From NCBI RefSeq assembly GCF_964036595.1, contig NZ_OZ038523.1, positions 400,501 to 464,500 of the forward strand: a stretch of 64,000 nucleotides of DNA, in the 5' to 3' direction. The stretch's first letter is position 1, and each line of letters opens with the position of its first letter. This stretch comes from Tenacibaculum sp. 190524A05c. Lineage in GTDB: Bacteria > Bacteroidota > Bacteroidia > Flavobacteriales > Flavobacteriaceae. Position numbers and translations under genes: made by a program. This document shows positions 1 through 64,000 of this stretch, piece after piece. Under the pieces are notes generated by a model. That model saw only the letters and a list, made by a program, of their open reading frames with translations. It was not told the origin of the DNA and made no database searches.

Positions 1-130
1 CAATTTCATCCAAAACAACCTTAAGCTCATCTAATTCGCCAGAGTTTTCTAGTTCCTTTTTTTGCTCATCGCTTAAACTATTATCGAGCCATTTAGCAAT
101 TAAATTATCTTTAAGTAATTTTTTATTCAC
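1..130 (-). CDS. Anti-sigma factor (FecR-like), N-terminal fragment
   Basis: Only the first 43 codons are in the window; the gene runs off the left edge. The reading frame starts with GTG at 130 (VNKKLLKDNLIAKWLDNSL...). An ATG ten bases upstream is out of frame and stops after five codons, and a TGA closes the GTG frame upstream, so GTG is the best start. The N-terminus is short, charged and helical, with an IAKWLDNSLS segment like the N-terminal sigma-binding domain of FecR-type anti-sigma factors. It lies 57 bp behind the ECF sigma gene on the same strand, the standard sigma/anti-sigma order. A candidate ECF promoter (160-188) lies directly in front. The family call rests mainly on context, since no FecR domain is visible in the fragment. 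Confidence 0.6.
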   Translation of the reverse strand, partial: MNKKLLKDNLIAKWLDNSLSDEQKKELENSGELDELKVVLDEI

Positions 131-159
131 GCTTAAACATTTTACTATTCAGTTACTTA

Positions 160-188
160 ACGTTTTACTAGTTGTATTACCCAACCTT
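160..188 (-). promoter_or_regulatory. Candidate ECF-sigma promoter, copy A (before the anti-sigma gene)
   Basis: On the minus strand the site reads AAGGTTGGGTAAT-N12-ACGT, with the ACGT end 30 bp from the anti-sigma GTG start. The same 13-mer, the same 12-bp gap and the same ACGT recur at 2150-2178 before the cytochrome c peroxidase gene. The two-block form, with a G-rich upstream element and a CGT-containing downstream element about 16 bp apart, is that of an ECF sigma promoter. It overlaps the sigma gene's stop codon. That the adjacent FecI-type sigma recognises it is inference. Confidence 0.5.
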
Positions 189-708
189 ATATGGAACGTT
201 TTTGTAATTCAGTTATTTCTTTAAGTTTAATTAATGCTTTGGAAATACGTTTTTCAACAGCAGTTTGACTAATTTCAAGTCGTTCAGCTATTTCTTTATA
301 AGTCAGTTTTTCAATTCTATTTAATAAAAATGCTTCTCTTTGTTTTTCAGGTAATTCAGAAATTACAGTTTCTAATTTTTGCTGAAATTCTTTAGTTCTT
401 AAATGAAAATAAGGATCTTCAATATCATGTGAAGGCATGCTATTCTTTTCGAATTTTAAGGCTACTTTTTTAGATCGTATCACATCAATAAATAAGTTTT
501 TAGAAACGGTATATAAAAAAGCTGCTGCTTTTTCATAAATAATACTGCTACATTTTTGCCAAAGTTTAATAAAAGCTTCTTGTACAATATCTTCAGCTTG
601 ATTTAAATCTCCAAACTTAAAATATAAATGGTTTCTCAAACTTTCAGCATGAGTATTATATAACTGATCATAAACATGTTCCTCGCAAACAGAGAAATTG
701 CCTTCCAT
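187..708 (-). CDS. ECF RNA polymerase sigma factor, FecI-like (Bacteroidota type)
   Basis: A 173-aa protein of normal length for the RNA polymerase sigma-70 family of Bacteroidota. Region 2 is visible at about residues 14-80 (YDQLYNTHAESL..., EDIVQEAFIKLWQ, core-binding and -10 recognition helices). Region 4 is at about 115-165 (LPEKQREAFLLNRIEKLTYKEIA followed by a helix-turn-helix ending AVEKRISKAL). The start ATG at 706-708 follows GGACACA. The anti-sigma gene follows 57 bp downstream with a putative ECF promoter in between. The protein should direct RNA polymerase to a small set of promoters and be held by the membrane anti-sigma. The cytochrome c peroxidase gene upstream carries the same promoter motif and is a likely target. 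The signal sensed is unknown. Confidence 0.9.
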   Translation of the reverse strand: MEGNFSVCEEHVYDQLYNTHAESLRNHLYFKFGDLNQAEDIVQEAFIKLWQKCSSIIYEKAAAFLYTVSKNLFIDVIRSKKVALKFEKNSMPSHDIEDPYFHLRTKEFQQKLETVISELPEKQREAFLLNRIEKLTYKEIAERLEISQTAVEKRISKALIKLKEITELQKRSI

Positions 709-832
709 TGTGTCCTAATTAATTAAAGTAAATATAGAATAATTTTAAAGATTGCTGTTTTTGAATCAGACAAATTCATAAGGAAATATTCAGTCTTTAA
801 AAACTATACTTAGGCTTAAAACAAGAAAACTC

Positions 833-862
833 CACTTTATTCTTTTAATTATTGATAAAGTG
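833..862 (-). terminator. Possible terminator after the cytochrome c peroxidase gene
   Basis: An 8-bp perfect stem CACTTTAT / ATAAAGTG with a 14-nt loop. On the minus strand it is followed by GAGTTTTCTTG, a weak T-run. It lies about 100 bp behind the peroxidase stop. The remainder of 709-960 holds no gene that I can support. Confidence 0.4.
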
Positions 863-960
863 AAGTAATCTATGGATTTCAAATTAAGGACAATTAATTT
901 TTAGAATATCTTTTGATTCTACTGGAAGTAATAATCCTTCTAGATAGAAATCGTATAATT

Positions 961-2100
961 TTATTGATTAAAAGGATCGCCATATTTCTCGTCGGTAATA
1001 AAATTGTTATCCGTAAGTGTTAATAGAAAATCTACTAGAGATTGTTTTTCTGCCTCCGTCAAGTTTAAACGACGAACGTTGTTTCCTTGTCTTAATCTAT
1101 TATCTAGGTTAGGACTATTTTGCACACCACTGTTATAATGTTCAATTACTTGTCCTAAGTTGGCGAATCGACCATCATGCATATATGGTGCCGTTAATTC
1201 AATATTTCTAAGCGAAGGAACTTTAAATCTTCCTCCACCAGCACCTTCATCTGTAATGGTTGCATCCAGACCAATGTTTCTTGGAGCATCTCCAACAAAT
1301 ACATTAGTGTTATGACATTCAAAACAACGTGTTCGGTTGCTTATAAAAAGTGCTTTTCCTCTATTTTCTGATTCCGTAAAATTTGGAAAATTGTTTTCGA
1401 TATTATTTACCTGCGCTAAACCTTCATCAAATTTAGATTCATAAGAAACCATTGAACGTATAAATTGAGATAATGCTAAAGCAACCCTTTCACTAGATAT
1501 TGTCGCATCACCAAAAGCATTGATGAATAGTGATGTATAATGATCTTCTTGTGATATTTTATCTTCAAGTTCTGTAAGTGTTAAACCCATTTCTACTAAA
1601 TCTTGTACAGGCATTAAGGTTTGGTCTTCTAAACTTTCAGCTCTTTCATCCCAGAAAAAACGACCATTATCATAAAATCGAGCATTTGCTAATCCCATTG
1701 AATTTCTAGCAGTTAGGCCACCTTCAAATCCAGTACTAAATTGGTTTGGATCTGAGAATCCGTTTGACTGTATATGACATGAGGCACAAGAAATCGTATT
1801 ATTTTTAGAGAGATTCGTGTCATAAAATAAAACTCTACCTAAAGTGGCACCATGATCTGTAATAGGATTGTTATTAGGTGTATTATCTTCATTTTCTACA
1901 TCATTATCTAGAAAAGAATTTGGTAATTCAATATTTGCATAGTTGAAAGGTGTTGCAGGTAGGTTTAAAAGATTAGTATCAATAATGATATCCTCTGTTG
2001 GATTATCAGTAGTAATATCAATATAGTCATTCTCGTCATCGTTCGAGCAAGATGCAAATGCAACCGAATAAATTAAAAGAGGGATAAGAAATTTTTTCAT
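961..2100 (-). CDS. Di-heme cytochrome c peroxidase, lipoprotein
   Basis: A 379-aa exported lipoprotein; the lipobox ends at Cys18 (SVAFASC). Two heme c sites are visible: CASCH at residues 105-109 and CFECH at 259-263. Downstream lies the conserved LTAPYMHDGRFANLGQVIEHYNSG-like stretch of the CcpA/MauG family, whose Met and His are expected heme-ligand or structural residues. The FYDxNLS and RNSMGLANARF segments also fit. The family reduces hydrogen peroxide in the periplasm with electrons from small cytochromes; some members are MauG-like oxidases instead, and sequence alone does not decide between them. The gene is monocistronic: an ECF-type promoter motif lies at 2150-2178 and a weak stem follows the stop. 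The motif suggests oxidative or redox control by the neighbouring sigma factor. Confidence 0.9.
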   Translation of the reverse strand: MKKFLIPLLIYSVAFASCSNDDENDYIDITTDNPTEDIIIDTNLLNLPATPFNYANIELPNSFLDNDVENEDNTPNNNPITDHGATLGRVLFYDTNLSKNNTISCASCHIQSNGFSDPNQFSTGFEGGLTARNSMGLANARFYDNGRFFWDERAESLEDQTLMPVQDLVEMGLTLTELEDKISQEDHYTSLFINAFGDATISSERVALALSQFIRSMVSYESKFDEGLAQVNNIENNFPNFTESENRGKALFISNRTRCFECHNTNVFVGDAPRNIGLDATITDEGAGGGRFKVPSLRNIELTAPYMHDGRFANLGQVIEHYNSGVQNSPNLDNRLRQGNNVRRLNLTEAEKQSLVDFLLTLTDNNFITDEKYGDPFNQ

Positions 2101-2149
2101 GTACTTAGGTAAATTAATCTGTTAGTTTTTATCTGTAATTTCTTGTATT

Positions 2150-2178
2150 ACGTATAGACTATAGAATTACCCAACCTT
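2150..2178 (-). promoter_or_regulatory. Candidate ECF-sigma promoter, copy B (before cytochrome c peroxidase)
   Basis: Minus-strand AAGGTTGGGTAAT-N12-ACGT, identical in both blocks and spacing to the site at 160-188. The ACGT block ends 50 bp upstream of the peroxidase ATG, leaving a leader of about 40 nt. Confidence 0.5.
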
Positions 2179-2352
2179 TAGAATTGATTTTATCTCATAT
2201 TTTTAAATTTCTATGAAGAAGTTTAAAGTTTGATATTAATTTTGATTCTTTTAAATCATTGGTTTACATAGGGTAGGGGTTCCTGAAATGAAACTACATT
2301 TGGTTCGAAAAAATAATATTGCTTTGATAGATATATTATTTACATAAAAAGA
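2179..2352. other. Intergenic stretch without a gene
   Basis: The gap from 2101 to 2406 holds the ECF-type promoter (2150-2178) and the terminator (2353-2377). The remaining AT-rich sequence shows no open frame with coding character and no RNA gene that I can recognise. Confidence 0.5.
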
Positions 2353-2377
2353 AAACCACAGCATTTTGCTGTGGTTT
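2353..2377 (-). terminator. Rho-independent terminator of the DUF4476 gene
   Basis: Perfect 11-bp stem AAACCACAGCA / TGCTGTGGTTT with a 3-nt loop. On the minus strand it is followed by TCTTTTTATG. It lies 30 bp behind the DUF4476 protein stop. Confidence 0.85.
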
Positions 2378-2406
2378 CTTTATTTAAAAAGTAAAACTTT
2401 GGAATA

Positions 2407-3423
2407 TTAGCGATTCAATAAAAATTGATCAAATTCTCTTTTATGTCTTGAGAAACTTAGTGTTTCTTTTAGTTTATAAAATTGTTCCTTATTTGGACAG
2501 TTTTGATAACTCAACTTTAAAAGTTCTAATTTATCCTTATCAAAGCTAAATTCTTTCACAATTGCTCTAATTCTTTTAACTGAAAAACAATTACGTTCAA
2601 TGTGTTGTTTAGCTAATTTTAATCTTTCTTTAGAAAATCTCTCATCTTGAATAGATTTTAATACATAGTCGTATTCACTTTGAGATAATGGTCTACAATC
2701 GTTAAATCCAGAATTATTATTCATTTGAGCGATTTCACGATCTATAAATCTAATTAATCTTTGCTTTAAAAAGTTATCATTTATTAATTGTTCAGTATAG
2801 TAAAAGTTCTCTAAATCATATGAATAAGGAAAAGCAAATTGTAATAATTCAAATCTATCTCTATCAGATTGTAATGTTTCCGTTAACTTCATAATTTGCC
2901 TTGTACTTAAACAGTTATTTGAGATAAATTGCTTTATTGAACGGATGCTATAATTTCTTCTATTATGCACCTCATTATACATGTTTCTAAACTGAAAATT
3001 AGCCATTGGTCTATTACAAGCATTTGTTGTTAATCCGTGATAATAATCCGCATTAGGATAATTTATTTGAGAAATAGCACTTTGATTTGCCTGTGTATTA
3101 TGATATAACTTCATGGCAAAAGAAAAACTATTGAATAGATCATAAACTTGAAAGAAGTTTCTTTTATCAATTACTCTAGGATACGCATTTACGCAAATTC
3201 TATATTTTCTTCTATCACTAGAGAAAAAACGACAAGCATCAATAAGTTCTGAAACGTAAATATCGTTATGAGAAGAATAATTTAAAGCTTTATCTAAGAC
3301 TACTTCTGATGAATATTTCTTTTGTGAAAGCTCATTTTTAAAAGATTCGTACTTCGTCTTCTTTTGTCCGAAAGAAGAAACAACGAGGCATAAAGCCGAT
3401 AATAATAGTATTCTTAGTTTCAT
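2407..3423 (-). CDS. Exported protein with DUF4476 repeats
   Basis: A 338-aa protein with an N-terminal signal peptide (MKLRILLLSALCLVVSSFGQ). The rest is three copies of an all-helical repeat of about 100 residues, roughly at 28-115, 125-230 and 240-335. Each carries a central Cys-Phe/Leu-S-x-R pattern (NNCLSTRQI, RNCFSVKRI) followed by a helix with LELLK or FELLQ, and ends in a YxL/FNxF segment. This is the DUF4476 pattern common in Bacteroidota envelope proteins; the function is unknown. A terminator follows at 2353-2377. No promoter box was recognised upstream. The cysteines in the repeats (CRPLS, CNRPM) may form disulfides after export. Confidence 0.75.
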   Translation of the reverse strand: MKLRILLLSALCLVVSSFGQKKTKYESFKNELSQKKYSSEVVLDKALNYSSHNDIYVSELIDACRFFSSDRRKYRICVNAYPRVIDKRNFFQVYDLFNSFSFAMKLYHNTQANQSAISQINYPNADYYHGLTTNACNRPMANFQFRNMYNEVHNRRNYSIRSIKQFISNNCLSTRQIMKLTETLQSDRDRFELLQFAFPYSYDLENFYYTEQLINDNFLKQRLIRFIDREIAQMNNNSGFNDCRPLSQSEYDYVLKSIQDERFSKERLKLAKQHIERNCFSVKRIRAIVKEFSFDKDKLELLKLSYQNCPNKEQFYKLKETLSFSRHKREFDQFLLNR

Positions 3424-3544
3424 AAGTTTTATTTTTAAGTTATGGTTATACTATTTTCAAACAGCATGCCAATAATTTAAAATCATAAAATCGAAAGATC
3501 TTTTCTTAGTGTAAGTGTTTTATAATCAGTTGTTTTTATAAGGT

Positions 3545-3571
3545 AAAAAAAACCACAACAAAATGTTGTGG
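3545..3571 (-). terminator. Rho-independent terminator of fumC
   Basis: Perfect 8-bp stem CCACAACA / TGTTGTGG with an AAA loop. On the minus strand it is followed by eight T residues. It lies about 35 bp behind the fumC stop. Confidence 0.85.
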
Positions 3572-3604
3572 CTTTATCAATATATTTAACTTTTAAGGAT
3601 GTTT

Positions 3605-5002
3605 TTATTTTAAACTTCCTGTCATGTCTTCTGGTTTTACCCATTCGTCATATTCTTCGGCAGTAACGTAACCTAAATTAATCGCCTCTTCTTTTAATGT
3701 AGTTCCGTTTGCATGAGCCGTATTTGCAATTTCTGCAGCTTTATAATATCCAATTTTAGTATTTAAAGCTGTAACTAACATTAATGAATTGTTTACCAAT
3801 TCTGTAATTCTTCCGTGGTTAGGCTCAATTCCAGCAGCACAATTTACATCGAAAGAAACACAAGCATCTCCAATTAATTGCGCAGACTGTAAAACATTAG
3901 CAGCCATCATAGGTTTAAATACGTTTAATTCGTAGTGACCTTGAGTTCCTCCAACAGTTACTGCTACATCATTACCCATTACTTGTGCACAAACCATTGT
4001 CATTGCTTCTGCTTGAGTTGGGTTTACTTTTCCAGGCATAATAGAAGATCCTGGCTCATTTGCAGGAATAATTAATTCTCCAATTCCTGAACGTGGTCCA
4101 GAAGCCATTAAACGAATGTCGTTTGCGATTTTATTTAAAGAAACAGCTAATTGTTTTAATGCAGCATGAGTTTCAACTAAAGCATCGTGAGCAGCTAAAG
4201 CTTCAAATTTATTTTCAGCAGTAATAAATGGTAAACCAGTAAAGTCAGCAATATATTTCGCAACTAAAACATCATATCCAGCAGGAGTATTTAATCCAGT
4301 TCCTACTGCAGTTCCTCCTAATGCTAATTGACTTAAATGCGCTAATGAATTTTTTAATGCTTTTAAACCAAAGTTTAATTGAGCTACATATCCAGAAAAT
4401 TCTTGACCCAAAGTAAGTGGAGTAGCATCCATTAAGTGCGTACGTCCTATTTTTACAACATTAGCAAAATCTTCAGATTTCTTTTGTAAAGTATCTCTTA
4501 ATTGCTCTACACCAGGAATAGTAACTTCAACTATTTTCTTGTAAGCAGCAATGTGCATTCCAGTTGGGAAAGTATCGTTAGATGATTGTGATTTGTTTAC
4601 ATCATCGTTTGGTTGAATCGTTTTTTCACCTTCACCAATTTTCTTTCCAGCAATTTCATGAGCTCTGTTTGCAACAACTTCGTTTACATTCATGTTACTT
4701 TGAGTACCAGAACCCGTTTGCCAAATAACTAATGGGAATTGATCATCGTGTTTACCAGCTAAAATCTCATCACATACTTGTGCAATTAAATCACGTTTTT
4801 CTTGAGCTAAAACACCTAATTCACAATTGGTATAAGCAGCAGCTTTTTTCAAGTAAGCAAATCCGTAAACAACTTCTAAAGGCATTGTTCCAGCAGGACC
4901 AATTTTAAAGTTGTTTCTAGAGCGCTCAGTTTGTGCTCCCCAATATTTATCGGCAGGTACTTTTACCTCACCCATTGTGTCTTTTTCAATTCTATATTCC
5001 AT
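3605..5002 (-). CDS. fumC: Class II fumarate hydratase
   Basis: A 465-aa cytosolic enzyme that interconverts fumarate and (S)-malate in the TCA cycle. The fumarase/aspartase superfamily signature [13 protein letters not shown] is present at about residues 318-330, with catalytic-loop context. The N-terminal [20 protein letters not shown], the substrate-contact motifs [12 protein letters not shown] and SSNDTFPT, and [12 protein letters not shown] are all intact. The length is normal for the iron-independent tetrameric class II enzyme. It is monocistronic, with a candidate -7 box (TAACTTTG, 5032-5039) upstream and a strong terminator at 3545-3571. No oddities. Confidence 0.97.
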
Positions 5003-5031
5003 TATTATATTATTAATTTTAAAAGAGTTCC

Positions 5032-5039
5032 CAAAGTTA
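5032..5039 (-). promoter_or_regulatory. -7 promoter box for fumC
   Basis: On the minus strand TAACTTTG matches the Bacteroidota -7 consensus TAnnTTTG, 30 bp upstream of the fumC ATG. No clear -33 TTTG was found. Confidence 0.45.
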
Positions 5040-5117
5040 AGAAAACTACTAGAATTGTTACTTTAAATAATTGTTGAAATATTTTATGAAATGATAGAAA
5101 ATAAAGAAAATATATCC

Positions 5118-5125
5118 TATTTTTG
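5118..5125 (+). promoter_or_regulatory. -7 promoter box for the 57-aa membrane protein gene
   Basis: TATTTTTG (TAnnTTTG) 30 bp upstream of the ATG at 5155. No convincing -33 element. Confidence 0.4.
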
Positions 5126-5154
5126 CAATCAGTAATTATTTATCAAAGAATAAG

Positions 5155-5328
5155 ATGTTAAATTTTTCAGAGTTTTCAGGATTAGTATTATTTATGTTCA
5201 TATTTACAACTGGTTTTTGGTTGTTAATTTTTTTATTAACTTTTGTGGTTCCTTACTGGATTGGTGGAACTATTTGGGAAAACTTAAAATTAAAGAGAGA
5301 AGCTAAAAAAGCTGCTGAAGGAAAGTAG
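5155..5328 (+). CDS. Small single-span membrane protein (57 aa)
   Basis: An ATG-started 57-aa frame between a TAnnTTTG box and a strong terminator, both on its strand, which supports a real gene. The product begins MLNFSEFSGLVLF and has a long hydrophobic segment at about residues 9-37 (FMFIFTTGFW, LLTFVVPYWI). It ends with a charged, cytosolic-type tail rich in Lys, Ala and Glu (KREAKKAAEGK). It resembles the small uncharacterised inner-membrane proteins often seen in Flavobacteriaceae genomes; I cannot name a function. It is shorter than common gene-finding cut-offs and easily missed. Confidence 0.7.
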   Translation: MLNFSEFSGLVLFMFIFTTGFWLLIFLLTFVVPYWIGGTIWENLKLKREAKKAAEGK

Positions 5329-5346
5329 TTTTAAAGATATATTTTT

Positions 5347-5377
5347 CAAAAGCCCGCAATTTTGCGGGCTTTTTTTA
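5347..5377 (+). terminator. Rho-independent terminator of the 57-aa protein gene
   Basis: Stem AAAAGCCCGCAA / TTGCGGGCTTTT followed by a T-run on the plus strand, starting about 19 bp behind the stop codon. Confidence 0.9.
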
Positions 5378-5407
5378 TTTTTAAGAAATTAAAATCAAGA
5401 TTTTACT

Positions 5408-6898
5408 ATGAAAAATATATTGCTATGCTTAATTAGTTTCATAATTATAAGTTGCCAAACTCCAAAGTCAGAAAAGAAAGAAAATATAAACAGTCAATCC
5501 GATTTCACTAAGCAAGAACGATTTATTGATAATTATGCAAATGAAACGCTGAAGAAAGGAAATGTAAATTCCATTTCTCTCGCAGTGTATAAGAATGGAG
5601 AAACTTATCATAACTATTATGGTAAGATCAAAGAAAATCTAGGAAAACCTAACGATAATACCCATTTTGAAATAGCTTCAATTTCAAAAGTATTTGCAGG
5701 ATCTCTTGTTGCAAAAGCGGTTATTGAGAGGAAGATTCAATTAGATGATGATATTAGAAACTTTTTAAAAGGAGATTATCCGAATCTAGAATTTGAAGGA
5801 ACACCAATTACGATAAAAAACTTATTAACTCATACTCTCGGCTTTAAGGAAAGGAGACCTCCAAAACTAGATAAGATTTGGAAGGATATATCTGAAGGTA
5901 AATACGAAAATAATTCAATTGAGTATTCTGTAGATGAATTTCTTGAAGAATTAAAAACAGTAGAACTTGACAAGAAGCCAGGAACGTTTTATACCTATAA
6001 TTCTGTAGGTTCTGAGTTATTAGCATACATTTTAGAACAGGTTTATAATGATTCTTTTGAGAACATATTGGAATCTTTTTTGAAAAGTTTAGATATGAAT
6101 GATACATATTTAGAAGGTTGCCGAGAAGAAAGCAAGTTTTTAATAACAGGTTATAATGAAAAAGGAATACAAGCTCCAAAAACTAGAAACATACTTTTAG
6201 GTGCAGGAGGGGCAATGATTTCGACATTACCTGACTTAGTTAAGTTTATGAAATTTCAATTAGAAAGTGAAGATCCATTAATCAAAGAATCAACAAAAGA
6301 GTTGTATTTAGATAGAGAAGGAGATAAAACAGGTTATTTATGGGATGTTGATTCAGCAGAAGAGGAAGGCTTTTATTATAAGAAAACTGGAACTTCAGAT
6401 GGAGTTCAAAGTGTTATACTTATTTGTCCTGATGCAAATTACGGATTGATTTTAATCGTTAATAATACTTCGGAAAAAGCTTTTTATGATTGGGCAACTT
6501 TATATGACAGAATAGAGTCCGATTTGATAAAATTCCCTAGAATGAATTTAGTTTCTACTTTGAAAAATGATTTTATTGAAAAAACTGATAAAGCAATAGC
6601 GACCTATAAAAGTGAAATTATGAATAGTTCAACGTATTATGCGAAAGCAAGAGATTTGAATGTTATCGGTTATCAATTAATACGCGAAAATAGAGTAGAA
6701 GATGCTATTAAAGTATTTGAGTTAATGACATCTGAATTTTCTGATAATCCTTATGTATATGATAGTCTAGGCGAAGGGTATTTTAAGAATGAAAACTATA
6801 AAAAAGCATTAGAAAATTATGAAAAATCTTTTGCTTTAGATTCTACCAATACAAATGCTAAAGAGTATATTTCAAGGATAAGAAAAATATTAGAATAA
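5408..6898 (+). CDS. Beta-lactamase-fold serine hydrolase lipoprotein with C-terminal TPR
   Basis: A 496-aa lipoprotein (lipobox IIISC, Cys16). Residues 40-370 form the serine beta-lactamase/penicillin-binding-protein-like domain (class C/esterase type). The SxxK nucleophile motif is SISK at 91-94, TPITIKNLLTHTLGF is the usual helix after it, and KTGTSDGVQS matches the third motif. The second motif, normally YSN or YxN, reads YNS in FYTYNSVGSELLAYI, a transposition worth noting. Residues 410-495 form TPR helices (NPYVYDSLGEGYFKNENYKKALENYEKS). Such proteins are periplasmic esterases, D-amino peptidases or PBP-like hydrolases; the substrate cannot be told here. A bidirectional terminator follows. 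Confidence 0.85.
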   Translation: MKNILLCLISFIIISCQTPKSEKKENINSQSDFTKQERFIDNYANETLKKGNVNSISLAVYKNGETYHNYYGKIKENLGKPNDNTHFEIASISKVFAGSLVAKAVIERKIQLDDDIRNFLKGDYPNLEFEGTPITIKNLLTHTLGFKERRPPKLDKIWKDISEGKYENNSIEYSVDEFLEELKTVELDKKPGTFYTYNSVGSELLAYILEQVYNDSFENILESFLKSLDMNDTYLEGCREESKFLITGYNEKGIQAPKTRNILLGAGGAMISTLPDLVKFMKFQLESEDPLIKESTKELYLDREGDKTGYLWDVDSAEEEGFYYKKTGTSDGVQSVILICPDANYGLILIVNNTSEKAFYDWATLYDRIESDLIKFPRMNLVSTLKNDFIEKTDKAIATYKSEIMNSSTYYAKARDLNVIGYQLIRENRVEDAIKVFELMTSEFSDNPYVYDSLGEGYFKNENYKKALENYEKSFALDSTNTNAKEYISRIRKILE

Positions 6899-6900
6899 AT

Positions 6901-6926
6901 AAAAAGGCTCACAATTTGTGAGCCTT
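6901..6926. terminator. Bidirectional terminator between convergent genes
   Basis: Stem AAAAAGGCTCACA / TGTGAGCCTTTTT with a 3-nt loop; A-run and T-run on both sides. It serves the plus-strand serine hydrolase and the minus-strand TonB receptor. Confidence 0.9.
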
Positions 6927-6948
6927 TTTATTTTTAAAAATCTATATA

Positions 6949-9402
6949 TTATCCACCAAATCCTTCACCACCGCCATCGTATTCTCTTTGTGGACGTTCT
7001 CTTTTTTTCTTTTGATTAAATCTATATGTAAAATTTAACGATATTTGACGTTCTCTCCATTGGAAATCTCCTTCTGAAATTGTAGAAGGATTTTCTCTTC
7101 CTCCAAAGAAAGTAGTATTTTCTCTTCTTCTAGAGTTGAATAAGTCACTTACGTTAAAAACTAAAGTAGCTTTATCATTAAATAGATCTTTACTAAAAGC
7201 TAAGTTTGCTACGAAAATTCCTTCTCTATCACTTTGAGCATTTGATTGTGGTCCACGATATCTTAATCTTGTTTGCCACTGAATATTAGCTGGTAATGTG
7301 ATTCTAGCATTTAATCTTGCAAACCAAGTACTTTCATTTACCTCATCCAATTTTTCCGTTCTTGATTGTAAGTTTGAATTTTCATCTAAATACGTGTAAG
7401 TAAATTCAAATGGATCAGTTTGAAATTTAAAAATATTAAAAGATCCAGAAAGTTTTATTTTTTTGGAAACATTGTAATTACTAGTAAACTCAAAACCATA
7501 ACGTTTTTCATCATTTTGATTTACAGGTTGCCTAACAAAAACGTTTGTAGTCCCTCTAATTTCATTGATTGCAACAGGTCGAATGATATCAGTAGAAATT
7601 TGATAATATAATGAAGCTCCTAATGTAAATTTTCTGATTTTTGTGTTGTATCCTAAATCAAATGAACTAGTAAATGTCGGTGTTAAGGCAGGATTTCCTC
7701 TGAATATATTCGTGGCAGAACTACGCGTTTCAAATGGATTTAAAAACCAAAAACGAGGTCTTTGTAAACGTCTGCTATACCCTAAAGTCAAATTATCGTT
7801 GTCGTTTAACTCATATCCTAAATTAATTGTTGGAAATAACTCTGTAAAGTTGATGTCTGAAAATTGATCAGTAGTAAATACAGTTAAATCAATATCAGTA
7901 CTTTCAGAACGCAGACCAAGTAAGTATGAGAACTTATCTATTTTACTTCCAAATTGAGCGTAAAACGCATAAATATTCTGCTTAAAGTTGATAGCATTCG
8001 ACGGATCAAAAGTGTTGTTAGGATCTAGAATTTGTACTCTAAAGTCTGAGTCTAAATCTTGAAATGTAGATTTGTGTCCAGCTTCAAATTGACTATTTTC
8101 TCCAATTGGTAGAACGTAATCTATTTGAATTAATTTATCCACTGAACTAGTGATTTGAGAGTTTTGTTCAGATAAAGCTCCATTCACAGTAATTGGAGAG
8201 TCTTCAACTTCATTGTTCTCGCTATATTGTAAATCAATATTTAATTTTTGACCATTACCATCAAAGTTATTCGTGTAGTTTATCGCGTACTGTTTGTCTG
8301 TTCCATCTTCTTCCTCATTTTCAACACGATCTTCTTGAAGTAAAATTTGAGTTGGATCTGTATTTAAAAAACGATCTGTATCATTGGTAGCAATATCATC
8401 ACCTAATGATTTTCTGTAAAAGAAAGTACCTGTAATAGAGCTATTTTTACTTAAATAATACTCTAAACCAACAGATGAATTAAAATTATTACTTTTTCTA
8501 TCAAAAGTTCGATCTTCAATTTGAGTACTGTCAATTTCACGTGTAGTATCATTGATGTAAGAAAACTTTGTGAAAGAGTTTCCTGGGCCTCTTCGATGTC
8601 TGTATCCTAAATTTGAAAATATATTGAACTTCTTTGTTCTATAGTTTACATTTCCGCCTAATTGAAATAAATCAGGGTTTCCAATAGTTGTGTTTACAGA
8701 TCCGTTAAAACCAGTAACTTTTCCTTTTCGTAGAATAATATTCAAAATACCAGCTGTTCCTTCAGCATCATATCTAGCAGATGGAGAAGTGATTACTTCT
8801 ACTTTTTCAATGGCATCGGCAGGTAAATTTCTCAAAGCGTCTGTTCCATTTAAACCAACTAAAGCAGAAGGTTTACCATCAATTAAAATTCTGACGTTTT
8901 CATTTCCTCGCAGACTTACAGCTCCTTCTGCATCAACATTTACAGATGGTACATTATCCAACACATCTGAAGCATTACCTCCTTTAAGTGTCATGTCTTT
9001 ACCAACATTGTAAATCTTTTTATCTAAACGTATTTCAACTGTAGATTTTTCAGCTATAATTTCAACTTCATCCAGAGCTTCGGCATCCTCAGAAAGTGTT
9101 ATAGTTCCTAAATTAATATTTTCTGATACTTGTTTTTGAGCAAGTTGTTTGGTTTTAAACCCAATGAACTCAACTTTCATATCGTAAAGTCCTTTAGGGA
9201 TAGTAACAAGAAAATTACCTTGTAAATCAGTTACTCCACCAGTAACTTTTTTCGTTTTTACATTGGTTAGAATTAATGTGGCGTATTCTAAAGGTTGTTT
9301 TGAAGAAGCTTCAATGATTTTTCCGCTAACACTTACTTTAGGTCCTTTTTGGGCGTATAAGGCGCAAGTTAACAGTAAGAATAGGGTAGTGATTTTTTTC
9401 AT
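6949..9402 (-). CDS. TonB-dependent outer-membrane receptor with carboxypeptidase-regulatory-like domain
   Basis: An 817-aa outer-membrane protein with a signal peptide (MKKITTLFLLLTCALYAQ). Residues 20-110 are a carboxypeptidase-regulatory-like beta-sandwich (GKIIEASSKQPLEYATL, GNFLVTIPKGLYDMKVEFIGF). Residues 115-225 are the plug (NVPSVNVDAEGAVSLRGNENVRILIDGKPS, VEVITSPSARYDAEGTAGILNI). The rest is a beta-barrel ending in a Gly- and charge-rich tail. The architecture is that of the outer membrane beta-barrel family common in Flavobacteriia, not the SusC type: no SusD partner gene is adjacent. The substrate is unknown, and siderophore, peptide and oligosaccharide are all possible. It stands alone between two terminators. 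Confidence 0.9.
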   Translation of the reverse strand: MKKITTLFLLLTCALYAQKGPKVSVSGKIIEASSKQPLEYATLILTNVKTKKVTGGVTDLQGNFLVTIPKGLYDMKVEFIGFKTKQLAQKQVSENINLGTITLSEDAEALDEVEIIAEKSTVEIRLDKKIYNVGKDMTLKGGNASDVLDNVPSVNVDAEGAVSLRGNENVRILIDGKPSALVGLNGTDALRNLPADAIEKVEVITSPSARYDAEGTAGILNIILRKGKVTGFNGSVNTTIGNPDLFQLGGNVNYRTKKFNIFSNLGYRHRRGPGNSFTKFSYINDTTREIDSTQIEDRTFDRKSNNFNSSVGLEYYLSKNSSITGTFFYRKSLGDDIATNDTDRFLNTDPTQILLQEDRVENEEEDGTDKQYAINYTNNFDGNGQKLNIDLQYSENNEVEDSPITVNGALSEQNSQITSSVDKLIQIDYVLPIGENSQFEAGHKSTFQDLDSDFRVQILDPNNTFDPSNAINFKQNIYAFYAQFGSKIDKFSYLLGLRSESTDIDLTVFTTDQFSDINFTELFPTINLGYELNDNDNLTLGYSRRLQRPRFWFLNPFETRSSATNIFRGNPALTPTFTSSFDLGYNTKIRKFTLGASLYYQISTDIIRPVAINEIRGTTNVFVRQPVNQNDEKRYGFEFTSNYNVSKKIKLSGSFNIFKFQTDPFEFTYTYLDENSNLQSRTEKLDEVNESTWFARLNARITLPANIQWQTRLRYRGPQSNAQSDREGIFVANLAFSKDLFNDKATLVFNVSDLFNSRRRENTTFFGGRENPSTISEGDFQWRERQISLNFTYRFNQKKKRERPQREYDGGGEGFGG

Positions 9403-9486
9403 TTTGGTAATGATAATTGATTAACTACATTTAGACAGCGAAGTTCTATAATGGTTTAATCACATAATGTTAAAAGACTGTTAAAC

Positions 9487-9526
9487 AAAAAAGCTGCATC
9501 GTTAAACATAACAGATGCAGCTTTTT
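9487..9526 (-). terminator. Rho-independent terminator of yidC
   Basis: Stem AAAAAAGCTGCATC / GATGCAGCTTTTT with a 13-nt loop, about 20 bp behind the yidC stop on the minus strand. The following tract is TTTTGTTTAA. Confidence 0.8.
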
Positions 9527-9545
9527 AGTTGTAAATATTAACTTT

Positions 9546-11429
9546 TTACTTCTTTTTTTTCTGTGCAGCTCTCTTTTGAGCTTCTTGTTGTTCTTGAGCT
9601 TGTTTCATTGCAGCATCTAAACGCTCTCTAAACTTACTTTTCTTAACAGGCTTCTTTTTGTTCTCTTCAATTTGAGCATGAATCTTAGCCTCATCAATTA
9701 CGTAGTTCTTAATTACGAACATAATTGTAATTGTAAGTAAATTCGAAATGAAATAGTATAAACTTAATCCACTTGCATAGTTGTTAAAGAAGAATAACAT
9801 CATGATAGGAGAGAAGTAAATCATATACTTCATCATTTTGCTCATATCTGGCATACCTTCTTGAGGTGGAGCCTGCATAGCTGATTGTTGACTTTGGTTC
9901 ATCTTCATGTAGAAGAAAATAGCAACAGAAGCTAAAATTGGGAATAAACTTATGTGATCTCCATAGAAAGGAATCTCAAATGGTAACTTCGCTACGATAT
10001 CATAAGAAGATAAATCATCAGCCCATAAAAATGCTTTTTGTCTGAAATCAATATTTGTTGGGAAAAACTTGAATAATGCAAAGAATACTGGCATTTGTAA
10101 TAATGCTGGTATACAACCAGACATCATACTTACTCCAGCTTTTCGTTGAACCGCCATAATTTCTTGTTGGCGTTTCATTGCATTTTCATTTCCTGGATAT
10201 TTCTTGTTGATTTCCTCCATTTCTGGACGAATTACCTTCATTTTAGCACTTGATAAGTAAGACTTATATAGCACTGGAGATAAGATAATTCGGGTAACAA
10301 TCGTCATTAAAATTATGATTAAACCATAATTTCCAATGAAACCTTTTAATAAATTAAATACTGGATAAAAAACAGTTCTGTTTAAGAACCCGAAAATTCC
10401 CCAACCTAAATCTGAAATTTCTTTTAAGTCAGTTCCTTCGTAAGTTTTTAGTAAATTATACTCAGTTGGTCCGTAGAACCACTCCATGTTATAATTAAGT
10501 TCTCCATTTTGTAATGCTAAAGGAGTATTTAAACTATACGTTTTAGTGAATACAGAATCTTTATCTGCTCCTAAATAATCAACTGATTTTAATTTAGCAT
10601 CATTAAAAGGTGTATCTGTAGATAAAACAGCAGAGAAAAAGTGTTGTTTATAAGCAACCCAATCTACATCATTTGCAACTTCATCATCCTTCATTTGTAA
10701 ATACTCTACATCTCCATCTTCTTTATAGTAGTAGTATGAGTACATGTTTTCTGTACGCATACTTTTTTCTTTACGTAAGGCTTTTAAATCCCAAGTTAAA
10801 TTGATTTGTTGTGCGCTATTAATAACATTGCTTAATCCTTGTGATCGAACAGCGAATCCAACTCTGTAATCGTCAGGTTTAATTTCATAACGATATTCTA
10901 AAAATTGAGTTTCAGATACTTTCAGTTTCATAGAAAGTACTGTGTTTTCTCCATTTTTAGATAATTCAGGATTAAATAGTAATTCTTTAGTATTTAAAAT
11001 TCTATTGTCTGTAGTTCCGAAATTAATATTAAAAGATGCGTTTTGATCTTTTACAATATGTAATGGTAGAGAATCATAAGTCTTATAATTCTTAATTAAA
11101 GCTTCTTTAATTTGTCCACCTTTATTACTAACAGTTAATTTTACTAATTCATTTTCTATAACAGTATCACCTTCTTTTGATGCAGTAGCACCATAAGCGA
11201 AAGCACCTAATTGATTTTGTAAAGCAATTTGCTTTAGCGAATCGTTTACGATAGTATTATCAGTAAGGGCTGGAGTTGTGTTTTCTTTTTGAGTTGTTTG
11301 CTCAGTTTTGGTTGTGTTAGATTGATTTTCTTCAATCTCAGGCTTATTAGAGTTCATCCACCAAAGTAGGATTCCACCTAATAATAACATTCCTATAAAA
11401 GAGTTGAAGTCAAATTTTTTTTCTTCCAT
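9546..11429 (-). CDS. yidC: Membrane protein insertase YidC
   Basis: A 627-aa inner-membrane insertase that works with SecYEG or alone to insert membrane proteins. The N-terminal transmembrane segment is GMLLLGGILLWWM. The large periplasmic beta-sandwich domain covers about residues 90-340. The conserved insertase core follows (GNYGLIIILMTIVTRIILSPVLYKSYLSSAKMK with the key Arg, then CIPALLQMPVFFALFKFFP and YFISNLLTI). The C-terminal tail is Lys/Gln/Ala-rich and basic, as expected for ribosome contact. The length fits the long Gram-negative form. Two overlapping TAnnTTTG boxes lie 60-76 bp upstream. The neighbouring cupin gene is divergent. Confidence 0.97.
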   Translation of the reverse strand: MEEKKFDFNSFIGMLLLGGILLWWMNSNKPEIEENQSNTTKTEQTTQKENTTPALTDNTIVNDSLKQIALQNQLGAFAYGATASKEGDTVIENELVKLTVSNKGGQIKEALIKNYKTYDSLPLHIVKDQNASFNINFGTTDNRILNTKELLFNPELSKNGENTVLSMKLKVSETQFLEYRYEIKPDDYRVGFAVRSQGLSNVINSAQQINLTWDLKALRKEKSMRTENMYSYYYYKEDGDVEYLQMKDDEVANDVDWVAYKQHFFSAVLSTDTPFNDAKLKSVDYLGADKDSVFTKTYSLNTPLALQNGELNYNMEWFYGPTEYNLLKTYEGTDLKEISDLGWGIFGFLNRTVFYPVFNLLKGFIGNYGLIIILMTIVTRIILSPVLYKSYLSSAKMKVIRPEMEEINKKYPGNENAMKRQQEIMAVQRKAGVSMMSGCIPALLQMPVFFALFKFFPTNIDFRQKAFLWADDLSSYDIVAKLPFEIPFYGDHISLFPILASVAIFFYMKMNQSQQSAMQAPPQEGMPDMSKMMKYMIYFSPIMMLFFFNNYASGLSLYYFISNLLTITIMFVIKNYVIDEAKIHAQIEENKKKPVKKSKFRERLDAAMKQAQEQQEAQKRAAQKKKK

Positions 11430-11488
11430 TGATAAATTTTAAATGTCAACTTGTCATTCCTCAAAATAATTGCCTGAGAAAAACGCGA

Positions 11489-11505
11489 CAAATGTAGCAA
11501 AACTA
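11489..11505 (-). promoter_or_regulatory. Candidate -7 boxes for yidC
   Basis: Minus-strand TACATTTG (11489-11496) and TAGTTTTG (11498-11505) both match TAnnTTTG. The nearer lies 60 bp upstream of the yidC ATG. Which one is used cannot be told by eye. Confidence 0.45.
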
Positions 11506-11575
11506 CACCGTTTTTTAGTTGTTTCGTTAGAATTAATTTATTTCACCTATATAGCTCAATTGGTGTTCCATTTTC

Positions 11576-11583
11576 TATTTTTG
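11576..11583 (+). promoter_or_regulatory. -7 box for the cupin gene
   Basis: TATTTTTG matches TAnnTTTG and ends 21 bp before the ATG at 11605. This supports that ATG over an upstream in-frame start at 11470. Confidence 0.45.
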
Positions 11584-11604
11584 TTACATCTATTTTCTTT
11601 ATTT

Positions 11605-11970
11605 ATGAAAAAATATACTATTCAAAAGTCACCATTTGTAGTTCCAACAACAGATGGGAAATTAATAGAAGAGCATTTTGGAAATGCTACTACGAAAGAA
11701 CCTAAAATAAGTATTGCACATATGGTTGCTCCCCCAGGATGGAGTGAACCTTTTCAAACTCCAGAATTTGAAGAGTATACTTATATTATTAAAGGTAAAA
11801 AGCAATTTATTGTGGATGGTGATACCATTGTTCTGGAAGCAGGACAATCAATCAAGATTGAGAAAAATGTAAGAGTGCAATATTCCAACCCTTTTAAAAA
11901 AGAATGCGAGTATATAGCTATTTGCTTACCCGCATTTTCTATAGATTTGGTACATAGAGAAGAGGAATAA
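11605..11970 (+). CDS. Cupin-domain protein
   Basis: A 121-aa protein starting at MKKYTIQKSP. The open frame extends to 11470, but that N-terminus has no domain match and a promoter box lies between the two, so the shorter start is chosen. The single cupin barrel shows EFEEYTYIIKGKKQFIVDGDTIVLEAGQSI, that is motif 1 without the usual HxH (here E-E-Y-T-Y), and motif 2 with RVQYSNP. Metal ligands are therefore partly absent. The function is unknown; such small cupins bind sugars or small acids or act as isomerase-like enzymes. It converges with the next gene, with only one base between the stops. Confidence 0.75.
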   Translation: MKKYTIQKSPFVVPTTDGKLIEEHFGNATTKEPKISIAHMVAPPGWSEPFQTPEFEEYTYIIKGKKQFIVDGDTIVLEAGQSIKIEKNVRVQYSNPFKKECEYIAICLPAFSIDLVHREEE

Positions 11971-11971
11971 T

Positions 11972-12847
11972 TTATTCCTCTTCATCATCACCTTGTATTT
12001 TATCTACAATGGCATCTTTGATTTTATCTTTATTGTCATTATATAATTTTAACCACTTATCCCATGTTTTCTTTCGAGCATTTACTTCGTTCACGGTTAA
12101 TTGTATTGATTCAATTTGATATTTTGTTGGAATAAATCTGTAAATATCATCTTTTGTAGGAGTAAATTTAGCTTTTGGTCCTTCAGGTGTTATTTTATTT
12201 AATTCGATTGTTTTTAAATCCATGCTTTGTAGAAATCCATCTTCGTCAAAATAGTTAACTTTAAAATTTAGAAGTAAATTTACTTTATGGTGTTTCTTTT
12301 TTAATTTAACACCAGTGTATTTATATAAATAACCATCAAATTTTAAAATTTTGAATTTATCATTAATAGGGTTCTTATAAATTGAAAACTCAAAGGTTTG
12401 ATTCATAGAGTCAATAACTACCTTCTTACTATCTGGTTTTTCGCTATAATTGAAATAGTAGAGTTTTTCATTATGCAACTTTTTAAAGTCAGTAGTTGTT
12501 TTTAAAGAAATAAATTTTTGTTCTGCACTATTTTCTTTAGCAAATTTTTCAGGCTTATATATGACAGAACCAATATGATTAATTACTTGCTTTATAATAA
12601 TAATAGCTGCTTGAGTTCCTATGCTTTCAATACCAACACTATCTATCTCCTTTAATTTTATTTTAGATCCTAGTACTAAAGTTGATTTTGGTTTTATTCG
12701 ACCTATTTCGCCTATACCATTAGAATCTTTATAATAATAAGTTGTTGTTTTTTTTGGTTTCTTTTTTCTAGTATCTGTTGAAGTTTGACTAAATGTACTT
12801 ATTGAGAAAAAGATTAGAAATGAAAGTAAAAGTTTACTTGAATTCAT
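11972..12847 (-). CDS. Secreted protein of unknown function, predicted NarL-type regulon member
   Basis: A 291-aa protein with a cleavable signal peptide (LLLSFLIFFSISTFSQ). The mature part is Lys-rich and beta-prone with no motif I recognise. It contains a TTTYYYKDSNGIG segment near the N-terminus, a Q-F-E-F-S-I-Y-K strand region, and an acidic end (IQGDDEEE). There are no cysteines in the mature part. A 16-bp NarL-type inverted repeat (12904-12919) and a -7-like box (12874-12881) precede it at the same spacing as before the response regulator gene at 16976-17617. This suggests control by that two-component system. No homologue can be named. Confidence 0.6.
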   Translation of the reverse strand: MNSSKLLLSFLIFFSISTFSQTSTDTRKKKPKKTTTYYYKDSNGIGEIGRIKPKSTLVLGSKIKLKEIDSVGIESIGTQAAIIIIKQVINHIGSVIYKPEKFAKENSAEQKFISLKTTTDFKKLHNEKLYYFNYSEKPDSKKVVIDSMNQTFEFSIYKNPINDKFKILKFDGYLYKYTGVKLKKKHHKVNLLLNFKVNYFDEDGFLQSMDLKTIELNKITPEGPKAKFTPTKDDIYRFIPTKYQIESIQLTVNEVNARKKTWDKWLKLYNDNKDKIKDAIVDKIQGDDEEE

Positions 12848-12873
12848 AGAAAATTAGATTAGTTAGTAATGCT

Positions 12874-12919
12874 TAAAAATAAAATATTTTTCAGTACAAA
12901 GTGTACCTAATAATGGGTA
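12874..12919 (-). promoter_or_regulatory. NarL-type operator and -7 box before the secreted 291-aa protein
   Basis: The inverted repeat TACCTAA-TA-ATGGGTA (12904-12919) fits the 7-2-7 NarL arrangement TACYYMT-N2-AKRRGTA with one mismatch. A minus-strand -7-like box TATTTTTA (12874-12881, one mismatch to TAnnTTTG) lies 37.5 bp from the repeat centre, 27 bp upstream of the ATG. The same geometry recurs at 17637-17682, 20222-20268 and 47167-47212. Confidence 0.55.
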
Positions 12920-12925
12920 AATAAA

Positions 12926-12959
12926 AAAGGATTGCAAGAAGAAATTCTTACAATCCTTT
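12926..12959 (-). terminator. Terminator of the GG-leader peptide gene
   Basis: Stem AAAGGATTG / CAATCCTTT extended by AAGAA / TTCTT across one mismatch. On the minus strand it is followed by a T-run (CTTTTTTATTT). It ends the transcript of the 66-aa peptide. Confidence 0.8.
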
Positions 12960-12991
12960 AATTATTTGGTTGATTTTTTTGAACTTAGATA

Positions 12992-13192
12992 TTAAGCTTC
13001 GTTATATCCTCCTCTACCATCACAAACTAAAATTCCACAGTGATCGTATTGACAAGTTTCTCCGTTCATTGCTGTTTTACAAAAGTTAATACAAGCTTGT
13101 CTTGGATCTACTAGAGTTAATCTTCCTCCGCCGATTTCTTGTTGAGCAACTTTACTTAATGTCTTTCCTAAGTTTAAAATGTTTTTTTTCAT
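12992..13192 (-). CDS. GG-leader, cysteine-rich ribosomal peptide precursor (RiPP- or bacteriocin-like)
   Basis: A 66-aa peptide with a leader MKKNILNLGKTLSKVAQQEI followed by GGG at 21-23. This matches the double-glycine leader type widespread in Bacteroidota natural-product precursors (LNLGK.LSK..Q.EI.GG). The predicted core of about 43 residues has five cysteines (34, 38, 47, 52, 57), plus Gly- and Asp-rich stretches. No modification enzyme or dedicated C39-type peptidase transporter lies beside it, so maturation and export would have to be supplied from elsewhere. It has its own terminator. The core could be disulfide-rich or thioether-bridged. It may be a toxin, a signal or an orphan precursor; this is inference. 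Confidence 0.7.
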   Translation of the reverse strand: MKKNILNLGKTLSKVAQQEIGGGRLTLVDPRQACINFCKTAMNGETCQYDHCGILVCDGRGGYNEA

Positions 13193-13344
13193 TTTAGAAT
13201 AATTTATTTTGTTAATTACGGTAAAGATTGTGAAGATTAAAGCCAGTTACAATAGTGATTGTAAAAGCGTATCTCTTTTTTTCAAATTCGTTGGAGTTAT
13301 TTTTTAGGGTAATTATTATGACATCATTTATGAACTGATAGCAT

Positions 13345-13372
13345 CAAAAAAAGCTACCAATGGTAGCTTTTT
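13345..13372 (-). terminator. Rho-independent terminator of the 264-aa lipoprotein gene
   Basis: Stem AAAAAGCTACC / GGTAGCTTTTT with a 3-nt loop, about 24 bp behind the stop. The T-run is provided by the stem's A side on the minus strand. Confidence 0.8.
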
Positions 13373-13395
13373 AATATTGTTTTTCTGGATTAAGT

Positions 13396-14190
13396 TTAGG
13401 GTAAAAAACTCAAGAAATTCACGTTATATTCAGCATATGTACAATTACTACCAGTACGTAATGGTCTTGCAACGATAACAAAATCTCTCGGAGTATTTAG
13501 ATACGATGCATTTATAGTACTAATTGCAGTTACACCATCAATATCAGTATCATCTGTAATAATTGTATTGTGTTTAAATCCATTATTAAAGTTATTTGTA
13601 TTTAGTGGATGGGCAGTTGATGTAATAGAATTATTATCAACAGTTGAAATTAAAGGACTAAATCCTTTTGGGAAATACAATTCTATACAATGATCAACCA
13701 ATATTTCATTCCAGAAAGTATTGAAAATTTGATCTCCTGGATATGGAGAAGAACAAATTTGAGAATTGTCTTCACAAGTTTTTATCGGTCGAGGAGGAGT
13801 TTGAATTCCAGGAAGAGTATTGTTTACAGCTTGATTCGAACTGCTAGATCCTGAATAGTTTTCTAATTCTTGAATAAATTTTGTTTTAAAGTTAGAACTA
13901 ACATCAGGTCCTAATAACTCTTGTATAGAGACAGCATTCCTTCCTTGAAGAATTGAATACATTTCCATTCGCATCATTGGATTATTCATTATCACTCGAG
14001 TACTAATAAAAGAAACCCATTGAAGCGTTTTTTCAAAATTATCATGTACTTGTGATGTAGGTTGCACTAAACCACGAGTAACTGATTCTTGTTTGGAGTT
14101 GAAGCTGTTTTCAGGTTCAATTAATTCGGTTTCATTATTACAACTTAAGGCAATAAATAGGAGGATTAATAAAGGTTTTTTAAGATTCAT
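13396..14190 (-). CDS. Lipoprotein of unknown function
   Basis: A 264-aa protein with a lipoprotein signal (LLFIALSC, Cys17) followed by an acidic Asn/Glu-rich tether. The region from about 45 to 115 looks helical (FEKTLQWVSFISTRVIMNN, MEMYSILQGRNAVSIQELLG). A Pro/Cys segment TPPRPIKTCEDNSQICSSPY follows, then a beta-prone C-terminal half. Three further cysteines suggest disulfides. No family is recognised. It is transcribed alone, ending at the terminator 13345-13372, and lies between the peptide gene and the LytTR regulator. Confidence 0.6.
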   Translation of the reverse strand: MNLKKPLLILLFIALSCNNETELIEPENSFNSKQESVTRGLVQPTSQVHDNFEKTLQWVSFISTRVIMNNPMMRMEMYSILQGRNAVSIQELLGPDVSSNFKTKFIQELENYSGSSSSNQAVNNTLPGIQTPPRPIKTCEDNSQICSSPYPGDQIFNTFWNEILVDHCIELYFPKGFSPLISTVDNNSITSTAHPLNTNNFNNGFKHNTIITDDTDIDGVTAISTINASYLNTPRDFVIVARPLRTGSNCTYAEYNVNFLSFLP

Positions 14191-14308
14191 TTGTACGACA
14201 TTTTATCTATTTGGTAGAACGAAAATAAACGTAGAACAGAAGTGAAAAATGCTAGTGTAACCTAAAATTTCATATTCGTAATTGAAATTTTCATTTCTGT
14301 AAATGAAT

Positions 14309-15043
14309 TTAAAAAATTTTTTGAAGCGTATATTCTTTTCTCCTTGCTGCTACTGGAATTTTTTCTCCTGTTTTTAGTATTAAAAACCCTTGTTTTTGAT
14401 ACTTAACAACTTTGTTCTTATTCACTATATAAGATTGGTGACAGCGCACAAATGTGTTTTCTGATAGTAATTCTTCTGTTTTCATCATAGATTTTGAAAC
14501 CACAACCTTTTCAGATACATTGGTATAAAAAGTGGTGTAGTTTCCATCAGATTTACAATAAAGAATATCATCTTCATTAATTGCGAATACAGCATTTGAA
14601 GTTCTAAGAATTATACGTTTGTTGATGCCGTTGTAATAGTCGTTTGATACTTTTATAAGTTGTTCGATGTTATTGTCAGAACTCGTATTGTCAATAGCTT
14701 TTTGAACTGCTGTATTGAATTCTTCATCGTCTACAGGTTTTAGAATATAATCTAAAGCCCCAACTTTTATAGCTTTTATGGCATGAGTATCAAATCCCGT
14801 AATAAAAATTACTTGAATATTTTTGTTACTAATTTGCTTCAAAACATCGAAACCTGTTCCATCTCCTAAATCAACGTCTAATAATAATAAATCGGGATTA
14901 TGTTTTTCTATTTCAACTTTAGCTTCCGCAACACTAGAGGCTTCAGAAACGATTTTAATTTCCTGAGGAAAGTTTGAGGTTAACCGATCAATTACATCTG
15001 ATCTTACAAGTTTTTCATCATCAATAACAATAACGTTAATCAT
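14309..15043 (-). CDS. LytTR-family response regulator
   Basis: A 244-aa two-component response regulator. The receiver domain (1-120) has the acidic pair DD at 8-9, the phospho-acceptor Asp56 in LLLLDVDLGDGTG, and the conserved LKPVDD lysine near 105. The LytTR DNA-binding domain occupies about 140-244 (RIILRTSNAVFAINEDDILYCKSDGNYTTF, FVRCHQSYIVNKNKV). Its start overlaps the end of the sensor kinase gene by 8 bp, so the two are translationally coupled and form a pair. LytTR regulators often control secreted proteins, adhesion or cell-envelope functions. The targets are not visible. Confidence 0.93.
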   Translation of the reverse strand: MINVIVIDDEKLVRSDVIDRLTSNFPQEIKIVSEASSVAEAKVEIEKHNPDLLLLDVDLGDGTGFDVLKQISNKNIQVIFITGFDTHAIKAIKVGALDYILKPVDDEEFNTAVQKAIDNTSSDNNIEQLIKVSNDYYNGINKRIILRTSNAVFAINEDDILYCKSDGNYTTFYTNVSEKVVVSKSMMKTEELLSENTFVRCHQSYIVNKNKVVKYQKQGFLILKTGEKIPVAARRKEYTLQKIF

Positions 15044-16886
15044 TCTTAGTCAATTTAAATGGGATTTTAAAAGATACTATTACACCTGTTTCATTAATGT
15101 CTAGCGAATCTTTATCTGTAATTTGTATTCCTTTTCCTGTTGATTTTTTTAAATAATCATGTATTAATTCCAACGAAGTCGATTTTTTAATATCTGAACT
15201 TTCGGATTGTAAACCACGACCATTATCTTCAATTTTACATTCAAGAAAACTTTTCTTTTGTGTAAGAGTTAATACAAGTTTCCCTTTATAATTAATGCCA
15301 TTAAAACCATGTTCTATGCTGTTTTCTATCATAGGTTGAATTAGCATTGGAGGAATAAAAATAAAACTATCTTCTTCTAAATTATTCAGTTGAATATAAA
15401 ATTCGAATTTATCAGGAAAACGTACTTGTTGTAATGCATAATATTCTTTTAAAGCTTTCAATTCATCTTTAAATAACACATAGTTTTGAGTTGAATTCTC
15501 CAAAATTAAGCGCAATAATCTAGAAAACTTAATCAGGTAATTTTTAGCCTTTAAAGGAGTGTCTTTAATTAAATTTTGAATGGTGTACAACGTGTTAAAT
15601 GTAAAATGCGGATTCATTTGAGATCGTAACAAACGTTGTTGCATTTGCAAACTTTGTTTTTTGACTTTATACATTCGTTGTCTGTAAAAGAATATGCTTA
15701 AAATAATGAGAATTGAAACAATTATAATTAAGGTGAATAATCGTGTAATACTTTTAATTTCAATATCTTTTTTTTCGGCTAAAATTTCATTTTCCTTTTT
15801 TAGAGCTTTCTCTAAAGCAACTAAATCTTCTTTATATTTTTTTGTGTATTGATCTTTTTGGTAATTAAAGATACTATCCAGACTATTACTTAGTTTTGTT
15901 GGGTCTTTATCTGTTACAACTGCCAATTCTAATTGTTTTTGTAAGATGCTCCTTAATACAGTTTCATTACCGTTTTTAGAATTTAGATAAAAGGCAGAAT
16001 CTAAATACGTGTAGGCTTTATTATATTTTTTTAAAGCAAAGTAAGCCTCAGATATATTATAGTATAATCGAGCTTTTTGATCTGCTGAAGTTCTATTTTT
16101 AGGAACTTTTTTAAGATGAGATAAACTTCTAATGAAGAAGTCTAATGAACTCTTGAATTTTTTTTCATCGAAAGTTTGAATACCATATCTGTTGTACAAA
16201 TTATACTTCGTAGTTTCATTTAAACGACTCTCAATATTTAGTAAACTATCTAGTAATTTGTAAGCCCTCTTTTTATTTTTTAATTGATATTCATATTCTG
16301 ATTGAAATATGACAGCTTCTCTAATAGAAGGAACTGTATTAGGAATATTACTATATGCGTTTATTTGTTTTTTATTGTATAAAATAGCCTGTTTGAAGTC
16401 TTCATTGGCTTTATATGTGTTTTCATATAGATAGTTAACAAACACTTGATTATTATAATCTTTATCATCCAATAAGCTCTCTAATTTGTCGACTATGGAA
16501 ATGCAGTCGCCATATTTTCCTTGAGAATAATATACATACCAACTTTGGTAGAAATAATCTATCTCACGATCGTATTGTAAAGAATCAGCACTAAAATCAG
16601 TAGCTTTATGAGAATAATGAGCGGCACTATCCATAACACCTTTAGCATAAAAGTAAGATCCTAAGGCATAATTATTTTCTGCTTTTAAAGAGTCGGACAA
16701 TTCAGGGAAAAGCTTGATGAGTTCAATTCCTTTCTTTAAAAAGTAATAGGTAGAGTCTTGATTTTTAGTTGATTTTTGTTGGAGTTCTATTAAATTAGAT
16801 TTAGCTTGACTACTATCTTTTACTTGATCATTACAAGCTAAACAAAGAAGAATAAAAACTACGAAGAAAAATCTTTTCGACATCAA
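15036..16886 (-). CDS. LytS-type sensor histidine kinase with TPR lipoprotein sensor region
   Basis: A 616-aa membrane kinase. It starts with a lipoprotein-like signal (FILLCLAC, Cys18). Residues 30-360 are TPR-like helices in the periplasm, with a coiled segment at about 340-375. One transmembrane span lies near 383-402 (LFTLIIIVSILIILSIFFY). The His_kinase domain follows with the phospho-acceptor in LRSQMNPHFTFNTLYTIQNL and the ATPase region (PPMLIQPMIENSIEHGF, IEDNGRGLQ). It phosphorylates the overlapping LytTR regulator gene product. The combination of Cys18 and a later membrane span means the N-terminus may be lipidated or simply cleaved. Confidence 0.92.
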   Translation of the reverse strand: MMSKRFFFVVFILLCLACNDQVKDSSQAKSNLIELQQKSTKNQDSTYYFLKKGIELIKLFPELSDSLKAENNYALGSYFYAKGVMDSAAHYSHKATDFSADSLQYDREIDYFYQSWYVYYSQGKYGDCISIVDKLESLLDDKDYNNQVFVNYLYENTYKANEDFKQAILYNKKQINAYSNIPNTVPSIREAVIFQSEYEYQLKNKKRAYKLLDSLLNIESRLNETTKYNLYNRYGIQTFDEKKFKSSLDFFIRSLSHLKKVPKNRTSADQKARLYYNISEAYFALKKYNKAYTYLDSAFYLNSKNGNETVLRSILQKQLELAVVTDKDPTKLSNSLDSIFNYQKDQYTKKYKEDLVALEKALKKENEILAEKKDIEIKSITRLFTLIIIVSILIILSIFFYRQRMYKVKKQSLQMQQRLLRSQMNPHFTFNTLYTIQNLIKDTPLKAKNYLIKFSRLLRLILENSTQNYVLFKDELKALKEYYALQQVRFPDKFEFYIQLNNLEEDSFIFIPPMLIQPMIENSIEHGFNGINYKGKLVLTLTQKKSFLECKIEDNGRGLQSESSDIKKSTSLELIHDYLKKSTGKGIQITDKDSLDINETGVIVSFKIPFKLTKND

Positions 16887-16975
16887 TAAAAATAATAATG
16901 TACTAATGTATAAAATTAATAATTGATGATTTAATTCTTATTGGAGACAAATAGAGTAGAGAAGAAGAAGATATT

Positions 16976-17617
16976 TTAGAATTGATATTTCATGTCAATT
17001 GCATATTTAACCAACTCATTACCATTTTTTAAATTCAATTTGCGAATCATGTTTTTGCGATGAGTATCTACAGTGGTTTTGGCAATAAATAAAGTTTCAG
17101 CTATCTCTTTTGAAGTTTTTCCATTAGCGATTAAACTTAATATTTCCTTTTCTCTGTTAGATAACACAACCTTATCAGATTTCCCGATGGTGACTTTTTT
17201 GTCGATATAATCATTCATAAAATTGAAAGCAACATTAGGATCGAAGAAAGTGTCTCCTTCTGCAACTGTAACAATTGCTTTTGATAGCATTTTTATTCCA
17301 GAGTTCTTTAATAAATAACCCGATGCACCTGCATCTAACATTTGTTTAATTGCATCAGGTTGATCAAACATAGTTAAAGCTAATACTCTAATGTGTGGAA
17401 GTTTAGTTTTGATAAGTTTAGTTGCTTCAATTCCATCCATTTTTGGCATGCGGATGTCTGTAATAACCAATTTGGGTTGTTTTAGTAATACGAGTTTTAC
17501 AAGATCCTCTCCATTATTAACTGTTCCAATAATATTTACATTCTCATCATATTCGAAGAAAGATTTTACACCATCAATAAGCATTTGATGATCTTCAGCC
17601 ATAGCTATTGTTATCAT
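16976..17617 (-). CDS. NarL/FixJ-family response regulator
   Basis: A 213-aa regulator. The receiver domain (1-120) has the phospho-acceptor Asp54 in LVITDIRMPKMDG and an acidic pair at 8-9. The LuxR-type helix-turn-helix lies at about 150-205 (LSNREKEILSLIANGKTSKEIAETLFI, TVDTHRKNMIRKL). The gene lies 65 bp behind the sensor kinase gene on the same strand and has its own promoter there, a -7 box at 17637-17644 and a 16-bp inverted repeat of the NarL 7-2-7 type at 17667-17682. The same repeat precedes the kinase operon, the 291-aa secreted protein and the serine protease, which points to autoregulation and a small regulon. Confidence 0.94.
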   Translation of the reverse strand: MITIAMAEDHQMLIDGVKSFFEYDENVNIIGTVNNGEDLVKLVLLKQPKLVITDIRMPKMDGIEATKLIKTKLPHIRVLALTMFDQPDAIKQMLDAGASGYLLKNSGIKMLSKAIVTVAEGDTFFDPNVAFNFMNDYIDKKVTIGKSDKVVLSNREKEILSLIANGKTSKEIAETLFIAKTTVDTHRKNMIRKLNLKNGNELVKYAIDMKYQF

Positions 17618-17636
17618 AATTATGTAGTCTTTTTAT

Positions 17637-17682
17637 CAAAAATAGAAAATTGCAGCTCACGTTTTCTACTTATTGATAGGTA
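17637..17682 (-). promoter_or_regulatory. NarL-type operator and -7 box before the response regulator gene
   Basis: The inverted repeat TACTTAT-TG-ATAGGTA (17667-17682) fits TACYYMT-N2-AKRRGTA in all defined positions and abuts the kinase stop codon. A minus-strand -7 box TATTTTTG (17637-17644) lies 37.5 bp from the repeat centre and 20 bp from the ATG. This places the operator near position -45, as for an activator. Confidence 0.65.
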
Positions 17683-19611
17683 TTATATCGGAATGTTCAG
17701 AATAATAGAAGTGCCTCGATTCAGAGCAGAATCAATTTGAAATGTACCATTACAATGTTCTATTCTTTTTTTAATAGAACCTAATCCCATTCCGTTTTTA
17801 AAGTCAATTTCACTTTCTTTAAACCCTTTACCATTATCTTCTATAATAATATTTAAATTTTCATCAAAAAGAGACAAATTGATAGTTGCTTCAGATGCTT
17901 CTGCGTGTTTTATAACATTAGTTATCAATTCTTGAATTATTCTAAAAACCATTATTTCAGTATTAGTATCTAGTTTTTTTTCCAAACCAAAATCTACAAT
18001 TTCAATCTTTAGTTTGTTTGCTGAAGATACTTTTTCCGTCATGTGTTTTACCGCGACTAATAATCCTTCATTAGCTATAACTCCTGCATTTTTAGCATGA
18101 GCAATGTTTCTAACTTTTAAATAGGTTTCATCAATTAACTTTTCGGTTTTATTATATAAATCTTCTTGATTAAAATGTTTTTTTTCTCTATTCAGTTTTA
18201 AGTTTTCAAAATGTAGCTTTAAGGTAGCTAAAACGCTACCAATATTATCATGTAAATCTTCTGCAATTCGAATTCGTTCTTTTTCCTGACCTTCAACCAT
18301 GGCATTAATCGTGGTTATTTCTTGTTCCTTTAAAAGCGTTAAATTCTTTTGCTTTTCTAATTCCTTTTGTTTTTCGGCTAACAGTTGTTTTTTTCTTGAG
18401 TTTTTAATGTTTAGATAAGCAATTAAAGTACCTAATAAAAGAAATACCAGTGTAATGTATAGAAAGTTTTGAGTTTGTTTTTTTTCTAATTCGGTTTCCT
18501 TTCTTTCTTGTTCACTTACTAAATTTTGTTGTTTTAATTCAAGGTTTTCTTTTTCTTTTTCTAAAGTTTTTATTTGAACTTTTGTTTTGGATATTATTGT
18601 GTTATGTTGAAGAAATTTATATTGATAACCCAAAAAACGAACTTTTCTAGCGTAATAATATGCAGAATCGTATTGTTTCAGTTTAGCGTGCAAATCAGCT
18701 AAAAATGCTTTCTGATTATATAAATATCTCAGCGAATCATTAATGTTAATATATTTTGAAGATTGATGAAGATAATTAACTCCTTTTTGATAATTTCCAT
18801 TTAAAGATGCAACTCTAGCTAAATTAAGTAGAGCTTTAAACTTGGTCACGAGGAAGTAATTTGAGTTGTCAATATATTTTAAGCTATTCTTATAGAATTT
18901 CTTGGCATAATTAGGATTGTCTCTTATGAAATAATTTCCCTTATCCATAAAATATATTGACTTTAACTTATAACTTGGTTCATTTTGAAATATGGAATCA
19001 TAGGATTTAAAAATCACATCATATTTTGATTTTAATTTTGTTTTTTTCTCATTATATAATGTTGTTTGACCCAATAAATTAAATGAGAAGGAATAATAGT
19101 GTAACCAATCATTTACATTTCTACAATAACTTTTATATAAATTTAAATATTCGAGATAATCATTATCGTTTTGTAGTGAAGAACGAGAATAAAAAGTAAG
19201 TAAAGATTTTAAACAAAAATTAATCAAGAGCTGATAATCAGTTTTTCTTGCTTCGGTATAAGCGGTAAGAAAATACTGATAGCTGTTAGTACGTTCACTA
19301 TTATATAACAAGTCGTGGTATCCGAAAATTAAATTAATAATGGAATTGTCAAAGTTATTTCTTGTTAGTTCTAATTCAGGGCGTGTAACTATTATTTCTC
19401 CATTATTAGATACCAAATAATTTAAAAGTAGTAAATTCTTTATTCTAGATGTTGATTCTTCCAATAAACCTTTATTCGAGGGATTATTTTCAAAATTTAA
19501 GGTGTTAATATTTCTGAAAAAAGAATCGAATAAACTAAAATCTTCAGAGTTTGCTTTAACCGGCAAACTCTGAAGAATAAATATTATTAACAGTAAAATT
19601 CTATATTTCAC
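17683..19611 (-). CDS. NarX/DegS-type sensor histidine kinase with periplasmic TPR domain
   Basis: A 642-aa kinase with a signal sequence (LLLIIFILQSLPVKA) and about 340 residues of helical TPR-like periplasmic sequence. A coiled coil follows at about 335-375 (EKEKENLELKQQNLVSEQ), then a membrane span near 380-400 (FLYITLVFLLLGTLIAYLN). After a further linker comes HisKA_3 with the phospho-acceptor in RIRIAEDLHDNIGSVLATL at about 455, and the ATPase domain (MVFRIIQELITNVIKHAEA, IIEDNGKGFKES). It is the partner of the NarL-type regulator downstream. Its start overlaps the 199-aa gene by 11 bp. The operon promoter carries the NarL-type repeat. Confidence 0.92.
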   Translation of the reverse strand: MKYRILLLIIFILQSLPVKANSEDFSLFDSFFRNINTLNFENNPSNKGLLEESTSRIKNLLLLNYLVSNNGEIIVTRPELELTRNNFDNSIINLIFGYHDLLYNSERTNSYQYFLTAYTEARKTDYQLLINFCLKSLLTFYSRSSLQNDNDYLEYLNLYKSYCRNVNDWLHYYSFSFNLLGQTTLYNEKKTKLKSKYDVIFKSYDSIFQNEPSYKLKSIYFMDKGNYFIRDNPNYAKKFYKNSLKYIDNSNYFLVTKFKALLNLARVASLNGNYQKGVNYLHQSSKYININDSLRYLYNQKAFLADLHAKLKQYDSAYYYARKVRFLGYQYKFLQHNTIISKTKVQIKTLEKEKENLELKQQNLVSEQERKETELEKKQTQNFLYITLVFLLLGTLIAYLNIKNSRKKQLLAEKQKELEKQKNLTLLKEQEITTINAMVEGQEKERIRIAEDLHDNIGSVLATLKLHFENLKLNREKKHFNQEDLYNKTEKLIDETYLKVRNIAHAKNAGVIANEGLLVAVKHMTEKVSSANKLKIEIVDFGLEKKLDTNTEIMVFRIIQELITNVIKHAEASEATINLSLFDENLNIIIEDNGKGFKESEIDFKNGMGLGSIKKRIEHCNGTFQIDSALNRGTSIILNIPI

Positions 19612-20200
19612 GAGTAACTCTTAAATTAGAGGTAAAGCAATGATCTCCAGTTGCTTTGTTTGAAAAGTCAACTTGGTCATTTATCCAGTGGTCCATTGAA
19701 AGGTATAAACCAATTGGAGGAATATGATTATCGTCGTTGTATCTATCATCTTCCGTCTTACCATCTCTGTAAGAAAATTCCTCATCAAAAATATTATCCA
19801 TTTTATTTTGATTTTTAACTAAACCTCTAAATACTCTTACACCATGAATGTTGTCAACGTTTATCTCTTCATTTTCAATTATGTTTGTTGTGGTAATATT
19901 AGTTTTGGTGTTCTTTTCGAATCCAATCAGAGGTATTTCAATAAATAAAATGTTATTTCCCAAATTATCAGTAGTAGTTGAAACACGAATCTGATTATGA
20001 TTGTTATGATTTACAAAGCCTAAATTACAAGTCCCTTTATAGTTAAGTAATTCAAGTTCAACATAACTCAATATACTGCTGTTTTCTTTCAAATGAAATT
20101 TTCCATAAACACAGTAAAAAGTACCGTAATTTTGACTGGCAATTAAGAATTGATGCCTACTGCTATCCTTTAAATTAATACTAGTAGTTAAATTTGACAT
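19601..20200 (-). CDS. Unknown 199-aa protein, first gene of the sensor-kinase operon
   Basis: No family recognised. The 199-aa protein has no signal peptide or membrane span, is Asn- and Thr-rich and looks mostly beta (YGTFYCVYGKFHL, LSYVELELLNYKG, NILFIEIPLIGF). A C-terminal part resembles a compact beta end with GLYLSMDHWIND and DHCFTSNLRVTREI. Its last 11 bp overlap the kinase start, so the two are translationally coupled. The operon promoter holds the NarL-type repeat at 20253-20268. The position suggests a cytosolic output protein or accessory of this two-component system. A secreted role by a signal-less route cannot be excluded. Confidence 0.6.
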   Translation of the reverse strand: MSNLTTSINLKDSSRHQFLIASQNYGTFYCVYGKFHLKENSSILSYVELELLNYKGTCNLGFVNHNNHNQIRVSTTTDNLGNNILFIEIPLIGFEKNTKTNITTTNIIENEEINVDNIHGVRVFRGLVKNQNKMDNIFDEEFSYRDGKTEDDRYNDDNHIPPIGLYLSMDHWINDQVDFSNKATGDHCFTSNLRVTREI

Positions 20201-20221
20201 AATATAAATTTTAAATTTGGT

Positions 20222-20268
20222 TAAAGGTATATCTTGAATTATCCAATATGTCTACCTATAAATAGGTA
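20222..20268 (-). promoter_or_regulatory. NarL-type operator and -7 box before the 199-aa protein/kinase operon
   Basis: The perfect inverted repeat TACCTAT-AA-ATAGGTA (20253-20268) fits TACYYMT-N2-AKRRGTA exactly. A minus-strand -7-like box TACCTTTA (20222-20229, one mismatch to TAnnTTTG) is 38.5 bp from the repeat centre and 21 bp from the ATG. Confidence 0.65.
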
Positions 20269-20299
20269 ATTTAATCTCCTTAAATATAGGGAGATAAAT

Positions 20300-20989
20300 T
20301 TAATGTAAAGTAAAAATGGTAAGAAGTATACCTAAAAGGATAGCCGTAAACTTTTGAAAATTGAATTTATGGTTTTCGGAACTTTCAAAAAGTATAATAG
20401 TGGAGATATGTAGAAATACTCCAATAATTAATGCTGTAATTTCTTGATGATAATGTTGTAACCAATCTAAATTTTCACCTAAAAAGTACCCTGCAGGACT
20501 CATTAAACTAAATAAGAAAAGAAAAGAGAAGGTCCTTATTTTAGAGATTCCTGAATGTAGAAAGAATGTGGTTAAAATAATGGCAATTGGTATTTTATGT
20601 ACAACAATTGCCCATAATAAATTATCATTAGCGTTATGAATAGGTAACCCTTCAGAAAAAGCATGTAAGGATAAACTTGTAAATAATAGCCAAGGAAATG
20701 TATTTGAGTTGGAATGCAAATGAACATGACCATGTTCAGCACCTTTAGAAAATGATTCTAAAATGGATTGAAATAAAATTCCTACTAATATTAATATACC
20801 TAAAGTGTGTAAATCATGTTCGTCATGACTATGGCCATAAACTTCAGGTAATAAATGTAAAACCGTAACAGATAATAAATATGCACCACTAAAGGCTAAT
20901 AGTAGCCTAGTGTAAAGTTTATTAGGTTTCTTGTATAATACAAATGCTCCACCTAATAAAACAGCTCCAATTAAGAGTAAGTAACTCAT
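20300..20989 (-). CDS. ZIP-family divalent metal transporter
   Basis: A 229-aa inner-membrane protein with seven to eight hydrophobic segments. It has the His-rich loops typical of ZIP transporters (LPEVYGHSHDEHDLHT and EHGHVHLHSN). Helix 4 has SLHAFSEGLPI and helix 5 has VVHKIPIAIIL, the paired H-x-x-x-E and H-K-x-P motifs that form the metal path. It is expected to import zinc or other divalent metals. Its ATG overlaps the end of the upstream methyltransferase gene by 4 bp, so the two form one operon. It is somewhat short, as in the bacterial ZIP subgroup. Confidence 0.88.
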   Translation of the reverse strand: MSYLLLIGAVLLGGAFVLYKKPNKLYTRLLLAFSGAYLLSVTVLHLLPEVYGHSHDEHDLHTLGILILVGILFQSILESFSKGAEHGHVHLHSNSNTFPWLLFTSLSLHAFSEGLPIHNANDNLLWAIVVHKIPIAIILTTFFLHSGISKIRTFSFLFLFSLMSPAGYFLGENLDWLQHYHQEITALIIGVFLHISTIILFESSENHKFNFQKFTAILLGILLTIFTLH

Positions 20990-21711
20990 TTAGCAATTAA
21001 TATTAATCGACTTGAATTTTCCTCGTCAAATTCATTTAAATTATAATCTCCAAAAGTATTTATAATTGTTAAACCTGCATTATGAAAATAGGATTTCATT
21101 TTGTCTAAATCTAAAAATTTAACTTTTTCTGTGTATGAATGTTGCTTTTCATCAGCAAAAAAAGAAATATGCTTTAAAATGAATCCGTCTTTAATTTCTC
21201 TCTTAATAGTAAAGGTTATACCGTCAATTTCCTTTACTTCACTAGTAACTAGGTTATTTTTAATTTTCTGAACATTTAAAAAGTCTAGGACTAAAACTCC
21301 TGAACTCTTAAGTCCAGCTTTCATCCCTTCTAAAACTTTTAAATCTTCTATATCATCATCAAAATAACCAAAGCTTGTAAATAAGTTAAAAACAGCATCA
21401 TACTTATTTTCTAAAGATTTACGCATATCCCAAACCTCAAAATGTAAGTTCTCATTTTCAAATTGTTTAGCGTAATCAATACTGTTTTTACTTAAATCAC
21501 CACCTGTAACTTTGTAACCTAAAGAATTTAAATAAATAGAATGTCTTCCTTTACCACATGGTAAATCAGCTATATGAGAGTCTTTAGGAAGTTCTAAATA
21601 ATTTGTGATATTTTGCATAAATAATTGTGCATCATTATCATCTCTGTGCTTGTAAAGTATATGATAGTATGGTGTGTCAAACCAGGAAGTAAACCAATCT
21701 TTTGTCTTCAT
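20986..21711 (-). CDS. Class I SAM-dependent methyltransferase
   Basis: A 241-aa protein. SAM-binding motif I is IADLPCGKGRHSIYL (about residues 44-58), followed by the acidic loop GGDLS and motif IV with DAVFNLFTSFGYFDD. The N-terminal KDWFTSWFDTPYYHILYKHRD is typical of a conserved small-molecule methyltransferase subgroup in Bacteroidota. The substrate is unknown. It is the first gene of a two-gene operon with the ZIP transporter, with a -7 box at 21728-21735. It diverges from the THUMP methyltransferase gene. Confidence 0.85.
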   Translation of the reverse strand: MKTKDWFTSWFDTPYYHILYKHRDDNDAQLFMQNITNYLELPKDSHIADLPCGKGRHSIYLNSLGYKVTGGDLSKNSIDYAKQFENENLHFEVWDMRKSLENKYDAVFNLFTSFGYFDDDIEDLKVLEGMKAGLKSSGVLVLDFLNVQKIKNNLVTSEVKEIDGITFTIKREIKDGFILKHISFFADEKQHSYTEKVKFLDLDKMKSYFHNAGLTIINTFGDYNLNEFDEENSSRLILIAK

Positions 21712-21727
21712 AAGGATAAGTTGGACG

Positions 21728-21766
21728 CAAAAGTAATGAAAACTTACAGTTTTAAATGTATTTTTG
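21728..21766. promoter_or_regulatory. Divergent -7 boxes between two methyltransferase genes
   Basis: Minus-strand TACTTTTG (21728-21735) lies 17 bp upstream of the ATG at 21711. Plus-strand TATTTTTG (21759-21766) lies 19 bp upstream of the ATG at 21785. Both match TAnnTTTG. Confidence 0.5.
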
Positions 21767-21784
21767 TAGCCTTAAATAGTCTAG

Positions 21785-22951
21785 ATGGATAAAGATTTTA
21801 AAATGGTAGCTACTACCATTTCCGGATTAGAAGGAGTTTTAGCTGAAGAGCTTAAAAAATTAGGAGCAAGAGATGTTAATGAAGCAATCCGAAGTGTATA
21901 TTTTAGAGGAGATAAAGGTTTTATGTATAAAGCAAATATTGCTTTAAGAACTGCTATTCGAATTTTAAAACCTATTAAAAGAAGTAAAGTTTTTGATGAA
22001 GAGGATTTATATGAAGCAATTCAACGCGTAAAATGGGACAGAATTTTAGATGTTGAAGGAACTTTTGCAGTTGATGCTGTAGTTTATTCTAGAAACTTTA
22101 CATCGAATTCACATTATATCTCTTTAAAGTCAAAAGATGCAATTGCGGATTACTTTATGTTTAAGTATAAGAAGCGTCCGAATGTAGATTTAAAGGATCC
22201 TGATATTAAAATTCATATTCATATCCATAAAGAATGGCTTACTATTTCATTAGATAGTTCAGGAAATTCTTTACATAAAAGAGGATATAGAAGTGCAACC
22301 AATATAGCACCGATAAATGAAGTTTTAGCTGCTGGTTTAGTTTTATTATCTGGATATAGAGGAGAGGAGAACTTTATAGACCCAATGTGTGGTTCTGGAA
22401 CTTTATTGATAGAAGCAGCAATGATCGCCAATAATATTCCGGCAAATATTAATAGAAAGCATTTTGCTTTTGAAAACTGGAAAGATTATGATGAAGATCT
22501 GTATTTCGTAATCCAGGATTCGTTGCTTAAGAAAATTAGAAATTCTCATTTCAAAATAATGGGATTTGATAAAGCTCCTTCTGCAGTTAAAAAGGCTAGA
22601 CAGAATATTATTAATGCCAACTTAGAAGAGTTTATAGGTGTGCACCACGTAAATTTCTTTAATTCGAAAAAAGAAGTATTTGGAAAAACAACAATATTGT
22701 TTAATCCACCTTATGGAGAGCGTTTAAATATTAATGTTGAAGATTTTTACAGAAGTATTGGTGATACATTGAAACATGGATATCCAAATTCTACAGCATG
22801 GTTAATTACATCTGATATTTCAGCGTTAAAACATGTTGGATTAAGAACTTCCAAAAGAATACCAATCAAAAACGCAGATTTAGATTGTCGTTTCGTTAAA
22901 TACGAATTATACGAAGGAAGTAAAAAACAAAAAAAAGAAGTGCCTAATTAA
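21785..22951 (+). CDS. THUMP-domain RNA methyltransferase (RlmL/YpsC type)
   Basis: A 388-aa enzyme expected to make N2-methylguanosine in rRNA. The N-terminal part (residues 5-165) contains the ferredoxin-like and THUMP RNA-binding domains (ISGLEGVLAEELKKLGA, FAVDAVVYSRNF). The Rossmann methyltransferase part has motif I FIDPMCGSGTLLIEAAMIA at about 198-216 and the catalytic NPPYGERL near 309, the N-P-P-Y motif of amino-methyltransferases. The length matches the single-domain homologues of the RlmL N-terminal half. The terminator stem begins inside the last codons. It is often annotated as a DNA adenine methylase because of NPPY, but the THUMP domain points to RNA. Confidence 0.9.
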   Translation: MDKDFKMVATTISGLEGVLAEELKKLGARDVNEAIRSVYFRGDKGFMYKANIALRTAIRILKPIKRSKVFDEEDLYEAIQRVKWDRILDVEGTFAVDAVVYSRNFTSNSHYISLKSKDAIADYFMFKYKKRPNVDLKDPDIKIHIHIHKEWLTISLDSSGNSLHKRGYRSATNIAPINEVLAAGLVLLSGYRGEENFIDPMCGSGTLLIEAAMIANNIPANINRKHFAFENWKDYDEDLYFVIQDSLLKKIRNSHFKIMGFDKAPSAVKKARQNIINANLEEFIGVHHVNFFNSKKEVFGKTTILFNPPYGERLNINVEDFYRSIGDTLKHGYPNSTAWLITSDISALKHVGLRTSKRIPIKNADLDCRFVKYELYEGSKKQKKEVPN

Positions 22952-22966
22952 GCACTTCTTTTTTTT
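22931..22966. terminator. Bidirectional terminator overlapping the THUMP gene end
   Basis: Stem AAAAGAAGTGC / GCACTTCTTTT with an 8-nt loop that contains the stop codon. A- and T-runs lie on both sides, serving the converging pentapeptide-type gene as well. Confidence 0.85.
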
Positions 22967-22988
22967 CTAATTCAAACTATCTATTTGC

Positions 22989-23759
22989 TTATCTGCTTTT
23001 TAATAAATATTTATTAAAGCTTTTTCCGTTGATTTTTGTGTATTTTGAATCAATATCATAACCAACTTCCATATTTTTTATATCAAATTTACCATCAACT
23101 TCAGTGTATTTGATATTTAAATCTTCTTCAAATTTTACATTATTAAAAGAAACTCCGTTTTTAAATTTTGTGTACTTGAAAATAGCCGTTTCCTTGAATA
23201 CTGAATTAGCAAAGCTTACGAATCTTCTGAAGTCTGCATATTTAAACGTTGCAGGTTCATCAAATAAAGTGTTCTCAAAAGTGATGTTTCTTGAAAATTC
23301 AGCATATTTAAACGTACTATCTTCTAAGAATTTAGTTCCACTAAAGTCTGCATTTTCATCAAAGTCAGAGTATTTAAACATTGCTTTTCTTTCGAATGTA
23401 CAATCTCTAAAAGTAACATCGTTTTCAAAGTTTGCAATAAAAGTGTATCCACTGTCTTCATGAGGAATGTATGCTAAGACATCATCTTTAAATTTACAGT
23501 TAACAAAAGAAATTTTTCCGGAAATGTCTTTTTCAACGGTATTTGATCCTCCGCTATTCCACCATCTTCGTCTTTTTGGTAAAGAAGGTAAAGCATCATC
23601 CATATAAGTAAGGTCTAAAACACCTTCTATTGTTGCGTTACTAATTGTTACGTCCTTTCCGTTTTTTATATCATTTAAAATATCTGAAGCGTCTACTGTT
23701 TTTTGAGAGAAAAGTACAGTAGCAAAGAATAAGGTTACTATTGTAGTTATGTATTTCAT
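22989..23759 (-). CDS. Exported pentapeptide-repeat-like protein
   Basis: A 256-aa protein with a signal peptide (YITTIVTLFFATVLFSQ). Residues 85-235 are a regular repeat with a Phe or aliphatic residue every five positions (FRDCTFERKAMFKYSDFDEN, then FKYADF, FKYTKF, IKYTEV in register about every 23 residues). This implies a right-handed beta-helix of the pentapeptide-repeat type. The YADF/YSDF/YTKF units recur about every 22-24 residues. The function is unknown; secreted members are usually structural or binding proteins. It is monocistronic, with a shared terminator at its 3' end. Confidence 0.75.
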   Translation of the reverse strand: MKYITTIVTLFFATVLFSQKTVDASDILNDIKNGKDVTISNATIEGVLDLTYMDDALPSLPKRRRWWNSGGSNTVEKDISGKISFVNCKFKDDVLAYIPHEDSGYTFIANFENDVTFRDCTFERKAMFKYSDFDENADFSGTKFLEDSTFKYAEFSRNITFENTLFDEPATFKYADFRRFVSFANSVFKETAIFKYTKFKNGVSFNNVKFEEDLNIKYTEVDGKFDIKNMEVGYDIDSKYTKINGKSFNKYLLKSR

Positions 23760-23821
23760 GATGTTAAATTTAATTCGTTTTTATTATAAAGACACACCAA
23801 CTTTTGAAATGTTACACAAAA

Positions 23822-23853
23822 AAAAAACACTCGATAAAAATCGAGCGTTTTAT
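23822..23853 (-). terminator. Rho-independent terminator of the HU gene
   Basis: Stem AAAAC-A-CTCGA / TCGAG-C-GTTTT with one A/C mismatch and a 6-nt loop. A T-run follows on the minus strand. It starts about 20 bp behind the HU stop. Confidence 0.85.
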
Positions 23854-23874
23854 ATAATGTTCTTAAACTAAGTC

Positions 23875-24147
23875 TTAGTTTACAGAATCGCTTAACCCAG
23901 CACCAGCTTTAAACTTAACAACGTTCTTAGCAGCGATTTGGATTTCTTTACCAGTTTGAGGGTTTCTTCCTGTTCTAGCAGCTCTTTTAGAAACTGACCA
24001 AGTTCCCCATCCAACTAAAGCAACCTTATCACCTTTCTTTAAAGCTCCAGTTACGTTGTTTGTTAAAGAATCTAAAGCAGCTTTAGCAGCAGCTTTTGAA
24101 ATTCCTGCGTCAGCAGCCATCGCGTCGATTAAATCAGACTTGTTCAT
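23875..24147 (-). CDS. HU-family DNA-binding protein
   Basis: A 90-aa nucleoid protein of normal length. The N-terminal helices are [28 protein letters not shown]. The DNA-binding arm carries the family signature [18 protein letters not shown] with the intercalating Pro, and ends in [10 protein letters not shown]. It binds and bends DNA as a dimer and compacts the nucleoid. The promoter is the clearest in the window (-7 at 24197-24204, -33 at 24224-24226, 19 bp apart). Direct 12-bp repeats lie further upstream and a palindrome in the leader, so expression may be regulated. Confidence 0.95.
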
Positions 24148-24182
24148 AATTTATAGATTTTTAAAATTAATTAATGTTTTTT

Positions 24183-24192
24183 GCATTAATGC
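24183..24192. repeat. 10-bp palindrome in the HU leader
   Basis: GCATTAATGC is a perfect palindrome close to the expected transcription start of the HU gene. It could be an operator or a chance palindrome. Confidence 0.3.
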
Positions 24193-24196
24193 TTAA

Positions 24197-24226
24197 CAAA
24201 TATAGATTTAATGCGGTATTGCGCAA
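24197..24226 (-). promoter_or_regulatory. HU promoter (-33/-7)
   Basis: On the minus strand the -33 TTG (24224-24226) is followed after 19 bp by TATATTTG (24197-24204, a full TAnnTTTG match). The leader to the HU ATG is about 43 nt. Confidence 0.65.
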
Positions 24227-24249
24227 GTTTAGGGGGGTAAAAACCAAGG

Positions 24250-24282
24250 ATTTGTTAATAAGTTGTATCAATTTGTTAATAA
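24250..24282. repeat. Two 12-bp direct repeats upstream of the HU promoter
   Basis: ATTTGTTAATAA occurs at 24250-24261 and 24271-24282, 21 bp apart, that is two helical turns, so both copies face the same side of the helix. They lie 24-56 bp upstream of the -33 element of HU. Confidence 0.45.
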
Positions 24283-24288
24283 CCCCAA

Positions 24289-24330
24289 TAAAAAAGAGGT
24301 TGAAATCACCTATCCCACGTGAATAGTGGG
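24289..24330 (-). terminator. Candidate tandem-hairpin terminator of the kinase-recQ-fmt operon
   Basis: On the minus strand CCCAC-N7-GTGGG is followed by AGGT-N7-ACCT and then CTTTTTTATT. It starts directly behind the fmt stop codon. The stems are short, so the call is moderate. Confidence 0.5.
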
Positions 24331-25275
24331 CTACAGCATGATGGCATCTTTCTCAAAGGTATATCCATTTAATAAACTAGGAATATCTAACATTTTTTTA
24401 CCAGATAATTTAATCTCATTTATAATTAAATATCCATCCTTAACAGCAACTTTGAGTTCCTTTTTGGTGGTAACAATTGTTCCTGCTTTTAAATTATGAT
24501 CAGAAAGCTCTTTATCAACACCATAAATTTTTGCTGAAATTTCATTTTCACCATTCTTTATATTCGTCCAAGCGGCAGGATATGGATTTAACCCTCTAAT
24601 ATGATTATATATTTCAGAAACAGATTTAGTCCAATCTACTTTGCAATTATGCGGGAATAATTTTGGTGCAGCTTTTTCCTCTAATTCTGGTTGCTTTGTT
24701 GTTTTAACTTCACCTGAAGAAATAAGATCAACTGTTTTCGTAACTAAATCAGCACCTAAATACATTAATCGATCGTGTAATTCACCTACAATTTCATCTT
24801 CTTTAATTTCAATCTCACTTTTTAAAATAATTTCTCCAGTATCTATTTTATCATCAATAAAGAAAGTAGTTACTCCGGTTTTTGTTTCACCATTTATAAT
24901 AGCCCAATTGATTGGCGCAGCTCCTCTATACTCAGGTAGGAGAGAGGCGTGTAAATTAAATGTACCTTCTTTTGGCATTTTCCAAACAACCGTTGGTAAC
25001 ATTCTAAACGCAACAACAATTTGCAAGTCTACATTCAAATCTTTCAATTCCGCCAAGAAATCTTCACTTTTTAAGTTCGTCGGTTGTAGTATTGGTAAAT
25101 CTTGTGTTAACGCATATTTCTTAACTGCAGATTGATTTAACTTTCTTCCTCTTCCAGCTGGTTTATCAGGAGCTGTTATAACACCTACAACATTATATTT
25201 ATCTTCAATAAGTTTCTTTAAAATGGTTACTGCAAAATCTGGAGTTCCCATAAAAACAATTCGTAAGTCTTTCAT
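24331..25275 (-). CDS. fmt: Methionyl-tRNA formyltransferase
   Basis: A 314-aa enzyme that formylates initiator Met-tRNA with 10-formyltetrahydrofolate. The N-terminal Rossmann domain has VFMGTPDFAV and the catalytic FNLHASLLPEYRGAAPINWAI with its Asn-His pair, followed by TTFFIDDKIDTGEII with the catalytic Asp. The C-terminal OB-fold covers about 205-314 (GLNPYPAAWTNI). The length is normal. It is the last gene of a three-gene operon; its ATG directly follows the recQ stop codon with no base between. A double hairpin follows. Confidence 0.97.
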   Translation of the reverse strand: MKDLRIVFMGTPDFAVTILKKLIEDKYNVVGVITAPDKPAGRGRKLNQSAVKKYALTQDLPILQPTNLKSEDFLAELKDLNVDLQIVVAFRMLPTVVWKMPKEGTFNLHASLLPEYRGAAPINWAIINGETKTGVTTFFIDDKIDTGEIILKSEIEIKEDEIVGELHDRLMYLGADLVTKTVDLISSGEVKTTKQPELEEKAAPKLFPHNCKVDWTKSVSEIYNHIRGLNPYPAAWTNIKNGENEISAKIYGVDKELSDHNLKAGTIVTTKKELKVAVKDGYLIINEIKLSGKKMLDIPSLLNGYTFEKDAIML

Positions 25276-27162
25276 CTATTTTATAAAGTAAGTATTTGAG
25301 TTTGTAATTCCTATTATTTCTTCAGCCAATAGTTTTCGCAAATGTATTAAAATATCCTGCTCAGGATAAGAAAGTTCATGCTGTAGTTCTTTTAAAGATA
25401 TATTCTCTTTTTTACTAATAATTTTAAGTAGCAATGGAGATAAATTATCCTTTGTTCTAATTCGATTTTTACAAACATCACACTTTCCACAATTGGTATT
25501 TGATATTTGTCCAAAGTAATTTAAAACCTGAATATTTCGACAGATAGTATCATTTTCAATATAGTTTATAATGTTTTCAAGTTTCTTGTATTTGTACTTT
25601 AAAAACTTTGATATCTCTTTACTATACCTATTAATTGCTTTGTTGTCTTCTCTTGGTAATAAAAATGTTATTTCACTATCGGAGTCAGATTTATGATAAT
25701 CAAGAATTTCTTCCGACTCGAGCTTTTTTAATAACTCTATTACCTTAAAAGAAGTAATCCCTAGTTTTTTAGCTATTGAAAATTCATTAATCTTTACTTC
25801 AGCTTCAAATAATCCTGTATACATTCGAAGAATAGTATCTAATAATTTAGATTTTAGATTTTGATTTTCCTTATAACTAATTAATTGATTAGAACTAACC
25901 TTAAATTGAACGGTGGAAGTCTTTTGTTTTCCTTGTTGAAAATCTAGAATGCCATAATTGTTCAATAATTGTAATGCATTGAAAGTTTTACTTGGTGAAA
26001 AACCATATTTATTACAAAATTGTAAAATATTAAAGCTATAATTTTCATCTGTTATTTCGCCTAAAGCAATTTGAAAATGCTGATATAGCTTTTTATGAAT
26101 TTCTTTTATTTCTAATATTGACGGTTGAGATTGTGCGAAAATACTTTTGGCATTTTCTATATCTGAAGGATTAGTTAATAATATAGCAAAAGCCTTTTCT
26201 TTATCTCTTCCAGCTCTTCCTGCTTCTTGAACATAATTTTCTACGGAAGAAGGTATATTATAATGTATAACTGTTTTTACATTTCCTTTATCTATTCCCA
26301 TTCCAAAGGCATTTGTAGCCACCATTATGGGTGTTTGTTCTGTCATCCAATTTTCAAAAGCTTCATTTTTTTCTGTTAAAGATAAACCACCATGATAATA
26401 GCTGCTTTTAAAACCGTTGTAATTTAAATAATTGGAAAGTTCTTTCGTCTTTTTTCTAGAGTTAACATAAATAATACTCGGGTTATTATATTTCCCGAAA
26501 ATTTGTTGAAGCTTTGAAAGTTTGTCATTAGTTTTAATGACGGTGTAAGAAAGATTATCGCGATTAAAAGATTGTTTTAAAATTTTTGGATTATCTAATT
26601 CTAAAATATCTTCAATATCCTTTAGTACCTTTTTAGTAGCGGTAGCTGTTAAAGCCGCAACATTAGTATCAGGAGCAATTTCTCTTAAAACATTTAGTTT
26701 GGTGTAGGAAGGCCTAAAATCATGTCCCCATTCAGAAATACAATGTGCTTCATCTATAACAAAAAAAGAAATTGTTAATTCTTTAAGTTTTTCTTGAATA
26801 AGTTTTGATTGTAATCTTTCAGGAGAAAGGTATAGGAATTTATATCTACCATATTTAATATTATCAAATAAGGTTACAATTTCATCAACTGAAGATCCAG
26901 AGGGAATATTAAGAGCTTTTATTCCCTTATTTTTTAAATTATTGACTTGATCTTCAATTAAAGCAATTAATGGAGAAATTACGATACAAACACCATCTAC
27001 AAGCATAGCTGGTACTTGAAAAGAAATTGATTTTCCTCCACCAGTAGGTAATAAAGCAATGGTATCTTTCTTTTCTAGAATTGTATGTACAATTTCTTGT
27101 TGTTTAGCTCTAAAAGAAGAAAATCCCCAATAGGATTTTAATATTTCTAATGGATTTGACAT
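25276..27162 (-). CDS. recQ: RecQ-family ATP-dependent DNA helicase
   Basis: A 628-aa superfamily 2 helicase acting 3' to 5' in recombination and repair. Walker A is [16 protein letters not shown], the DEAH box is [19 protein letters not shown], motif III is ALTATAT, and the C-terminal helicase motif is [13 protein letters not shown] followed by [15 protein letters not shown]. The RQC zinc cluster is visible as C-x17-CGKCDVC near 565-590 ([11 protein letters not shown], then NCGKCDVCK). The C-terminal end lacks an obvious HRDC domain, so this is the shorter form. Bacteroidota often carry a second, longer RecQ. Zero-base junctions to both neighbours imply translational coupling. Confidence 0.93.
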
Positions 27163-27693
27163 TTACATGTGGCTCAATATAAAATTACAACGGTTCCTAA
27201 CAGTATCAAAAGGTACATTTATAATTTCATAACCGAGCTCTGAATATGCTTCATTTAAAAATTTACTTATGGTCTCAGATTGCTCAAAAGTTTCGTAGCG
27301 TTCGTTGTCTGACCTGTAAATTTCTTTCCAAGGAAGAAATTGAAAAACTTTTGTGTATTTATATTTTTCACTTTTTTCTAAAAATACAGAAGGAAATTCT
27401 GTATCAAAATATCTCATATAGGCATGAATACTTGGAATTCCTCGATCGAAAAAAACTATTCTCTGATTAGAGTTTTCAGCATCAATAAATTGTTGTTCCC
27501 TTCCTTCTAATAGCTTGGTACTAAATAAAATAGGGTCTGTTAAGAATAATTGTTCTATTCCTTCTTCCTGTGCTTTCTTAGTCACTTCCCTTGAAATTTC
27601 AGGCATACATTTAAATCCCTGACGTTTTAAAAACCTTAACACAGAAGACTTCCCTGTACCTGGTCCACCAATAAAAACAATTTTTTCTTGCAT
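27163..27693 (-). CDS. P-loop kinase/ATPase (NadR/Ttd14-like AAA domain)
   Basis: A 176-aa P-loop protein. Walker A is IGGPGTGKSSVLRFL at residues 8-22, followed by EISREV with a conserved Arg and Glu. The Walker B-like FFDRGIPSIHAYMRYF lies near 80-95, and NERYETFEQSETISKFL is a lid-like segment. This is the AAA_28 or NadR nucleotide/nucleoside kinase-like family; the substrate is unknown. A -7 box lies only four bases from the ATG, so the transcript may be leaderless. It heads the operon with recQ and fmt. Confidence 0.85.
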   Translation of the reverse strand: MQEKIVFIGGPGTGKSSVLRFLKRQGFKCMPEISREVTKKAQEEGIEQLFLTDPILFSTKLLEGREQQFIDAENSNQRIVFFDRGIPSIHAYMRYFDTEFPSVFLEKSEKYKYTKVFQFLPWKEIYRSDNERYETFEQSETISKFLNEAYSELGYEIINVPFDTVRNRCNFILSHM

Positions 27694-27697
27694 GTGG

Positions 27698-27745
27698 CAA
27701 AAATAAAAGTTTCGTTAATTATATGTAATAAATAGTGTAATTTTG
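27698..27745. promoter_or_regulatory. Divergent -7 boxes between the kinase and DUF493 genes
   Basis: Minus-strand TATTTTTG (27698-27705) lies four bases upstream of the kinase ATG. Plus-strand TAATTTTG (27738-27745) lies 70 bp upstream of the DUF493 ATG. Both match TAnnTTTG. Confidence 0.45.
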
Positions 27746-27815
27746 TTCTCCTGTAAATTTTTAGGATATATTTTTAGCTAAAAAAACAGTTAAATTAACA
27801 ATCAAAAAGAATCAC

Positions 27816-28097
27816 ATGTCGGACAGAGATGCTTTTTATATTAAATTAAAAACCAAATTAGAGGAAACAACTACGTTTCCTACAAAATACTTATATAAAT
27901 TTATCGTTCCTTCTAATGGAGATCAAGTACAACAAGTAAAGGATCTTTTTGATAAGGGAGGAGCAGTTATCAATACAAAAAAATCGAGGACAGGAAAATA
28001 TGTTAGTGTTTCTATTCACTTAAACATGAAAAGTGCAGATGAAATTATAGCATATTATAAGGAGGCTGAGAAAATCGAAGGAATCATATCATTGTAA
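27816..28097 (+). CDS. DUF493 (YbeD-like) protein
   Basis: A 93-aa protein of the DUF493 family, a small ACT-like alpha/beta fold. The sequence shows TFPTKYLYKFIVPSNGDQVQQVKDLF, then RTGKYVSVSIHLNMKSADEIIAYY, the typical pattern for the family. The molecular role is unknown; E. coli YbeD is the best-known member. It lies four bases ahead of the first SurA-like gene and probably begins a transcript that includes the SurA-like cluster and moxR. It has no signal peptide, so it is cytosolic. Confidence 0.88.
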   Translation: MSDRDAFYIKLKTKLEETTTFPTKYLYKFIVPSNGDQVQQVKDLFDKGGAVINTKKSRTGKYVSVSIHLNMKSADEIIAYYKEAEKIEGIISL

Positions 28098-28101
28098 TTT
28101 T

Positions 28102-29706
28102 ATGAAAAACAGCATCATCACATTTATTTCTTTGTTTTTAGTACTAGTTAGTTACGGTCAAAAAGACAAAGTATTACTTACTATTAATGAAGAACCAGTT
28201 TACGTTTCTGAGTTTAAAAGAGTTTATGAAAAAAATCTAGATCAGATTAACGATAGTGAAAAAGGTATCGATAAAAATTTAGATCTTTTTATTAACTACA
28301 AACTTAAGTTAATTGAGGCTTACAAGCTTAAATTAGATACTTCTAGAAACTACAAAAGCGAATATAGAAGTTATAAAAATCAGTTGATGACTCCTTATCT
28401 TCAAGATGAAGATTTTAAGAAGAGTCTTGTTCAACAAGCTTACAATAGAACAAAAGAAGAAGTAAGAGCAAGTCATATTCTTATTTCATATTCTAAAAAA
28501 ACAGCAAAAAGAGACACAACTGAAATTTTAAATGTCTTAGATTCAATTCGAACAAGAATTGATAAAGGAGATGACTTTGGTGAGTTGGCAAAAGAATTTT
28601 CTGATGATCCTTCTGCTCAAATGAATGGAGGTGATTTGGGGTATTTTTCTGCATTTAGAATGGTATATCCTTTTGAAGAAGCTGCATACGCTACAGAAGT
28701 GGGTAAAGTTTCTAAACCATTTAAAACAAGATTTGGATATCACATATTAAAAGTTACAGATAAGAGAAACTCAAAAGGAGCTTATGAAGTAGCACATATT
28801 TTAGCCAGAGATAAAAGTATCATAGGAAAGGTGAAAATTGATTCTTTGTATAAGAAAATTCAAAACGGAGAGTCATTTGGAGACATAGCTAAAAAATATT
28901 CAGAAGATAAAGGGTCTGCAACTAATGGAGGTGTTTTACCAAGATTTTCTTCAGGAAGAATGGTACCTTCTTTTGAAAATGAGGTTTTCAATTTAACTAA
29001 GGAAGGAGAAGTAAGTAAGCCTTTTAAAACTAGATATGGTTGGCATATTGTAAAGTTGATTAAAAATTATCCAATAAAATCTTTTCAAGAACTGAAACCA
29101 GAATTAGAGGCTAGAATTAGAACAAGTAACAGAGGTAAACTATCTCTTCAGAAATTAGTTTCAGATTTAAAATTAAAGTATAAAATCGTTAAAAACACTG
29201 ATTTATTGAATCGTGTAATTAAAGATAGAGACTTTGAATTTCCAGAATCAGATGAAAATACTGCTATTATAACAGTTGAAAAACAAGGAGCTACATTAAA
29301 AGAATTTTTGGATTACATTAAGAATAAGAAGTATTTAAGTGTAGAAAACCTTTGGAGTAAGTTCGAGGATGAAAAAGTTCTGAATTATTACAAAGAAGAC
29401 TTAGTTAATTTGTATCCTGAATACAAGAATACACTTCAAGAATACAAGGATGGATTGTTGTTATTTGATTTAATGAAATCTAAAATTTGGGACGCTTCTC
29501 AAAATGACGATGAAGGATTAACGAATTATTTTGAAAATAATAAAAAGAATTATAGCTCAGAAGATATTTCAAAAGTAAAAGGGGAGGTAATTAATGATTA
29601 CCAGAAGTATCTTGAAGAGCAGTGGTTAGCTACTTTAAAGAAGGAAAATAAAATTAAAATTAATAAGAAAGTTTTAAAGAAGCTTAAAAAGCGTTACAAC
29701 CAATAA
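28102..29706 (+). CDS. Periplasmic peptidylprolyl isomerase with two parvulin domains
   Basis: A 534-aa exported chaperone-isomerase with a signal peptide (IITFISLFLVLVSYGQ). Two parvulin (PpiC-type) domains are visible. One, at about 120-215, contains RASHILISYSKKTAK, GGDLGYFSAFRMVYPFEEAAY and KTRFGYHILKVTD. The second, at about 228-320, contains AHILARDKS, GGVLPRFSSGRMVPSFE and KTRYGWHIVKLI. A long helical C-terminal region follows. The role is to help outer-membrane protein folding in the periplasm, like SurA/PpiD. It is first of three neighbouring SurA-like genes. Confidence 0.9.
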   Translation: MKNSIITFISLFLVLVSYGQKDKVLLTINEEPVYVSEFKRVYEKNLDQINDSEKGIDKNLDLFINYKLKLIEAYKLKLDTSRNYKSEYRSYKNQLMTPYLQDEDFKKSLVQQAYNRTKEEVRASHILISYSKKTAKRDTTEILNVLDSIRTRIDKGDDFGELAKEFSDDPSAQMNGGDLGYFSAFRMVYPFEEAAYATEVGKVSKPFKTRFGYHILKVTDKRNSKGAYEVAHILARDKSIIGKVKIDSLYKKIQNGESFGDIAKKYSEDKGSATNGGVLPRFSSGRMVPSFENEVFNLTKEGEVSKPFKTRYGWHIVKLIKNYPIKSFQELKPELEARIRTSNRGKLSLQKLVSDLKLKYKIVKNTDLLNRVIKDRDFEFPESDENTAIITVEKQGATLKEFLDYIKNKKYLSVENLWSKFEDEKVLNYYKEDLVNLYPEYKNTLQEYKDGLLLFDLMKSKIWDASQNDDEGLTNYFENNKKNYSSEDISKVKGEVINDYQKYLEEQWLATLKKENKIKINKKVLKKLKKRYNQ

Positions 29707-29712
29707 ATTAAA

Positions 29713-30585
29713 GTGAAAAAATTAGTTCTACTTTTTTCAGTACTCCTTTCTGTGAGTTCTTGTGACAAGATAAAGTCGTTTGATATATTCACAAAAAAAG
29801 AGGAGAAGAAAGAGCCTGTAGTAGCTTCTGTCGGGGAAACAAATTTGTATTTATCTGAGTTAGAAAGTGTCATTCCAAAAGGCATTTCAGATAATGATAG
29901 TATTGTTTTAGCGAAAAGTTATATCAATACATGGGCTAAACAGCAATTGTTGTTGCAACGAGCTGAAGAAAATATATCTGAAGTAAATAGTAATAAAATT
30001 GACGAACTGATTAAAGCTTATCGTCAAAGTTTATATATAAATGGTTACAAGGAAACTTTAATCAAACAACAACTTGACACAATTATAAGTGAAGCTTCAA
30101 TAGAGGATTATTACCAAAAAAATAAGGACAATTTCAAGCTCAATGAAGAGTTACTTCAAATTAAGTATGTATACTTTGGTAATGATTTCTTAGATAAGGA
30201 CGAAGCTATTGAAAAGTTTAAGTCTACAGAAGAAGAAGATTTAGAAGATCTTGAATCTTTAACAATTAACTTTAAAGATTATCAATTAAGAGATTCTACT
30301 TGGATCACATATGATAAACTACTTCAAAAAATTCCTCCATTTCGATACGAAACGAAAGAAAAATTGTTAAAAATATCAAAATTCATTAAGAAGGAAGATA
30401 GTTTAGGAGTATATTTGGTGGCTGTGAACAATGTGCTAATGAGAAACGACATTGCTCCACTAAGTTATATTGAGAATAATATTAAACAATTAATCTTACA
30501 CAATCGTAAGATAGAATTAGTTAGAGATATAGAAAAAACGTTGATTAATGATGCAATTAAGAATAATGAATTTAAAGAGTATTAG
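29713..30585 (+). CDS. SurA/PPIase-like lipoprotein without a clear catalytic domain
   Basis: A 290-aa lipoprotein starting at GTG, with lipobox SVSSC (Cys17). The N-terminal part resembles the SurA N-terminal helical chaperone module (VASVGETNLYLSELESVIPKG, SYINTWAKQQLLLQRAEENI). The C-terminal half has IEDYYQKNKDNFKLNEELLQIKYVYF, as seen before a parvulin domain, but the parvulin signature (GGxLG, FGYH) is missing. It is probably a chaperone paralogue that has lost isomerase activity. It lies six bases behind the first PPIase gene and overlaps the third. Confidence 0.75.
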   Translation: MKKLVLLFSVLLSVSSCDKIKSFDIFTKKEEKKEPVVASVGETNLYLSELESVIPKGISDNDSIVLAKSYINTWAKQQLLLQRAEENISEVNSNKIDELIKAYRQSLYINGYKETLIKQQLDTIISEASIEDYYQKNKDNFKLNEELLQIKYVYFGNDFLDKDEAIEKFKSTEEEDLEDLESLTINFKDYQLRDSTWITYDKLLQKIPPFRYETKEKLLKISKFIKKEDSLGVYLVAVNNVLMRNDIAPLSYIENNIKQLILHNRKIELVRDIEKTLINDAIKNNEFKEY

Positions 30586-31924
30586 TCTTTCACTTTTTGT
30601 AATGTGTGCAAGTTTAAATGTTTTTGCACAAAAGGTAAAAATAGATGGTGTAGCAGTTGTAGTTGGAAAGAATATTGTTTTAGATTCTGATATCGCTAAG
30701 TTTAAGCAAGAAGTTGAATTACGAAGTGAGGGAAAAGTGAAAATTTCTGACTGCGAAATGTTAGAAGAATTAATGCAACAAAAGCTTTTAGCGCATCATG
30801 CAGTTGTTGATAGTGTTACAGTTTCTAAATCAGAAATAGATTCTAGAGTAGATAGAAGTATTCAGTTTTTTACACAGGAATATGGTGATGTTGATGCTGT
30901 TGTTAAAGCTTATGGATTTAACGATTTAGAGGATTTAAAAAAGGAATTATCTCGTGTTCAAAAAGAAAATGCTTTAATTGAAAAAGAACAAGTAAAGGTA
31001 ACAGAAGATGTCGATGTAACTCCAGAAGAAGTACGATTGTATTTTAATGGATTAGAAGCAAAAGGAGAATTACCTGAGTTTCCAGCTGAAGTTCAATTGG
31101 CTCAAATTGTTTTAAAAGCTGAACCTACAAAAGAAGAGGAGCAGAGAGTTATAGATAAGTTAACTGAAATTAGAAGACAAATAGTTGAAGATGGAGCAAG
31201 TTTTAAGTTAAAGGCAATTATTAATTCAGAGGAGCCAAGTGTTGGGCAAACCGGAGGTTTCTTAGGCGCTGTAACAAAAGATACTCCTTTTATCAAAGAA
31301 TTTAAAGAAGTTGTTTTTACTCTTGATGAAGGCCAGATTTCGGAACCTTTTAAGACAGATTTCGGATATCATATCGTTTTATTACACAAGATTAAAGGTA
31401 AAGGAAGAGAAGTTTCTCATATTTTAATGAGACCAGAAGTGTCTGACAATAAGTTGAAAGAAACGAAAGAAGAATTAGAAAAAATCAGAAAAGATTTAGA
31501 AGAGAAGAAAATTACGTTTGAAGAAGCAGTTAAAAAATATTCAGAAGATAAAGAAACTAAGAATTTTGGAGGATTATATTTAAACCCATATACAGGTGAA
31601 CCAACATGGGAGTTAACTAGAATGGATCCTGCGTTATATGGACGTGTTAATGAATTGCAAACAGGAGAATATTCTGAAGTTTTCTATGAGGAAACAAAAA
31701 CACAAGAGAAGATGTATATGTTGATTTTGATGAAATCAAGAACTAACACTCATACTGCAGATTTAGTAAAAGATTATGTGAAAGTTCAACAGTTAGCATT
31801 AACGAAAAAGAAAGAGGAAACTATTGAAAAATGGTCTAAGGATAAAATATCAGAAACTTATATTAAGCTTGGAGATGACTATAAAAAGTGTACTTTTAAA
31901 GCTAATTGGAAAAAAGAAAACTAA
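30566..31924 (+). CDS. SurA-like periplasmic peptidylprolyl isomerase
   Basis: A 452-aa protein starting at MNLKSISLSLF; an in-frame ATG at 30548 would put a charged stretch before the signal peptide and lies deeper in the previous gene, so 30566 is chosen. It has a cleavable signal peptide (SLFVMCASLNVFAQ) and a SurA N-terminal helical domain (VAVVVGKNIVLDSDIAKF, CEMLEELMQQKLLAHHAV). There are two parvulin domains, at about 170-265 (GGFLGAVTK, KTDFGYHIVLLH) and 270-370 (SHILMRP, GGLYLNPYTG, with the second degenerate). It acts as an outer-membrane protein chaperone. Its first 20 bp overlap the previous gene. Confidence 0.9.
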   Translation: MNLKSISLSLFVMCASLNVFAQKVKIDGVAVVVGKNIVLDSDIAKFKQEVELRSEGKVKISDCEMLEELMQQKLLAHHAVVDSVTVSKSEIDSRVDRSIQFFTQEYGDVDAVVKAYGFNDLEDLKKELSRVQKENALIEKEQVKVTEDVDVTPEEVRLYFNGLEAKGELPEFPAEVQLAQIVLKAEPTKEEEQRVIDKLTEIRRQIVEDGASFKLKAIINSEEPSVGQTGGFLGAVTKDTPFIKEFKEVVFTLDEGQISEPFKTDFGYHIVLLHKIKGKGREVSHILMRPEVSDNKLKETKEELEKIRKDLEEKKITFEEAVKKYSEDKETKNFGGLYLNPYTGEPTWELTRMDPALYGRVNELQTGEYSEVFYEETKTQEKMYMLILMKSRTNTHTADLVKDYVKVQQLALTKKKEETIEKWSKDKISETYIKLGDDYKKCTFKANWKKEN

Positions 31925-31930
31925 AAACGT

Positions 31931-32884
31931 ATGTCTGAAGTTGCAGCAGTAGATAATCTTGTTAAAAAGTACGCTCAGTTACAACAAGAAATAGGTAAGG
32001 TAATTATAGGGCAAAAAGAAGCTGTAAATTTCACTTTATTATCCATTTTTTGTGGAGGGCATTCGCTTTTAATTGGTGTTCCTGGTTTGGCAAAAACTTT
32101 ATTAGTCAACACGATCTCTAACTCTTTAGGTTTAGGATTTAATAGAATCCAGTTTACTCCAGATTTAATGCCTTCAGATATTTTAGGAAGTGAGATTTTA
32201 GATGAAACTAGAAAATTTAATTTCATTAAAGGACCTATATTCTCTAATATTATTCTTGCGGATGAGATTAACAGAACTCCTCCTAAAACACAGGCTGCAC
32301 TTTTAGAAGCAATGCAAGAGAGATCTGTAACCATTGCTGGAAATCAATACAATTTAGACCTGCCGTTTTTTGTTTTAGCAACTCAGAATCCAATTGAACA
32401 AGAAGGAACTTACCCTTTACCAGAAGCTCAATTAGATCGTTTTATGTTTTCTATCAATTTAGATTATCCATCTTTTGAGGAAGAAGTAGAAGTTGTAAAA
32501 AGTACAACATCTTTAAACGAACAGAAAGTAAATGCTTTGTTTAATGCAACTGAAATTGTTGAAATACAAAAGCTAATTCGTAAAATTCCAGTTGCGGATA
32601 ATGTTATTGAATATGCGGTTTCATTAGTTGGTAAAACAAGACCAAATTCAGATTTGGCTACTGATTTAGTAAAAAGTTATATCGATTGGGGAGCTGGACC
32701 TAGAGCTTCACAAAATTTAATTTTAGCGGCCAAAGCCCATGCTGCTGTGAATGGAAAGTATTCTCCAGATATTGAAGATGTGCAGGCAATTGCAGTTCCT
32801 ATTCTATCGCACAGGGTTGTGAAGAACTATAAAGCTGAAGCTGAAGGAATCACAATTAAAGAAATTATTACTTCTCTTTTCTAG
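31931..32884 (+). CDS. MoxR-family AAA+ ATPase
   Basis: A 317-aa cytosolic ATPase of the MoxR family, which acts with von Willebrand factor-type proteins in chaperone or metal-insertion roles. Walker A is IGVPGLAKTLLV at about 43-54, Walker B is ILADEINRTPPKTQAALLEAMQE, sensor 1 is LATQNPIEQEGTYPLPEAQLDRF, and sensor 2 is GAGPRASQNLI. The length is normal. It lies six bases behind the SurA-like gene. The usual MoxR neighbours (DUF58 and VWA genes) do not follow here. Confidence 0.93.
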   Translation: MSEVAAVDNLVKKYAQLQQEIGKVIIGQKEAVNFTLLSIFCGGHSLLIGVPGLAKTLLVNTISNSLGLGFNRIQFTPDLMPSDILGSEILDETRKFNFIKGPIFSNIILADEINRTPPKTQAALLEAMQERSVTIAGNQYNLDLPFFVLATQNPIEQEGTYPLPEAQLDRFMFSINLDYPSFEEEVEVVKSTTSLNEQKVNALFNATEIVEIQKLIRKIPVADNVIEYAVSLVGKTRPNSDLATDLVKSYIDWGAGPRASQNLILAAKAHAAVNGKYSPDIEDVQAIAVPILSHRVVKNYKAEAEGITIKEIITSLF

Positions 32885-32940
32885 AATTCTTATAATTTGA
32901 AATTTTATGATTATACTTATATCCTCTAGAGATATTAAGT

Positions 32941-33354
32941 ATGAAAAATTATTTGGACACCTCAGATGATGAATTTGAATTAAATTTCATCAATTGTAGA
33001 GTAAATCCTGGAGATTTTACTCATGAAGCACATCTAAGACTTGCATGGATAAATATTGTGAAATATGGTGCTGAAAAAGGTCAGATTAATATACTTAACC
33101 AATTGAAAAATTTTGTTATTCATGTTGGTGCTAAAGATAAGTTTCATACAACTTTAACTGTTGCTTCTTTTAATGTGATAAATCATTTTATTCAAAAATC
33201 AACTAGCCATAGTTTTACCGATTTTATTGAAGAATTTCCTTTGTTGAAATTTGATTTTAAAAAGTTTATCTATGCACATTATTCACTAGAGTTGATTAAT
33301 TCAGAACTGGCCAGAAGAAAATATGTATATCCAGATTTAATACCATTTGAGTAA
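32941..33354 (+). CDS. Conserved 137-aa protein with a histidine motif
   Basis: I know no named family for this protein, but the pattern F-x-H-E-A-H-L-R-L-A-W at residues 26-36 and F-H-T-T-L-T-V-A at about 72-79 is shared by a class of small uncharacterised bacterial proteins (a HxxHLRLAW-like signature followed by a H-x-T-x-T motif). The His residues could form a metal or acid-base site. There is no signal peptide. A further Tyr/Lys-rich C-terminus (KKFIYAHYSLELINSELARRK) follows. It lies 56 bp after moxR and ends before a bidirectional terminator. Confidence 0.65.
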   Translation: MKNYLDTSDDEFELNFINCRVNPGDFTHEAHLRLAWINIVKYGAEKGQINILNQLKNFVIHVGAKDKFHTTLTVASFNVINHFIQKSTSHSFTDFIEEFPLLKFDFKKFIYAHYSLELINSELARRKYVYPDLIPFE

Positions 33355-33362
33355 TTGAACAA

Positions 33363-33400
33363 ACAAAAAAAACTCGAAACAATGCTGTTCCGAGTTTTAA
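33363..33400. terminator. Bidirectional terminator between converging genes
   Basis: Stem AAAACTCG-A-AACA / TGTT-C-CGAGTTTT with a 4-nt loop and one mismatch. A- and T-runs lie on both sides. Confidence 0.85.
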
Positions 33401-33420
33401 GTTTTATAAATAGTGATAGA

Positions 33421-36282
33421 TTATTTTTTCACAATTCTTTTTGTAAATGATCTTTGTCCATCGCTTACTTCTAAAATATATACACCAGTCTGTAAATTAG
33501 TAAGATCAATTCTTCTTTCAACAGAACCACTTTCTAACGTTTGACCGATATAGTTTACGATTCTATATGTCGCATCTCTATCGTCACGTAAATTAATGTT
33601 CACAAAATTTACTGCTGGATTTGGATAAACAGTAGCGTCAAAAATTGGTTCTTCATTTCCAAGCTCACCATCAATTTCAATAGCAGCTAAAGGATTGAAT
33701 TCTATTCTAGCAGAACTTCCAATATTTACTGTATAATCTTCAACTTCACCGTAAGAGAAAGTCTCACAAGCTGTTGGAGCTCCATTCCATTTCATAGAAA
33801 CTCTCATTCTTGTTGCTCCTACATTAGCAGAAGTTGGTACATTAAATGTGTATGATAAATTACCAGAACTAGAAGAAGATCCAGAAACAACTTCTTCGCT
33901 AGTTTCGAAAGTACCATTTTGATTAAAGTCAATCCAAACTTTCCAATTTTCTGTATAAGATGATCCAGTGAATCCTGCACTTACAACAATTGTATTGCTA
34001 CCGTAAGATAAGTTACCAGTTTGACTTGTAAAGTTTCCGTATCCTCCATTAGCACTTGTACTGTTAGAAATTCCACCGATGGCAACATTATCGATATATT
34101 CATAGTTGACGTTGTTTCCTATTGAAGCACAATAAGAAACACTTGATGGTAAAGTGGTTACACTTACAGAATTACTAGAATTAGATACATTACCAGCAGC
34201 ATCTAAAGCTCTTACTGTAAATGAATATGTTGTATTCGCTGTTAAACCAGATACATTATAACTTGTAGTTGTTACCGTAGCTAATTTAGTCGATCCTCTA
34301 TAAACATCGTATCCTGTAACTCCAGTATTATCTGTTGATGAACTCCAAGCTAAACTAACAGATGTTTGAGTCGTGTTAGATGCAATTAATCCTGTTGGAG
34401 TAGAAGGTGCTTGTGTATCAGGAGTAGGTAATGTAGTTACATTTACTGAATTACTAGAATTTGAAACATTTCCTGCAGCATCAAAAGCTCTAACAGTAAA
34501 TGAGTATGTAGTATTTGCAGATAAGCTAGTTGCATTATAACTTGTTGAAGTTACTGTTGCGATTTTAGTAGATCCTCTGTAAACATCATATCCTGTTACT
34601 GCTGTATTATCTGAAGAAGCACTCCAAGCTAAATTTACCGTAGTTTGAGTTGTATTTGAAGCAACTAAACTAGATGGAATTGTTGGAGCTTGCGTATCTG
34701 GAGTTGGTTCTGTTCCGCCATCTATAGAATGTGTTCCTAAACCAGATGAAGTATTACTTGCGAATGTATCCCATTCAGAAGTGGCATAAGTTGTGTTTGG
34801 AGAAGTAACCGAAGATTTTCTTCTTAATGTTACATCTTTTCCAAAGTTTGAAGTACTACTAGGAGTTCCGACAACGTCAATTAAAGAGCTGTTTTTGAAT
34901 AGAGCTACGGCATCGTTTCCGTTAAAATTTGTAACTCCATTATTTGTGATGTTAGCAGCTTCAGTAATCGCTGTACTAGCACTTCCATGAGCAACAACAT
35001 AGACTTGTCCATTTGCTAATTGTCCAGAAAGATTTAAAGTACTACTCCATGAATTATTTCCATTCGTAGTCTTTCTTAAAGAGTATGAAGATAAATCAAC
35101 TGTTGATCCTGTAAAGTTTGCAATTTCAATCGCTTTATTATAAGATGATCCTTCAACATATTCCGAAATAATTAATTCAGTTGCAGTTCCAGAACCACTT
35201 CCACCTCCAGTAGTTGTGGTAACATTTGCTCCATTACTATTTCCTGAAGTATTAGCTGCAGCATCAAAAGCTCTTACATAAAATGTATATGTTGTACCTG
35301 CTGTTAATCCTGTAACATTATAAGAAGTAGATGTTGAAGTTCCTATTTGAGTTGATCCATTGTATATTGTATATCCAGTAACACCTACATTATCTGTTGA
35401 AGCAGACCAAGCTAAATCAACTGAAGTTGATGTAATATTAGATGCAATTAAAGCTGATGGGTTAGAAGGAGCTTGAGTATCACTCCCACCTGTGCTTCCG
35501 AATAGATCTTCAGCTTGTGGACCTCCCCAAATTTGAGTCGCTAAGGCTGGATTATCAATAAAAGGATTTCTATTTCCTTGCTCTGTTTCTAAAACAGGAT
35601 TTCTTTGTTTTTCTAAATCAGAAACTGGATCTTCGGCATTCCATTGTAAGAATAAATCGATCATATTTGGATCGGTAACAACCGCATTTCCAACTCCAAC
35701 ATTAGTTGGTAACGTTTGATTTCCGTATCTCAAATACATATACATCATCATTCTTGCAACATCACCTTTCCATTCGTCACCAGGAAACCAATGTCCTTGT
35801 GCTGTAATGTAAGAAGGAGTTCCACTTCCAGCCGCAAATTTTCTATTGCTTCTAGAAGAGTTTCTCTGTGCATCGCATGGTCTCAAGTTATGAGCATCTG
35901 CACCAGGGCCAGAAGTTCCTAAATTTGGACTTGCAAGAGATTTTGAATACACATGTTCTCTGTTCCAAACACCAGATCCTCCACCATTATCGTCTCTTCC
36001 TCTTGTTCTATCATTTGTGATGTCAGAATCTGTGTCATTCCATCCATAAATTAATAGTACTCTAGAAGAGTTTGTTGGATCCAAATCTGTTTGTTTTAAT
36101 GCATTCCAAACACCTGGAGTATAACTTAAAAAGTTAGTGTGTGTTGAAATGATTTTTGTAGCTAGTTCGTCTTTTAAAGCAGATCCGCTTAAGTTCAAAT
36201 TTACATCGTTGTAGTACGACGGAATTTGAGCTTCTATTGATAGAGACACTATCAATAAAAGTAAGGGTAGTAATTTTTTCAT
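33421..36282 (-). CDS. Secreted endonuclease I with FN3, lamin-tail, GEVED and T9SS sorting domains
   Basis: A 953-aa modular secreted nuclease. Domains in order: signal peptide (1-18); endonuclease I fold with the His-metal motif NREHVYSKSLASPN near 108 and DAHNLRPCDAQRN near 129 (about 20-260); fibronectin III at about 270-355; lamin-tail domain at about 362-515 (IISEYVEGSSYNKAIEI); two further FN3 at about 525-615 and 620-710, nearly identical to each other; a GEVED domain at about 715-850 (WIDFNQNGTF, SYGEVEDYTVNI); and a C-terminal type IX sorting tail (VYPNPAVNFVNI, LQTGVYILEV, ending RIVKK). It should degrade extracellular nucleic acid for nutrients. Cargo of the type IX system is inference from the tail. 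Confidence 0.93.
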   Translation of the reverse strand: MKKLLPLLLLIVSLSIEAQIPSYYNDVNLNLSGSALKDELATKIISTHTNFLSYTPGVWNALKQTDLDPTNSSRVLLIYGWNDTDSDITNDRTRGRDDNGGGSGVWNREHVYSKSLASPNLGTSGPGADAHNLRPCDAQRNSSRSNRKFAAGSGTPSYITAQGHWFPGDEWKGDVARMMMYMYLRYGNQTLPTNVGVGNAVVTDPNMIDLFLQWNAEDPVSDLEKQRNPVLETEQGNRNPFIDNPALATQIWGGPQAEDLFGSTGGSDTQAPSNPSALIASNITSTSVDLAWSASTDNVGVTGYTIYNGSTQIGTSTSTSYNVTGLTAGTTYTFYVRAFDAAANTSGNSNGANVTTTTGGGSGSGTATELIISEYVEGSSYNKAIEIANFTGSTVDLSSYSLRKTTNGNNSWSSTLNLSGQLANGQVYVVAHGSASTAITEAANITNNGVTNFNGNDAVALFKNSSLIDVVGTPSSTSNFGKDVTLRRKSSVTSPNTTYATSEWDTFASNTSSGLGTHSIDGGTEPTPDTQAPTIPSSLVASNTTQTTVNLAWSASSDNTAVTGYDVYRGSTKIATVTSTSYNATSLSANTTYSFTVRAFDAAGNVSNSSNSVNVTTLPTPDTQAPSTPTGLIASNTTQTSVSLAWSSSTDNTGVTGYDVYRGSTKLATVTTTSYNVSGLTANTTYSFTVRALDAAGNVSNSSNSVSVTTLPSSVSYCASIGNNVNYEYIDNVAIGGISNSTSANGGYGNFTSQTGNLSYGSNTIVVSAGFTGSSYTENWKVWIDFNQNGTFETSEEVVSGSSSSSGNLSYTFNVPTSANVGATRMRVSMKWNGAPTACETFSYGEVEDYTVNIGSSARIEFNPLAAIEIDGELGNEEPIFDATVYPNPAVNFVNINLRDDRDATYRIVNYIGQTLESGSVERRIDLTNLQTGVYILEVSDGQRSFTKRIVKK

Positions 36283-36323
36283 TTATTTATTTATTAAAAC
36301 CGAGCAAATTTCCCGATCCTATG

Positions 36324-36344
36324 TTAACAAAATATTAACAAAAC
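36324..36344. repeat. Two tandem TTAACAAAA units before the nuclease gene
   Basis: TTAACAAAAT at 36324-36333 and TTAACAAAAC at 36335-36344, 11 bp apart, that is one helical turn. They lie 42-62 bp upstream of the nuclease ATG. A regulator site is possible, but the AT-rich context makes chance likely too. Confidence 0.3.
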
Positions 36345-36448
36345 ATTATGAATATAGAAGTTATCAACAAAGTTATTAGCAAATCAATGAAAATCAACTT
36401 ATAAGAGTATATGTAAGGAAAATTAGACGTTATTTCTATAGAAAAGTG

Positions 36449-36456
36449 TAAATTTG
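36449..36456 (+). promoter_or_regulatory. -7 box for pheT
   Basis: TAAATTTG matches TAnnTTTG and lies 24 bp before the ATG at 36481. The in-frame codon at 36454 lies inside the box, so translation from there is unlikely. Confidence 0.5.
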
Positions 36457-36480
36457 CAAGCCAAAAGAGGAAAAAACAAA

Positions 36481-38907
36481 ATGAAGATATCATATAACTG
36501 GCTACAACAATTTTTACAATTAGACTGGTCTCCTGAAAAAACAGGAGAATTACTAACTGATCTTGGGTTAGAAGTTGAGGGTATTGAGTTAAAAGAAAGT
36601 ATTAAAGGTAGCTTAAAAGGTGTAGTAGTAGGAGAGGTGTTAACATGTAAAAAACACCCAAATGCGGATAAGTTAAAAGTAACTACTGTAAATCTTGGTC
36701 AAGGTGAACCTGTACAAATAGTTTGTGGAGCTCCAAATGTTGATGCTGGACAAAAAGTACCTGTAGCGACAATTGGTACAATGTTATATGATGAGAAAGG
36801 AGAAGGTTTCAAAATCAAGAAAGGTAAAATTAGAGGTGAGGAAAGTCATGGAATGATTTGTGCTGAGGATGAACTTGGTCTAGGAAATAGTCATGATGGT
36901 ATTATGATTTTAAAGGAAGATTTGGTACCAGGAACTCCATGTGCTGATGTGTTTAAAATTGAAACGGATCATGTCTTTGAAATCGGATTAACACCAAACC
37001 GTGCCGATGCTATGAGTCATTATGGTGTTGCTCGTGATTTAAGAGCAGGTTTAATGCAAAAAGATGTAAACCTTGAATTAATTTCTCCTTCTGTTTCAGA
37101 TTTTCATGTTGATGAAAGACGATTAAAGATCGACATTGAAGTTGAAAATAAAGAGCTAATTCCTAGATATTGTGGAATTACAATTACAGATGTTGAAGTT
37201 AAAGAATCTCCAGAGTGGATTAAAAATAGATTAAAAGCCATTGGAATTGCACCAAAGAATAATGTAGTTGATATTACGAACTACGTATTACATGAACTTG
37301 GTCAGCCTTTACATGCTTTTGATGCTTCTAAAATTAGAGGAAATAAAGTTGTAGTCAAAACTTTAGAAGAGGGAACTAAATTTGTGACTTTAGATGAAGT
37401 TGAAAGAGAGTTATCTGCTGAAGATATTATGATTTGTGATGCTGAAGATAACCCGTTATGTATTGGTGGAGTTTTTGGGGGATTAAAATCTGGAGTTACG
37501 GAAAATACGACAACAGTTTTCTTAGAAAGTGCATATTTTAATCCGGTTGCTATTCGTAAAACAGCTAAACGTCATGGATTAAATACTGATGCTTCTTTCC
37601 GTTTTGAAAGAGGAATTGATATCAATCAAACAAAGTATGCATTAAAAAGAGCAGCTTTATTGATTGAAGAATACGCTGGTGGAAAATTGTCTTCTGATAT
37701 TTTAGATTTCTTTCCTGAAAAAGTGAAGGATTTTGAAGTATTCTTATCTTTTGATAGTGTGTACAGATTAATCGGTCAAGAAATTCCAAAAGAAACAATA
37801 AAGAATATTTTAGCATCTTTAGAAATTAAAATTAATAGTGTTACTGAAGCTGGTTTAGGTTTAGTAATTCCTTCTTATAGAGTTGATGTTCAAAGAGAAG
37901 CTGATATTATTGAAGAAATCTTAAGAGTTTACGGATATAATAACATTGAATTCTCACACAAATTGAATGCATCAATTTCTTTTGATGATGATAAACAAGT
38001 TAAAGTTGAGAATACCATTGCAAACCAATTAGTATCAATTGGTTTCAATGAAACTATGTCAAATTCTTTAACTAAAGAAGATTATATCTCTTTATCTGAA
38101 GACTTAAATGCTAACTTTAATGTAGAAATGTTGAATCCTTTAAGTAGTGATTTAAAGGTAATGAGACAGTCTTTATTATTTAGCGGATTAGAGAGCATCG
38201 CATATAATATTAACAGAAAGAATAATGCTTTAAAATTCTTTGAATTTGGTAAAACATACCACAAATTTGAAAGTGGATATGAAGAACAAAAGCATTTAAC
38301 TTTATTTGTTACGGGAAGCAGAGTAAAAGATTCTTGGAAAGTAGCGAATACAGCTTCTGATTTCTTCTATTTAAAAGGAGTAATCTCAAGTTTATTCGAA
38401 AGAGTTGGACTAACAAACTTAAAAACATCTCCAAGTAAATCTGATGTATTCTCGGAAGGACTTACCCTTAGTTTAGGAAAAACGAAGTTGGTAGATTTTG
38501 GAGTTGTTAAACGTTCTATTTTAAAGGAATTCTCAATTAAACAAGAAGTGTTATTTGCAGATATTAAATGGGATGTAATTCTACCATTAGTTGGTAAAAA
38601 GAAAATTAAAGTAGCAGATTTACCTAAGTTCCCAGCAGTAAAGAGAGATTTAGCTTTATTGTTAGATCAAAAGGTAGAATTTAAAGAATTATATAATTTA
38701 GCTTTCCAATCAGAACGTAAATTATTGAAAGAAGTAGATTTATTCGATGTTTATGAAGGAAAGAATTTACCAGAAGGTAAAAAGTCATATGCAGTAAGTT
38801 TTGTGTTACAAGATGAAAACAAAACACTTAACGATAAGCAGATTGATAAAATAATGCAAAAATTACAGCAAACATTCGAAAAGAATGTTGGTGCAGAATT
38901 AAGATAG
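36481..38907 (+). CDS. pheT: Phenylalanine-tRNA ligase beta subunit
   Basis: An 808-aa subunit of the (alpha-beta)2 synthetase. The start is MKISYNWLQQFLQLDW; an upstream in-frame codon at 36454 overlaps the promoter box and is rejected. The N-terminal tRNA-binding (EMAP-like) domain is present (VVGEVLTCKKHPNADKLKV), then the B3/B4 editing domain (VDITNYVLHELGQPLHAFD), the B5 domain and the core, and the C-terminal anticodon-binding (FDX-ACB) domain (LPKFPAVKRDLALLLD). The length is normal. pheS is not in the window. A terminator follows and pyrD comes next. Confidence 0.97.
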   Translation: MKISYNWLQQFLQLDWSPEKTGELLTDLGLEVEGIELKESIKGSLKGVVVGEVLTCKKHPNADKLKVTTVNLGQGEPVQIVCGAPNVDAGQKVPVATIGTMLYDEKGEGFKIKKGKIRGEESHGMICAEDELGLGNSHDGIMILKEDLVPGTPCADVFKIETDHVFEIGLTPNRADAMSHYGVARDLRAGLMQKDVNLELISPSVSDFHVDERRLKIDIEVENKELIPRYCGITITDVEVKESPEWIKNRLKAIGIAPKNNVVDITNYVLHELGQPLHAFDASKIRGNKVVVKTLEEGTKFVTLDEVERELSAEDIMICDAEDNPLCIGGVFGGLKSGVTENTTTVFLESAYFNPVAIRKTAKRHGLNTDASFRFERGIDINQTKYALKRAALLIEEYAGGKLSSDILDFFPEKVKDFEVFLSFDSVYRLIGQEIPKETIKNILASLEIKINSVTEAGLGLVIPSYRVDVQREADIIEEILRVYGYNNIEFSHKLNASISFDDDKQVKVENTIANQLVSIGFNETMSNSLTKEDYISLSEDLNANFNVEMLNPLSSDLKVMRQSLLFSGLESIAYNINRKNNALKFFEFGKTYHKFESGYEEQKHLTLFVTGSRVKDSWKVANTASDFFYLKGVISSLFERVGLTNLKTSPSKSDVFSEGLTLSLGKTKLVDFGVVKRSILKEFSIKQEVLFADIKWDVILPLVGKKKIKVADLPKFPAVKRDLALLLDQKVEFKELYNLAFQSERKLLKEVDLFDVYEGKNLPEGKKSYAVSFVLQDENKTLNDKQIDKIMQKLQQTFEKNVGAELR

Positions 38908-38910
38908 TAT

Positions 38911-38936
38911 AAGCTCCTTTTGGGAGCTTTTTTTAT
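38911..38936 (+). terminator. Rho-independent terminator of pheT
   Basis: Stem AAGCTCC / GGAGCTT with a 5-nt loop, then a run of seven T. It starts four bases behind the pheT stop. Confidence 0.85.
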
Positions 38937-38952
38937 AAAATAAAAGTAAGTA

Positions 38953-39987
38953 ATGTATAAATTAATTATTCGTCCTATTTTTTTTCTTTTCGATCCTGAA
39001 AAGATTCATCATTTTACATTTTCATTAGTTAAGTTTCTTTCACGGATTCCATTTGTGAGTGGAATTTTTAGAGGGTTATATCAAGTTAATGATAAAAAAT
39101 TAGAACGTAATTTATTTGGGTTAACATTTAAGAATCCGGTAGGATTAGCTGCGGGTTTTGATAAAAATGCTGTATTATATAATGAGTTAGCTGATTTTGG
39201 TTTTGGTTTTATAGAAATCGGAACGGTAACTCCAAAAGGTCAAGTTGGGAATCCTAAACAACGCTTATTTAGATTAAAAGATGATAAAGGAATTATCAAT
39301 CGAATGGGATTTAATAATGAAGGATTAGAAGCTGCGATACAACAGTTAAAAAAGAATAAAGGAAAGGTAATTATTGGAGGTAATATTGGTAAGAATACAG
39401 CCACTAAACCAGAAGACTACACTGCGGATTATACTTTATGTTTTGAAGAATTACACCCACATGTAGATTATTTTGTGTTGAATGTAAGCTGTCCGAATGT
39501 TTCGAGTCATGCCAAATTGGAAGATGCTGATTATTTAAAAGAGTTAATTACGGAAGTTCAAAAAATTAATAATACAAAATCTGTTCAAAAACCAATTCTA
39601 TTAAAAATTGCACCAGATTTAAATACAAATCAGTTAGATGAGATTATTACTCTAGTTGCTGATACTAAAATCGATGGTGTAATTGCGTCTAATACTTCAG
39701 TAGATAGAAAAGGATTAAAAGCTTCTGATGAGAGATTAAAAGAAATTGGAAATGGAGGATTAAGTGGTCAACCGATAAAAGATAAAAGCACGAAGGTTAT
39801 TAAATATTTATCGGATAATTCAAATAAATCATTCCCAATTATTGGAGTAGGTGGTATCCATTCTGAAAAAGATGCATTAGAAAAAATAGATGCAGGAGCG
39901 GATTTAGTTCAAATTTATACTGGATTTATATACGAAGGACCAGCTTTAATAAAACGTATAAATAAGGCTATTTTAAAAAGAGCTTAA
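38953..39987 (+). CDS. pyrD: Quinone-dependent dihydroorotate dehydrogenase (class 2)
   Basis: A 344-aa FMN enzyme that oxidises dihydroorotate to orotate in pyrimidine synthesis and passes electrons to membrane quinone. The N-terminal helices that face the membrane ([20 protein letters not shown]) mark class 2. The FMN and substrate motifs are [44 protein letters not shown] and VNVSCPN (with the catalytic Ser of class 2 nearby), and [16 protein letters not shown]. The length is normal. It stands behind the pheT terminator and three bases before the LysE-type gene, so these may be cotranscribed. Confidence 0.97.
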
Positions 39988-39990
39988 TAC

Positions 39991-40611
39991 ATGTTAGAAA
40001 TATTAATCTCTTTCGCGTTATCTACTGGTGCTTTAGCTATATCTCCTGGTCCTGACAATATTTTTGTATTAACTCAAAGTATTGTAAATGGAAGGAAGTT
40101 TGGAATTGCAACAGTTTTAGGACTTATGACAGGTTGTATAATTCATACTACTTTAATAGCGTTTGGTGTTTCAGAAATTATACGAACTAATGAGAATATT
40201 TTCTTTATTATAAAGTTATTCGGAGCAGCTTATTTGCTGTATTTGTCTTATAAAGTCTATAAAAGTGATGCAAAAATTGCTTTTTCTACAGAGAATGTAG
40301 AGAAGAAATCGACATTCGAATTGTTTAAAACTGGATTTTGGATGAATATTTTGAATCCAAAAGTTACTATATTTTTCTTAGCGTTCTTTCCACAGTTTTT
40401 ATTTTCAAAAACAATCTCTACTGTTATACAATTCTATGTGTTAGGTGGGATTTTTATTTTGGTTTCATTTATTGTATTTTCTTTAATAGCCATTTTAGCA
40501 GGCTCTATTTCTGAGTTCATTAAGAGAAACCAAAATGTGGGTGTATTCCTAAAGTGGTTACAAATTATAGTGTTTGTGGGAATTGCAATTTTTATTTTAA
40601 TTCCAGATTAA
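39991..40611 (+). CDS. LysE-family amino-acid/metabolite exporter
   Basis: A 206-aa inner-membrane protein with five to six hydrophobic helices. The N-terminal signature is SPGPDNIFVLTQSIVNGRKFGIATVLGLMTGC, the RhtB/LysE pattern, and GFWMNILNPKVTIFFLAFFPQF matches the second conserved segment. It is expected to export amino acids or related small molecules. It lies three bases behind pyrD and converges with the YfiT-like gene at its 3' end with one base between the stops. Confidence 0.88.
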   Translation: MLEILISFALSTGALAISPGPDNIFVLTQSIVNGRKFGIATVLGLMTGCIIHTTLIAFGVSEIIRTNENIFFIIKLFGAAYLLYLSYKVYKSDAKIAFSTENVEKKSTFELFKTGFWMNILNPKVTIFFLAFFPQFLFSKTISTVIQFYVLGGIFILVSFIVFSLIAILAGSISEFIKRNQNVGVFLKWLQIIVFVGIAIFILIPD

Positions 40612-40612
40612 A

Positions 40613-41140
40613 TCACCATTCCATTCGTTTTACTAAATTTTCTATATGAGCGAAATGATGGTTACAATGCCAAGCATAAATACCGATATTTTCTTTTAAG
40701 GTTACTTTTTCATTTCCATCAGGATGAATAAAATATTGCTCTAATTCTTCTGGTTTTAATAGTTTTAGAAAGTAAACCCATTTGGCATGTAAAGTTTTTA
40801 GCGAGTTTAATGAAAGCTCTATTGGTCCATTTTTAGAATCTGGAAGTTCTGCCCACCTTTCTTCATAATACGCCTTAATAACAGGTTTGTCTTCGGTTAA
40901 AGTCCACTTAAAACGCGTGTAGGAATTATGATGACTATCAGCACAATGATGTACTACTTGACGAATAGTCCAACCTTCATCACGATAAGGAGTATCCAAT
41001 TGATCTTGATTAAGATTGGAAACTAATTTTTGAAGTCTATCAGGAAAATCTTCAATTACTTGAATCCAATTTTCAATATGTTCTGTAAGTATTTCTGAGG
41101 GTATTTCTGGCTTTCCAATTGGATATTTTAGATGTTCCAT
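40613..41140 (-). CDS. YfiT/DinB-family metal-dependent (thiol) transferase or hydrolase
   Basis: A 175-aa four-helix bundle of the DinB superfamily. The metal site is formed by three His: VVHHCADSHHNSYTRFK near residues 66-82, and IYAWHCNHHFAHIENL near 150-165. The N-terminal YPIGKPEIPSEI is typical of the Bacillus YfiT group, which includes bacillithiol S-transferases. The real substrate thiol or hydrolysis activity is unknown here. It lies four bases behind the TPR lipoprotein gene on the same strand. Confidence 0.85.
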   Translation of the reverse strand: MEHLKYPIGKPEIPSEILTEHIENWIQVIEDFPDRLQKLVSNLNQDQLDTPYRDEGWTIRQVVHHCADSHHNSYTRFKWTLTEDKPVIKAYYEERWAELPDSKNGPIELSLNSLKTLHAKWVYFLKLLKPEELEQYFIHPDGNEKVTLKENIGIYAWHCNHHFAHIENLVKRMEW

Positions 41141-41144
41141 GCTA

Positions 41145-41831
41145 TTACTTATTTGTTAGTCGTTCTAGGTTTCTTTTAGAACTTCTATTTTCAGGATTTA
41201 TACTAAGTGCTTTTTTATAACTTTCTATAGCCTTTGCAGTATCTTTTTGCTTCTTATAGGCATCTCCGAGACTATCAAATGTATTAGAACTTCTAGGATA
41301 TAATTCGGTATTAATTTTAAAAATATAAATAGCTTTTTCCATATCGTCATTTCTTAAATAACTATAACCTGTTCGATTTAGATTTCTTTCTCTAATTACA
41401 GGATTTAAACTATCTCTTTCTTTAATTTGTTTGTATCCTTTTAATGCGAGTTCATAATTGTTTTCTTCAAGGTATTCACTAGGAGTTTTTTCTCCGTCTT
41501 TTAACTTTAAAAAAGTAAATTTTTCACCTTCATGTTCTCTTTTCTCAGCTAAAACAATCTTACTTTCCTTAGTGTTGAAAATGAGTTTTTCATTTAATTC
41601 CTTGGCATAGAATACACTATCATTAACTTTTAATGGCTTTAAATCAGAGTTTCGCCATTTTAAGTATAATTCTTGATCTTTAAACAATACTTCAATTACT
41701 TCATCAGCATTAAAGAAGTATCTACCAGAAGCATTATTGATAAAGTCTTGGTCATTTTTTTTAGAGGTACAATTTATCAATAAAATTGCGCATAGAAGTG
41801 AGAAAAAAAGTTTAGCTTTCATAGAGTTCAT
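41145..41831 (-). CDS. TPR lipoprotein
   Basis: A 228-aa lipoprotein (lipobox LLINC, Cys21 from the first ATG). A MKAKLF start at 41822 is equally possible and gives a more usual signal peptide. Residues 30-120 form a beta-rich domain (GRYFFNADEVIEVLF, FTFLKLKDG). The C-terminal half has two to three TPR units (ERNLNRTGYSYLRNDDMEKAIYIF and TFDSLGDAYKKQKDTAKAIESY). The function is unknown; such proteins often come from genes for beta-lactamase-like esterases followed by TPR. It lies directly before the YfiT-like gene. Confidence 0.65.
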   Translation of the reverse strand: MNSMKAKLFFSLLCAILLINCTSKKNDQDFINNASGRYFFNADEVIEVLFKDQELYLKWRNSDLKPLKVNDSVFYAKELNEKLIFNTKESKIVLAEKREHEGEKFTFLKLKDGEKTPSEYLEENNYELALKGYKQIKERDSLNPVIRERNLNRTGYSYLRNDDMEKAIYIFKINTELYPRSSNTFDSLGDAYKKQKDTAKAIESYKKALSINPENRSSKRNLERLTNK

Positions 41832-41899
41832 TTAAGTATTAAAAATAAGACGAAATTTTTTATTTGATGTTACAGCTTTAAGACTTAAATTCATTTGGT

Positions 41900-41926
41900 T
41901 GGCATAACTATTGACTTACTATAGTA
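41900..41926 (+). promoter_or_regulatory. Candidate sigma-54-like promoter and palindrome upstream of lon
   Basis: TGGCAT-N5-TTGA at 41900-41914 follows the sigma-54 pattern TGGCAC-N5-TTGC with two mismatches and the right 12-bp GG-to-G spacing. The 10-bp palindrome TACTATAGTA (41917-41926) directly follows. The leader to the lon ATG would be over 110 nt. This is a weak call: the invariant C of the -12 element is missing. Confidence 0.3.
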
Positions 41927-42042
41927 GAATAGATAACTGTTTTAATATTAATTCACTGTATATAAGTGTTTTGTGGTTTTTTATTCTGATATATAAAAAT
42001 TGAAGTAAGATATTTAATGTCATATTGACAGATATAAAAGAT

Positions 42043-44496
42043 ATGAGTAGATCAAAAATTATACATTTGGACAACTTGTCTTTACAAGATATGTTGAATG
42101 AAGATTCAGAGTTAATTCCTTTATTAACTCCAGAAGACGAGGAGATTATCAATAAAGAAGAAGTACCAAGTGAGTTACCAATACTACCTTTAAGAAATAC
42201 CGTTTTATTTCCAGGAGTAGTAATTCCAATTACTGCAGGTAGAGATAAATCTATCCAATTAATAAAAGACGCTAACAAAGGGAATAAAACATTAGGTGTA
42301 GTTGCTCAAAGAAATAGTGAAGTAGAAGATCCAACGTTAGATGATATCTATCACACTGGAGTTGTTGCTCAGATTTTAAGAGTGTTAAAAATGCCTGATG
42401 GAAATACAACTGTTATTATTCAGGGTAAAAAACGCTTTGAAATTAATGAGTTGATTCAGCAAGAGCCTTACATGAAAGCAAAAGTTTCTGAAGCTATTGA
42501 AGAAAGAACTATTGATGATCAGAAGGAGTTTGATGCAATTATTGAATCCATCAAGGAATTAGCTTTAGATGTAATTAAGGAAAATCCAATGTTACCATCA
42601 GAAGCTTCTTTCGCTATCAAGAATATTCAGTCGAATTCGTTTTTAGTAAACTTTATTTCCTCTAATATGGATTTAAGTGTTGCTCAAAAGCAAGTTTTAC
42701 TTGAAAAAGATAGTTTAAAAGAAAGAGCGCTTTTAACATTAAAAAATCTTGATAAAGAATTACAAAAGTTACAATTACGTAATGATATTCAATCTAAAAC
42801 TAGATCAGACTTAGACAAACAACAAAGAGAATATTATTTACATCAGCAATTAAAAACCATTCAAGAAGAGTTAGGCGGTGTTTCTCATGATCAAGAACTT
42901 GAGGAAATGAGAGCACAGGCTAAAAAGAAAAAATGGTCAAAAGAAGTAGGAGAGACCTTCGATAAAGAAGTGAATAGACTTCGAAGAATGAATCCTCAAA
43001 TGGCTGAATATGGTGTACAACGTAATTATTTAGAGTTATTACTAGAATTACCTTGGGGAGAATATTCTGAAGATAAGTTCGATTTAAAAAAGGCACAGAA
43101 AATATTGGATCGTGACCATTTTGGTTTAGAAAAGGTAAAAGAACGTATCATAGAACACTTAGCTGTATTAAAGCTACGTGGAGATATGAAATCTCCAATA
43201 ATATGTTTATACGGACCTCCAGGTGTGGGTAAAACTTCTTTAGGTAAATCTGTTGCAGAGGCATTAGGAAGAAAATATGTACGAATGTCTTTAGGTGGAT
43301 TGAGAGATGAAGCAGAGATTAGAGGACATAGAAAAACATATATAGGTGCGATGCCTGGTCGTTTAATTCAGAATTTAAAAAAGGCTGGTACTTCAAATCC
43401 TGTTTTTGTATTAGATGAAATTGATAAATTAGGACAAAGTCATCAAGGAGATCCGTCTTCAGCAATGTTAGAAGTTTTAGATCCAGAGCAAAATACTGAG
43501 TTCTACGATAATTATTTAGAAGTTGGTTATGACCTTTCAAAGGTATTATTTATAGCAACAGCAAATAATATTAATCAAATTCCTTGGGCATTAAGAGATC
43601 GTATGGAGATTATTAATGTAACTGGATATACTATTGAAGAAAAGGTAGAAATAGCCAAGAAATACTTGTTACCTAAACAATTAAAAGAACACGGATTAAA
43701 AGATGAGCATTTAAAGTTAGGAAAATCTCAAATCGAGAAAATTGTAGAAGGATATACTAGAGAGTCTGGAGTTCGTGGATTAGAGAAACAAGTTGCGAAA
43801 GTAGTACGTTATGCTGCCAAGTCAATTGCAATGGAAGATGAGTATAATGTGGCATTGACAAATGAAGATATTGAAACAATTTTAGGCCCAGCAAGATTAG
43901 AACGTGATAAATATGAAAATAACGATACAGCAGGTGTTGTTACTGGTTTAGCATGGACAAGTGTTGGTGGAGATATTTTATTTATAGAATCTATTTTATC
44001 TAAAGGAAAAGGGAATCTTTCTATTACGGGTAATTTAGGAACTGTAATGAAAGAATCTTCAACAATTGCAATGAAGTATATAAAATCAAATGCGGAAGAG
44101 TTTGGTATCAAACCAGAGGTTTTAGACAATTATGATGTTCATATTCATGTTCCTGAAGGAGCAACTCCTAAAGATGGACCAAGTGCGGGGGTTACCATGT
44201 TAACTTCTTTAGTTTCTGTATTCACGCAGCGTAAGGTGAAGAATAAAATAGCGATGACTGGAGAGATTACGTTAAGAGGTAAAGTGTTACCAGTAGGTGG
44301 AATTAAAGAAAAAATATTAGCTGCTAAAAGAGCAAATATTAAAGAGATAATTCTTTGTGCAGATAATAAGAAAGATATTGATGAAATTAAGGAGAGTTAC
44401 TTAAAAGGATTGAAATTCCATTATGTAACAGAAATGAGTGATGTTATTGATATTGCTCTTACAAAGCAAAAAGTAAAGAATGCTAAAAAGTTATAA
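42043..44496 (+). CDS. lon: ATP-dependent protease La (Lon)
   Basis: An 817-aa cytosolic protease. The chosen start is the ATG at 42043 ([18 protein letters not shown]); an in-frame TTG 18 bases upstream is rejected. The N-terminal substrate domain is at 40-245 ([19 protein letters not shown]). The AAA+ module has Walker [17 protein letters not shown] and Walker [14 protein letters not shown]. The Ser-Lys protease domain shows the catalytic serine in [17 protein letters not shown] and the lysine in [12 protein letters not shown]. The length is normal. The gene is monocistronic, with a long AT-rich upstream region (41832-42042). Confidence 0.97.
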
Positions 44497-44524
44497 AAAA
44501 AACTCCCGAATGGGAGTTTTTTTG
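44496..44524 (+). terminator. Rho-independent terminator of lon
   Basis: Stem AAAACTCCC / GGGAGTTTT with a 4-nt loop and a T-run, starting at the lon stop codon. Confidence 0.9.
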
Positions 44525-44551
44525 TAGAGTAAAGTTATGTCATAGGCTGTA

Positions 44552-45064
44552 TTATTTGCTAGAGTAATAGTATTCATTATTTGCTTTATGGAAAGAGTTG
44601 GCAATCATATGTAATTGTTTATCGGACATTTTAGAAGTTTTCTCTAGAATCTTAACATATTTATCTACCATTTTTTTAGATGTTGGATATCCTATATTAT
44701 TTCCATTCATATCAATAGAGATATCAATAAAGTTTCCATTCTCATCTAAAATATACCAAAAAGGAAAACTGTTATTTCGTATGCTTTTAGTCTCTAAGTA
44801 ATTTTCAGCTTCCTCTTTAGAGAGTTCAACGTTTACAATTACGTAGCTTTTATCGTATAGTTCTTTACAAACATCTTTTTGGATTTGCTCTTTAAATTTA
44901 TCGCTGAGTTCACAGGATTTCGAGGTATAATTGACAAATACATATTTGTTTTCTTCTTTAGCCTTTACAATAGCTTTTTCAATTCGTTCTTTACTATTTT
45001 GTGCAAATAAAGAATTTAGTGGAGTGATAATTAGAACTAGTAATAGAGTAATTAATTTATACAT
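44552..45064 (-). CDS. Exported thioredoxin-fold protein with a CxxS site (copy 1)
   Basis: A 170-aa protein with a signal peptide (LITLLLVLIITPLNSLFAQ). The fold is thioredoxin-like (YVFVNYTSKSCELSDKFK, SYVIVNVELSKEEAENY, FPFWYILDENGNFIDISIDM). The normal W-C-G-P-C centre is replaced by S-C-E-L-S (Cys51, Ser54): the first Cys remains and the second is Ser. This gives a monothiol site, as in proteins that trap or isomerise disulfides. The later part of the fold is intact. A related copy lies 238 bp upstream on the same strand at 45303-45842. Confidence 0.8.
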   Translation of the reverse strand: MYKLITLLLVLIITPLNSLFAQNSKERIEKAIVKAKEENKYVFVNYTSKSCELSDKFKEQIQKDVCKELYDKSYVIVNVELSKEEAENYLETKSIRNNSFPFWYILDENGNFIDISIDMNGNNIGYPTSKKMVDKYVKILEKTSKMSDKQLHMIANSFHKANNEYYYSSK

Positions 45065-45250
45065 ATGTAATATAATTTTGAGGATTAGTATGTATTAAAT
45101 TTAGCTAAAAATATGATTTTTAGTACGTTAGCTCATCTATACTTTATAACGGTTAATCGAAAGAAACTTGCCTTAGAACGTAGCATTTTTAAAGGCTATT
45201 TTTTGAGTTTATTTTGTTGTAAAACAGGTAGTTGTTTTGTTGTTGTAAAT

Positions 45251-45280
45251 AAAAAAGGCCTCCGATTGGAAGCCTATTTT
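45251..45280 (-). terminator. Rho-independent terminator of the second CxxS thioredoxin-fold gene
   Basis: Stem AGGC-C-TCC / GGA-A-GCCT with one mismatch and a 4-nt loop. On the minus strand a T-run follows. It lies about 23 bp behind the stop. Confidence 0.75.
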
Positions 45281-45302
45281 TGATAGTTAATTGTAAGGAA
45301 AA

Positions 45303-45842
45303 TTATTTACTAGTGTAAAGTTGTTGGTTATTCTTATTGAAAAAAGAATTACTAATTAGTTTCAAATTTGATTCAGTAAAATTTGATGTGTTTTTAATAA
45401 TGGCTAGAAAACTATCCATATTTTCCTTGTTAGGATAACCTATGTTTTGCTCACCGTCTACAAAAGAGGTAGCTACAAAATTTCCAGACTTATCTAGTAC
45501 ATACCAAAATGGAAATTGTACAGAATCACAATTACTTTCTCCAAAAGCTTTAACTGGATTTGAGCAGTGCACAAAATCTGATGTTTCTTCTTTCGATACA
45601 GTAATGTTCACAACAACATAATTAGAAGCAAAAACCTGTTTAAAAGAGTCTGTATTCATTAAAGATTTCATCTTTTCACTTACTTTGCAAGAAGATGATA
45701 AATAATTAATAAATACATGTTTGTTTTCTTTCTGAGCTTTTACTAAAGCATTCTCAATAAGATCTGAGTTAGAATTTTGCTGTTGAGCGTTAGAAAAATT
45801 GAATGAAATGATAACTAGAAGTATAAAAATATTTCTATACAT
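45303..45842 (-). CDS. Exported thioredoxin-fold protein with a CxxS site (copy 2)
   Basis: A 179-aa paralogue of the 44552-45064 product. Signal peptide (IFILLVIISFNFSNAQ), then HVFINYLSSSCKVSEKMKS with Cys52 and Ser55 in the CxxS pattern, SNYVVVNITVSKEETSDF, and FPFWYVLDKSGNFVATSFVDG. The two share the pattern of the whole domain, including the GYP near 140 (QNIGYPNKENMD). This copy has two more cysteines (HCSNPVKAFGESNCDS) in the loop before the cis-Pro strand. It is probably a periplasmic thiol-active or chaperone-like protein. The gene has its own terminator. Confidence 0.8.
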   Translation of the reverse strand: MYRNIFILLVIISFNFSNAQQQNSNSDLIENALVKAQKENKHVFINYLSSSCKVSEKMKSLMNTDSFKQVFASNYVVVNITVSKEETSDFVHCSNPVKAFGESNCDSVQFPFWYVLDKSGNFVATSFVDGEQNIGYPNKENMDSFLAIIKNTSNFTESNLKLISNSFFNKNNQQLYTSK

Positions 45843-45994
45843 AATTTAGGGGAATAAGGGATTTACCCCACGAAAGTATGTAAAATTCTGTATGCTAACA
45901 AATTAATTTATCAACAATTTGTGAATATGCTATTTTTTTAACTATAAAAATAAACATATGTTAATTTGTTTTAATTAAACTACTGACTTGTTTA

Positions 45995-47143
45995 CTATTT
46001 AATATTATTCATTACATCTTTTAATGCTTTTAAGAATACTGAATTTCTTACTATAGTTTCTCCATAGCAATTATTTTTGTTTGGACATTCAGTAATACAA
46101 CCCGTAGTACCACAAGTATTAACTATTCTACAAGTTTGACTTTTGTCTTTAAATTTATAATCTTGACCACCAGATAGTAAAAATCCTTCCACTTCATGAG
46201 TATTCCTATTGAAAACTGGACCTCCAGAATTTCCAGCGAAAGTATCAAGATTAGCATTAAATATATATGGGTTGTTGTTTTTTGTTACCCAAGCTTTATC
46301 GGCTAATTTTTGTGGCAATCCCAGAGGATGACCTATCGTGTATAAAGCTTGGTTAACCTCTATTTTCGAGTTCCAATTTAAATTTAAAATTCTAGATTTA
46401 TCCATTTCTTCATTCGTTCTAATTATGGCATAATCTAAACCTTTTTTATTTTTACCAACTCTTTGAACCTTTTTACCTGTAATTATTTGAGATTTTTTGA
46501 TTACAATATTTTTAGATTCATCATTATTTAGTCTATAGTCTAAAATAAAGGCTTTATTCATAAGATCAGCATTTGATAATATACAATGTCCCGCAGTAAT
46601 TAATACATTCTTGCCAACAATAAATCCCGTACATGTTGTATGTTTATAAGCAATAGATGGCTGTTTTACAAACCTTTCAGAGTCGCAAGATTTAATCATT
46701 GGGTCATCAACCAAATTAGTTGTTTCTAGCTTAAATGAATTATTAGTACTTTTTTTTAATAAAGAATTATTCACGATTAGTACAATTCCATTAGAGTTTT
46801 TTCGTATTGTATCGTTATTTGTAAATTGTACTTCCGTTCTATTGTCTTTACTATATTTTATATCAATACCATATATATCTCTAGACGTTTTGTTGTAGAA
46901 GTAAAGATTTTTAAGTAATGCAGCTTTAAAAATATCTTCTAGTTTGGAGTTTTCTATATAATTATTAAAACTTTTATCTCTGGTAAACTCATCTCTGTTA
47001 AGTTTATCAGTCTTAATAAGGTAAAGCAGTTTTAATTCTTGTGGCGATAACTTTTTAGATAATTCTTGAGGAGTAACTTCTATTTGACTAAAAGTATTAA
47101 AGTATGAAATTAGAAAAATAATAAGTAGAGTAATTTTTTTCAT
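45995..47143 (-). CDS. Secreted trypsin-like serine protease with a cysteine-rich insert
   Basis: A 382-aa exported protease with a signal peptide (LLIIFLISYFNTFSQ). About 130 residues of pro-region precede the S1-type domain. The triad is visible: His186 in LITAGHC, Asp237 in GLDYAI, Ser306 in FAGNSGGPVF. A glycine-rich DTFAGNSGG oxyanion loop is intact. The C-terminal part has an insert with five cysteines in 22 residues (positions 338, 344, 349, 353, 359), eight cysteines in all. It is likely secreted and activated by loss of the pro-region. The promoter carries the NarL-type inverted repeat (47197-47212). Confidence 0.88.
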   Translation of the reverse strand: MKKITLLIIFLISYFNTFSQIEVTPQELSKKLSPQELKLLYLIKTDKLNRDEFTRDKSFNNYIENSKLEDIFKAALLKNLYFYNKTSRDIYGIDIKYSKDNRTEVQFTNNDTIRKNSNGIVLIVNNSLLKKSTNNSFKLETTNLVDDPMIKSCDSERFVKQPSIAYKHTTCTGFIVGKNVLITAGHCILSNADLMNKAFILDYRLNNDESKNIVIKKSQIITGKKVQRVGKNKKGLDYAIIRTNEEMDKSRILNLNWNSKIEVNQALYTIGHPLGLPQKLADKAWVTKNNNPYIFNANLDTFAGNSGGPVFNRNTHEVEGFLLSGGQDYKFKDKSQTCRIVNTCGTTGCITECPNKNNCYGETIVRNSVFLKALKDVMNNIK

Positions 47144-47166
47144 GATTAAAATTATTTAAGATTTTA

Positions 47167-47212
47167 CAATTTTAATATGTATTACATTTTTAAATCTACC
47201 TATAATTAGGTA
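47167..47212 (-). promoter_or_regulatory. NarL-type operator and -7 box before the serine protease gene
   Basis: The inverted repeat TACCTAT-AA-TTAGGTA (47197-47212) matches TACYYMT-N2-AKRRGTA with one mismatch. It shares 19 of 20 bases with 20252-20271. A minus-strand -7-like box TAAAATTG (47167-47174, one mismatch) is 37.5 bp from the repeat centre, 23 bp from the ATG. Confidence 0.6.
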
Positions 47213-47221
47213 ATTATTAAG

Positions 47222-47776
47222 TTACTTCCACTTGATATTACAGCCTATACTTGGTTTTTGAATTTCTAAAGGTGATGCGTTTTGTAACAATAGTTCTATA
47301 GCATATCTGAAGTCTTTACCTGTTACTGATGTATCATTACCTGGACGAGAATCATCTAGTTGTCCGTGATACACCGATTTTAAGTCATGATCAAAAAGAT
47401 ACAAATCAGGAGTACAAGCTGCGTCGTATGCTTTTGCTACTTCTTGAGATTCATCATATAAATAGGGGAAAGGATAATTTAGATTTTCTGCTGTTTTCTT
47501 CATTAGTAACGGCCCATCTTGCGGATAGTTTACAGCATCATTACTACTAATCGCAATAAATGAAATTCCTTGTTCTGCATAATCATTGGCCATTTTCACT
47601 AGCTCTTCATTAATATGAATTACAAAAGGACAATGATTACAAATAAAGAATATAGCTGTGCCTTTTTCACCTTTTACATTTACTAATTCAACGAAGCTAT
47701 CGTCTACTGTATTTAACAACTTAAAGTTTGGAGCTACTGATCCTATTTTAAATTCATTTGATTCTGTAAGTGCCAT
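47222..47776 (-). CDS. Peroxiredoxin/thioredoxin-like redox protein (CNHC type)
   Basis: A 184-aa cytosolic protein of the AhpC/TSA-like superfamily. The redox site is ICNHCPFVIHIN with Cys46 and Cys49 (CxxC). The fold features follow (FKIGSVAPNFKLLN, GISFIAISSNDAVNYPQDGP, YPFPYLYDESQEVAKAY, and ACTPDLYLFDHDLKSVYHGQLDD with the cis-Pro). This CNHCPF subgroup is annotated as a thioredoxin family protein; the reductant and substrate are unknown. There is no signal peptide. It is the last gene of the operon starting with def, 16 bp behind the SDR gene. Confidence 0.88.
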   Translation of the reverse strand: MALTESNEFKIGSVAPNFKLLNTVDDSFVELVNVKGEKGTAIFFICNHCPFVIHINEELVKMANDYAEQGISFIAISSNDAVNYPQDGPLLMKKTAENLNYPFPYLYDESQEVAKAYDAACTPDLYLFDHDLKSVYHGQLDDSRPGNDTSVTGKDFRYAIELLLQNASPLEIQKPSIGCNIKWK

Positions 47777-47792
47777 GTTCTTTGTATAATGA

Positions 47793-48521
47793 TTATAAAT
47801 CTCTTAAATCTACTGTTAAACCGTTTTTCAAGCTACCTTTTGTATCCAGCTCAAAAATTTTAGAAGCAACATATTCAGGAGTATATAATTCTTTATTTTC
47901 CTTTAAATCAATAAAACGTTGCACATTTCTAAAATCAGAACTATTTGTTGTTCGTATCTGAGATTGCATATTTGTATCTACAACACCAGGGCGAATTCCA
48001 AAAGCCTTGGTAGGATTATCAACATACTCTTGTTCTTGAGCTATAGTTGCAGTCATCATATCAATGGCAGCTTTTGAACTACAATAAACACTCCATCCAG
48101 TGTATGCTTTTTTAGCCGCACCGGAAGAAATAGTTATGATTTGCTTCAAACAGTTTATTGACGAAAGTTCTTTAATAAATATACTTGAAAAGGACAACGG
48201 AATTGTGGTATTCAGAACAATTGATTTATGAATGTCTTCAGGAGAAATATGTTCTAAGTTTGCTATTTGACCTAATCTACCTGCATTATTGATTAAAGTA
48301 ATGGATTCAATAGGTGTAGATTTAAGTTTTTGGATGAGATTTTCAAATAATAGAACCGAGTCGTTTAGATTTGAAAGATCAACTTTAATTTCATTTATAA
48401 TTTCACTATTATTTGTAGTTCTCGATAAAGAATAAACCTCATAACCGTTATTGGAGTAGTGGTTGGCAAGGGCTTTACCAATTCCTTTACTTCCGCCAGT
48501 TATAATTAAGATTTTACTCAT
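47793..48521 (-). CDS. Short-chain dehydrogenase/reductase
   Basis: A 242-aa NAD(P)-dependent oxidoreductase. Cofactor motif TGGSKGIGKALA near residue 9, then INNAGRLGQ, the catalytic Ser in ITISSGAAKK, and the active-site YCSSKAAIDMM. The length is typical, close to sepiapterin reductase-like SDRs. The substrate is unknown. Its start overlaps the glycosyltransferase gene by 8 bp, so it is translationally coupled and perhaps works on the same carbohydrate or envelope substrate. Confidence 0.9.
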   Translation of the reverse strand: MSKILIITGGSKGIGKALANHYSNNGYEVYSLSRTTNNSEIINEIKVDLSNLNDSVLLFENLIQKLKSTPIESITLINNAGRLGQIANLEHISPEDIHKSIVLNTTIPLSFSSIFIKELSSINCLKQIITISSGAAKKAYTGWSVYCSSKAAIDMMTATIAQEQEYVDNPTKAFGIRPGVVDTNMQSQIRTTNSSDFRNVQRFIDLKENKELYTPEYVASKIFELDTKGSLKNGLTVDLRDL

Positions 48522-49605
48522 GTAATAGTTTTTTATATAAAGATAAGGTTTCGTTTACAGTTCTTTGAATACTGTATACATTAAGTATGCGCTCTTTGGC
48601 ATTGACACCCATTTTAGCGCATAGTTCTCTATCATTTGCTAATTTTGAGATGGCTTTTCCTAATCCTTTTGAGTCTTTTAAAGGAACTACAATTCCAGAG
48701 TTTTCTTCGATAAGCTCAGTGCATCCTCCGGCATCTGTCATAATAACAGCTTTACCAATACTCATGGCTTCACTAATTGCTCGCCCAAAGCCTTCACTTA
48801 ATGAAGATTGAACATACATGTCACTTCCAGCAAGTAAGTTAGGTACGTCGTTTCTCTTACCTAAAACATGTATTCTATCTTTGATTTTACTGTTATTTCT
48901 AATTTTATCTAAATGAGGTACATCTGTATTTTCACCAATTAATACGTAATGAATTTTCTCATTAGAATCTAGAAAATTGGATGATTCTAAGAAGTACTTT
49001 GTTCCTTTTACTTTTCTATGATTTCCAATTGAACAAACCACAATAGCTTCTTTTGGAATTCCTATTGTCGTATAATCAAAAGGCGTAACATCTGAGAACC
49101 ATTCCGAACTATATCCTTTAAAAATACGAACAGCTTTCTTTTTATGCTTTCCGAAAAGTTGCTTTTTAACGTGATTATATACAAAGTTGCTATTGCCAAT
49201 TATAGCGTCGATTCTCGGATTTAAATAGGTTAAATATGAACTAGGATCATACCAGTGTAAACTAACAGAACCAAAATAAATAACAGCTTTTACTTTTGGA
49301 AACTTGCGAAGTGTAATTAAACCACTTCTAGCTGCTTTTCCGCTAATAAAATGAACAATATTAATATTGTATGTTGTAATAAGATCAGCAATTTTGTCTT
49401 GATATTCTGAATCTATTTTCTTTTCAGGGTGAAGTTTTAAAAAGAAAGCACTTTCATCTTGAGATTTAATATAATCACTTACTTCTTCATTAATAGCCCC
49501 AATTAAATAGGCATTTACACCTTCTTTTTTAAGGCCTAAAAATAGGGCGACTTGTGCAATTTGAGTGTTTAAATTCCCTCCACCTAAAACAAAAAGTACA
49601 TTCAT
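48514..49605 (-). CDS. GT4-family glycosyltransferase
   Basis: A 363-aa GT-B glycosyltransferase. The N-terminal Rossmann half begins VLFVLGGGNLNTQIAQVALFLGL. The C-terminal half contains HYVLIGENTDVPHLDKI, VHVLGKRNDVP-like sugar-nucleotide binding, and the donor-site E-x7-E motif in SSLSEGFGRAISEAMSIGKAVIMTD. It adds a sugar from a nucleotide sugar to an unknown acceptor. It sits in a housekeeping operon between mazG and an SDR gene, five bases behind mazG, unlike the larger glycosyltransferase cluster at 54-58 kb. Confidence 0.9.
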   Translation of the reverse strand: MNVLFVLGGGNLNTQIAQVALFLGLKKEGVNAYLIGAINEEVSDYIKSQDESAFFLKLHPEKKIDSEYQDKIADLITTYNINIVHFISGKAARSGLITLRKFPKVKAVIYFGSVSLHWYDPSSYLTYLNPRIDAIIGNSNFVYNHVKKQLFGKHKKKAVRIFKGYSSEWFSDVTPFDYTTIGIPKEAIVVCSIGNHRKVKGTKYFLESSNFLDSNEKIHYVLIGENTDVPHLDKIRNNSKIKDRIHVLGKRNDVPNLLAGSDMYVQSSLSEGFGRAISEAMSIGKAVIMTDAGGCTELIEENSGIVVPLKDSKGLGKAISKLANDRELCAKMGVNAKERILNVYSIQRTVNETLSLYKKLLHE

Positions 49606-49610
49606 CTTAA

Positions 49611-50393
49611 TTACTTATAAAACGTTTTGGCTTCATTCCAAAAAACATCCATTTCAGCCAAACTCATATCAGATAACTCTTTTCCTAATTCTTTAGCTTT
49701 CTGTTCTAAATATTGAAAGCGATTAATGAACTTTTTATTAGTTCGTTCTAGTGCATTTTCAGGATTTACTTTGATGAATCGAGCGTAGTTAATCATAGAA
49801 AATAAAACATCTCCAAACTCTTTTTCAATATTTTGTTGATTTCCATTTTCAATTTCTTCGTTTAACTCATTAAGTTCTTCTTGAACTTTTTCCCATACTT
49901 GATGCGGTTCTTCCCAATCAAATCCAACTCCAGCAACTTTGTCCTGAATTCTATTGGCTTTTACCAAAGCAGGTAAGCTTCGAGGTACGCCTTCTAAAAC
50001 TGATTCTTTACCTTCTTTAAGTTTTAGTTTTTCCCAGTTTTGTTTTACCTCTTCTTCATTTTCAACAGAAACGTCACCATAAATGTGTGGATGTCGTTCT
50101 ATTAATTTATCTGAAATAGAATTTGCAATATCAGCTATATCAAAAGCCTTTTTTTCACTTCCAATTTTAGCATAAAAAACGATGTGCAAAAGCACATCGC
50201 CTAATTCTTTTTTAAGCTCTTCTAGATCGTTATCTAAAATAGCATCTCCTAATTCGTAAACTTCTTCAATAGTTAAATGTCTTAAACTCTCTAGAGTTTG
50301 TTTTTTATCCCAAGGACATTTTTCTCGAAGCTCATCCATAATGTCTAAAAGACGATTAAAGGCTTCTAATTGTTGTTCACGAGTATTTGACAT
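49611..50393 (-). CDS. mazG: Nucleoside triphosphate pyrophosphohydrolase MazG
   Basis: A 260-aa cytosolic enzyme that hydrolyses (d)NTPs to monophosphates, clearing non-canonical nucleotides. There are two MazG-fold halves. The N-terminal one has the conserved ELREKCPWDKKQTLESLRHLTIEEVYELGDAI with the metal-binding E-x-x-E, then ELKKELGDVLLHIVFYAKI. The C-terminal one has NIEKEFGDVLFSMINYARF. The length and order match the E. coli type. It lies four bases behind the DUF5606 gene and five before the glycosyltransferase gene. Confidence 0.95.
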   Translation of the reverse strand: MSNTREQQLEAFNRLLDIMDELREKCPWDKKQTLESLRHLTIEEVYELGDAILDNDLEELKKELGDVLLHIVFYAKIGSEKKAFDIADIANSISDKLIERHPHIYGDVSVENEEEVKQNWEKLKLKEGKESVLEGVPRSLPALVKANRIQDKVAGVGFDWEEPHQVWEKVQEELNELNEEIENGNQQNIEKEFGDVLFSMINYARFIKVNPENALERTNKKFINRFQYLEQKAKELGKELSDMSLAEMDVFWNEAKTFYK

Positions 50394-50397
50394 ATGT

Positions 50398-50820
50398 CTA
50401 TTCTTCTTCGTCTGTAGTAACTTCTTCTTGTGCTAATGTCGAGAAATCAAAATTCGCTTTAGCTAAGATATTGTACCACTGAATTACTTTCTTAATGTTT
50501 GAAGTATATACTCTTTCATCATCATAATCAGGTAATACTTCTGAAAAATATGCAGTTAATTTGTTTGCACTTTCTTTATGAGAAATAGCTTCTTTACCAT
50601 CTTCTTTATCTGCTATATTCTTAAAAACGTCAGCTAATGGAATATCATCAGCATAAGTAAAAATTGCGATGTTCTCTAATAAACTAACATTATGAGTTGC
50701 TGTAATCGGCATACGTTTTTCATCTAATAATGACTTAACGATTACACCACTTTTAGTTTGTGATAAAATTTCAAATAAACCTGGTTTTCCAGATACAGCT
50801 ATAATTTTACTAAATTCCAT
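50398..50820 (-). CDS. DUF5606 protein
   Basis: A 140-aa Bacteroidota-specific protein of the DUF5606 family: MEFSKIIAVSGKPGLFEILSQTKSGVIVKSLLDEKR, an SH3-like start, then a helical part (PLADVFKNIADKEDGKEAI, KLTAYFSEVLPDYDDERVYTSNIKK) and an acidic end. The function is unknown. It is cytosolic with no signal. It lies between the peptide deformylase gene (eight bases) and mazG (four bases), an arrangement I recall as conserved in Flavobacteriia. Confidence 0.85.
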   Translation of the reverse strand: MEFSKIIAVSGKPGLFEILSQTKSGVIVKSLLDEKRMPITATHNVSLLENIAIFTYADDIPLADVFKNIADKEDGKEAISHKESANKLTAYFSEVLPDYDDERVYTSNIKKVIQWYNILAKANFDFSTLAQEEVTTDEEE

Positions 50821-50828
50821 GTATTTAA

Positions 50829-51419
50829 TTATCTTTTTAATTTAGGAAAGCGCATTCTATAATCAGATCTAATCTTTCCTTTTGAAATATTTTCTAGTTT
50901 TTTCTTAATTAATCTTTTCTTTAATGAAGACAATTTATCCGTAAATAAAACCCCTTCAATATGATCATATTCGTGTTGGAAAACTCTTGCAGCAAGTCCA
51001 GATAAAACTTCTGTCTTTTTTTCAAAGTTCTCGTCATGATATTCAATAGAAACGGTAGGTTTTCTCCAAACATCTTCTCGTACATCAGGAATACTTAAAC
51101 ATCCTTCATTAAAAACCCACTCTTCACCTTCTTCTTCAACAATTTTAGCATTGATAAAAACACGATTAAATCCTTCAAGAACCTTGCGGTCTTCATCGCT
51201 TAAATCTTCATCAGCTGCAAAAGGAGAAGCGTCGATTACGAATAAACGAATATCTTTTCCAATTTGTGGAGCAGCCAAACCAACACCAGAGGCATTGTAC
51301 ATTGTTTCTTTCATGTTGGCAATTAACTCTGTAAGATTAGGATAATCTTTGTCAATTTCTTTCCCAACTTTTCTTAAAACAGGATCACCATATGCGACAA
51401 TCGGTAAAATCATATACAA
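50829..51419 (-). CDS. def: Peptide deformylase
   Basis: A 196-aa metalloenzyme that removes the formyl group from nascent proteins. All three motifs are present: GVGLAAPQIG near residues 45-55, EGCLSIP with the metal Cys near 108, and QHEYDHIEG with the two metal His and catalytic Glu near 147. The first ATG gives MYMILPIVAYGD; the second, MILPIVAYGD (51413), is closer to family starts and equally possible. It is the first gene of a six-gene operon. A -7 box lies at 51439-51446. Confidence 0.96.
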   Translation of the reverse strand: MYMILPIVAYGDPVLRKVGKEIDKDYPNLTELIANMKETMYNASGVGLAAPQIGKDIRLFVIDASPFAADEDLSDEDRKVLEGFNRVFINAKIVEEEGEEWVFNEGCLSIPDVREDVWRKPTVSIEYHDENFEKKTEVLSGLAARVFQHEYDHIEGVLFTDKLSSLKKRLIKKKLENISKGKIRSDYRMRFPKLKR

Positions 51420-51438
51420 TTAAGTTTTAAAATGCACG

Positions 51439-51446
51439 CAAAAGTA
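51439..51446 (-). promoter_or_regulatory. -7 box for the def operon
   Basis: Minus-strand TACTTTTG (TAnnTTTG) 20 bp upstream of the first ATG of def. Confidence 0.5.
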
Positions 51447-51469
51447 CAAATAACGTTTTTTACTTTAAA

Positions 51470-51880
51470 TTATTTGCTATATAAATATGATTGAAGAATT
51501 ATAGTAGCACTAATTTCATCAACTAAGGCCTTATTTCTTCGTTGTTTCTTTTTCAAACCACTATCGATCATTGTTTGAAAAGCCATCTTCGAAGTAAAAC
51601 GCTCATCAACTCGTACAATAGGAATTGAAGGAATATTTTTCTTCAGTTTTTCTAGAAATGGAACTATAAGTTGTTCACTTTCACTATCGGTATTGTCCAT
51701 TTGTTTAGGTTTACCAACTAAGAAAAGTTCAACAGTTTCTTTAGAGGTATAATCTTTAAGGAAAGGAACTAATTCTTCCGTTGGAACCGTAGTTAACCCT
51801 GATGCAATTATTTGTAACTCATCAGTAACAGCTATTCCTGTTCTTTTTAATCCAAAATCTATAGCAAGTATACGCGCCAA
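51470..51880 (-). CDS. ruvX: Putative pre-16S rRNA nuclease / Holliday junction resolvase homologue YqgF
   Basis: A 136-aa RNase H-fold protein. It begins ARILAIDFGLKRTGIAVTDEL with the catalytic Asp of the fold, then LFLVGKPKQMDNTDSESEQ, VDERFTSKMAFQTMI and ALVDEISATIILQSYL with the last acidic residue. The only possible start is TTG at 51880, as an in-frame TAA lies three codons upstream; a -7 box 17 bases before it supports that start. YqgF processes pre-16S rRNA; the Holliday junction role is debated. It lies 50 bp upstream of the def operon on the same strand. Confidence 0.92.
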   Translation of the reverse strand: MARILAIDFGLKRTGIAVTDELQIIASGLTTVPTEELVPFLKDYTSKETVELFLVGKPKQMDNTDSESEQLIVPFLEKLKKNIPSIPIVRVDERFTSKMAFQTMIDSGLKKKQRRNKALVDEISATIILQSYLYSK

Positions 51881-51896
51881 ATTATTTTATTTTTGG

Positions 51897-51904
51897 CAAA
51901 AATA
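51897..51904 (-). promoter_or_regulatory. -7 box for ruvX
   Basis: Minus-strand TATTTTTG (TAnnTTTG) lies 17 bp upstream of the TTG start of ruvX. Confidence 0.45.
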
Positions 51905-51973
51905 CTCATTTTAAACAAGGAAACGATTTCTGTTTAAAAAATGTATTTTCGCTATTCAATTTAGATACTGATT

Positions 51974-51981
51974 TATATTTG
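51974..51981 (+). promoter_or_regulatory. -7 box for dapD
   Basis: TATATTTG (TAnnTTTG) 17 bp upstream of the dapD ATG. A TTTC at 51947-51950 is a poor -33. Confidence 0.45.
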
Positions 51982-51997
51982 CATAAAATATTTTACA

Positions 51998-52813
51998 ATG
52001 ACAGAAATTCGTTCAATTATAGAAAAAGCTTGGGATAATAGAGAGCTTTTAAAAGAAGAAGAAACCGTAAACGCTATAAGAAAAGTAGTTGATTTATTAG
52101 ATTTAGGAGAGTTACGTGTAGCGGAACCAACTGCAGACGGATGGCAAGTAAACGAATGGGTTAAAAAAGCAGTTGTTTTATATTTCCCAATTCAAAAAAT
52201 GGAAACTTTAGAGGCTGGTATTTTTGAATATCATGATAAAATTCCTTTAAAAAGAAATTATAAAGAAAAAGGAATTAGAGTAGTACCAAATGCAGTTGCA
52301 CGTCATGGAGCGTATATTTCTGCCGGAACTATTTTAATGCCAAGTTATGTGAATATTGGAGCTTACGTAGATGAAGGAACAATGGTGGATACTTGGGCAA
52401 CTGTAGGTTCTTGTGCTCAGATTGGTAAAAACGTTCACTTATCAGGAGGTGTCGGTATTGGAGGTGTTTTAGAGCCTTTACAAGCTGCTCCAGTAATCAT
52501 AGAAGATAATGCTTTTATTGGATCGCGTTGTATTGTTGTGGAAGGAGTTAGAGTAGAGAAAGAAGCTGTTTTAGGGGCAAACGTTGTATTAACAGCATCT
52601 ACTAAAATTATTGACGTAACAGGAGATGAGCCAGTTGAAATGAAAGGTAGAGTCCCTGCTCGTTCTGTAGTAATTCCAGGAAGTTATACGAAGAAATTTG
52701 CAGCTGGAGAGTATAATGTTCCATGTGCTTTAATTATTGGAAAACGTAAAGAAAGTACAAATAAGAAAACATCGTTAAACGATGCACTTAGAGAATATGA
52801 TGTAGCTGTATAA
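51998..52813 (+). CDS. dapD: 2,3,4,5-tetrahydropyridine-2,6-dicarboxylate N-succinyltransferase
   Basis: A 271-aa enzyme of the succinylase branch of lysine and meso-diaminopimelate synthesis. It uses succinyl-CoA. The N-terminal helical domain (IRSIIEKAWDNRELLKEEETV) and the left-handed parallel beta-helix of hexapeptide repeats (GAYISAGTILMPSYVNIGAYV, GSCAQIGKNVHLSGGVGIGG, NAFIGSRCIVVEGVRV) are intact. The length is normal (E. coli 274 aa). It is transcribed alone, with a promoter box upstream and a -7 box for the next gene 20 bp behind its stop. Confidence 0.97.
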   Translation: MTEIRSIIEKAWDNRELLKEEETVNAIRKVVDLLDLGELRVAEPTADGWQVNEWVKKAVVLYFPIQKMETLEAGIFEYHDKIPLKRNYKEKGIRVVPNAVARHGAYISAGTILMPSYVNIGAYVDEGTMVDTWATVGSCAQIGKNVHLSGGVGIGGVLEPLQAAPVIIEDNAFIGSRCIVVEGVRVEKEAVLGANVVLTASTKIIDVTGDEPVEMKGRVPARSVVIPGSYTKKFAAGEYNVPCALIIGKRKESTNKKTSLNDALREYDVAV

Positions 52814-52831
52814 AAATTACATATTTTTTTT

Positions 52832-52839
52832 TAAGTTTG
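52832..52839 (+). promoter_or_regulatory. -7 box for the repeat lipoprotein gene
   Basis: TAAGTTTG (TAnnTTTG) 22 bp upstream of the ATG at 52861. Confidence 0.45.
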
Positions 52840-52860
52840 CCTTAATTAAAAATTACAATA

Positions 52861-53958
52861 ATGAAAAGAAAAATTTTAACGGCGATTACAATATCGACCG
52901 TGTTATTTTCTTGTACAGAGAATACAAGTAAATTGCTAGAAAAAGATTATGAGAAAAATGAACGTGATCAGTTACGTAATAGTAGTAGCTTTATTACAAA
53001 TAGTGATGATTTAGTATCAATAGACCCAAATGGATCAACATCATCCTTGTCTCAAGATTTAATTATTGAAGTTCACAGAGATAAAGATCTAGATGATGAT
53101 AGATTGTATTACAGAGTAGGAGAACTTGATGCAAGTAATACTATAGAGTGGAAAAGTATTGAGTATTACACGGCAGGTAACCATCCTAGCATAGGGTATA
53201 ATGGTCATAATATTTTTGAAGTACATAGAGATAAAGATACTTATGACGATCTACTGTATTACAGATACGGAACATTAAGTAACGATTTGAAGATTTCCTG
53301 GTCAAATATTCAATTTATGACGGCGGGAAATCAGCCGTCCGTTGATATCAATAATTCCAATAATGTAGTCGAAGTACACAGAGGTAAGACGGATAATGAT
53401 TTATATTTCAGAACAGGAACTATTACATCTCCAACTAGCTTTAGTTGGAAAAATATTTCATTTCTAACGACAGGGAAGTATCCTGATGTTTCTATAAATG
53501 ACAGTAATATTGTTGTTGAAGTTCACGAAGATAAAGATGAAAGTGATGATGATATGTATATTTGGATTGGAGAATTAGCATCTAATGGTTCTATTTCTTG
53601 GAAAACTAAGCAAAGATATACTGATGGTATTAGACCTTCCGTAAGTGTAAACAACAGTAATATAATAGTGGAAGTTCATCAAGATCCAGATTTCTTTGAT
53701 AGTGGAATGTACATATGGATTGGAAGAATTAATTCCGATTTCTCAATTACTTGGTTAAGTAAATCTAGATATACAGATGGTAATGAGCCTACAGTGTCAG
53801 TTAAAGGAAATAAAATAATTGAGATGCATAGAGCTGATGGAGGAAGGTTTTCGACTCAAATGTATTACAGAGTAGGAGAAATCTTATCAAATAATACTGT
53901 AAGTTGGAAAAATAATGTGCCTTACACGCGTGGTAGACTTCCAAGCGTGTCATTTTAG
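52861..53958 (+). CDS. Lipoprotein with six tandem EVHRDKD repeats, possibly a beta-propeller
   Basis: A 365-aa lipoprotein (lipobox VLFSC, Cys18). From about residue 68 to the end there are six repeats of about 47 residues. Each begins I/V-x-E-V/M-H-R/E/Q, followed by an Asp-rich loop (DKDxxDD), then YYRVG or YIWIG, then SWK, then YTxGxxPSVS. The repeat ends sit in the same phase, which suits a six-bladed propeller or a comparable beta repeat of lectin type. The Asp-rich loop may bind calcium. The function is not known; a carbohydrate-binding role is inference from the glycosyltransferase cluster that follows. A stem-loop follows the stop. Confidence 0.75.
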   Translation: MKRKILTAITISTVLFSCTENTSKLLEKDYEKNERDQLRNSSSFITNSDDLVSIDPNGSTSSLSQDLIIEVHRDKDLDDDRLYYRVGELDASNTIEWKSIEYYTAGNHPSIGYNGHNIFEVHRDKDTYDDLLYYRYGTLSNDLKISWSNIQFMTAGNQPSVDINNSNNVVEVHRGKTDNDLYFRTGTITSPTSFSWKNISFLTTGKYPDVSINDSNIVVEVHEDKDESDDDMYIWIGELASNGSISWKTKQRYTDGIRPSVSVNNSNIIVEVHQDPDFFDSGMYIWIGRINSDFSITWLSKSRYTDGNEPTVSVKGNKIIEMHRADGGRFSTQMYYRVGEILSNNTVSWKNNVPYTRGRLPSVSF

Positions 53959-53988
53959 AGAGAATAAGATTTAATAATTTTAATATAG

Positions 53989-54024
53989 ATCAAGTATAAT
54001 ATTTATATTGTACTTGATTTTTTT
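53989..54024 (+). terminator. Terminator hairpin directly before the glycosyltransferase cluster
   Basis: A 14-bp stem (ATCAAGTATAATAT / ATATTGTACTTGAT, one G-T pair) followed by seven T that end one base before the ATG at 54025. It can end the repeat-lipoprotein transcript and also leaves no room for a ribosome-binding site of the next gene. Confidence 0.75.
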
Positions 54025-54771
54025 ATGAACAGAATAGTAATATATACAGGAGCCTTTGGCAAGAATTATGGAATGGTTCCTCAAAAAAAAATAAAAGGAG
54101 TAGACTTTTTCTGTTTTACAGATGATAAGAAAAAAGTAAATTCTCCTTGGAAATCTATTGAATTGAAAAGTGAACATATTGATGAAGGTAGAAAAAATAG
54201 ACATCCAAAAATTCTTCCTCATCTTTATTTTAGCGATTATGAAATAAGTATTTATTTAGACTCTAATTTTCTAATTGTAGGTGATATTCATAAGTTATTG
54301 GAGAGTCTAGGTAATTTTAAAATGGGAATTTTTGATCATAATCAATGTAGTGATAATAGAGATTGTATTTATGATGAATATGATGTTTTATTGAAGTTAG
54401 GAGCGGATAGAGGCTGGTATAAAGATGATCCAATGGTAATGAAAAATCAGATTGAATTTCTAAAGAAAGAAGGATATCCTAAAAACAATGGATTGATTTC
54501 TTCGGGGGTTTTAGTAAGAAAGCATAACGATCCTGAAGTTATTAAAGTAATGGAAGATTGGTGGAATATTGTATCTACTATGAGTAAAAGAGATCAATTG
54601 AGTTTCGATTACGCTGCTTGGAAAAATAAGTTCAAACCAACTATAATTAAAGGAGATTTAAGAAGAGGAAATCCTTATTTTTACTTCGTTTCTATGGCTC
54701 AACGAAGCTATACTTTTAAGGTTTTAAAATATAGAATTAAACGATTCTTCGGTATTAAAAAGCACCCATAA
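54025..54771 (+). CDS. DUF616-type glycosyltransferase
   Basis: A 248-aa protein of the DUF616 (TOD1/MUCI70-like) hexosyltransferase family. RIVIYTGAFGKNYGMVPQKKIKGVDFFCFTDD is the N-terminal nucleotide-sugar side. PHLYFSDYEISIYLDSNFLI holds the acidic D-S-N motif in place of DXD. IFDHNQCSDNRDCIYDEYD and YPKNNGLISSGVLVRKHND match later family patterns. It probably transfers a hexose or related sugar to a surface glycan. It is the first of four plus-strand transferase genes. The ATG directly follows a terminator stem, so its expression may depend on read-through. Confidence 0.8.
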   Translation: MNRIVIYTGAFGKNYGMVPQKKIKGVDFFCFTDDKKKVNSPWKSIELKSEHIDEGRKNRHPKILPHLYFSDYEISIYLDSNFLIVGDIHKLLESLGNFKMGIFDHNQCSDNRDCIYDEYDVLLKLGADRGWYKDDPMVMKNQIEFLKKEGYPKNNGLISSGVLVRKHNDPEVIKVMEDWWNIVSTMSKRDQLSFDYAAWKNKFKPTIIKGDLRRGNPYFYFVSMAQRSYTFKVLKYRIKRFFGIKKHP

Positions 54772-55569
54772 ATGATTAAAATTTCAATAATCATATCATA
54801 TTACAAGGCATTAGATAACTTAAAATTAATTCTAGAAGCCTTGAATCATCAAAGTTCTCGTGATTTTGAAGCAATTATTTCTGAAGATGATAATAACGAC
54901 GAGACAATTCAATTTCTTAAAGAACATAGAAAAGATTATAACTTTTCTATTTTACATGTAAATCAGGAGGTTGACGATGGTTTTAGAAAAAATCAAATGT
55001 TAAATAAATCGATAAAAGCTTCCAACGCAGAAACATTAGTTTTTATTGATGGAGATTGTATTCCACATAAACATTTTGTTAAAGCATATATTGAAAATGT
55101 TCAAGATAATGTAATGCTAAAGGGAAGAAGAGTAATGCTTGGTGAAAAGATTACGGAGAATATTCAACAGAATAAAACTATAGAACCACTAAAAGGATTA
55201 TCTGTATTTTTCTCTGATTCTGGTAAAAAGAAAGAAGCAATTTATTTAGGAAACAAGAGTTTACTTTTAACCATGAAAGATAAAGGTCTGCTGGGCTGTA
55301 ATTGGGGAATTCAAAAGAAACATTTAATAGATGTAAATGGTTTTGATGAAGATTATATTAGAGCTGCTGTTGGAGAAGATACAGATATTGAGTGGAGATT
55401 AAAGAGAAACGGTATTGGAAGTAAATCAATGAAAAACAAAGCAATTGTTTATCATCTACATCATGAAAGAAGCTATTCAAATGAAGGTGTAGAGAAGAAT
55501 AGAGTATTGTTAAGAGAGAAACTAAAATCAGACAATTTTGTTTGTTTAAATGGTTTGGAAAAACGTTAA
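54772..55569 (+). CDS. GT2-family glycosyltransferase
   Basis: A 265-aa GT-A enzyme starting ISIIISYYKALDNLKLILEALNHQ. The acidic donor-binding motif is FIDGDCIPHKHFV (about residues 91-103). The C-terminal part, GCNWGIQKKHLIDVNGFDEDYIRAAVGEDTDIEWRL, has the Glyco_transf_7C pattern with the catalytic E-D. It polymerises or adds a sugar to a cell-surface glycan. Its ATG directly follows the previous stop with no gap, and it lies three bases before the next transferase gene. Confidence 0.92.
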   Translation: MIKISIIISYYKALDNLKLILEALNHQSSRDFEAIISEDDNNDETIQFLKEHRKDYNFSILHVNQEVDDGFRKNQMLNKSIKASNAETLVFIDGDCIPHKHFVKAYIENVQDNVMLKGRRVMLGEKITENIQQNKTIEPLKGLSVFFSDSGKKKEAIYLGNKSLLLTMKDKGLLGCNWGIQKKHLIDVNGFDEDYIRAAVGEDTDIEWRLKRNGIGSKSMKNKAIVYHLHHERSYSNEGVEKNRVLLREKLKSDNFVCLNGLEKR

Positions 55570-55572
55570 ATT

Positions 55573-56694
55573 ATGAAATTAGGTTTTGATGCCAAGAGGG
55601 CATATCATAATACTACGGGATTGGGAAATTATAGTAGAGATCTATTAAAAATATTAGCTGCTTTTTATCCAGATAATAGTTATGTATTGTACAATCCAAA
55701 ACCTAAAAAAGTAGATCGTTTAAGTGATTATAAGAACTTAATAGAAAAATTACCTCACTCTTTTTTAAATAAAAAGTTTTCTTCTTTTTGGAGACAGGGA
55801 GCTATTGTAAATCAATTAAAACAAGATAAAATTGATTTATATCATGGGTTATCTGGTGAGATTCCAAGAAATATTAAAAAAGAAGGAATACCTTCCGTTG
55901 TTACTATTCATGATTTAATCTTTGAAAGATATCCAGAACTGTATTCTTTTTTTGATAGAAAAATTCACTTTAACAAGTTTAAGTATGCAGCTCAAAATGC
56001 TGATAAAGTTATAGCAATAAGTGAACAAACAAAAAATGACATTGTTGAATTCTTAGCTATTGATGCATCTAAAATTGAAGTAATTTACCAAGGTTGTCAC
56101 TCTGTTTTTAAGGAGATTGCAACAAGTAGCGAGATTGAAAAAGTTAAGAGTAAATTCAATTTACCCGAAAAATTCATACTTAATGTTGGTACAATAGAAG
56201 AAAGAAAGAATTTACTAAGTATTGTTAAATCTATAAAGAACTTAGATGTTCATCTTGTTGTTGTTGGACGAAAAACCAAATACTATAATCGAGTTTTGGA
56301 GTATATTAAGACAAATCAATTAACGAATAGAGTTCATTTTTTAGAGGGAGTTGATTTAAAAGAATTGTCAGTATTATATCAAAGTGCAGAGATTTTTGTT
56401 TATCCTAGTATTTTTGAAGGCTTTGGTATTCCAATTATAGAGGCTTTATATAGTAGAACACCTGTAATTACATCAAAAGACGGCGTTTTTCCTGAAGCTG
56501 GAGGTCCTGATTCGTGCTATGTTGATCCTAATAATATCGATGAATTTACAAAAGCTATTGATCTTTTATTAAAAGATGAAACTAAGCGCAATGATATGAT
56601 TGAAAAAGGTCATAAATTTGTTCAGAAATTTAATGATGAAGTAATTGCCAACGCTATTATGAAACTATATAAAACGGTTTTAAATGAAAACTAA
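55573..56694 (+). CDS. GT4-family glycosyltransferase
   Basis: A 373-aa GT-B enzyme. It begins MKLGFDAKRAYHNTTGLGNYSRDLL, a GT4 start. The C-terminal half has ILNVGTIEERKNLLSIVKSI, VHLVVVGRKTKYY and the E-x7-E motif in VYPSIFEGFGIPIIEALYSRTPVITSKD. It adds a sugar from a nucleotide donor. The 3' end overlaps the next gene by 11 bp, so the two are translationally coupled. Confidence 0.92.
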   Translation: MKLGFDAKRAYHNTTGLGNYSRDLLKILAAFYPDNSYVLYNPKPKKVDRLSDYKNLIEKLPHSFLNKKFSSFWRQGAIVNQLKQDKIDLYHGLSGEIPRNIKKEGIPSVVTIHDLIFERYPELYSFFDRKIHFNKFKYAAQNADKVIAISEQTKNDIVEFLAIDASKIEVIYQGCHSVFKEIATSSEIEKVKSKFNLPEKFILNVGTIEERKNLLSIVKSIKNLDVHLVVVGRKTKYYNRVLEYIKTNQLTNRVHFLEGVDLKELSVLYQSAEIFVYPSIFEGFGIPIIEALYSRTPVITSKDGVFPEAGGPDSCYVDPNNIDEFTKAIDLLLKDETKRNDMIEKGHKFVQKFNDEVIANAIMKLYKTVLNEN

Positions 56695-57778
56695 TAAAAC
56701 CATTTGTTTTTTTAATTCAACCAAAACTTGGGGAGGTGGAGAAAAGTGGCACTACGAAATGGCTACGTACTTGCATACACAAGGATTTAAAGTTTTGGTA
56801 ATAGTTTCTCCAAATAGCGAACTAAGTCAGAAACTTAATAAAATAGTAGTTCCGAAAGAAGAAATCAAAGTATCGAATTTTAGTTATTTAAGTTCTTCCA
56901 AGATTAAAAAAGTAGTGAACTTCTACGAAAAGCACAATGTAGGAACTGTGGTCATGAACTCTTCTGAAGATATGAAATTAGGAGGGATTTCTGCAAAAAG
57001 AGGAGGAGTTGAGAGAGTAATTTACAGGAGAGGGAGTGCAATACCGATTAAGAATTCATTTATCAATAGATATTTCTTTAAAAAGGTTTTAAATGAGGTT
57101 TTAGCCAATTCTGAAGCTACTAAAACTACTATAAATGCTAAAAATCCAGGTTTATTTCCAAAAGATAATATTACTGTAATTCCTAACGCTATAGATGTAA
57201 ATGGTTTTGATGCATTAGATTCAAAAGCATTATATCAAAAAGAAGGTAATGAAATCGTTCTTGGTAATTTAGGAAGAATGGTTTTTCAGAAAAATCAAGA
57301 GTTTTTAATAGATGTTGCCTTAGAGCTTAAAAAGAGAAATTTAGATTTTAAAATCTTAATTGGTGGAGATGGTAAGCTTGAAAATGTTATTAAAGAAAAA
57401 ATTCAGCAGCATAATTTAGAAGAAAATATAAAGCTACTTGGTTTTATAGATAATCCAAAGAGCTTCATGAATAGTATAGATGTGTTTTTACTACCATCTA
57501 GATGGGAAGGTTTTGGATATGTTTTAGCTGAAGCAATGTTATGTGAAAAACCATGTGTAGCCTTTGAAATTAGTAGTAATTCTCAAATAGTAGATGATAA
57601 AGAAAATGGGTTTTTAGTCCCTTTTGAGGATGTGATAACGTTTTGTGATAAAATTCAAATCTTTGCTAAAAACAAAGACCTTATCAGTAAAATGGGAGCA
57701 CAAGGAAGATTGAAAATTGAAAATGAATTCAATAGCGAACTTATACAAAATAAAGTAAAAGAGTATTTACTTTCCTAG
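56684..57778 (+). CDS. GT4-family glycosyltransferase
   Basis: A 364-aa GT-B enzyme starting TNKTICFFNSTKTWGGGEKWHYEMATYLH. GNLGRMVFQKNQEFLIDVAL and LIGGDGKLENVI form the donor side, with LPSRWEGFGYVLAEAMLCEKPCVAFE as the E-x7-E motif. This start resembles the heptosyl or LPS-core type of GT4 enzymes. The gene overlaps the next gene, on the opposite strand, by 12 bp at the 3' ends (57767-57778). Confidence 0.92.
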   Translation: MKTNKTICFFNSTKTWGGGEKWHYEMATYLHTQGFKVLVIVSPNSELSQKLNKIVVPKEEIKVSNFSYLSSSKIKKVVNFYEKHNVGTVVMNSSEDMKLGGISAKRGGVERVIYRRGSAIPIKNSFINRYFFKKVLNEVLANSEATKTTINAKNPGLFPKDNITVIPNAIDVNGFDALDSKALYQKEGNEIVLGNLGRMVFQKNQEFLIDVALELKKRNLDFKILIGGDGKLENVIKEKIQQHNLEENIKLLGFIDNPKSFMNSIDVFLLPSRWEGFGYVLAEAMLCEKPCVAFEISSNSQIVDDKENGFLVPFEDVITFCDKIQIFAKNKDLISKMGAQGRLKIENEFNSELIQNKVKEYLLS

Positions 57779-58537
57779 TTTAGATTGTTTATTACGTTCT
57801 CTGAGCTTAAGGTATTTTAAGACGCTATATTCAGCAATATATGTACTCCATACATATCCTTCATAACCATTTAAAATGTTACCTCTAACAAAATATTCTT
57901 TGATAAATGCCAAAGGGTATTTAAAAATTAGTAATAATAAATTAACGCGTTTTTTCTTCTTAAAATATTCTTCAGAAACTAAAGTAGCATATCTGTTTTT
58001 CTTATAATTAATTTGTTCTACAGTATTCGCTGTGAAGTGATAGAATGCATTTTTAAAACGTCCCTTTTTACCTTTAAACTCTACAGTTTCGTGTACTTTT
58101 TTATTTGAGAAGTTAGCGAATGTTCTATTAAACAATCTTAGAACAGGCGTATTCCTTAAGTATCCATATTTGAATATTTTTCCTAAATAAACATGTTTTC
58201 TATTTAGGTAATAGGCTTTATGAGAAATTGACTCTTTTGAAAATTCAGATTGAATTTCTTCGATAAGTTCATCGGTTAATACTTCATCTGCGTCAATAGA
58301 TAAAACCCAGTCAAAACTACATTGTTCAACAAGATATCTTTTCTGTTCTCCATAACCATTAAATTTCTTAGTAAAAACTTTCGCGCCAAAAGAAGAACAA
58401 ATCTCGACGGTTTTATCTGTACTGTTAGAATCAACAATTACAATTTCATCACACCAAGTAAGTTTTTCTAAAGTACGAGCAATATTACTTTCTTCATTAA
58501 AAGTAATAAGAGCGGCACTTATTTGGTGTTTATTCAT
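57767..58537 (-). CDS. GT2-family LPS-core-type glycosyltransferase (WaaE/KdtX-like)
   Basis: A 256-aa GT-A enzyme. It starts QISAALITFNEESNIARTLEKLTWCDEIVIVDSNSTDKTVEI, and the acidic motif is SIDADEVLTDELIEEI at about 81-96. The C-terminal YVWSTYIAEYSVLKYLKLRE matches the WaaE/KdtX beta-1,4-glucosyltransferase-like family. It is expected to act on LPS core or a related glycan. It is transcribed toward the plus-strand cluster and overlaps it by 12 bp. A -7 box (58559-58566) lies 21 bp from the ATG. Confidence 0.9.
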   Translation of the reverse strand: MNKHQISAALITFNEESNIARTLEKLTWCDEIVIVDSNSTDKTVEICSSFGAKVFTKKFNGYGEQKRYLVEQCSFDWVLSIDADEVLTDELIEEIQSEFSKESISHKAYYLNRKHVYLGKIFKYGYLRNTPVLRLFNRTFANFSNKKVHETVEFKGKKGRFKNAFYHFTANTVEQINYKKNRYATLVSEEYFKKKKRVNLLLLIFKYPLAFIKEYFVRGNILNGYEGYVWSTYIAEYSVLKYLKLRERNKQSKLGK

Positions 58538-58558
58538 TCTGTAATAATTTTATGAAAC

Positions 58559-58566
58559 AAACATAA
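58559..58566 (-). promoter_or_regulatory. -7 box for the WaaE-like gene
   Basis: Minus-strand TATGTTTG (TAnnTTTG) 21 bp upstream of the ATG at 58537. Confidence 0.45.
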
Positions 58567-58669
58567 TGTAATTTCATCATTTTCTAGGATTCTAATTTGT
58601 GAATAGTACAAATTAGTTTTTAAACCTTCTGTTTTACATTTTAAAAGGTATTAATAGAACAGATATATG

Positions 58670-58677
58670 TAAATTTG
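58670..58677 (+). promoter_or_regulatory. -7 box for the Sua5-type gene
   Basis: TAAATTTG (TAnnTTTG) 12 bp upstream of the ATG at 58690. An in-frame TTG at 58675 lies inside the box and is therefore not the start. Confidence 0.5.
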
Positions 58678-58689
58678 CCCTACATTTTT

Positions 58690-59259
58690 ATGAAAAAAAA
58701 ATACTTAAAAATGATTCAGGATACATTACTATACTTAGAACAAGGAAAGACAATATTATATCCAACTGATACAGTTTGGGGATTAGGTTGTGATGCAACT
58801 AATAACGATGCTGTTAAAGAAATTTATAAGCTTAAAAACAGAGCAGAAAGCAAAAGCTTAATTGTCTTAGTGAATTCTTTGGAAATGCTAAAGAAGTATG
58901 TTTCAGTCCCGAAAGCTGCAGTAGAAATTCTTTCAAAAACGAATAAACCCACAACTATTATTTATAGTAATCCAACTGGAATTGCTTCAAATATTATAAA
59001 CAAAGAGGATAATACATTAGCAATTCGTATTGTTCAACATGATTTTTGTCAAGAACTCATAGAAGCTTTCGGTAAGCCAATTGTATCTACATCTGCCAAT
59101 GTTAGTGGAAACCCTACACCAAAATCATTTTCTGAAGTAGAAAAAGCAATTTTGGATAGCGTAGATTATATAGTAAATTTGCAGCAAGATAAAGTATCAG
59201 AAAAATCTTCAACTATATTAAAAATTGAAGGAGAAGAAATAATTGTGATTCGAGAATAG
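58690..59259 (+). CDS. L-threonylcarbamoyladenylate synthase (Sua5/YciO/YrdC type)
   Basis: A 189-aa enzyme family that makes threonylcarbamoyl-AMP for the t6A modification of tRNA. The YrdC fold is clear: [45 protein letters not shown], then PTTIIYSNP and [17 protein letters not shown]. The ATG at 58690 gives [10 protein letters not shown]; the family start is perhaps MIQDTLLYL at 58711. There is no extended Sua5 C-terminal domain. It precedes the CCA-adding enzyme gene by five bases, so both tRNA genes are likely cotranscribed. Confidence 0.9.
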
Positions 59260-59264
59260 AGTAT

Positions 59265-60695
59265 ATGCAAGAGAAGTATTATAAAGAAGCCATTACGAAT
59301 AAAATATTTGAATACATTACAAAAGCTACTGAAGAACTTCAACTAGAGAGTTATGTTATTGGTGGTTTTGTACGTGATTTTATTTTAAAAAGAGGTAATG
59401 CAAAAGATATTGATATAGTAACTGTAGGAAGTGGAATTGAACTGGCGAAAAAAGTGGCTAGTTTATTACCGAATACTCCTAAAGTACAAGTTTTTAAAAC
59501 GTATGGTACAGCAATGTTACGTTTTCAGGATATTGAAGTAGAATTTGTTGGTGCTAGAAAAGAGTCATATACAGAAGATAGTAGAAACCCTGAAGTATCA
59601 GAAGGGTCGTTGCAAGATGATCAAAATAGAAGAGATTTTACCATTAATGCTTTAGCTTTAAGTCTGAACGCCTCTTCTTTAGGAAAGTTATTAGATCCAT
59701 TTGGAGGAATAGCTGACTTAGAACACAAAATTATACGAACTCCGTTGGATCCAGATATTACCTATTCTGATGATCCTCTTAGAATGATGCGTGCAGTTCG
59801 ATTTGCTTCTCAACTAAATTTTGAAATCGAAGAAAAGTCGTTAGCAGCAATAACTAGTAATGTTAAGAGAATTGACATTATTACTAGAGAACGTATTGTT
59901 GATGAGTTGAATAAAATTATTGCTTCTCCAAAACCTTCGGTAGGATTTTTATTGATGGAGAAAACTGGATTATTAAAGAGAATAATTCCTGAATTAATTG
60001 CTTTGAAAGGAGTAGAGGAAGTAGAAGGTCAAAAACATAAAGATAATTTCTATCACACTTTAGAAGTAGTTGATAATATTTCACTTCATACCAATGATGT
60101 CTGGTTACGTTGGGCAGCTTTATTACATGATATTGGTAAAGCTCCAACAAAGCGTTTTGATAAAAAAGTCGGTTGGACATTCCATTCACATGAATTTGTT
60201 GGTTCTAAGATGGTTTACAAGCTTTTTAAGAGACTAAAAATGCCATTGAATAACAAAATGAAGTTTGTTCAGAAAATGGTTATGTTGAGTTCGAGACCAA
60301 TTGTACTAGCATCAGAAGTTACAGATTCTGCTGTTCGTAGATTAATTTTCGATACTGGAGATGATATTGATAGTTTAATGACGCTTTGTGAGGCTGATAT
60401 TACAACTAAAAACCCAAAGAAATTTAAGCGTTACCACAAGAACTTTGAAATAGTTAGACAGAAAATTAAAGAAGTAGAAGAGCGAGATAGAGTTCGTAAT
60501 TTTCAACCACCAATTTCAGGTGAAGAAATTATGAAAACCTTTAACTTAAAACCTTGTCGTGAAATAGGTCAGATTAAGGAAGCGATAAAGGAAGCTATAT
60601 TAGAAGGTATTATACCAAACGAATATGAAGCTTCCTATAATTTTATGCTAAAAAAGGCTGAGAGTTTAGGATTAGAATCTAAACTAATGAAATAG
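59265..60695 (+). CDS. cca: CCA tRNA nucleotidyltransferase with HD domain
   Basis: A 476-aa class II nucleotidyltransferase that adds or repairs the CCA end of tRNA. The head domain has [29 protein letters not shown] with the G-G and D-x-D catalytic motifs. [11 protein letters not shown] is motif B and [15 protein letters not shown] motif D, as in the CCA family. The HD domain is at about 275-295 ([14 protein letters not shown]). The length is longer than minimal CCA enzymes because of the HD region, and is typical of Bacteroidota. The start ATG lies five bases behind the Sua5-type gene. Confidence 0.95.
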
Positions 60696-60697
60696 TA

Positions 60698-61369
60698 TTA
60701 GTTAGATAGTATTCTCCATTCATTTCCTTCTTTGTCATCAAAACCAATGAGTCCCTTATTTATATCAAAATACATATAATCTAATGAAGGTGTTTGCCAA
60801 TTTGGACTTATTGAATCTTTATCTGTTAAATCGACTTTAATGACCCTATCAAAGACTTGGTTGTTAAACGAAAGTGTTATTTGTTCTGAATAATCTATAT
60901 CAATTAACTGACCAAGGTTATTGAAACTAGAATACTCAATAGTCGTTCTTAAGTAGGATTCTTCAGAAACTTCTCCGGTGGTTTGATTGAATACCTTTGG
61001 CCATTTCCTAACATGAAATTCTAAATAACTGGTAAAATCATTTGGATGAAATAAAGTCGACTGTAAGAATAGTTGTTGTCCATCGAAGTAAAAATATTTT
61101 TTCACTCCTACAGGCATTGTAGGTCTTTGATGTAAGTGTTTATCGTTTATACTTTTTATTACATTGAACTTAAGAAGTTCATCATTGCCTTGATTCTTAA
61201 AAATAAGTTGATCATTTAATTCAGGAAGTTCAAGTAATAAATCTTGATCTTCTGATTGATATTGAAAATAAGATAGTTCTAAGGTACTATCATTACCGAA
61301 ACTAACATTTTGATAACAAGATGTAATAAAAAAAAGTGAGGTTAAAAAAAGAATAAAAGATTTTTTCAT
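60698..61369 (-). CDS. Lipoprotein of unknown function
   Basis: A 223-aa lipoprotein from the chosen start (MKKSFILFLTSLFFITSC, Cys18); an ATG 18 bases upstream would only lengthen the signal. The mature part is beta-rich with Trp, Tyr and Phe (FYFDGQQLFLQSTLFHPND, LEFHVRKWPKVFNQ, QTPSLDYMYFDINKGLIGF). No family is recognised. It converges with the cca gene, with two bases between the stops, and lies alone before an AT-rich gap. Confidence 0.55.
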   Translation of the reverse strand: MKKSFILFLTSLFFITSCYQNVSFGNDSTLELSYFQYQSEDQDLLLELPELNDQLIFKNQGNDELLKFNVIKSINDKHLHQRPTMPVGVKKYFYFDGQQLFLQSTLFHPNDFTSYLEFHVRKWPKVFNQTTGEVSEESYLRTTIEYSSFNNLGQLIDIDYSEQITLSFNNQVFDRVIKVDLTDKDSISPNWQTPSLDYMYFDINKGLIGFDDKEGNEWRILSN

Positions 61370-61484
61370 AGTTGTTAGTATATACAATTATTGAATAAAA
61401 CTAACGGATTTAGACTTTCAAGTGTCCAAAATCGTGTAACTTGGATTATTTAGGACAAACTTTAATAAAGTATAGAACGATTTC

Positions 61485-62096
61485 CTAGTAAGAATCGTTT
61501 ATGGGTTTTAAGTTTTCATAACTTAAAATACGAGTAAACTCTTCTAAGTCATTTTTTAATTGATTAAAAGATAATTTAGCTATATCCTTTGTATTGTAGT
61601 CTTTAGAAGCTTCTAAAAAATTTACGGTAATGTTTTTACTTTTAAGCCTTTCATCTTTTTGATAAACAAATTTTTGAAAGTCTACCAAAGTTTTGAAAGA
61701 AATAGTTTTAAAAGATTTCTCATTTAAATCGAGTGTGATAAAATAATTTGAAATGTATCCTGCTTTAATGGTTTCTGTGAAAAACCATTTAGTTTTTTCG
61801 TTTTTCAAATAATCTTGAAACCCAATTTCACTTAGTTTATTTAGTGGATATTTTTGGAGTAGCTTAGTTCTTTTTCTATTTCTCAAAAACCAAGAAAAAA
61901 AAGCGAGAATAGAAACCCAAAAAGTAAGACTTACAGTACCAATGAATCCAAATAAATAATTGTTGTAATTTAAAGTTTCTATATTGAAATAAGTCAAAAT
62001 TAACGTCATACTGAAGAATAAAGTACCAAAAACAATAAAGCAAAATTTAATCATAAAAATTGCTTTAGTTTTATTGAGTTCAATAAACTTTTTCAT
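61485..62096 (-). CDS. Membrane protein of unknown function
   Basis: A 203-aa protein with two transmembrane helices near the N-terminus (MIKFCFIVFGTLFFSMTLIL at about 15-34 and FGFIGTVSLTFWVSILAFF at about 49-68). A basic loop RNRKRTKLLQK follows, then a cytosolic-type alpha/beta C-terminus. No family is recognised. It lies three bases behind the glycosyltransferase gene and is the last gene of the operon with it and the ABC exporter. Confidence 0.6.
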   Translation of the reverse strand: MKKFIELNKTKAIFMIKFCFIVFGTLFFSMTLILTYFNIETLNYNNYLFGFIGTVSLTFWVSILAFFSWFLRNRKRTKLLQKYPLNKLSEIGFQDYLKNEKTKWFFTETIKAGYISNYFITLDLNEKSFKTISFKTLVDFQKFVYQKDERLKSKNITVNFLEASKDYNTKDIAKLSFNQLKNDLEEFTRILSYENLKPINDSY

Positions 62097-62099
62097 TGG

Positions 62100-63107
62100 T
62101 TAACTATTTAAAAACAGTTGGTCTATTTTCTTAGAGCAGTTTTCCCAAGAATATTCCAAAGCGGTTTCTCGAATATCTATTTTTATGTTATCCGCTTTTT
62201 CTATGAGTGGTATTACATCCTCATAAGTGGCATCAATATCAAATAGAAATCCATTTTCTCCATGTTTTATGATGTCTGGACAAAATCCTGTTTTAGAAGC
62301 TACAGGAACACAATTAGATAACATTGATTCTAATATTGGTACCGGACCTCCTTCTAAAATTGATGGAGATACAAATGTGTCAATTTTCGAATATAAATCA
62401 GGGAATTCAGAATAATCTCTATTATTGTGGTAAGTGAAATTCTGCAAGCCTGATAATTCGTTGAACTTCTCAAATTTCTCCCAGTTTTTACCAAAAATAT
62501 GGAAGTGCTTTTGAGGCATGTTTTTGATGATTTGAAAGACTAATTCCGGGTTTTTTCGTTCACCAAAATTTGAACAAAATCCAACATCACCACTTTTTCT
62601 TTCGTGTGAATAAAAGAACTCTGGATCAGAAGCAATATGAATAACCTCCAACTTTTCAGGTTTTATACCAATACCAATTAAGTCTTGTTTTACTTGAGAG
62701 TTTAAACAAATAACCTTGTCTGCTAAATTTAAACACCAAGCTATATGTGTTTTTGAATACGATGTTGTGTAATGTGCATGTGTAAACATTACGATATTCT
62801 TTTTCCTTAAAATTTGAGGGTTATGGCGCATCGCCCTACAGAAATAGTGCGGATAAATAAAGTAATATCCATCTGCTTCAGGTAAATTTCTAAGTTTCGC
62901 ATGAAAATATGGAGATGCATTTAATCCTGAATGTTCTGATAATCTTCGAACTTTGGTTCCAAAAATCCAGTTTTTATCTGCTTCACGAGCTACATAAACT
63001 AAATTATCAATTGTAGATTTTTTATCTACTTTGATGAATTTAGATTTTAATATAGCCAGAAGGTATTTCCATTTATAAATGATATTGAAAATTAGAAATT
63101 CCTTCAT
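62100..63107 (-). CDS. Glycosyltransferase (GT4-like)
   Basis: A 335-aa GT-B protein. The N-terminal half has WIFGTKVRRLSEHSGL and a region of helices. The C-terminal half has VGFCSNFGERKNPELVFQII, HIFGKNWEKF, and the donor-site motif in FVSPSILEGGPVPILESMLSNCVPVAS, with P-V-P-I replacing the usual G-F-G. It adds a sugar to an unknown acceptor. It lies two bases after the ABC exporter gene and three bases before the 203-aa membrane protein gene, all on the minus strand. Confidence 0.82.
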   Translation of the reverse strand: MKEFLIFNIIYKWKYLLAILKSKFIKVDKKSTIDNLVYVAREADKNWIFGTKVRRLSEHSGLNASPYFHAKLRNLPEADGYYFIYPHYFCRAMRHNPQILRKKNIVMFTHAHYTTSYSKTHIAWCLNLADKVICLNSQVKQDLIGIGIKPEKLEVIHIASDPEFFYSHERKSGDVGFCSNFGERKNPELVFQIIKNMPQKHFHIFGKNWEKFEKFNELSGLQNFTYHNNRDYSEFPDLYSKIDTFVSPSILEGGPVPILESMLSNCVPVASKTGFCPDIIKHGENGFLFDIDATYEDVIPLIEKADNIKIDIRETALEYSWENCSKKIDQLFLNS

Positions 63108-63109
63108 TT

Positions 63110-64000
63110 TTATGAATCAATATTTTGCATGGTAACAAGTTTGAAGTATTCTCCTTTTTTAGATAATAATTCATCATGTTTTCCTTGTTCTACAATTTTA
63201 CCCTTGTGTAAAACAACAATATTATCTGCATTTTGAATTGTGGAAAGTCTGTGCGCAATAACCATAGAGGTTCTATTTTGCATCATATTTTCTAAAGCAG
63301 ATTGTACTAGTTTCTCAGATTCAGTATCTAAAGCAGAAGTAGCCTCGTCTAAAATCATAATTGGAGGATTCTTTAGAACGGCTCTGGCAATAGATAAACG
63401 CTGTTTTTGACCACCAGAAAGTTTGTTTCCACTGTCACCAATATTGGTTTCAAATTGTTCTGGTTGATCTTTAATGAACTCATAAGCATTAGCGATTTCA
63501 GAAGCTTTAAAAACCTCTTCATCACTAGCATTTTGATTACCAATCTTTATGTTTTCTTTGATAGTATCATTGAAAAGAATAGAATCTTGCGTTACAATCC
63601 CCATTAAGTTTAAAAGAGATTTCTTAGTCAAAGATTTGATGTTTACTCCATCAATTAGAATTTCACCTTTAGTAACATCATAAAAACGGGTAATTAGATT
63701 CGCTAAAGTAGATTTTCCACTTCCAGATTGCCCAACAAGAGCAACAGATTTACCTTTTGGGATTTTAAGTGAGAAATCCTCTAAAACATAATCATCTTGA
63801 TATTTAAACCATACATTTTTAAATTCAATATCATGATCAAAACTTGTTTTATTAGTTGCATCAGGCGCATCTTTTAATTCATCTTCAGTCTCTAATATTT
63901 GTAAGATACGCTCGGCAGCAGCATTTCCTTTTTTAATGGTATAACTTGCTTTAGAGATAGACTTTGCAGGAGTGATAATATTATATGCAAAACCTAGAAA
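63110..64000 (-). CDS. MsbA-like ABC exporter, C-terminal part (partial)
   Basis: The gene runs off the right edge. Only the last 296 residues are present and the frame is open to 64000 with no stop. It has the end of the transmembrane domain (SISKASYTIKKGNAAAERILQIL), then the nucleotide-binding domain: Walker A VALVGQSGSGKST, Q-loop GIVTQDSILFNDTIKENI, ABC signature NKLSGGQKQRLSIARAVL, Walker B PPIMILDEATSALDTESE and the H-loop MVIAHRLSTIQNADNI. This is the fused permease/ATPase type that flips lipid A or other lipids, or exports peptides. It overlies a glycosyltransferase operon, so a lipid or glycan substrate is plausible. Confidence 0.9.
   Translation of the reverse strand, partial: FLGFAYNIITPAKSISKASYTIKKGNAAAERILQILETEDELKDAPDATNKTSFDHDIEFKNVWFKYQDDYVLEDFSLKIPKGKSVALVGQSGSGKSTLANLITRFYDVTKGEILIDGVNIKSLTKKSLLNLMGIVTQDSILFNDTIKENIKIGNQNASDEEVFKASEIANAYEFIKDQPEQFETNIGDSGNKLSGGQKQRLSIARAVLKNPPIMILDEATSALDTESEKLVQSALENMMQNRTSMVIAHRLSTIQNADNIVVLHKGKIVEQGKHDELLSKKGEYFKLVTMQNIDS

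Follow-up and report, generated by a model that had tools for sequence, protein, structure and literature searches.

This locus raises the question of which protein reads the short palindromes that stand before a two-component regulator gene and before the operon of its sensor kinase, and what the reading does to transcription. The window (the whole stretch of DNA analysed, 64,000 nucleotides) belongs to a genome of 4.13 Mb with Tenacibaculum as its nearest named relatives; the regulators most like this one (92-93% identical) are those of T. skagerrakense, T. agarivorans and one Tenacibaculum MAG. The parts are known and make up a LuxR/NarL-type two-component system. The regulator scores 84 bits against PF00072 and 74 bits against PF00196, both above the cut-off, and is a NarL/FixJ (LuxR-type) response regulator; its nearest solved relatives are VraR, DesR and NarL, and the likeness to VraR and DesR, the closest full-length ones, is one of protein sequence. 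The kinase scores 26.8 bits against PF07730 (cut-off 24) and 53.4 bits against PF02518 (cut-off 26.4), which makes it a HisKA_3 sensor kinase. The best-scoring named models, MctR for the regulator (NCBIfam NF052445, 169 of 300 bits) and MctS for the kinase (NCBIfam NF052443, 107 of 700 bits), are matched far under their curated cut-offs. No family was assigned to the 199-aa protein encoded by the first gene of the operon, and the gene in this position varies by genome: behind the operator of the operon we find the 199-aa family, a 173-aa protein (L088), a trypsin-like protein (L089) or a papain-like one (L098). The features of the window are given in Table 1.

Table 1. Two-component genes, operators, -7 boxes and two further predicted targets in the window
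Feature	Position	Strand	Details
Predicted target, 291-aa protein	11972..12847	-	signal-peptide-like start (by eye)
-7 box of the 291-aa gene	12874..12881	-	TATTTTTA; 22 bp spacing
Operator ahead of the 291-aa gene	12904..12919	-	TACCTAATAATGGGTA; 2 mismatches to TACCTAT-N2-ATAGGTA, 1 to TACCTA-N4-TAGGTA
Response regulator, 213 aa	16976..17617	-	receiver + LuxR/GerE HTH (Pfam PF00072, PF00196)
-7 box of the regulator promoter	17637..17644	-	TATTTTTG; 22 bp from operator edge
Operator of the regulator gene	17667..17682	-	TACTTATTGATAGGTA, minus-strand reading TACCTATCAATAAGTA; predicted centre -42.5
Sensor histidine kinase, 642 aa	17683..19611	-	signal-peptide-like N-terminus, HisKA_3 + HATPase_c (Pfam)
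199-aa protein, first gene of the operon	19601..20200	-	predicted beta-rich
-7 box of the 199-aa/kinase operon	20222..20229	-	TACCTTTA; 23 bp from operator edge
Operator of the 199-aa/kinase operon	20253..20268	-	TACCTATAAATAGGTA, perfect; predicted centre -43.5
Predicted target, trypsin-like peptidase, 382 aa	45995..47143	-	signal-peptide-like start
-7 box of the trypsin-like protease gene	47167..47174	-	TAAAATTG; 22 bp spacing
Operator ahead of the trypsin-like protease gene	47197..47212	-	TACCTATAATTAGGTA, perfect 6-4-6

The preliminary description placed 16-bp inverted repeats at 17667-17682 and 20253-20268, and both are there. It read each of them as TACCTAT-N2-ATAGGTA; the second is a perfect copy, and the first departs from this form once. 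It also assigned them to the 7-2-7 pattern TACYYMT-N2-AKRRGTA, which these two sites fit; the two further copies it had noticed before exported proteins (12904-12919 and 47197-47212) do precede genes with signal-peptide-like starts, but do not follow that pattern everywhere. At most two mismatches to TACCTAT-N2-ATAGGTA are found at 20 sites of the genome: nine lie within reading frames, one (1112280) is intergenic and has no box, and ten stand ahead of start codons. What these ten have in common is TACCTA-N4-TAGGTA, followed 22 or 23 bp past the operator edge by the start of a TAnnTTTG-like box with 5 or 6 of the 6 defined bases. In their 20 half-sites T1, A2, C3 and A6 are invariant, C4 and T5 are each present in 18, and base 7 of the heptamer is T in 10. 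The form TACCTAT-N2-ATAGGTA was dropped for TACCTA-N4-TAGGTA after inspection of the intergenic sites; the conserved operator unit is 6-4-6, not 7-2-7. Each of the four operators of the window lies 50-57 bp upstream of a minus-strand ATG (50 bp for the regulator and 53 bp for the 199-aa gene). The four were also said to keep a like distance from a -7-like box, and this holds: counted from the operator edge, the start of the box is at 22 or 23 bp in all of them; TATTTTTG matches 6 of the 6 defined bases, and TACCTTTA, TAAAATTG and TATTTTTA match 5 each. The predicted leaders are 15 nt (regulator) and 17 nt (operon).

Considering that base 7 is free and that the NarL model of NCBIfam (NF007935) gives the regulator 119.3 bits against a curated equivalog cut-off of 250, the site is not a strict NarL 7-2-7 site. 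The residues that we take to be the base contacts of NarL (Lys188, Val189 and Lys192) are replaced by D, T and K in this regulator; two of the three differ, so the specificity of NarL is not transferable. The E. coli NarX/NarQ-NarL system is alike in its HisKA_3-type kinase, its receiver/GerE regulator and a palindromic site starting with TAC, and the single NarL sites of napF and yeaR lie at about a like distance from the start (PMC4549865 and PMC7419079). In contrast to that system, we have here a 6-4-6 site with a free heptamer base 7, a Bacteroidota -7 promoter, an operator in the regulator's own promoter, and a set of ten predicted targets that, in this genome, includes no nitrate genes.

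Does the operator stay with these genes in other genomes? An operator with at most three mismatches is present upstream of the regulator gene, 41-63 bp from its start and with a box (at least 5/6) at 22-23, in 28 of 31 orthologous loci (at least 78% identity, the window's own included; five of the 36 genomes with an orthologue contributed no such locus) and absent in three of them (L024, L069 and L074); random stretches of the same size reach three or fewer mismatches in 2.8% of cases. A conserved operator-like palindrome in the regulator's own promoter, as expected of an autoregulated system, is what these 28 loci have. On the kinase side, an operator with at most one mismatch lies 2.3-3.8 kb upstream of the regulator start, ahead of the kinase, in all ten named Tenacibaculum and Polaribacter loci, with a box of at least 5/6 in nine. 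Gene maps cover three of the ten, the start behind the operator was seen in three more, and at least six overlap with genomes of the 31-locus set. The outgroups are two loci of Psychroserpens and one of Leeuwenhoekiella, with regulators 53-57% identical. TACC-N8-GGTA palindromes, two per 20.6-kb locus, occur there only ahead of the operon or directly after the regulator gene. Five of these six have a box (at least 5/6) at 22/23, namely CATCTTTG, TAAGTTTA, CACTTTTG, TAGCTTTG and TAATTTTG; TAACATTA is weaker. Behind one outgroup site with a perfect box (L098, 10642) no ATG frame longer than 17 aa was found within 300 bp. Comparison of genomes gives good support to the predicted autoregulation by this NarL/LuxR-type protein: the operator is kept at both sets of loci, recurs in two other genera and follows the regulator in number (see below). 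Literature searches, mostly of papers outside subscription, showed no description of this operator among the matches listed, and those that combined regulator terms with the motif or with the two genera had no hits.

The box spacing recurs in the other genomes as well. About 43 perfect sites, the loci of which were retrieved by the operator alone, gave 83 directed readings. The box (at least 5/6) begins at offset 22 in 10 of these readings and at offset 23 in 22 of them; other offsets hold 0-8 boxes, the 8 being at offset 0. Over all loci collected, a set that includes loci retrieved with a box-containing pattern, 85 of 107 distinct perfect operators are flanked on one side by a box at 22 or 23. 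In several relatives a TTG directly adjoins the operator.

Operators were counted in 97 genomes from the genus group; an orthologue of the regulator is present in 36 of these and absent from 61. Perfect operators average 4.44 per genome in the former vs 0.74 in the latter (Mann-Whitney p 6e-13, uncorrected for ancestry), and at least one is found in 35 of the 36 vs 25 of the 61. The difference persists in genomes at least 90% complete (34 with and 36 without the orthologue); the control pattern, read backwards, occurs 14 times in the 36 genomes and 13 times in the 61. Ten genomes that have no orthologue retain two to four perfect operators, so the operator alone is no proof of this regulator, and several operators of orthologue-less genomes precede the same exported proteins as in the genomes that have it.

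A search with the helix-turn-helix only led to family C, small LuxR-type proteins of about 134 aa that have no receiver, matched in 17 genomes. G005 was dropped from the C genomes because the match was the regulator itself. G058, earlier counted as the eighth orthologue-less C genome (8/8 vs 2/53, p 1.5e-8), was removed because the helix of the matched protein is not C-like. It may be proposed that the operator belongs mainly to C, or to LuxR-type paralogues of the same specificity, and that several proteins use it, the two-component regulator among them. At least two perfect operators are indeed found in all seven orthologue-less genomes with C vs three of the 54 without it (Fisher p 2.8e-7, uncorrected for ancestry), and 6 of the 15 C loci have, directly after the C gene, an operator (at most one mismatch) and the gene of a large exported protein. 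We nevertheless consider this proposal unlikely: at E <= 1e-12 protein C was not found in the window's genome and is absent from 28 of the 36 orthologue genomes, which hold operators all the same; no operator with at most one mismatch was seen ahead of the C gene itself in the C loci; and G058, G070 and G105 keep two or three operators with neither protein. The recognition helices speak on both sides, as that of C (TVSTHRKNIKQKL) resembles TVDTHRKNMIRKL, but THRKN is also present in LuxR-type proteins of genomes that have no operator.

The operators of orthologue-less genomes, together with the association with C, make it probable that more than one LuxR-type protein reads the operator; in the window's genome, where C was not found at E <= 1e-12, the two-component regulator is the likely reader. 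The link to the NarL-type regulator proposed in the preliminary description has thus gained from conservation and co-occurrence, with the restriction that this regulator is probably not the sole user (ten orthologue-less genomes, seven of them with C). Another candidate for a substitute binder, paralogue B (the partner of a PAS kinase, with a TVDVHRNN helix), was set aside for its weaker correlation: two or more operators occur in 8 of 14 orthologue-less genomes with B vs 2 of 47 without it. Nine B loci were read. Two (L278 and L283) have a match with two mismatches within about 30 bp of the kinase start, which is too close for the -43 place; L279 has a site with one mismatch behind the B gene, and the remaining six show no operator near the operon start.

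As for the effect of binding, we believe it quite probable that the regulator binds the palindromes and would in this way switch on both of its own transcripts together with a small regulon. The kinase, with its exported-looking N-terminus and HisKA_3 domain, would sense a signal and phosphorylate the regulator; the phosphorylated regulator would dimerise on the operator at about -42.5/-43.5, beside or over the -33 region, and the bound dimer would help RNA polymerase at the TAnnTTTG box in a class II-like manner. With regulator and sensor both under positive autoregulation, the switch would become sharper. What we observe is the palindrome with its spacing, genome-wide excess, conservation and co-occurrence; binding, phosphorylation, the signal, activation rather than repression, and the start sites we infer. 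The positions depend on the spacing of the boxes: PMC9723704 gives flavobacterial -7 boxes at -12 to -5, which would put the operator centres at -42.5/-43.5, relative to predicted starts, the class II range being near -41.5 to -44.5. A TTG starting within 8 bases of the operator is absent in seven of the ten promoters of this genome, which are therefore perhaps weak unaided. Single NarL sites for activation extend from -40 to -49 in napF and from -38 to -47 in yeaR (PMC4549865). Taken together, the operator position, the missing TTGs and the NarL sites favour class II-like activation and positive autoregulation; the place at -42.5 favours activation and is compatible with repression too.

Under repression, autoregulation would be negative, with the palindrome as an operator at which the regulator or another factor blocks RNA polymerase at the -33 region. 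Extending from about -35 to -51, the operator adjoins the would-be -33 element, and the TTG beside it in the relatives mentioned above would suit such a role. We hold this to be quite improbable, considering that most of the promoters of this genome, with no such TTG, may be weak unaided and that the NarL sites of napF and yeaR, at a similar place, serve activation (PMC4549865).

The preliminary description also judged that four such copies are very unlikely by chance. For the window taken alone this is too strong: the loose pattern with at most three mismatches gives 10 matches vs 4.1 +/- 2.0 expected, a mild over-representation. Genome-wide, with no box required, the operator shows no excess either at up to one mismatch (13 places vs 9 expected) or at up to two (137 vs 188). 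The test was therefore changed to operator plus box, with expectations averaged over 10 genomes simulated by an order-3 Markov model, for which the window and 16 stretches of the genome served as training set. If one mismatch is allowed, the operator with a TAnnTTT box at 22/23 is observed 9 times in the genome vs 0.5 expected, and perfect units of this kind 5 times vs 0.0; perfect operators number 6 vs 0.1. On the genome scale the judgement stands: perfect operators and operator+box units are in excess, and ten sites precede starts with a box. The gene context was read for the 13 places with at most one mismatch except 267692, 1157744 and 3120956. Chance palindromes in AT-rich intergenic DNA, to which the weak window test and the expected numbers of sites with one or two mismatches would be no obstacle, are already refuted as an explanation, and have next to no probability, given the perfect sites, the constant box spacing and the placement kept in 28 of 31 loci.

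Returning to the activated regulon, we predict ten targets in this genome, i.e., the regulator, the 199-aa/kinase operon and eight other genes. Besides the two in Table 1, the latter would encode proteins of 459, 182 and 104 aa, a weakly crystallin-like protein of 134 aa, and two lipoprotein-like ones of 100 and 255 aa. Six of the eight have an export-signal-like start (three by sequence rule and three by eye).

It is tempting to go further and to regard TACCTA-N4-TAGGTA at a fixed 22/23 bp from the -7 box as the mark of one regulon in Tenacibaculum and Polaribacter, made up of exported proteins (some of them type IX-sorted) and common to the phosphorelay LuxR-type regulator and to a stand-alone receiver-less LuxR-type protein, the latter taking over in genomes that have lost the two-component system. 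The operon itself would begin with a quickly changing gene (199-aa, trypsin-like, papain-like and others), as in surveillance or conflict systems. We offer this tentatively, as a possibility about which we have more doubt than confidence. If true, the shared use by a receiver-less protein would show how a regulon outlives its two-component system. A defined operator and a fixed promoter spacing make this Bacteroidota two-component regulon directly testable and readable from sequence in dozens of marine genomes. Over the collected loci, a crude rule finds an export-like start in 49 of 71 predicted targets vs 18 of the 42 ORFs in the window with 200 aa or more (Fisher p 0.01). One recurrent target of 393 aa carries a type IX sorting tail, and another target is a leucine-rich-repeat protein.

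In the loci L087-L099 from related genomes (positions 6.2-8.2 kb within them), the kinase and the regulator are constant, while the gene or genes preceding the kinase differ between genomes. Another two-component pair lies directly behind the regulator gene; no operator before it is found among the listed operator matches of the window (up to 3 mismatches). The operator-bearing trypsin-like protease is followed by two tandem proteins; both have signal-like starts, and their thioredoxin-like matches in the Pfam search are weak, under the Pfam cut-offs.

Location of the features discussed
Feature	Location	Remark
Variants before the kinase	L087-L099	199-aa family, trypsin-like, papain-like, others
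Second two-component pair: LytTR-like regulator and TPR-type histidine kinase	window 14309-16886	named by eye
Tandem proteins	window 44552-45842	
Repeated 16-mer	G000:C1:1260934-1266005	genome-wide operator scan

The receiver-less LuxR-type proteins (about 134 aa) form a family represented in L374-L388. In 6 of these 15 loci, an operator and the gene of a large exported protein immediately follow the family's gene; the copies of L381 and L388 contain an internal stop.

In at least six loci (L043, L047, L054, L058, L167 and L174), an operator sits between an RNA methyltransferase-like gene starting with MKEITS and a AATATTTG box on the opposite strand. Elsewhere in the window's own genome, one 16-mer is present in four identical copies spaced about 1.69 kb apart, which points to a long tandem repeat.
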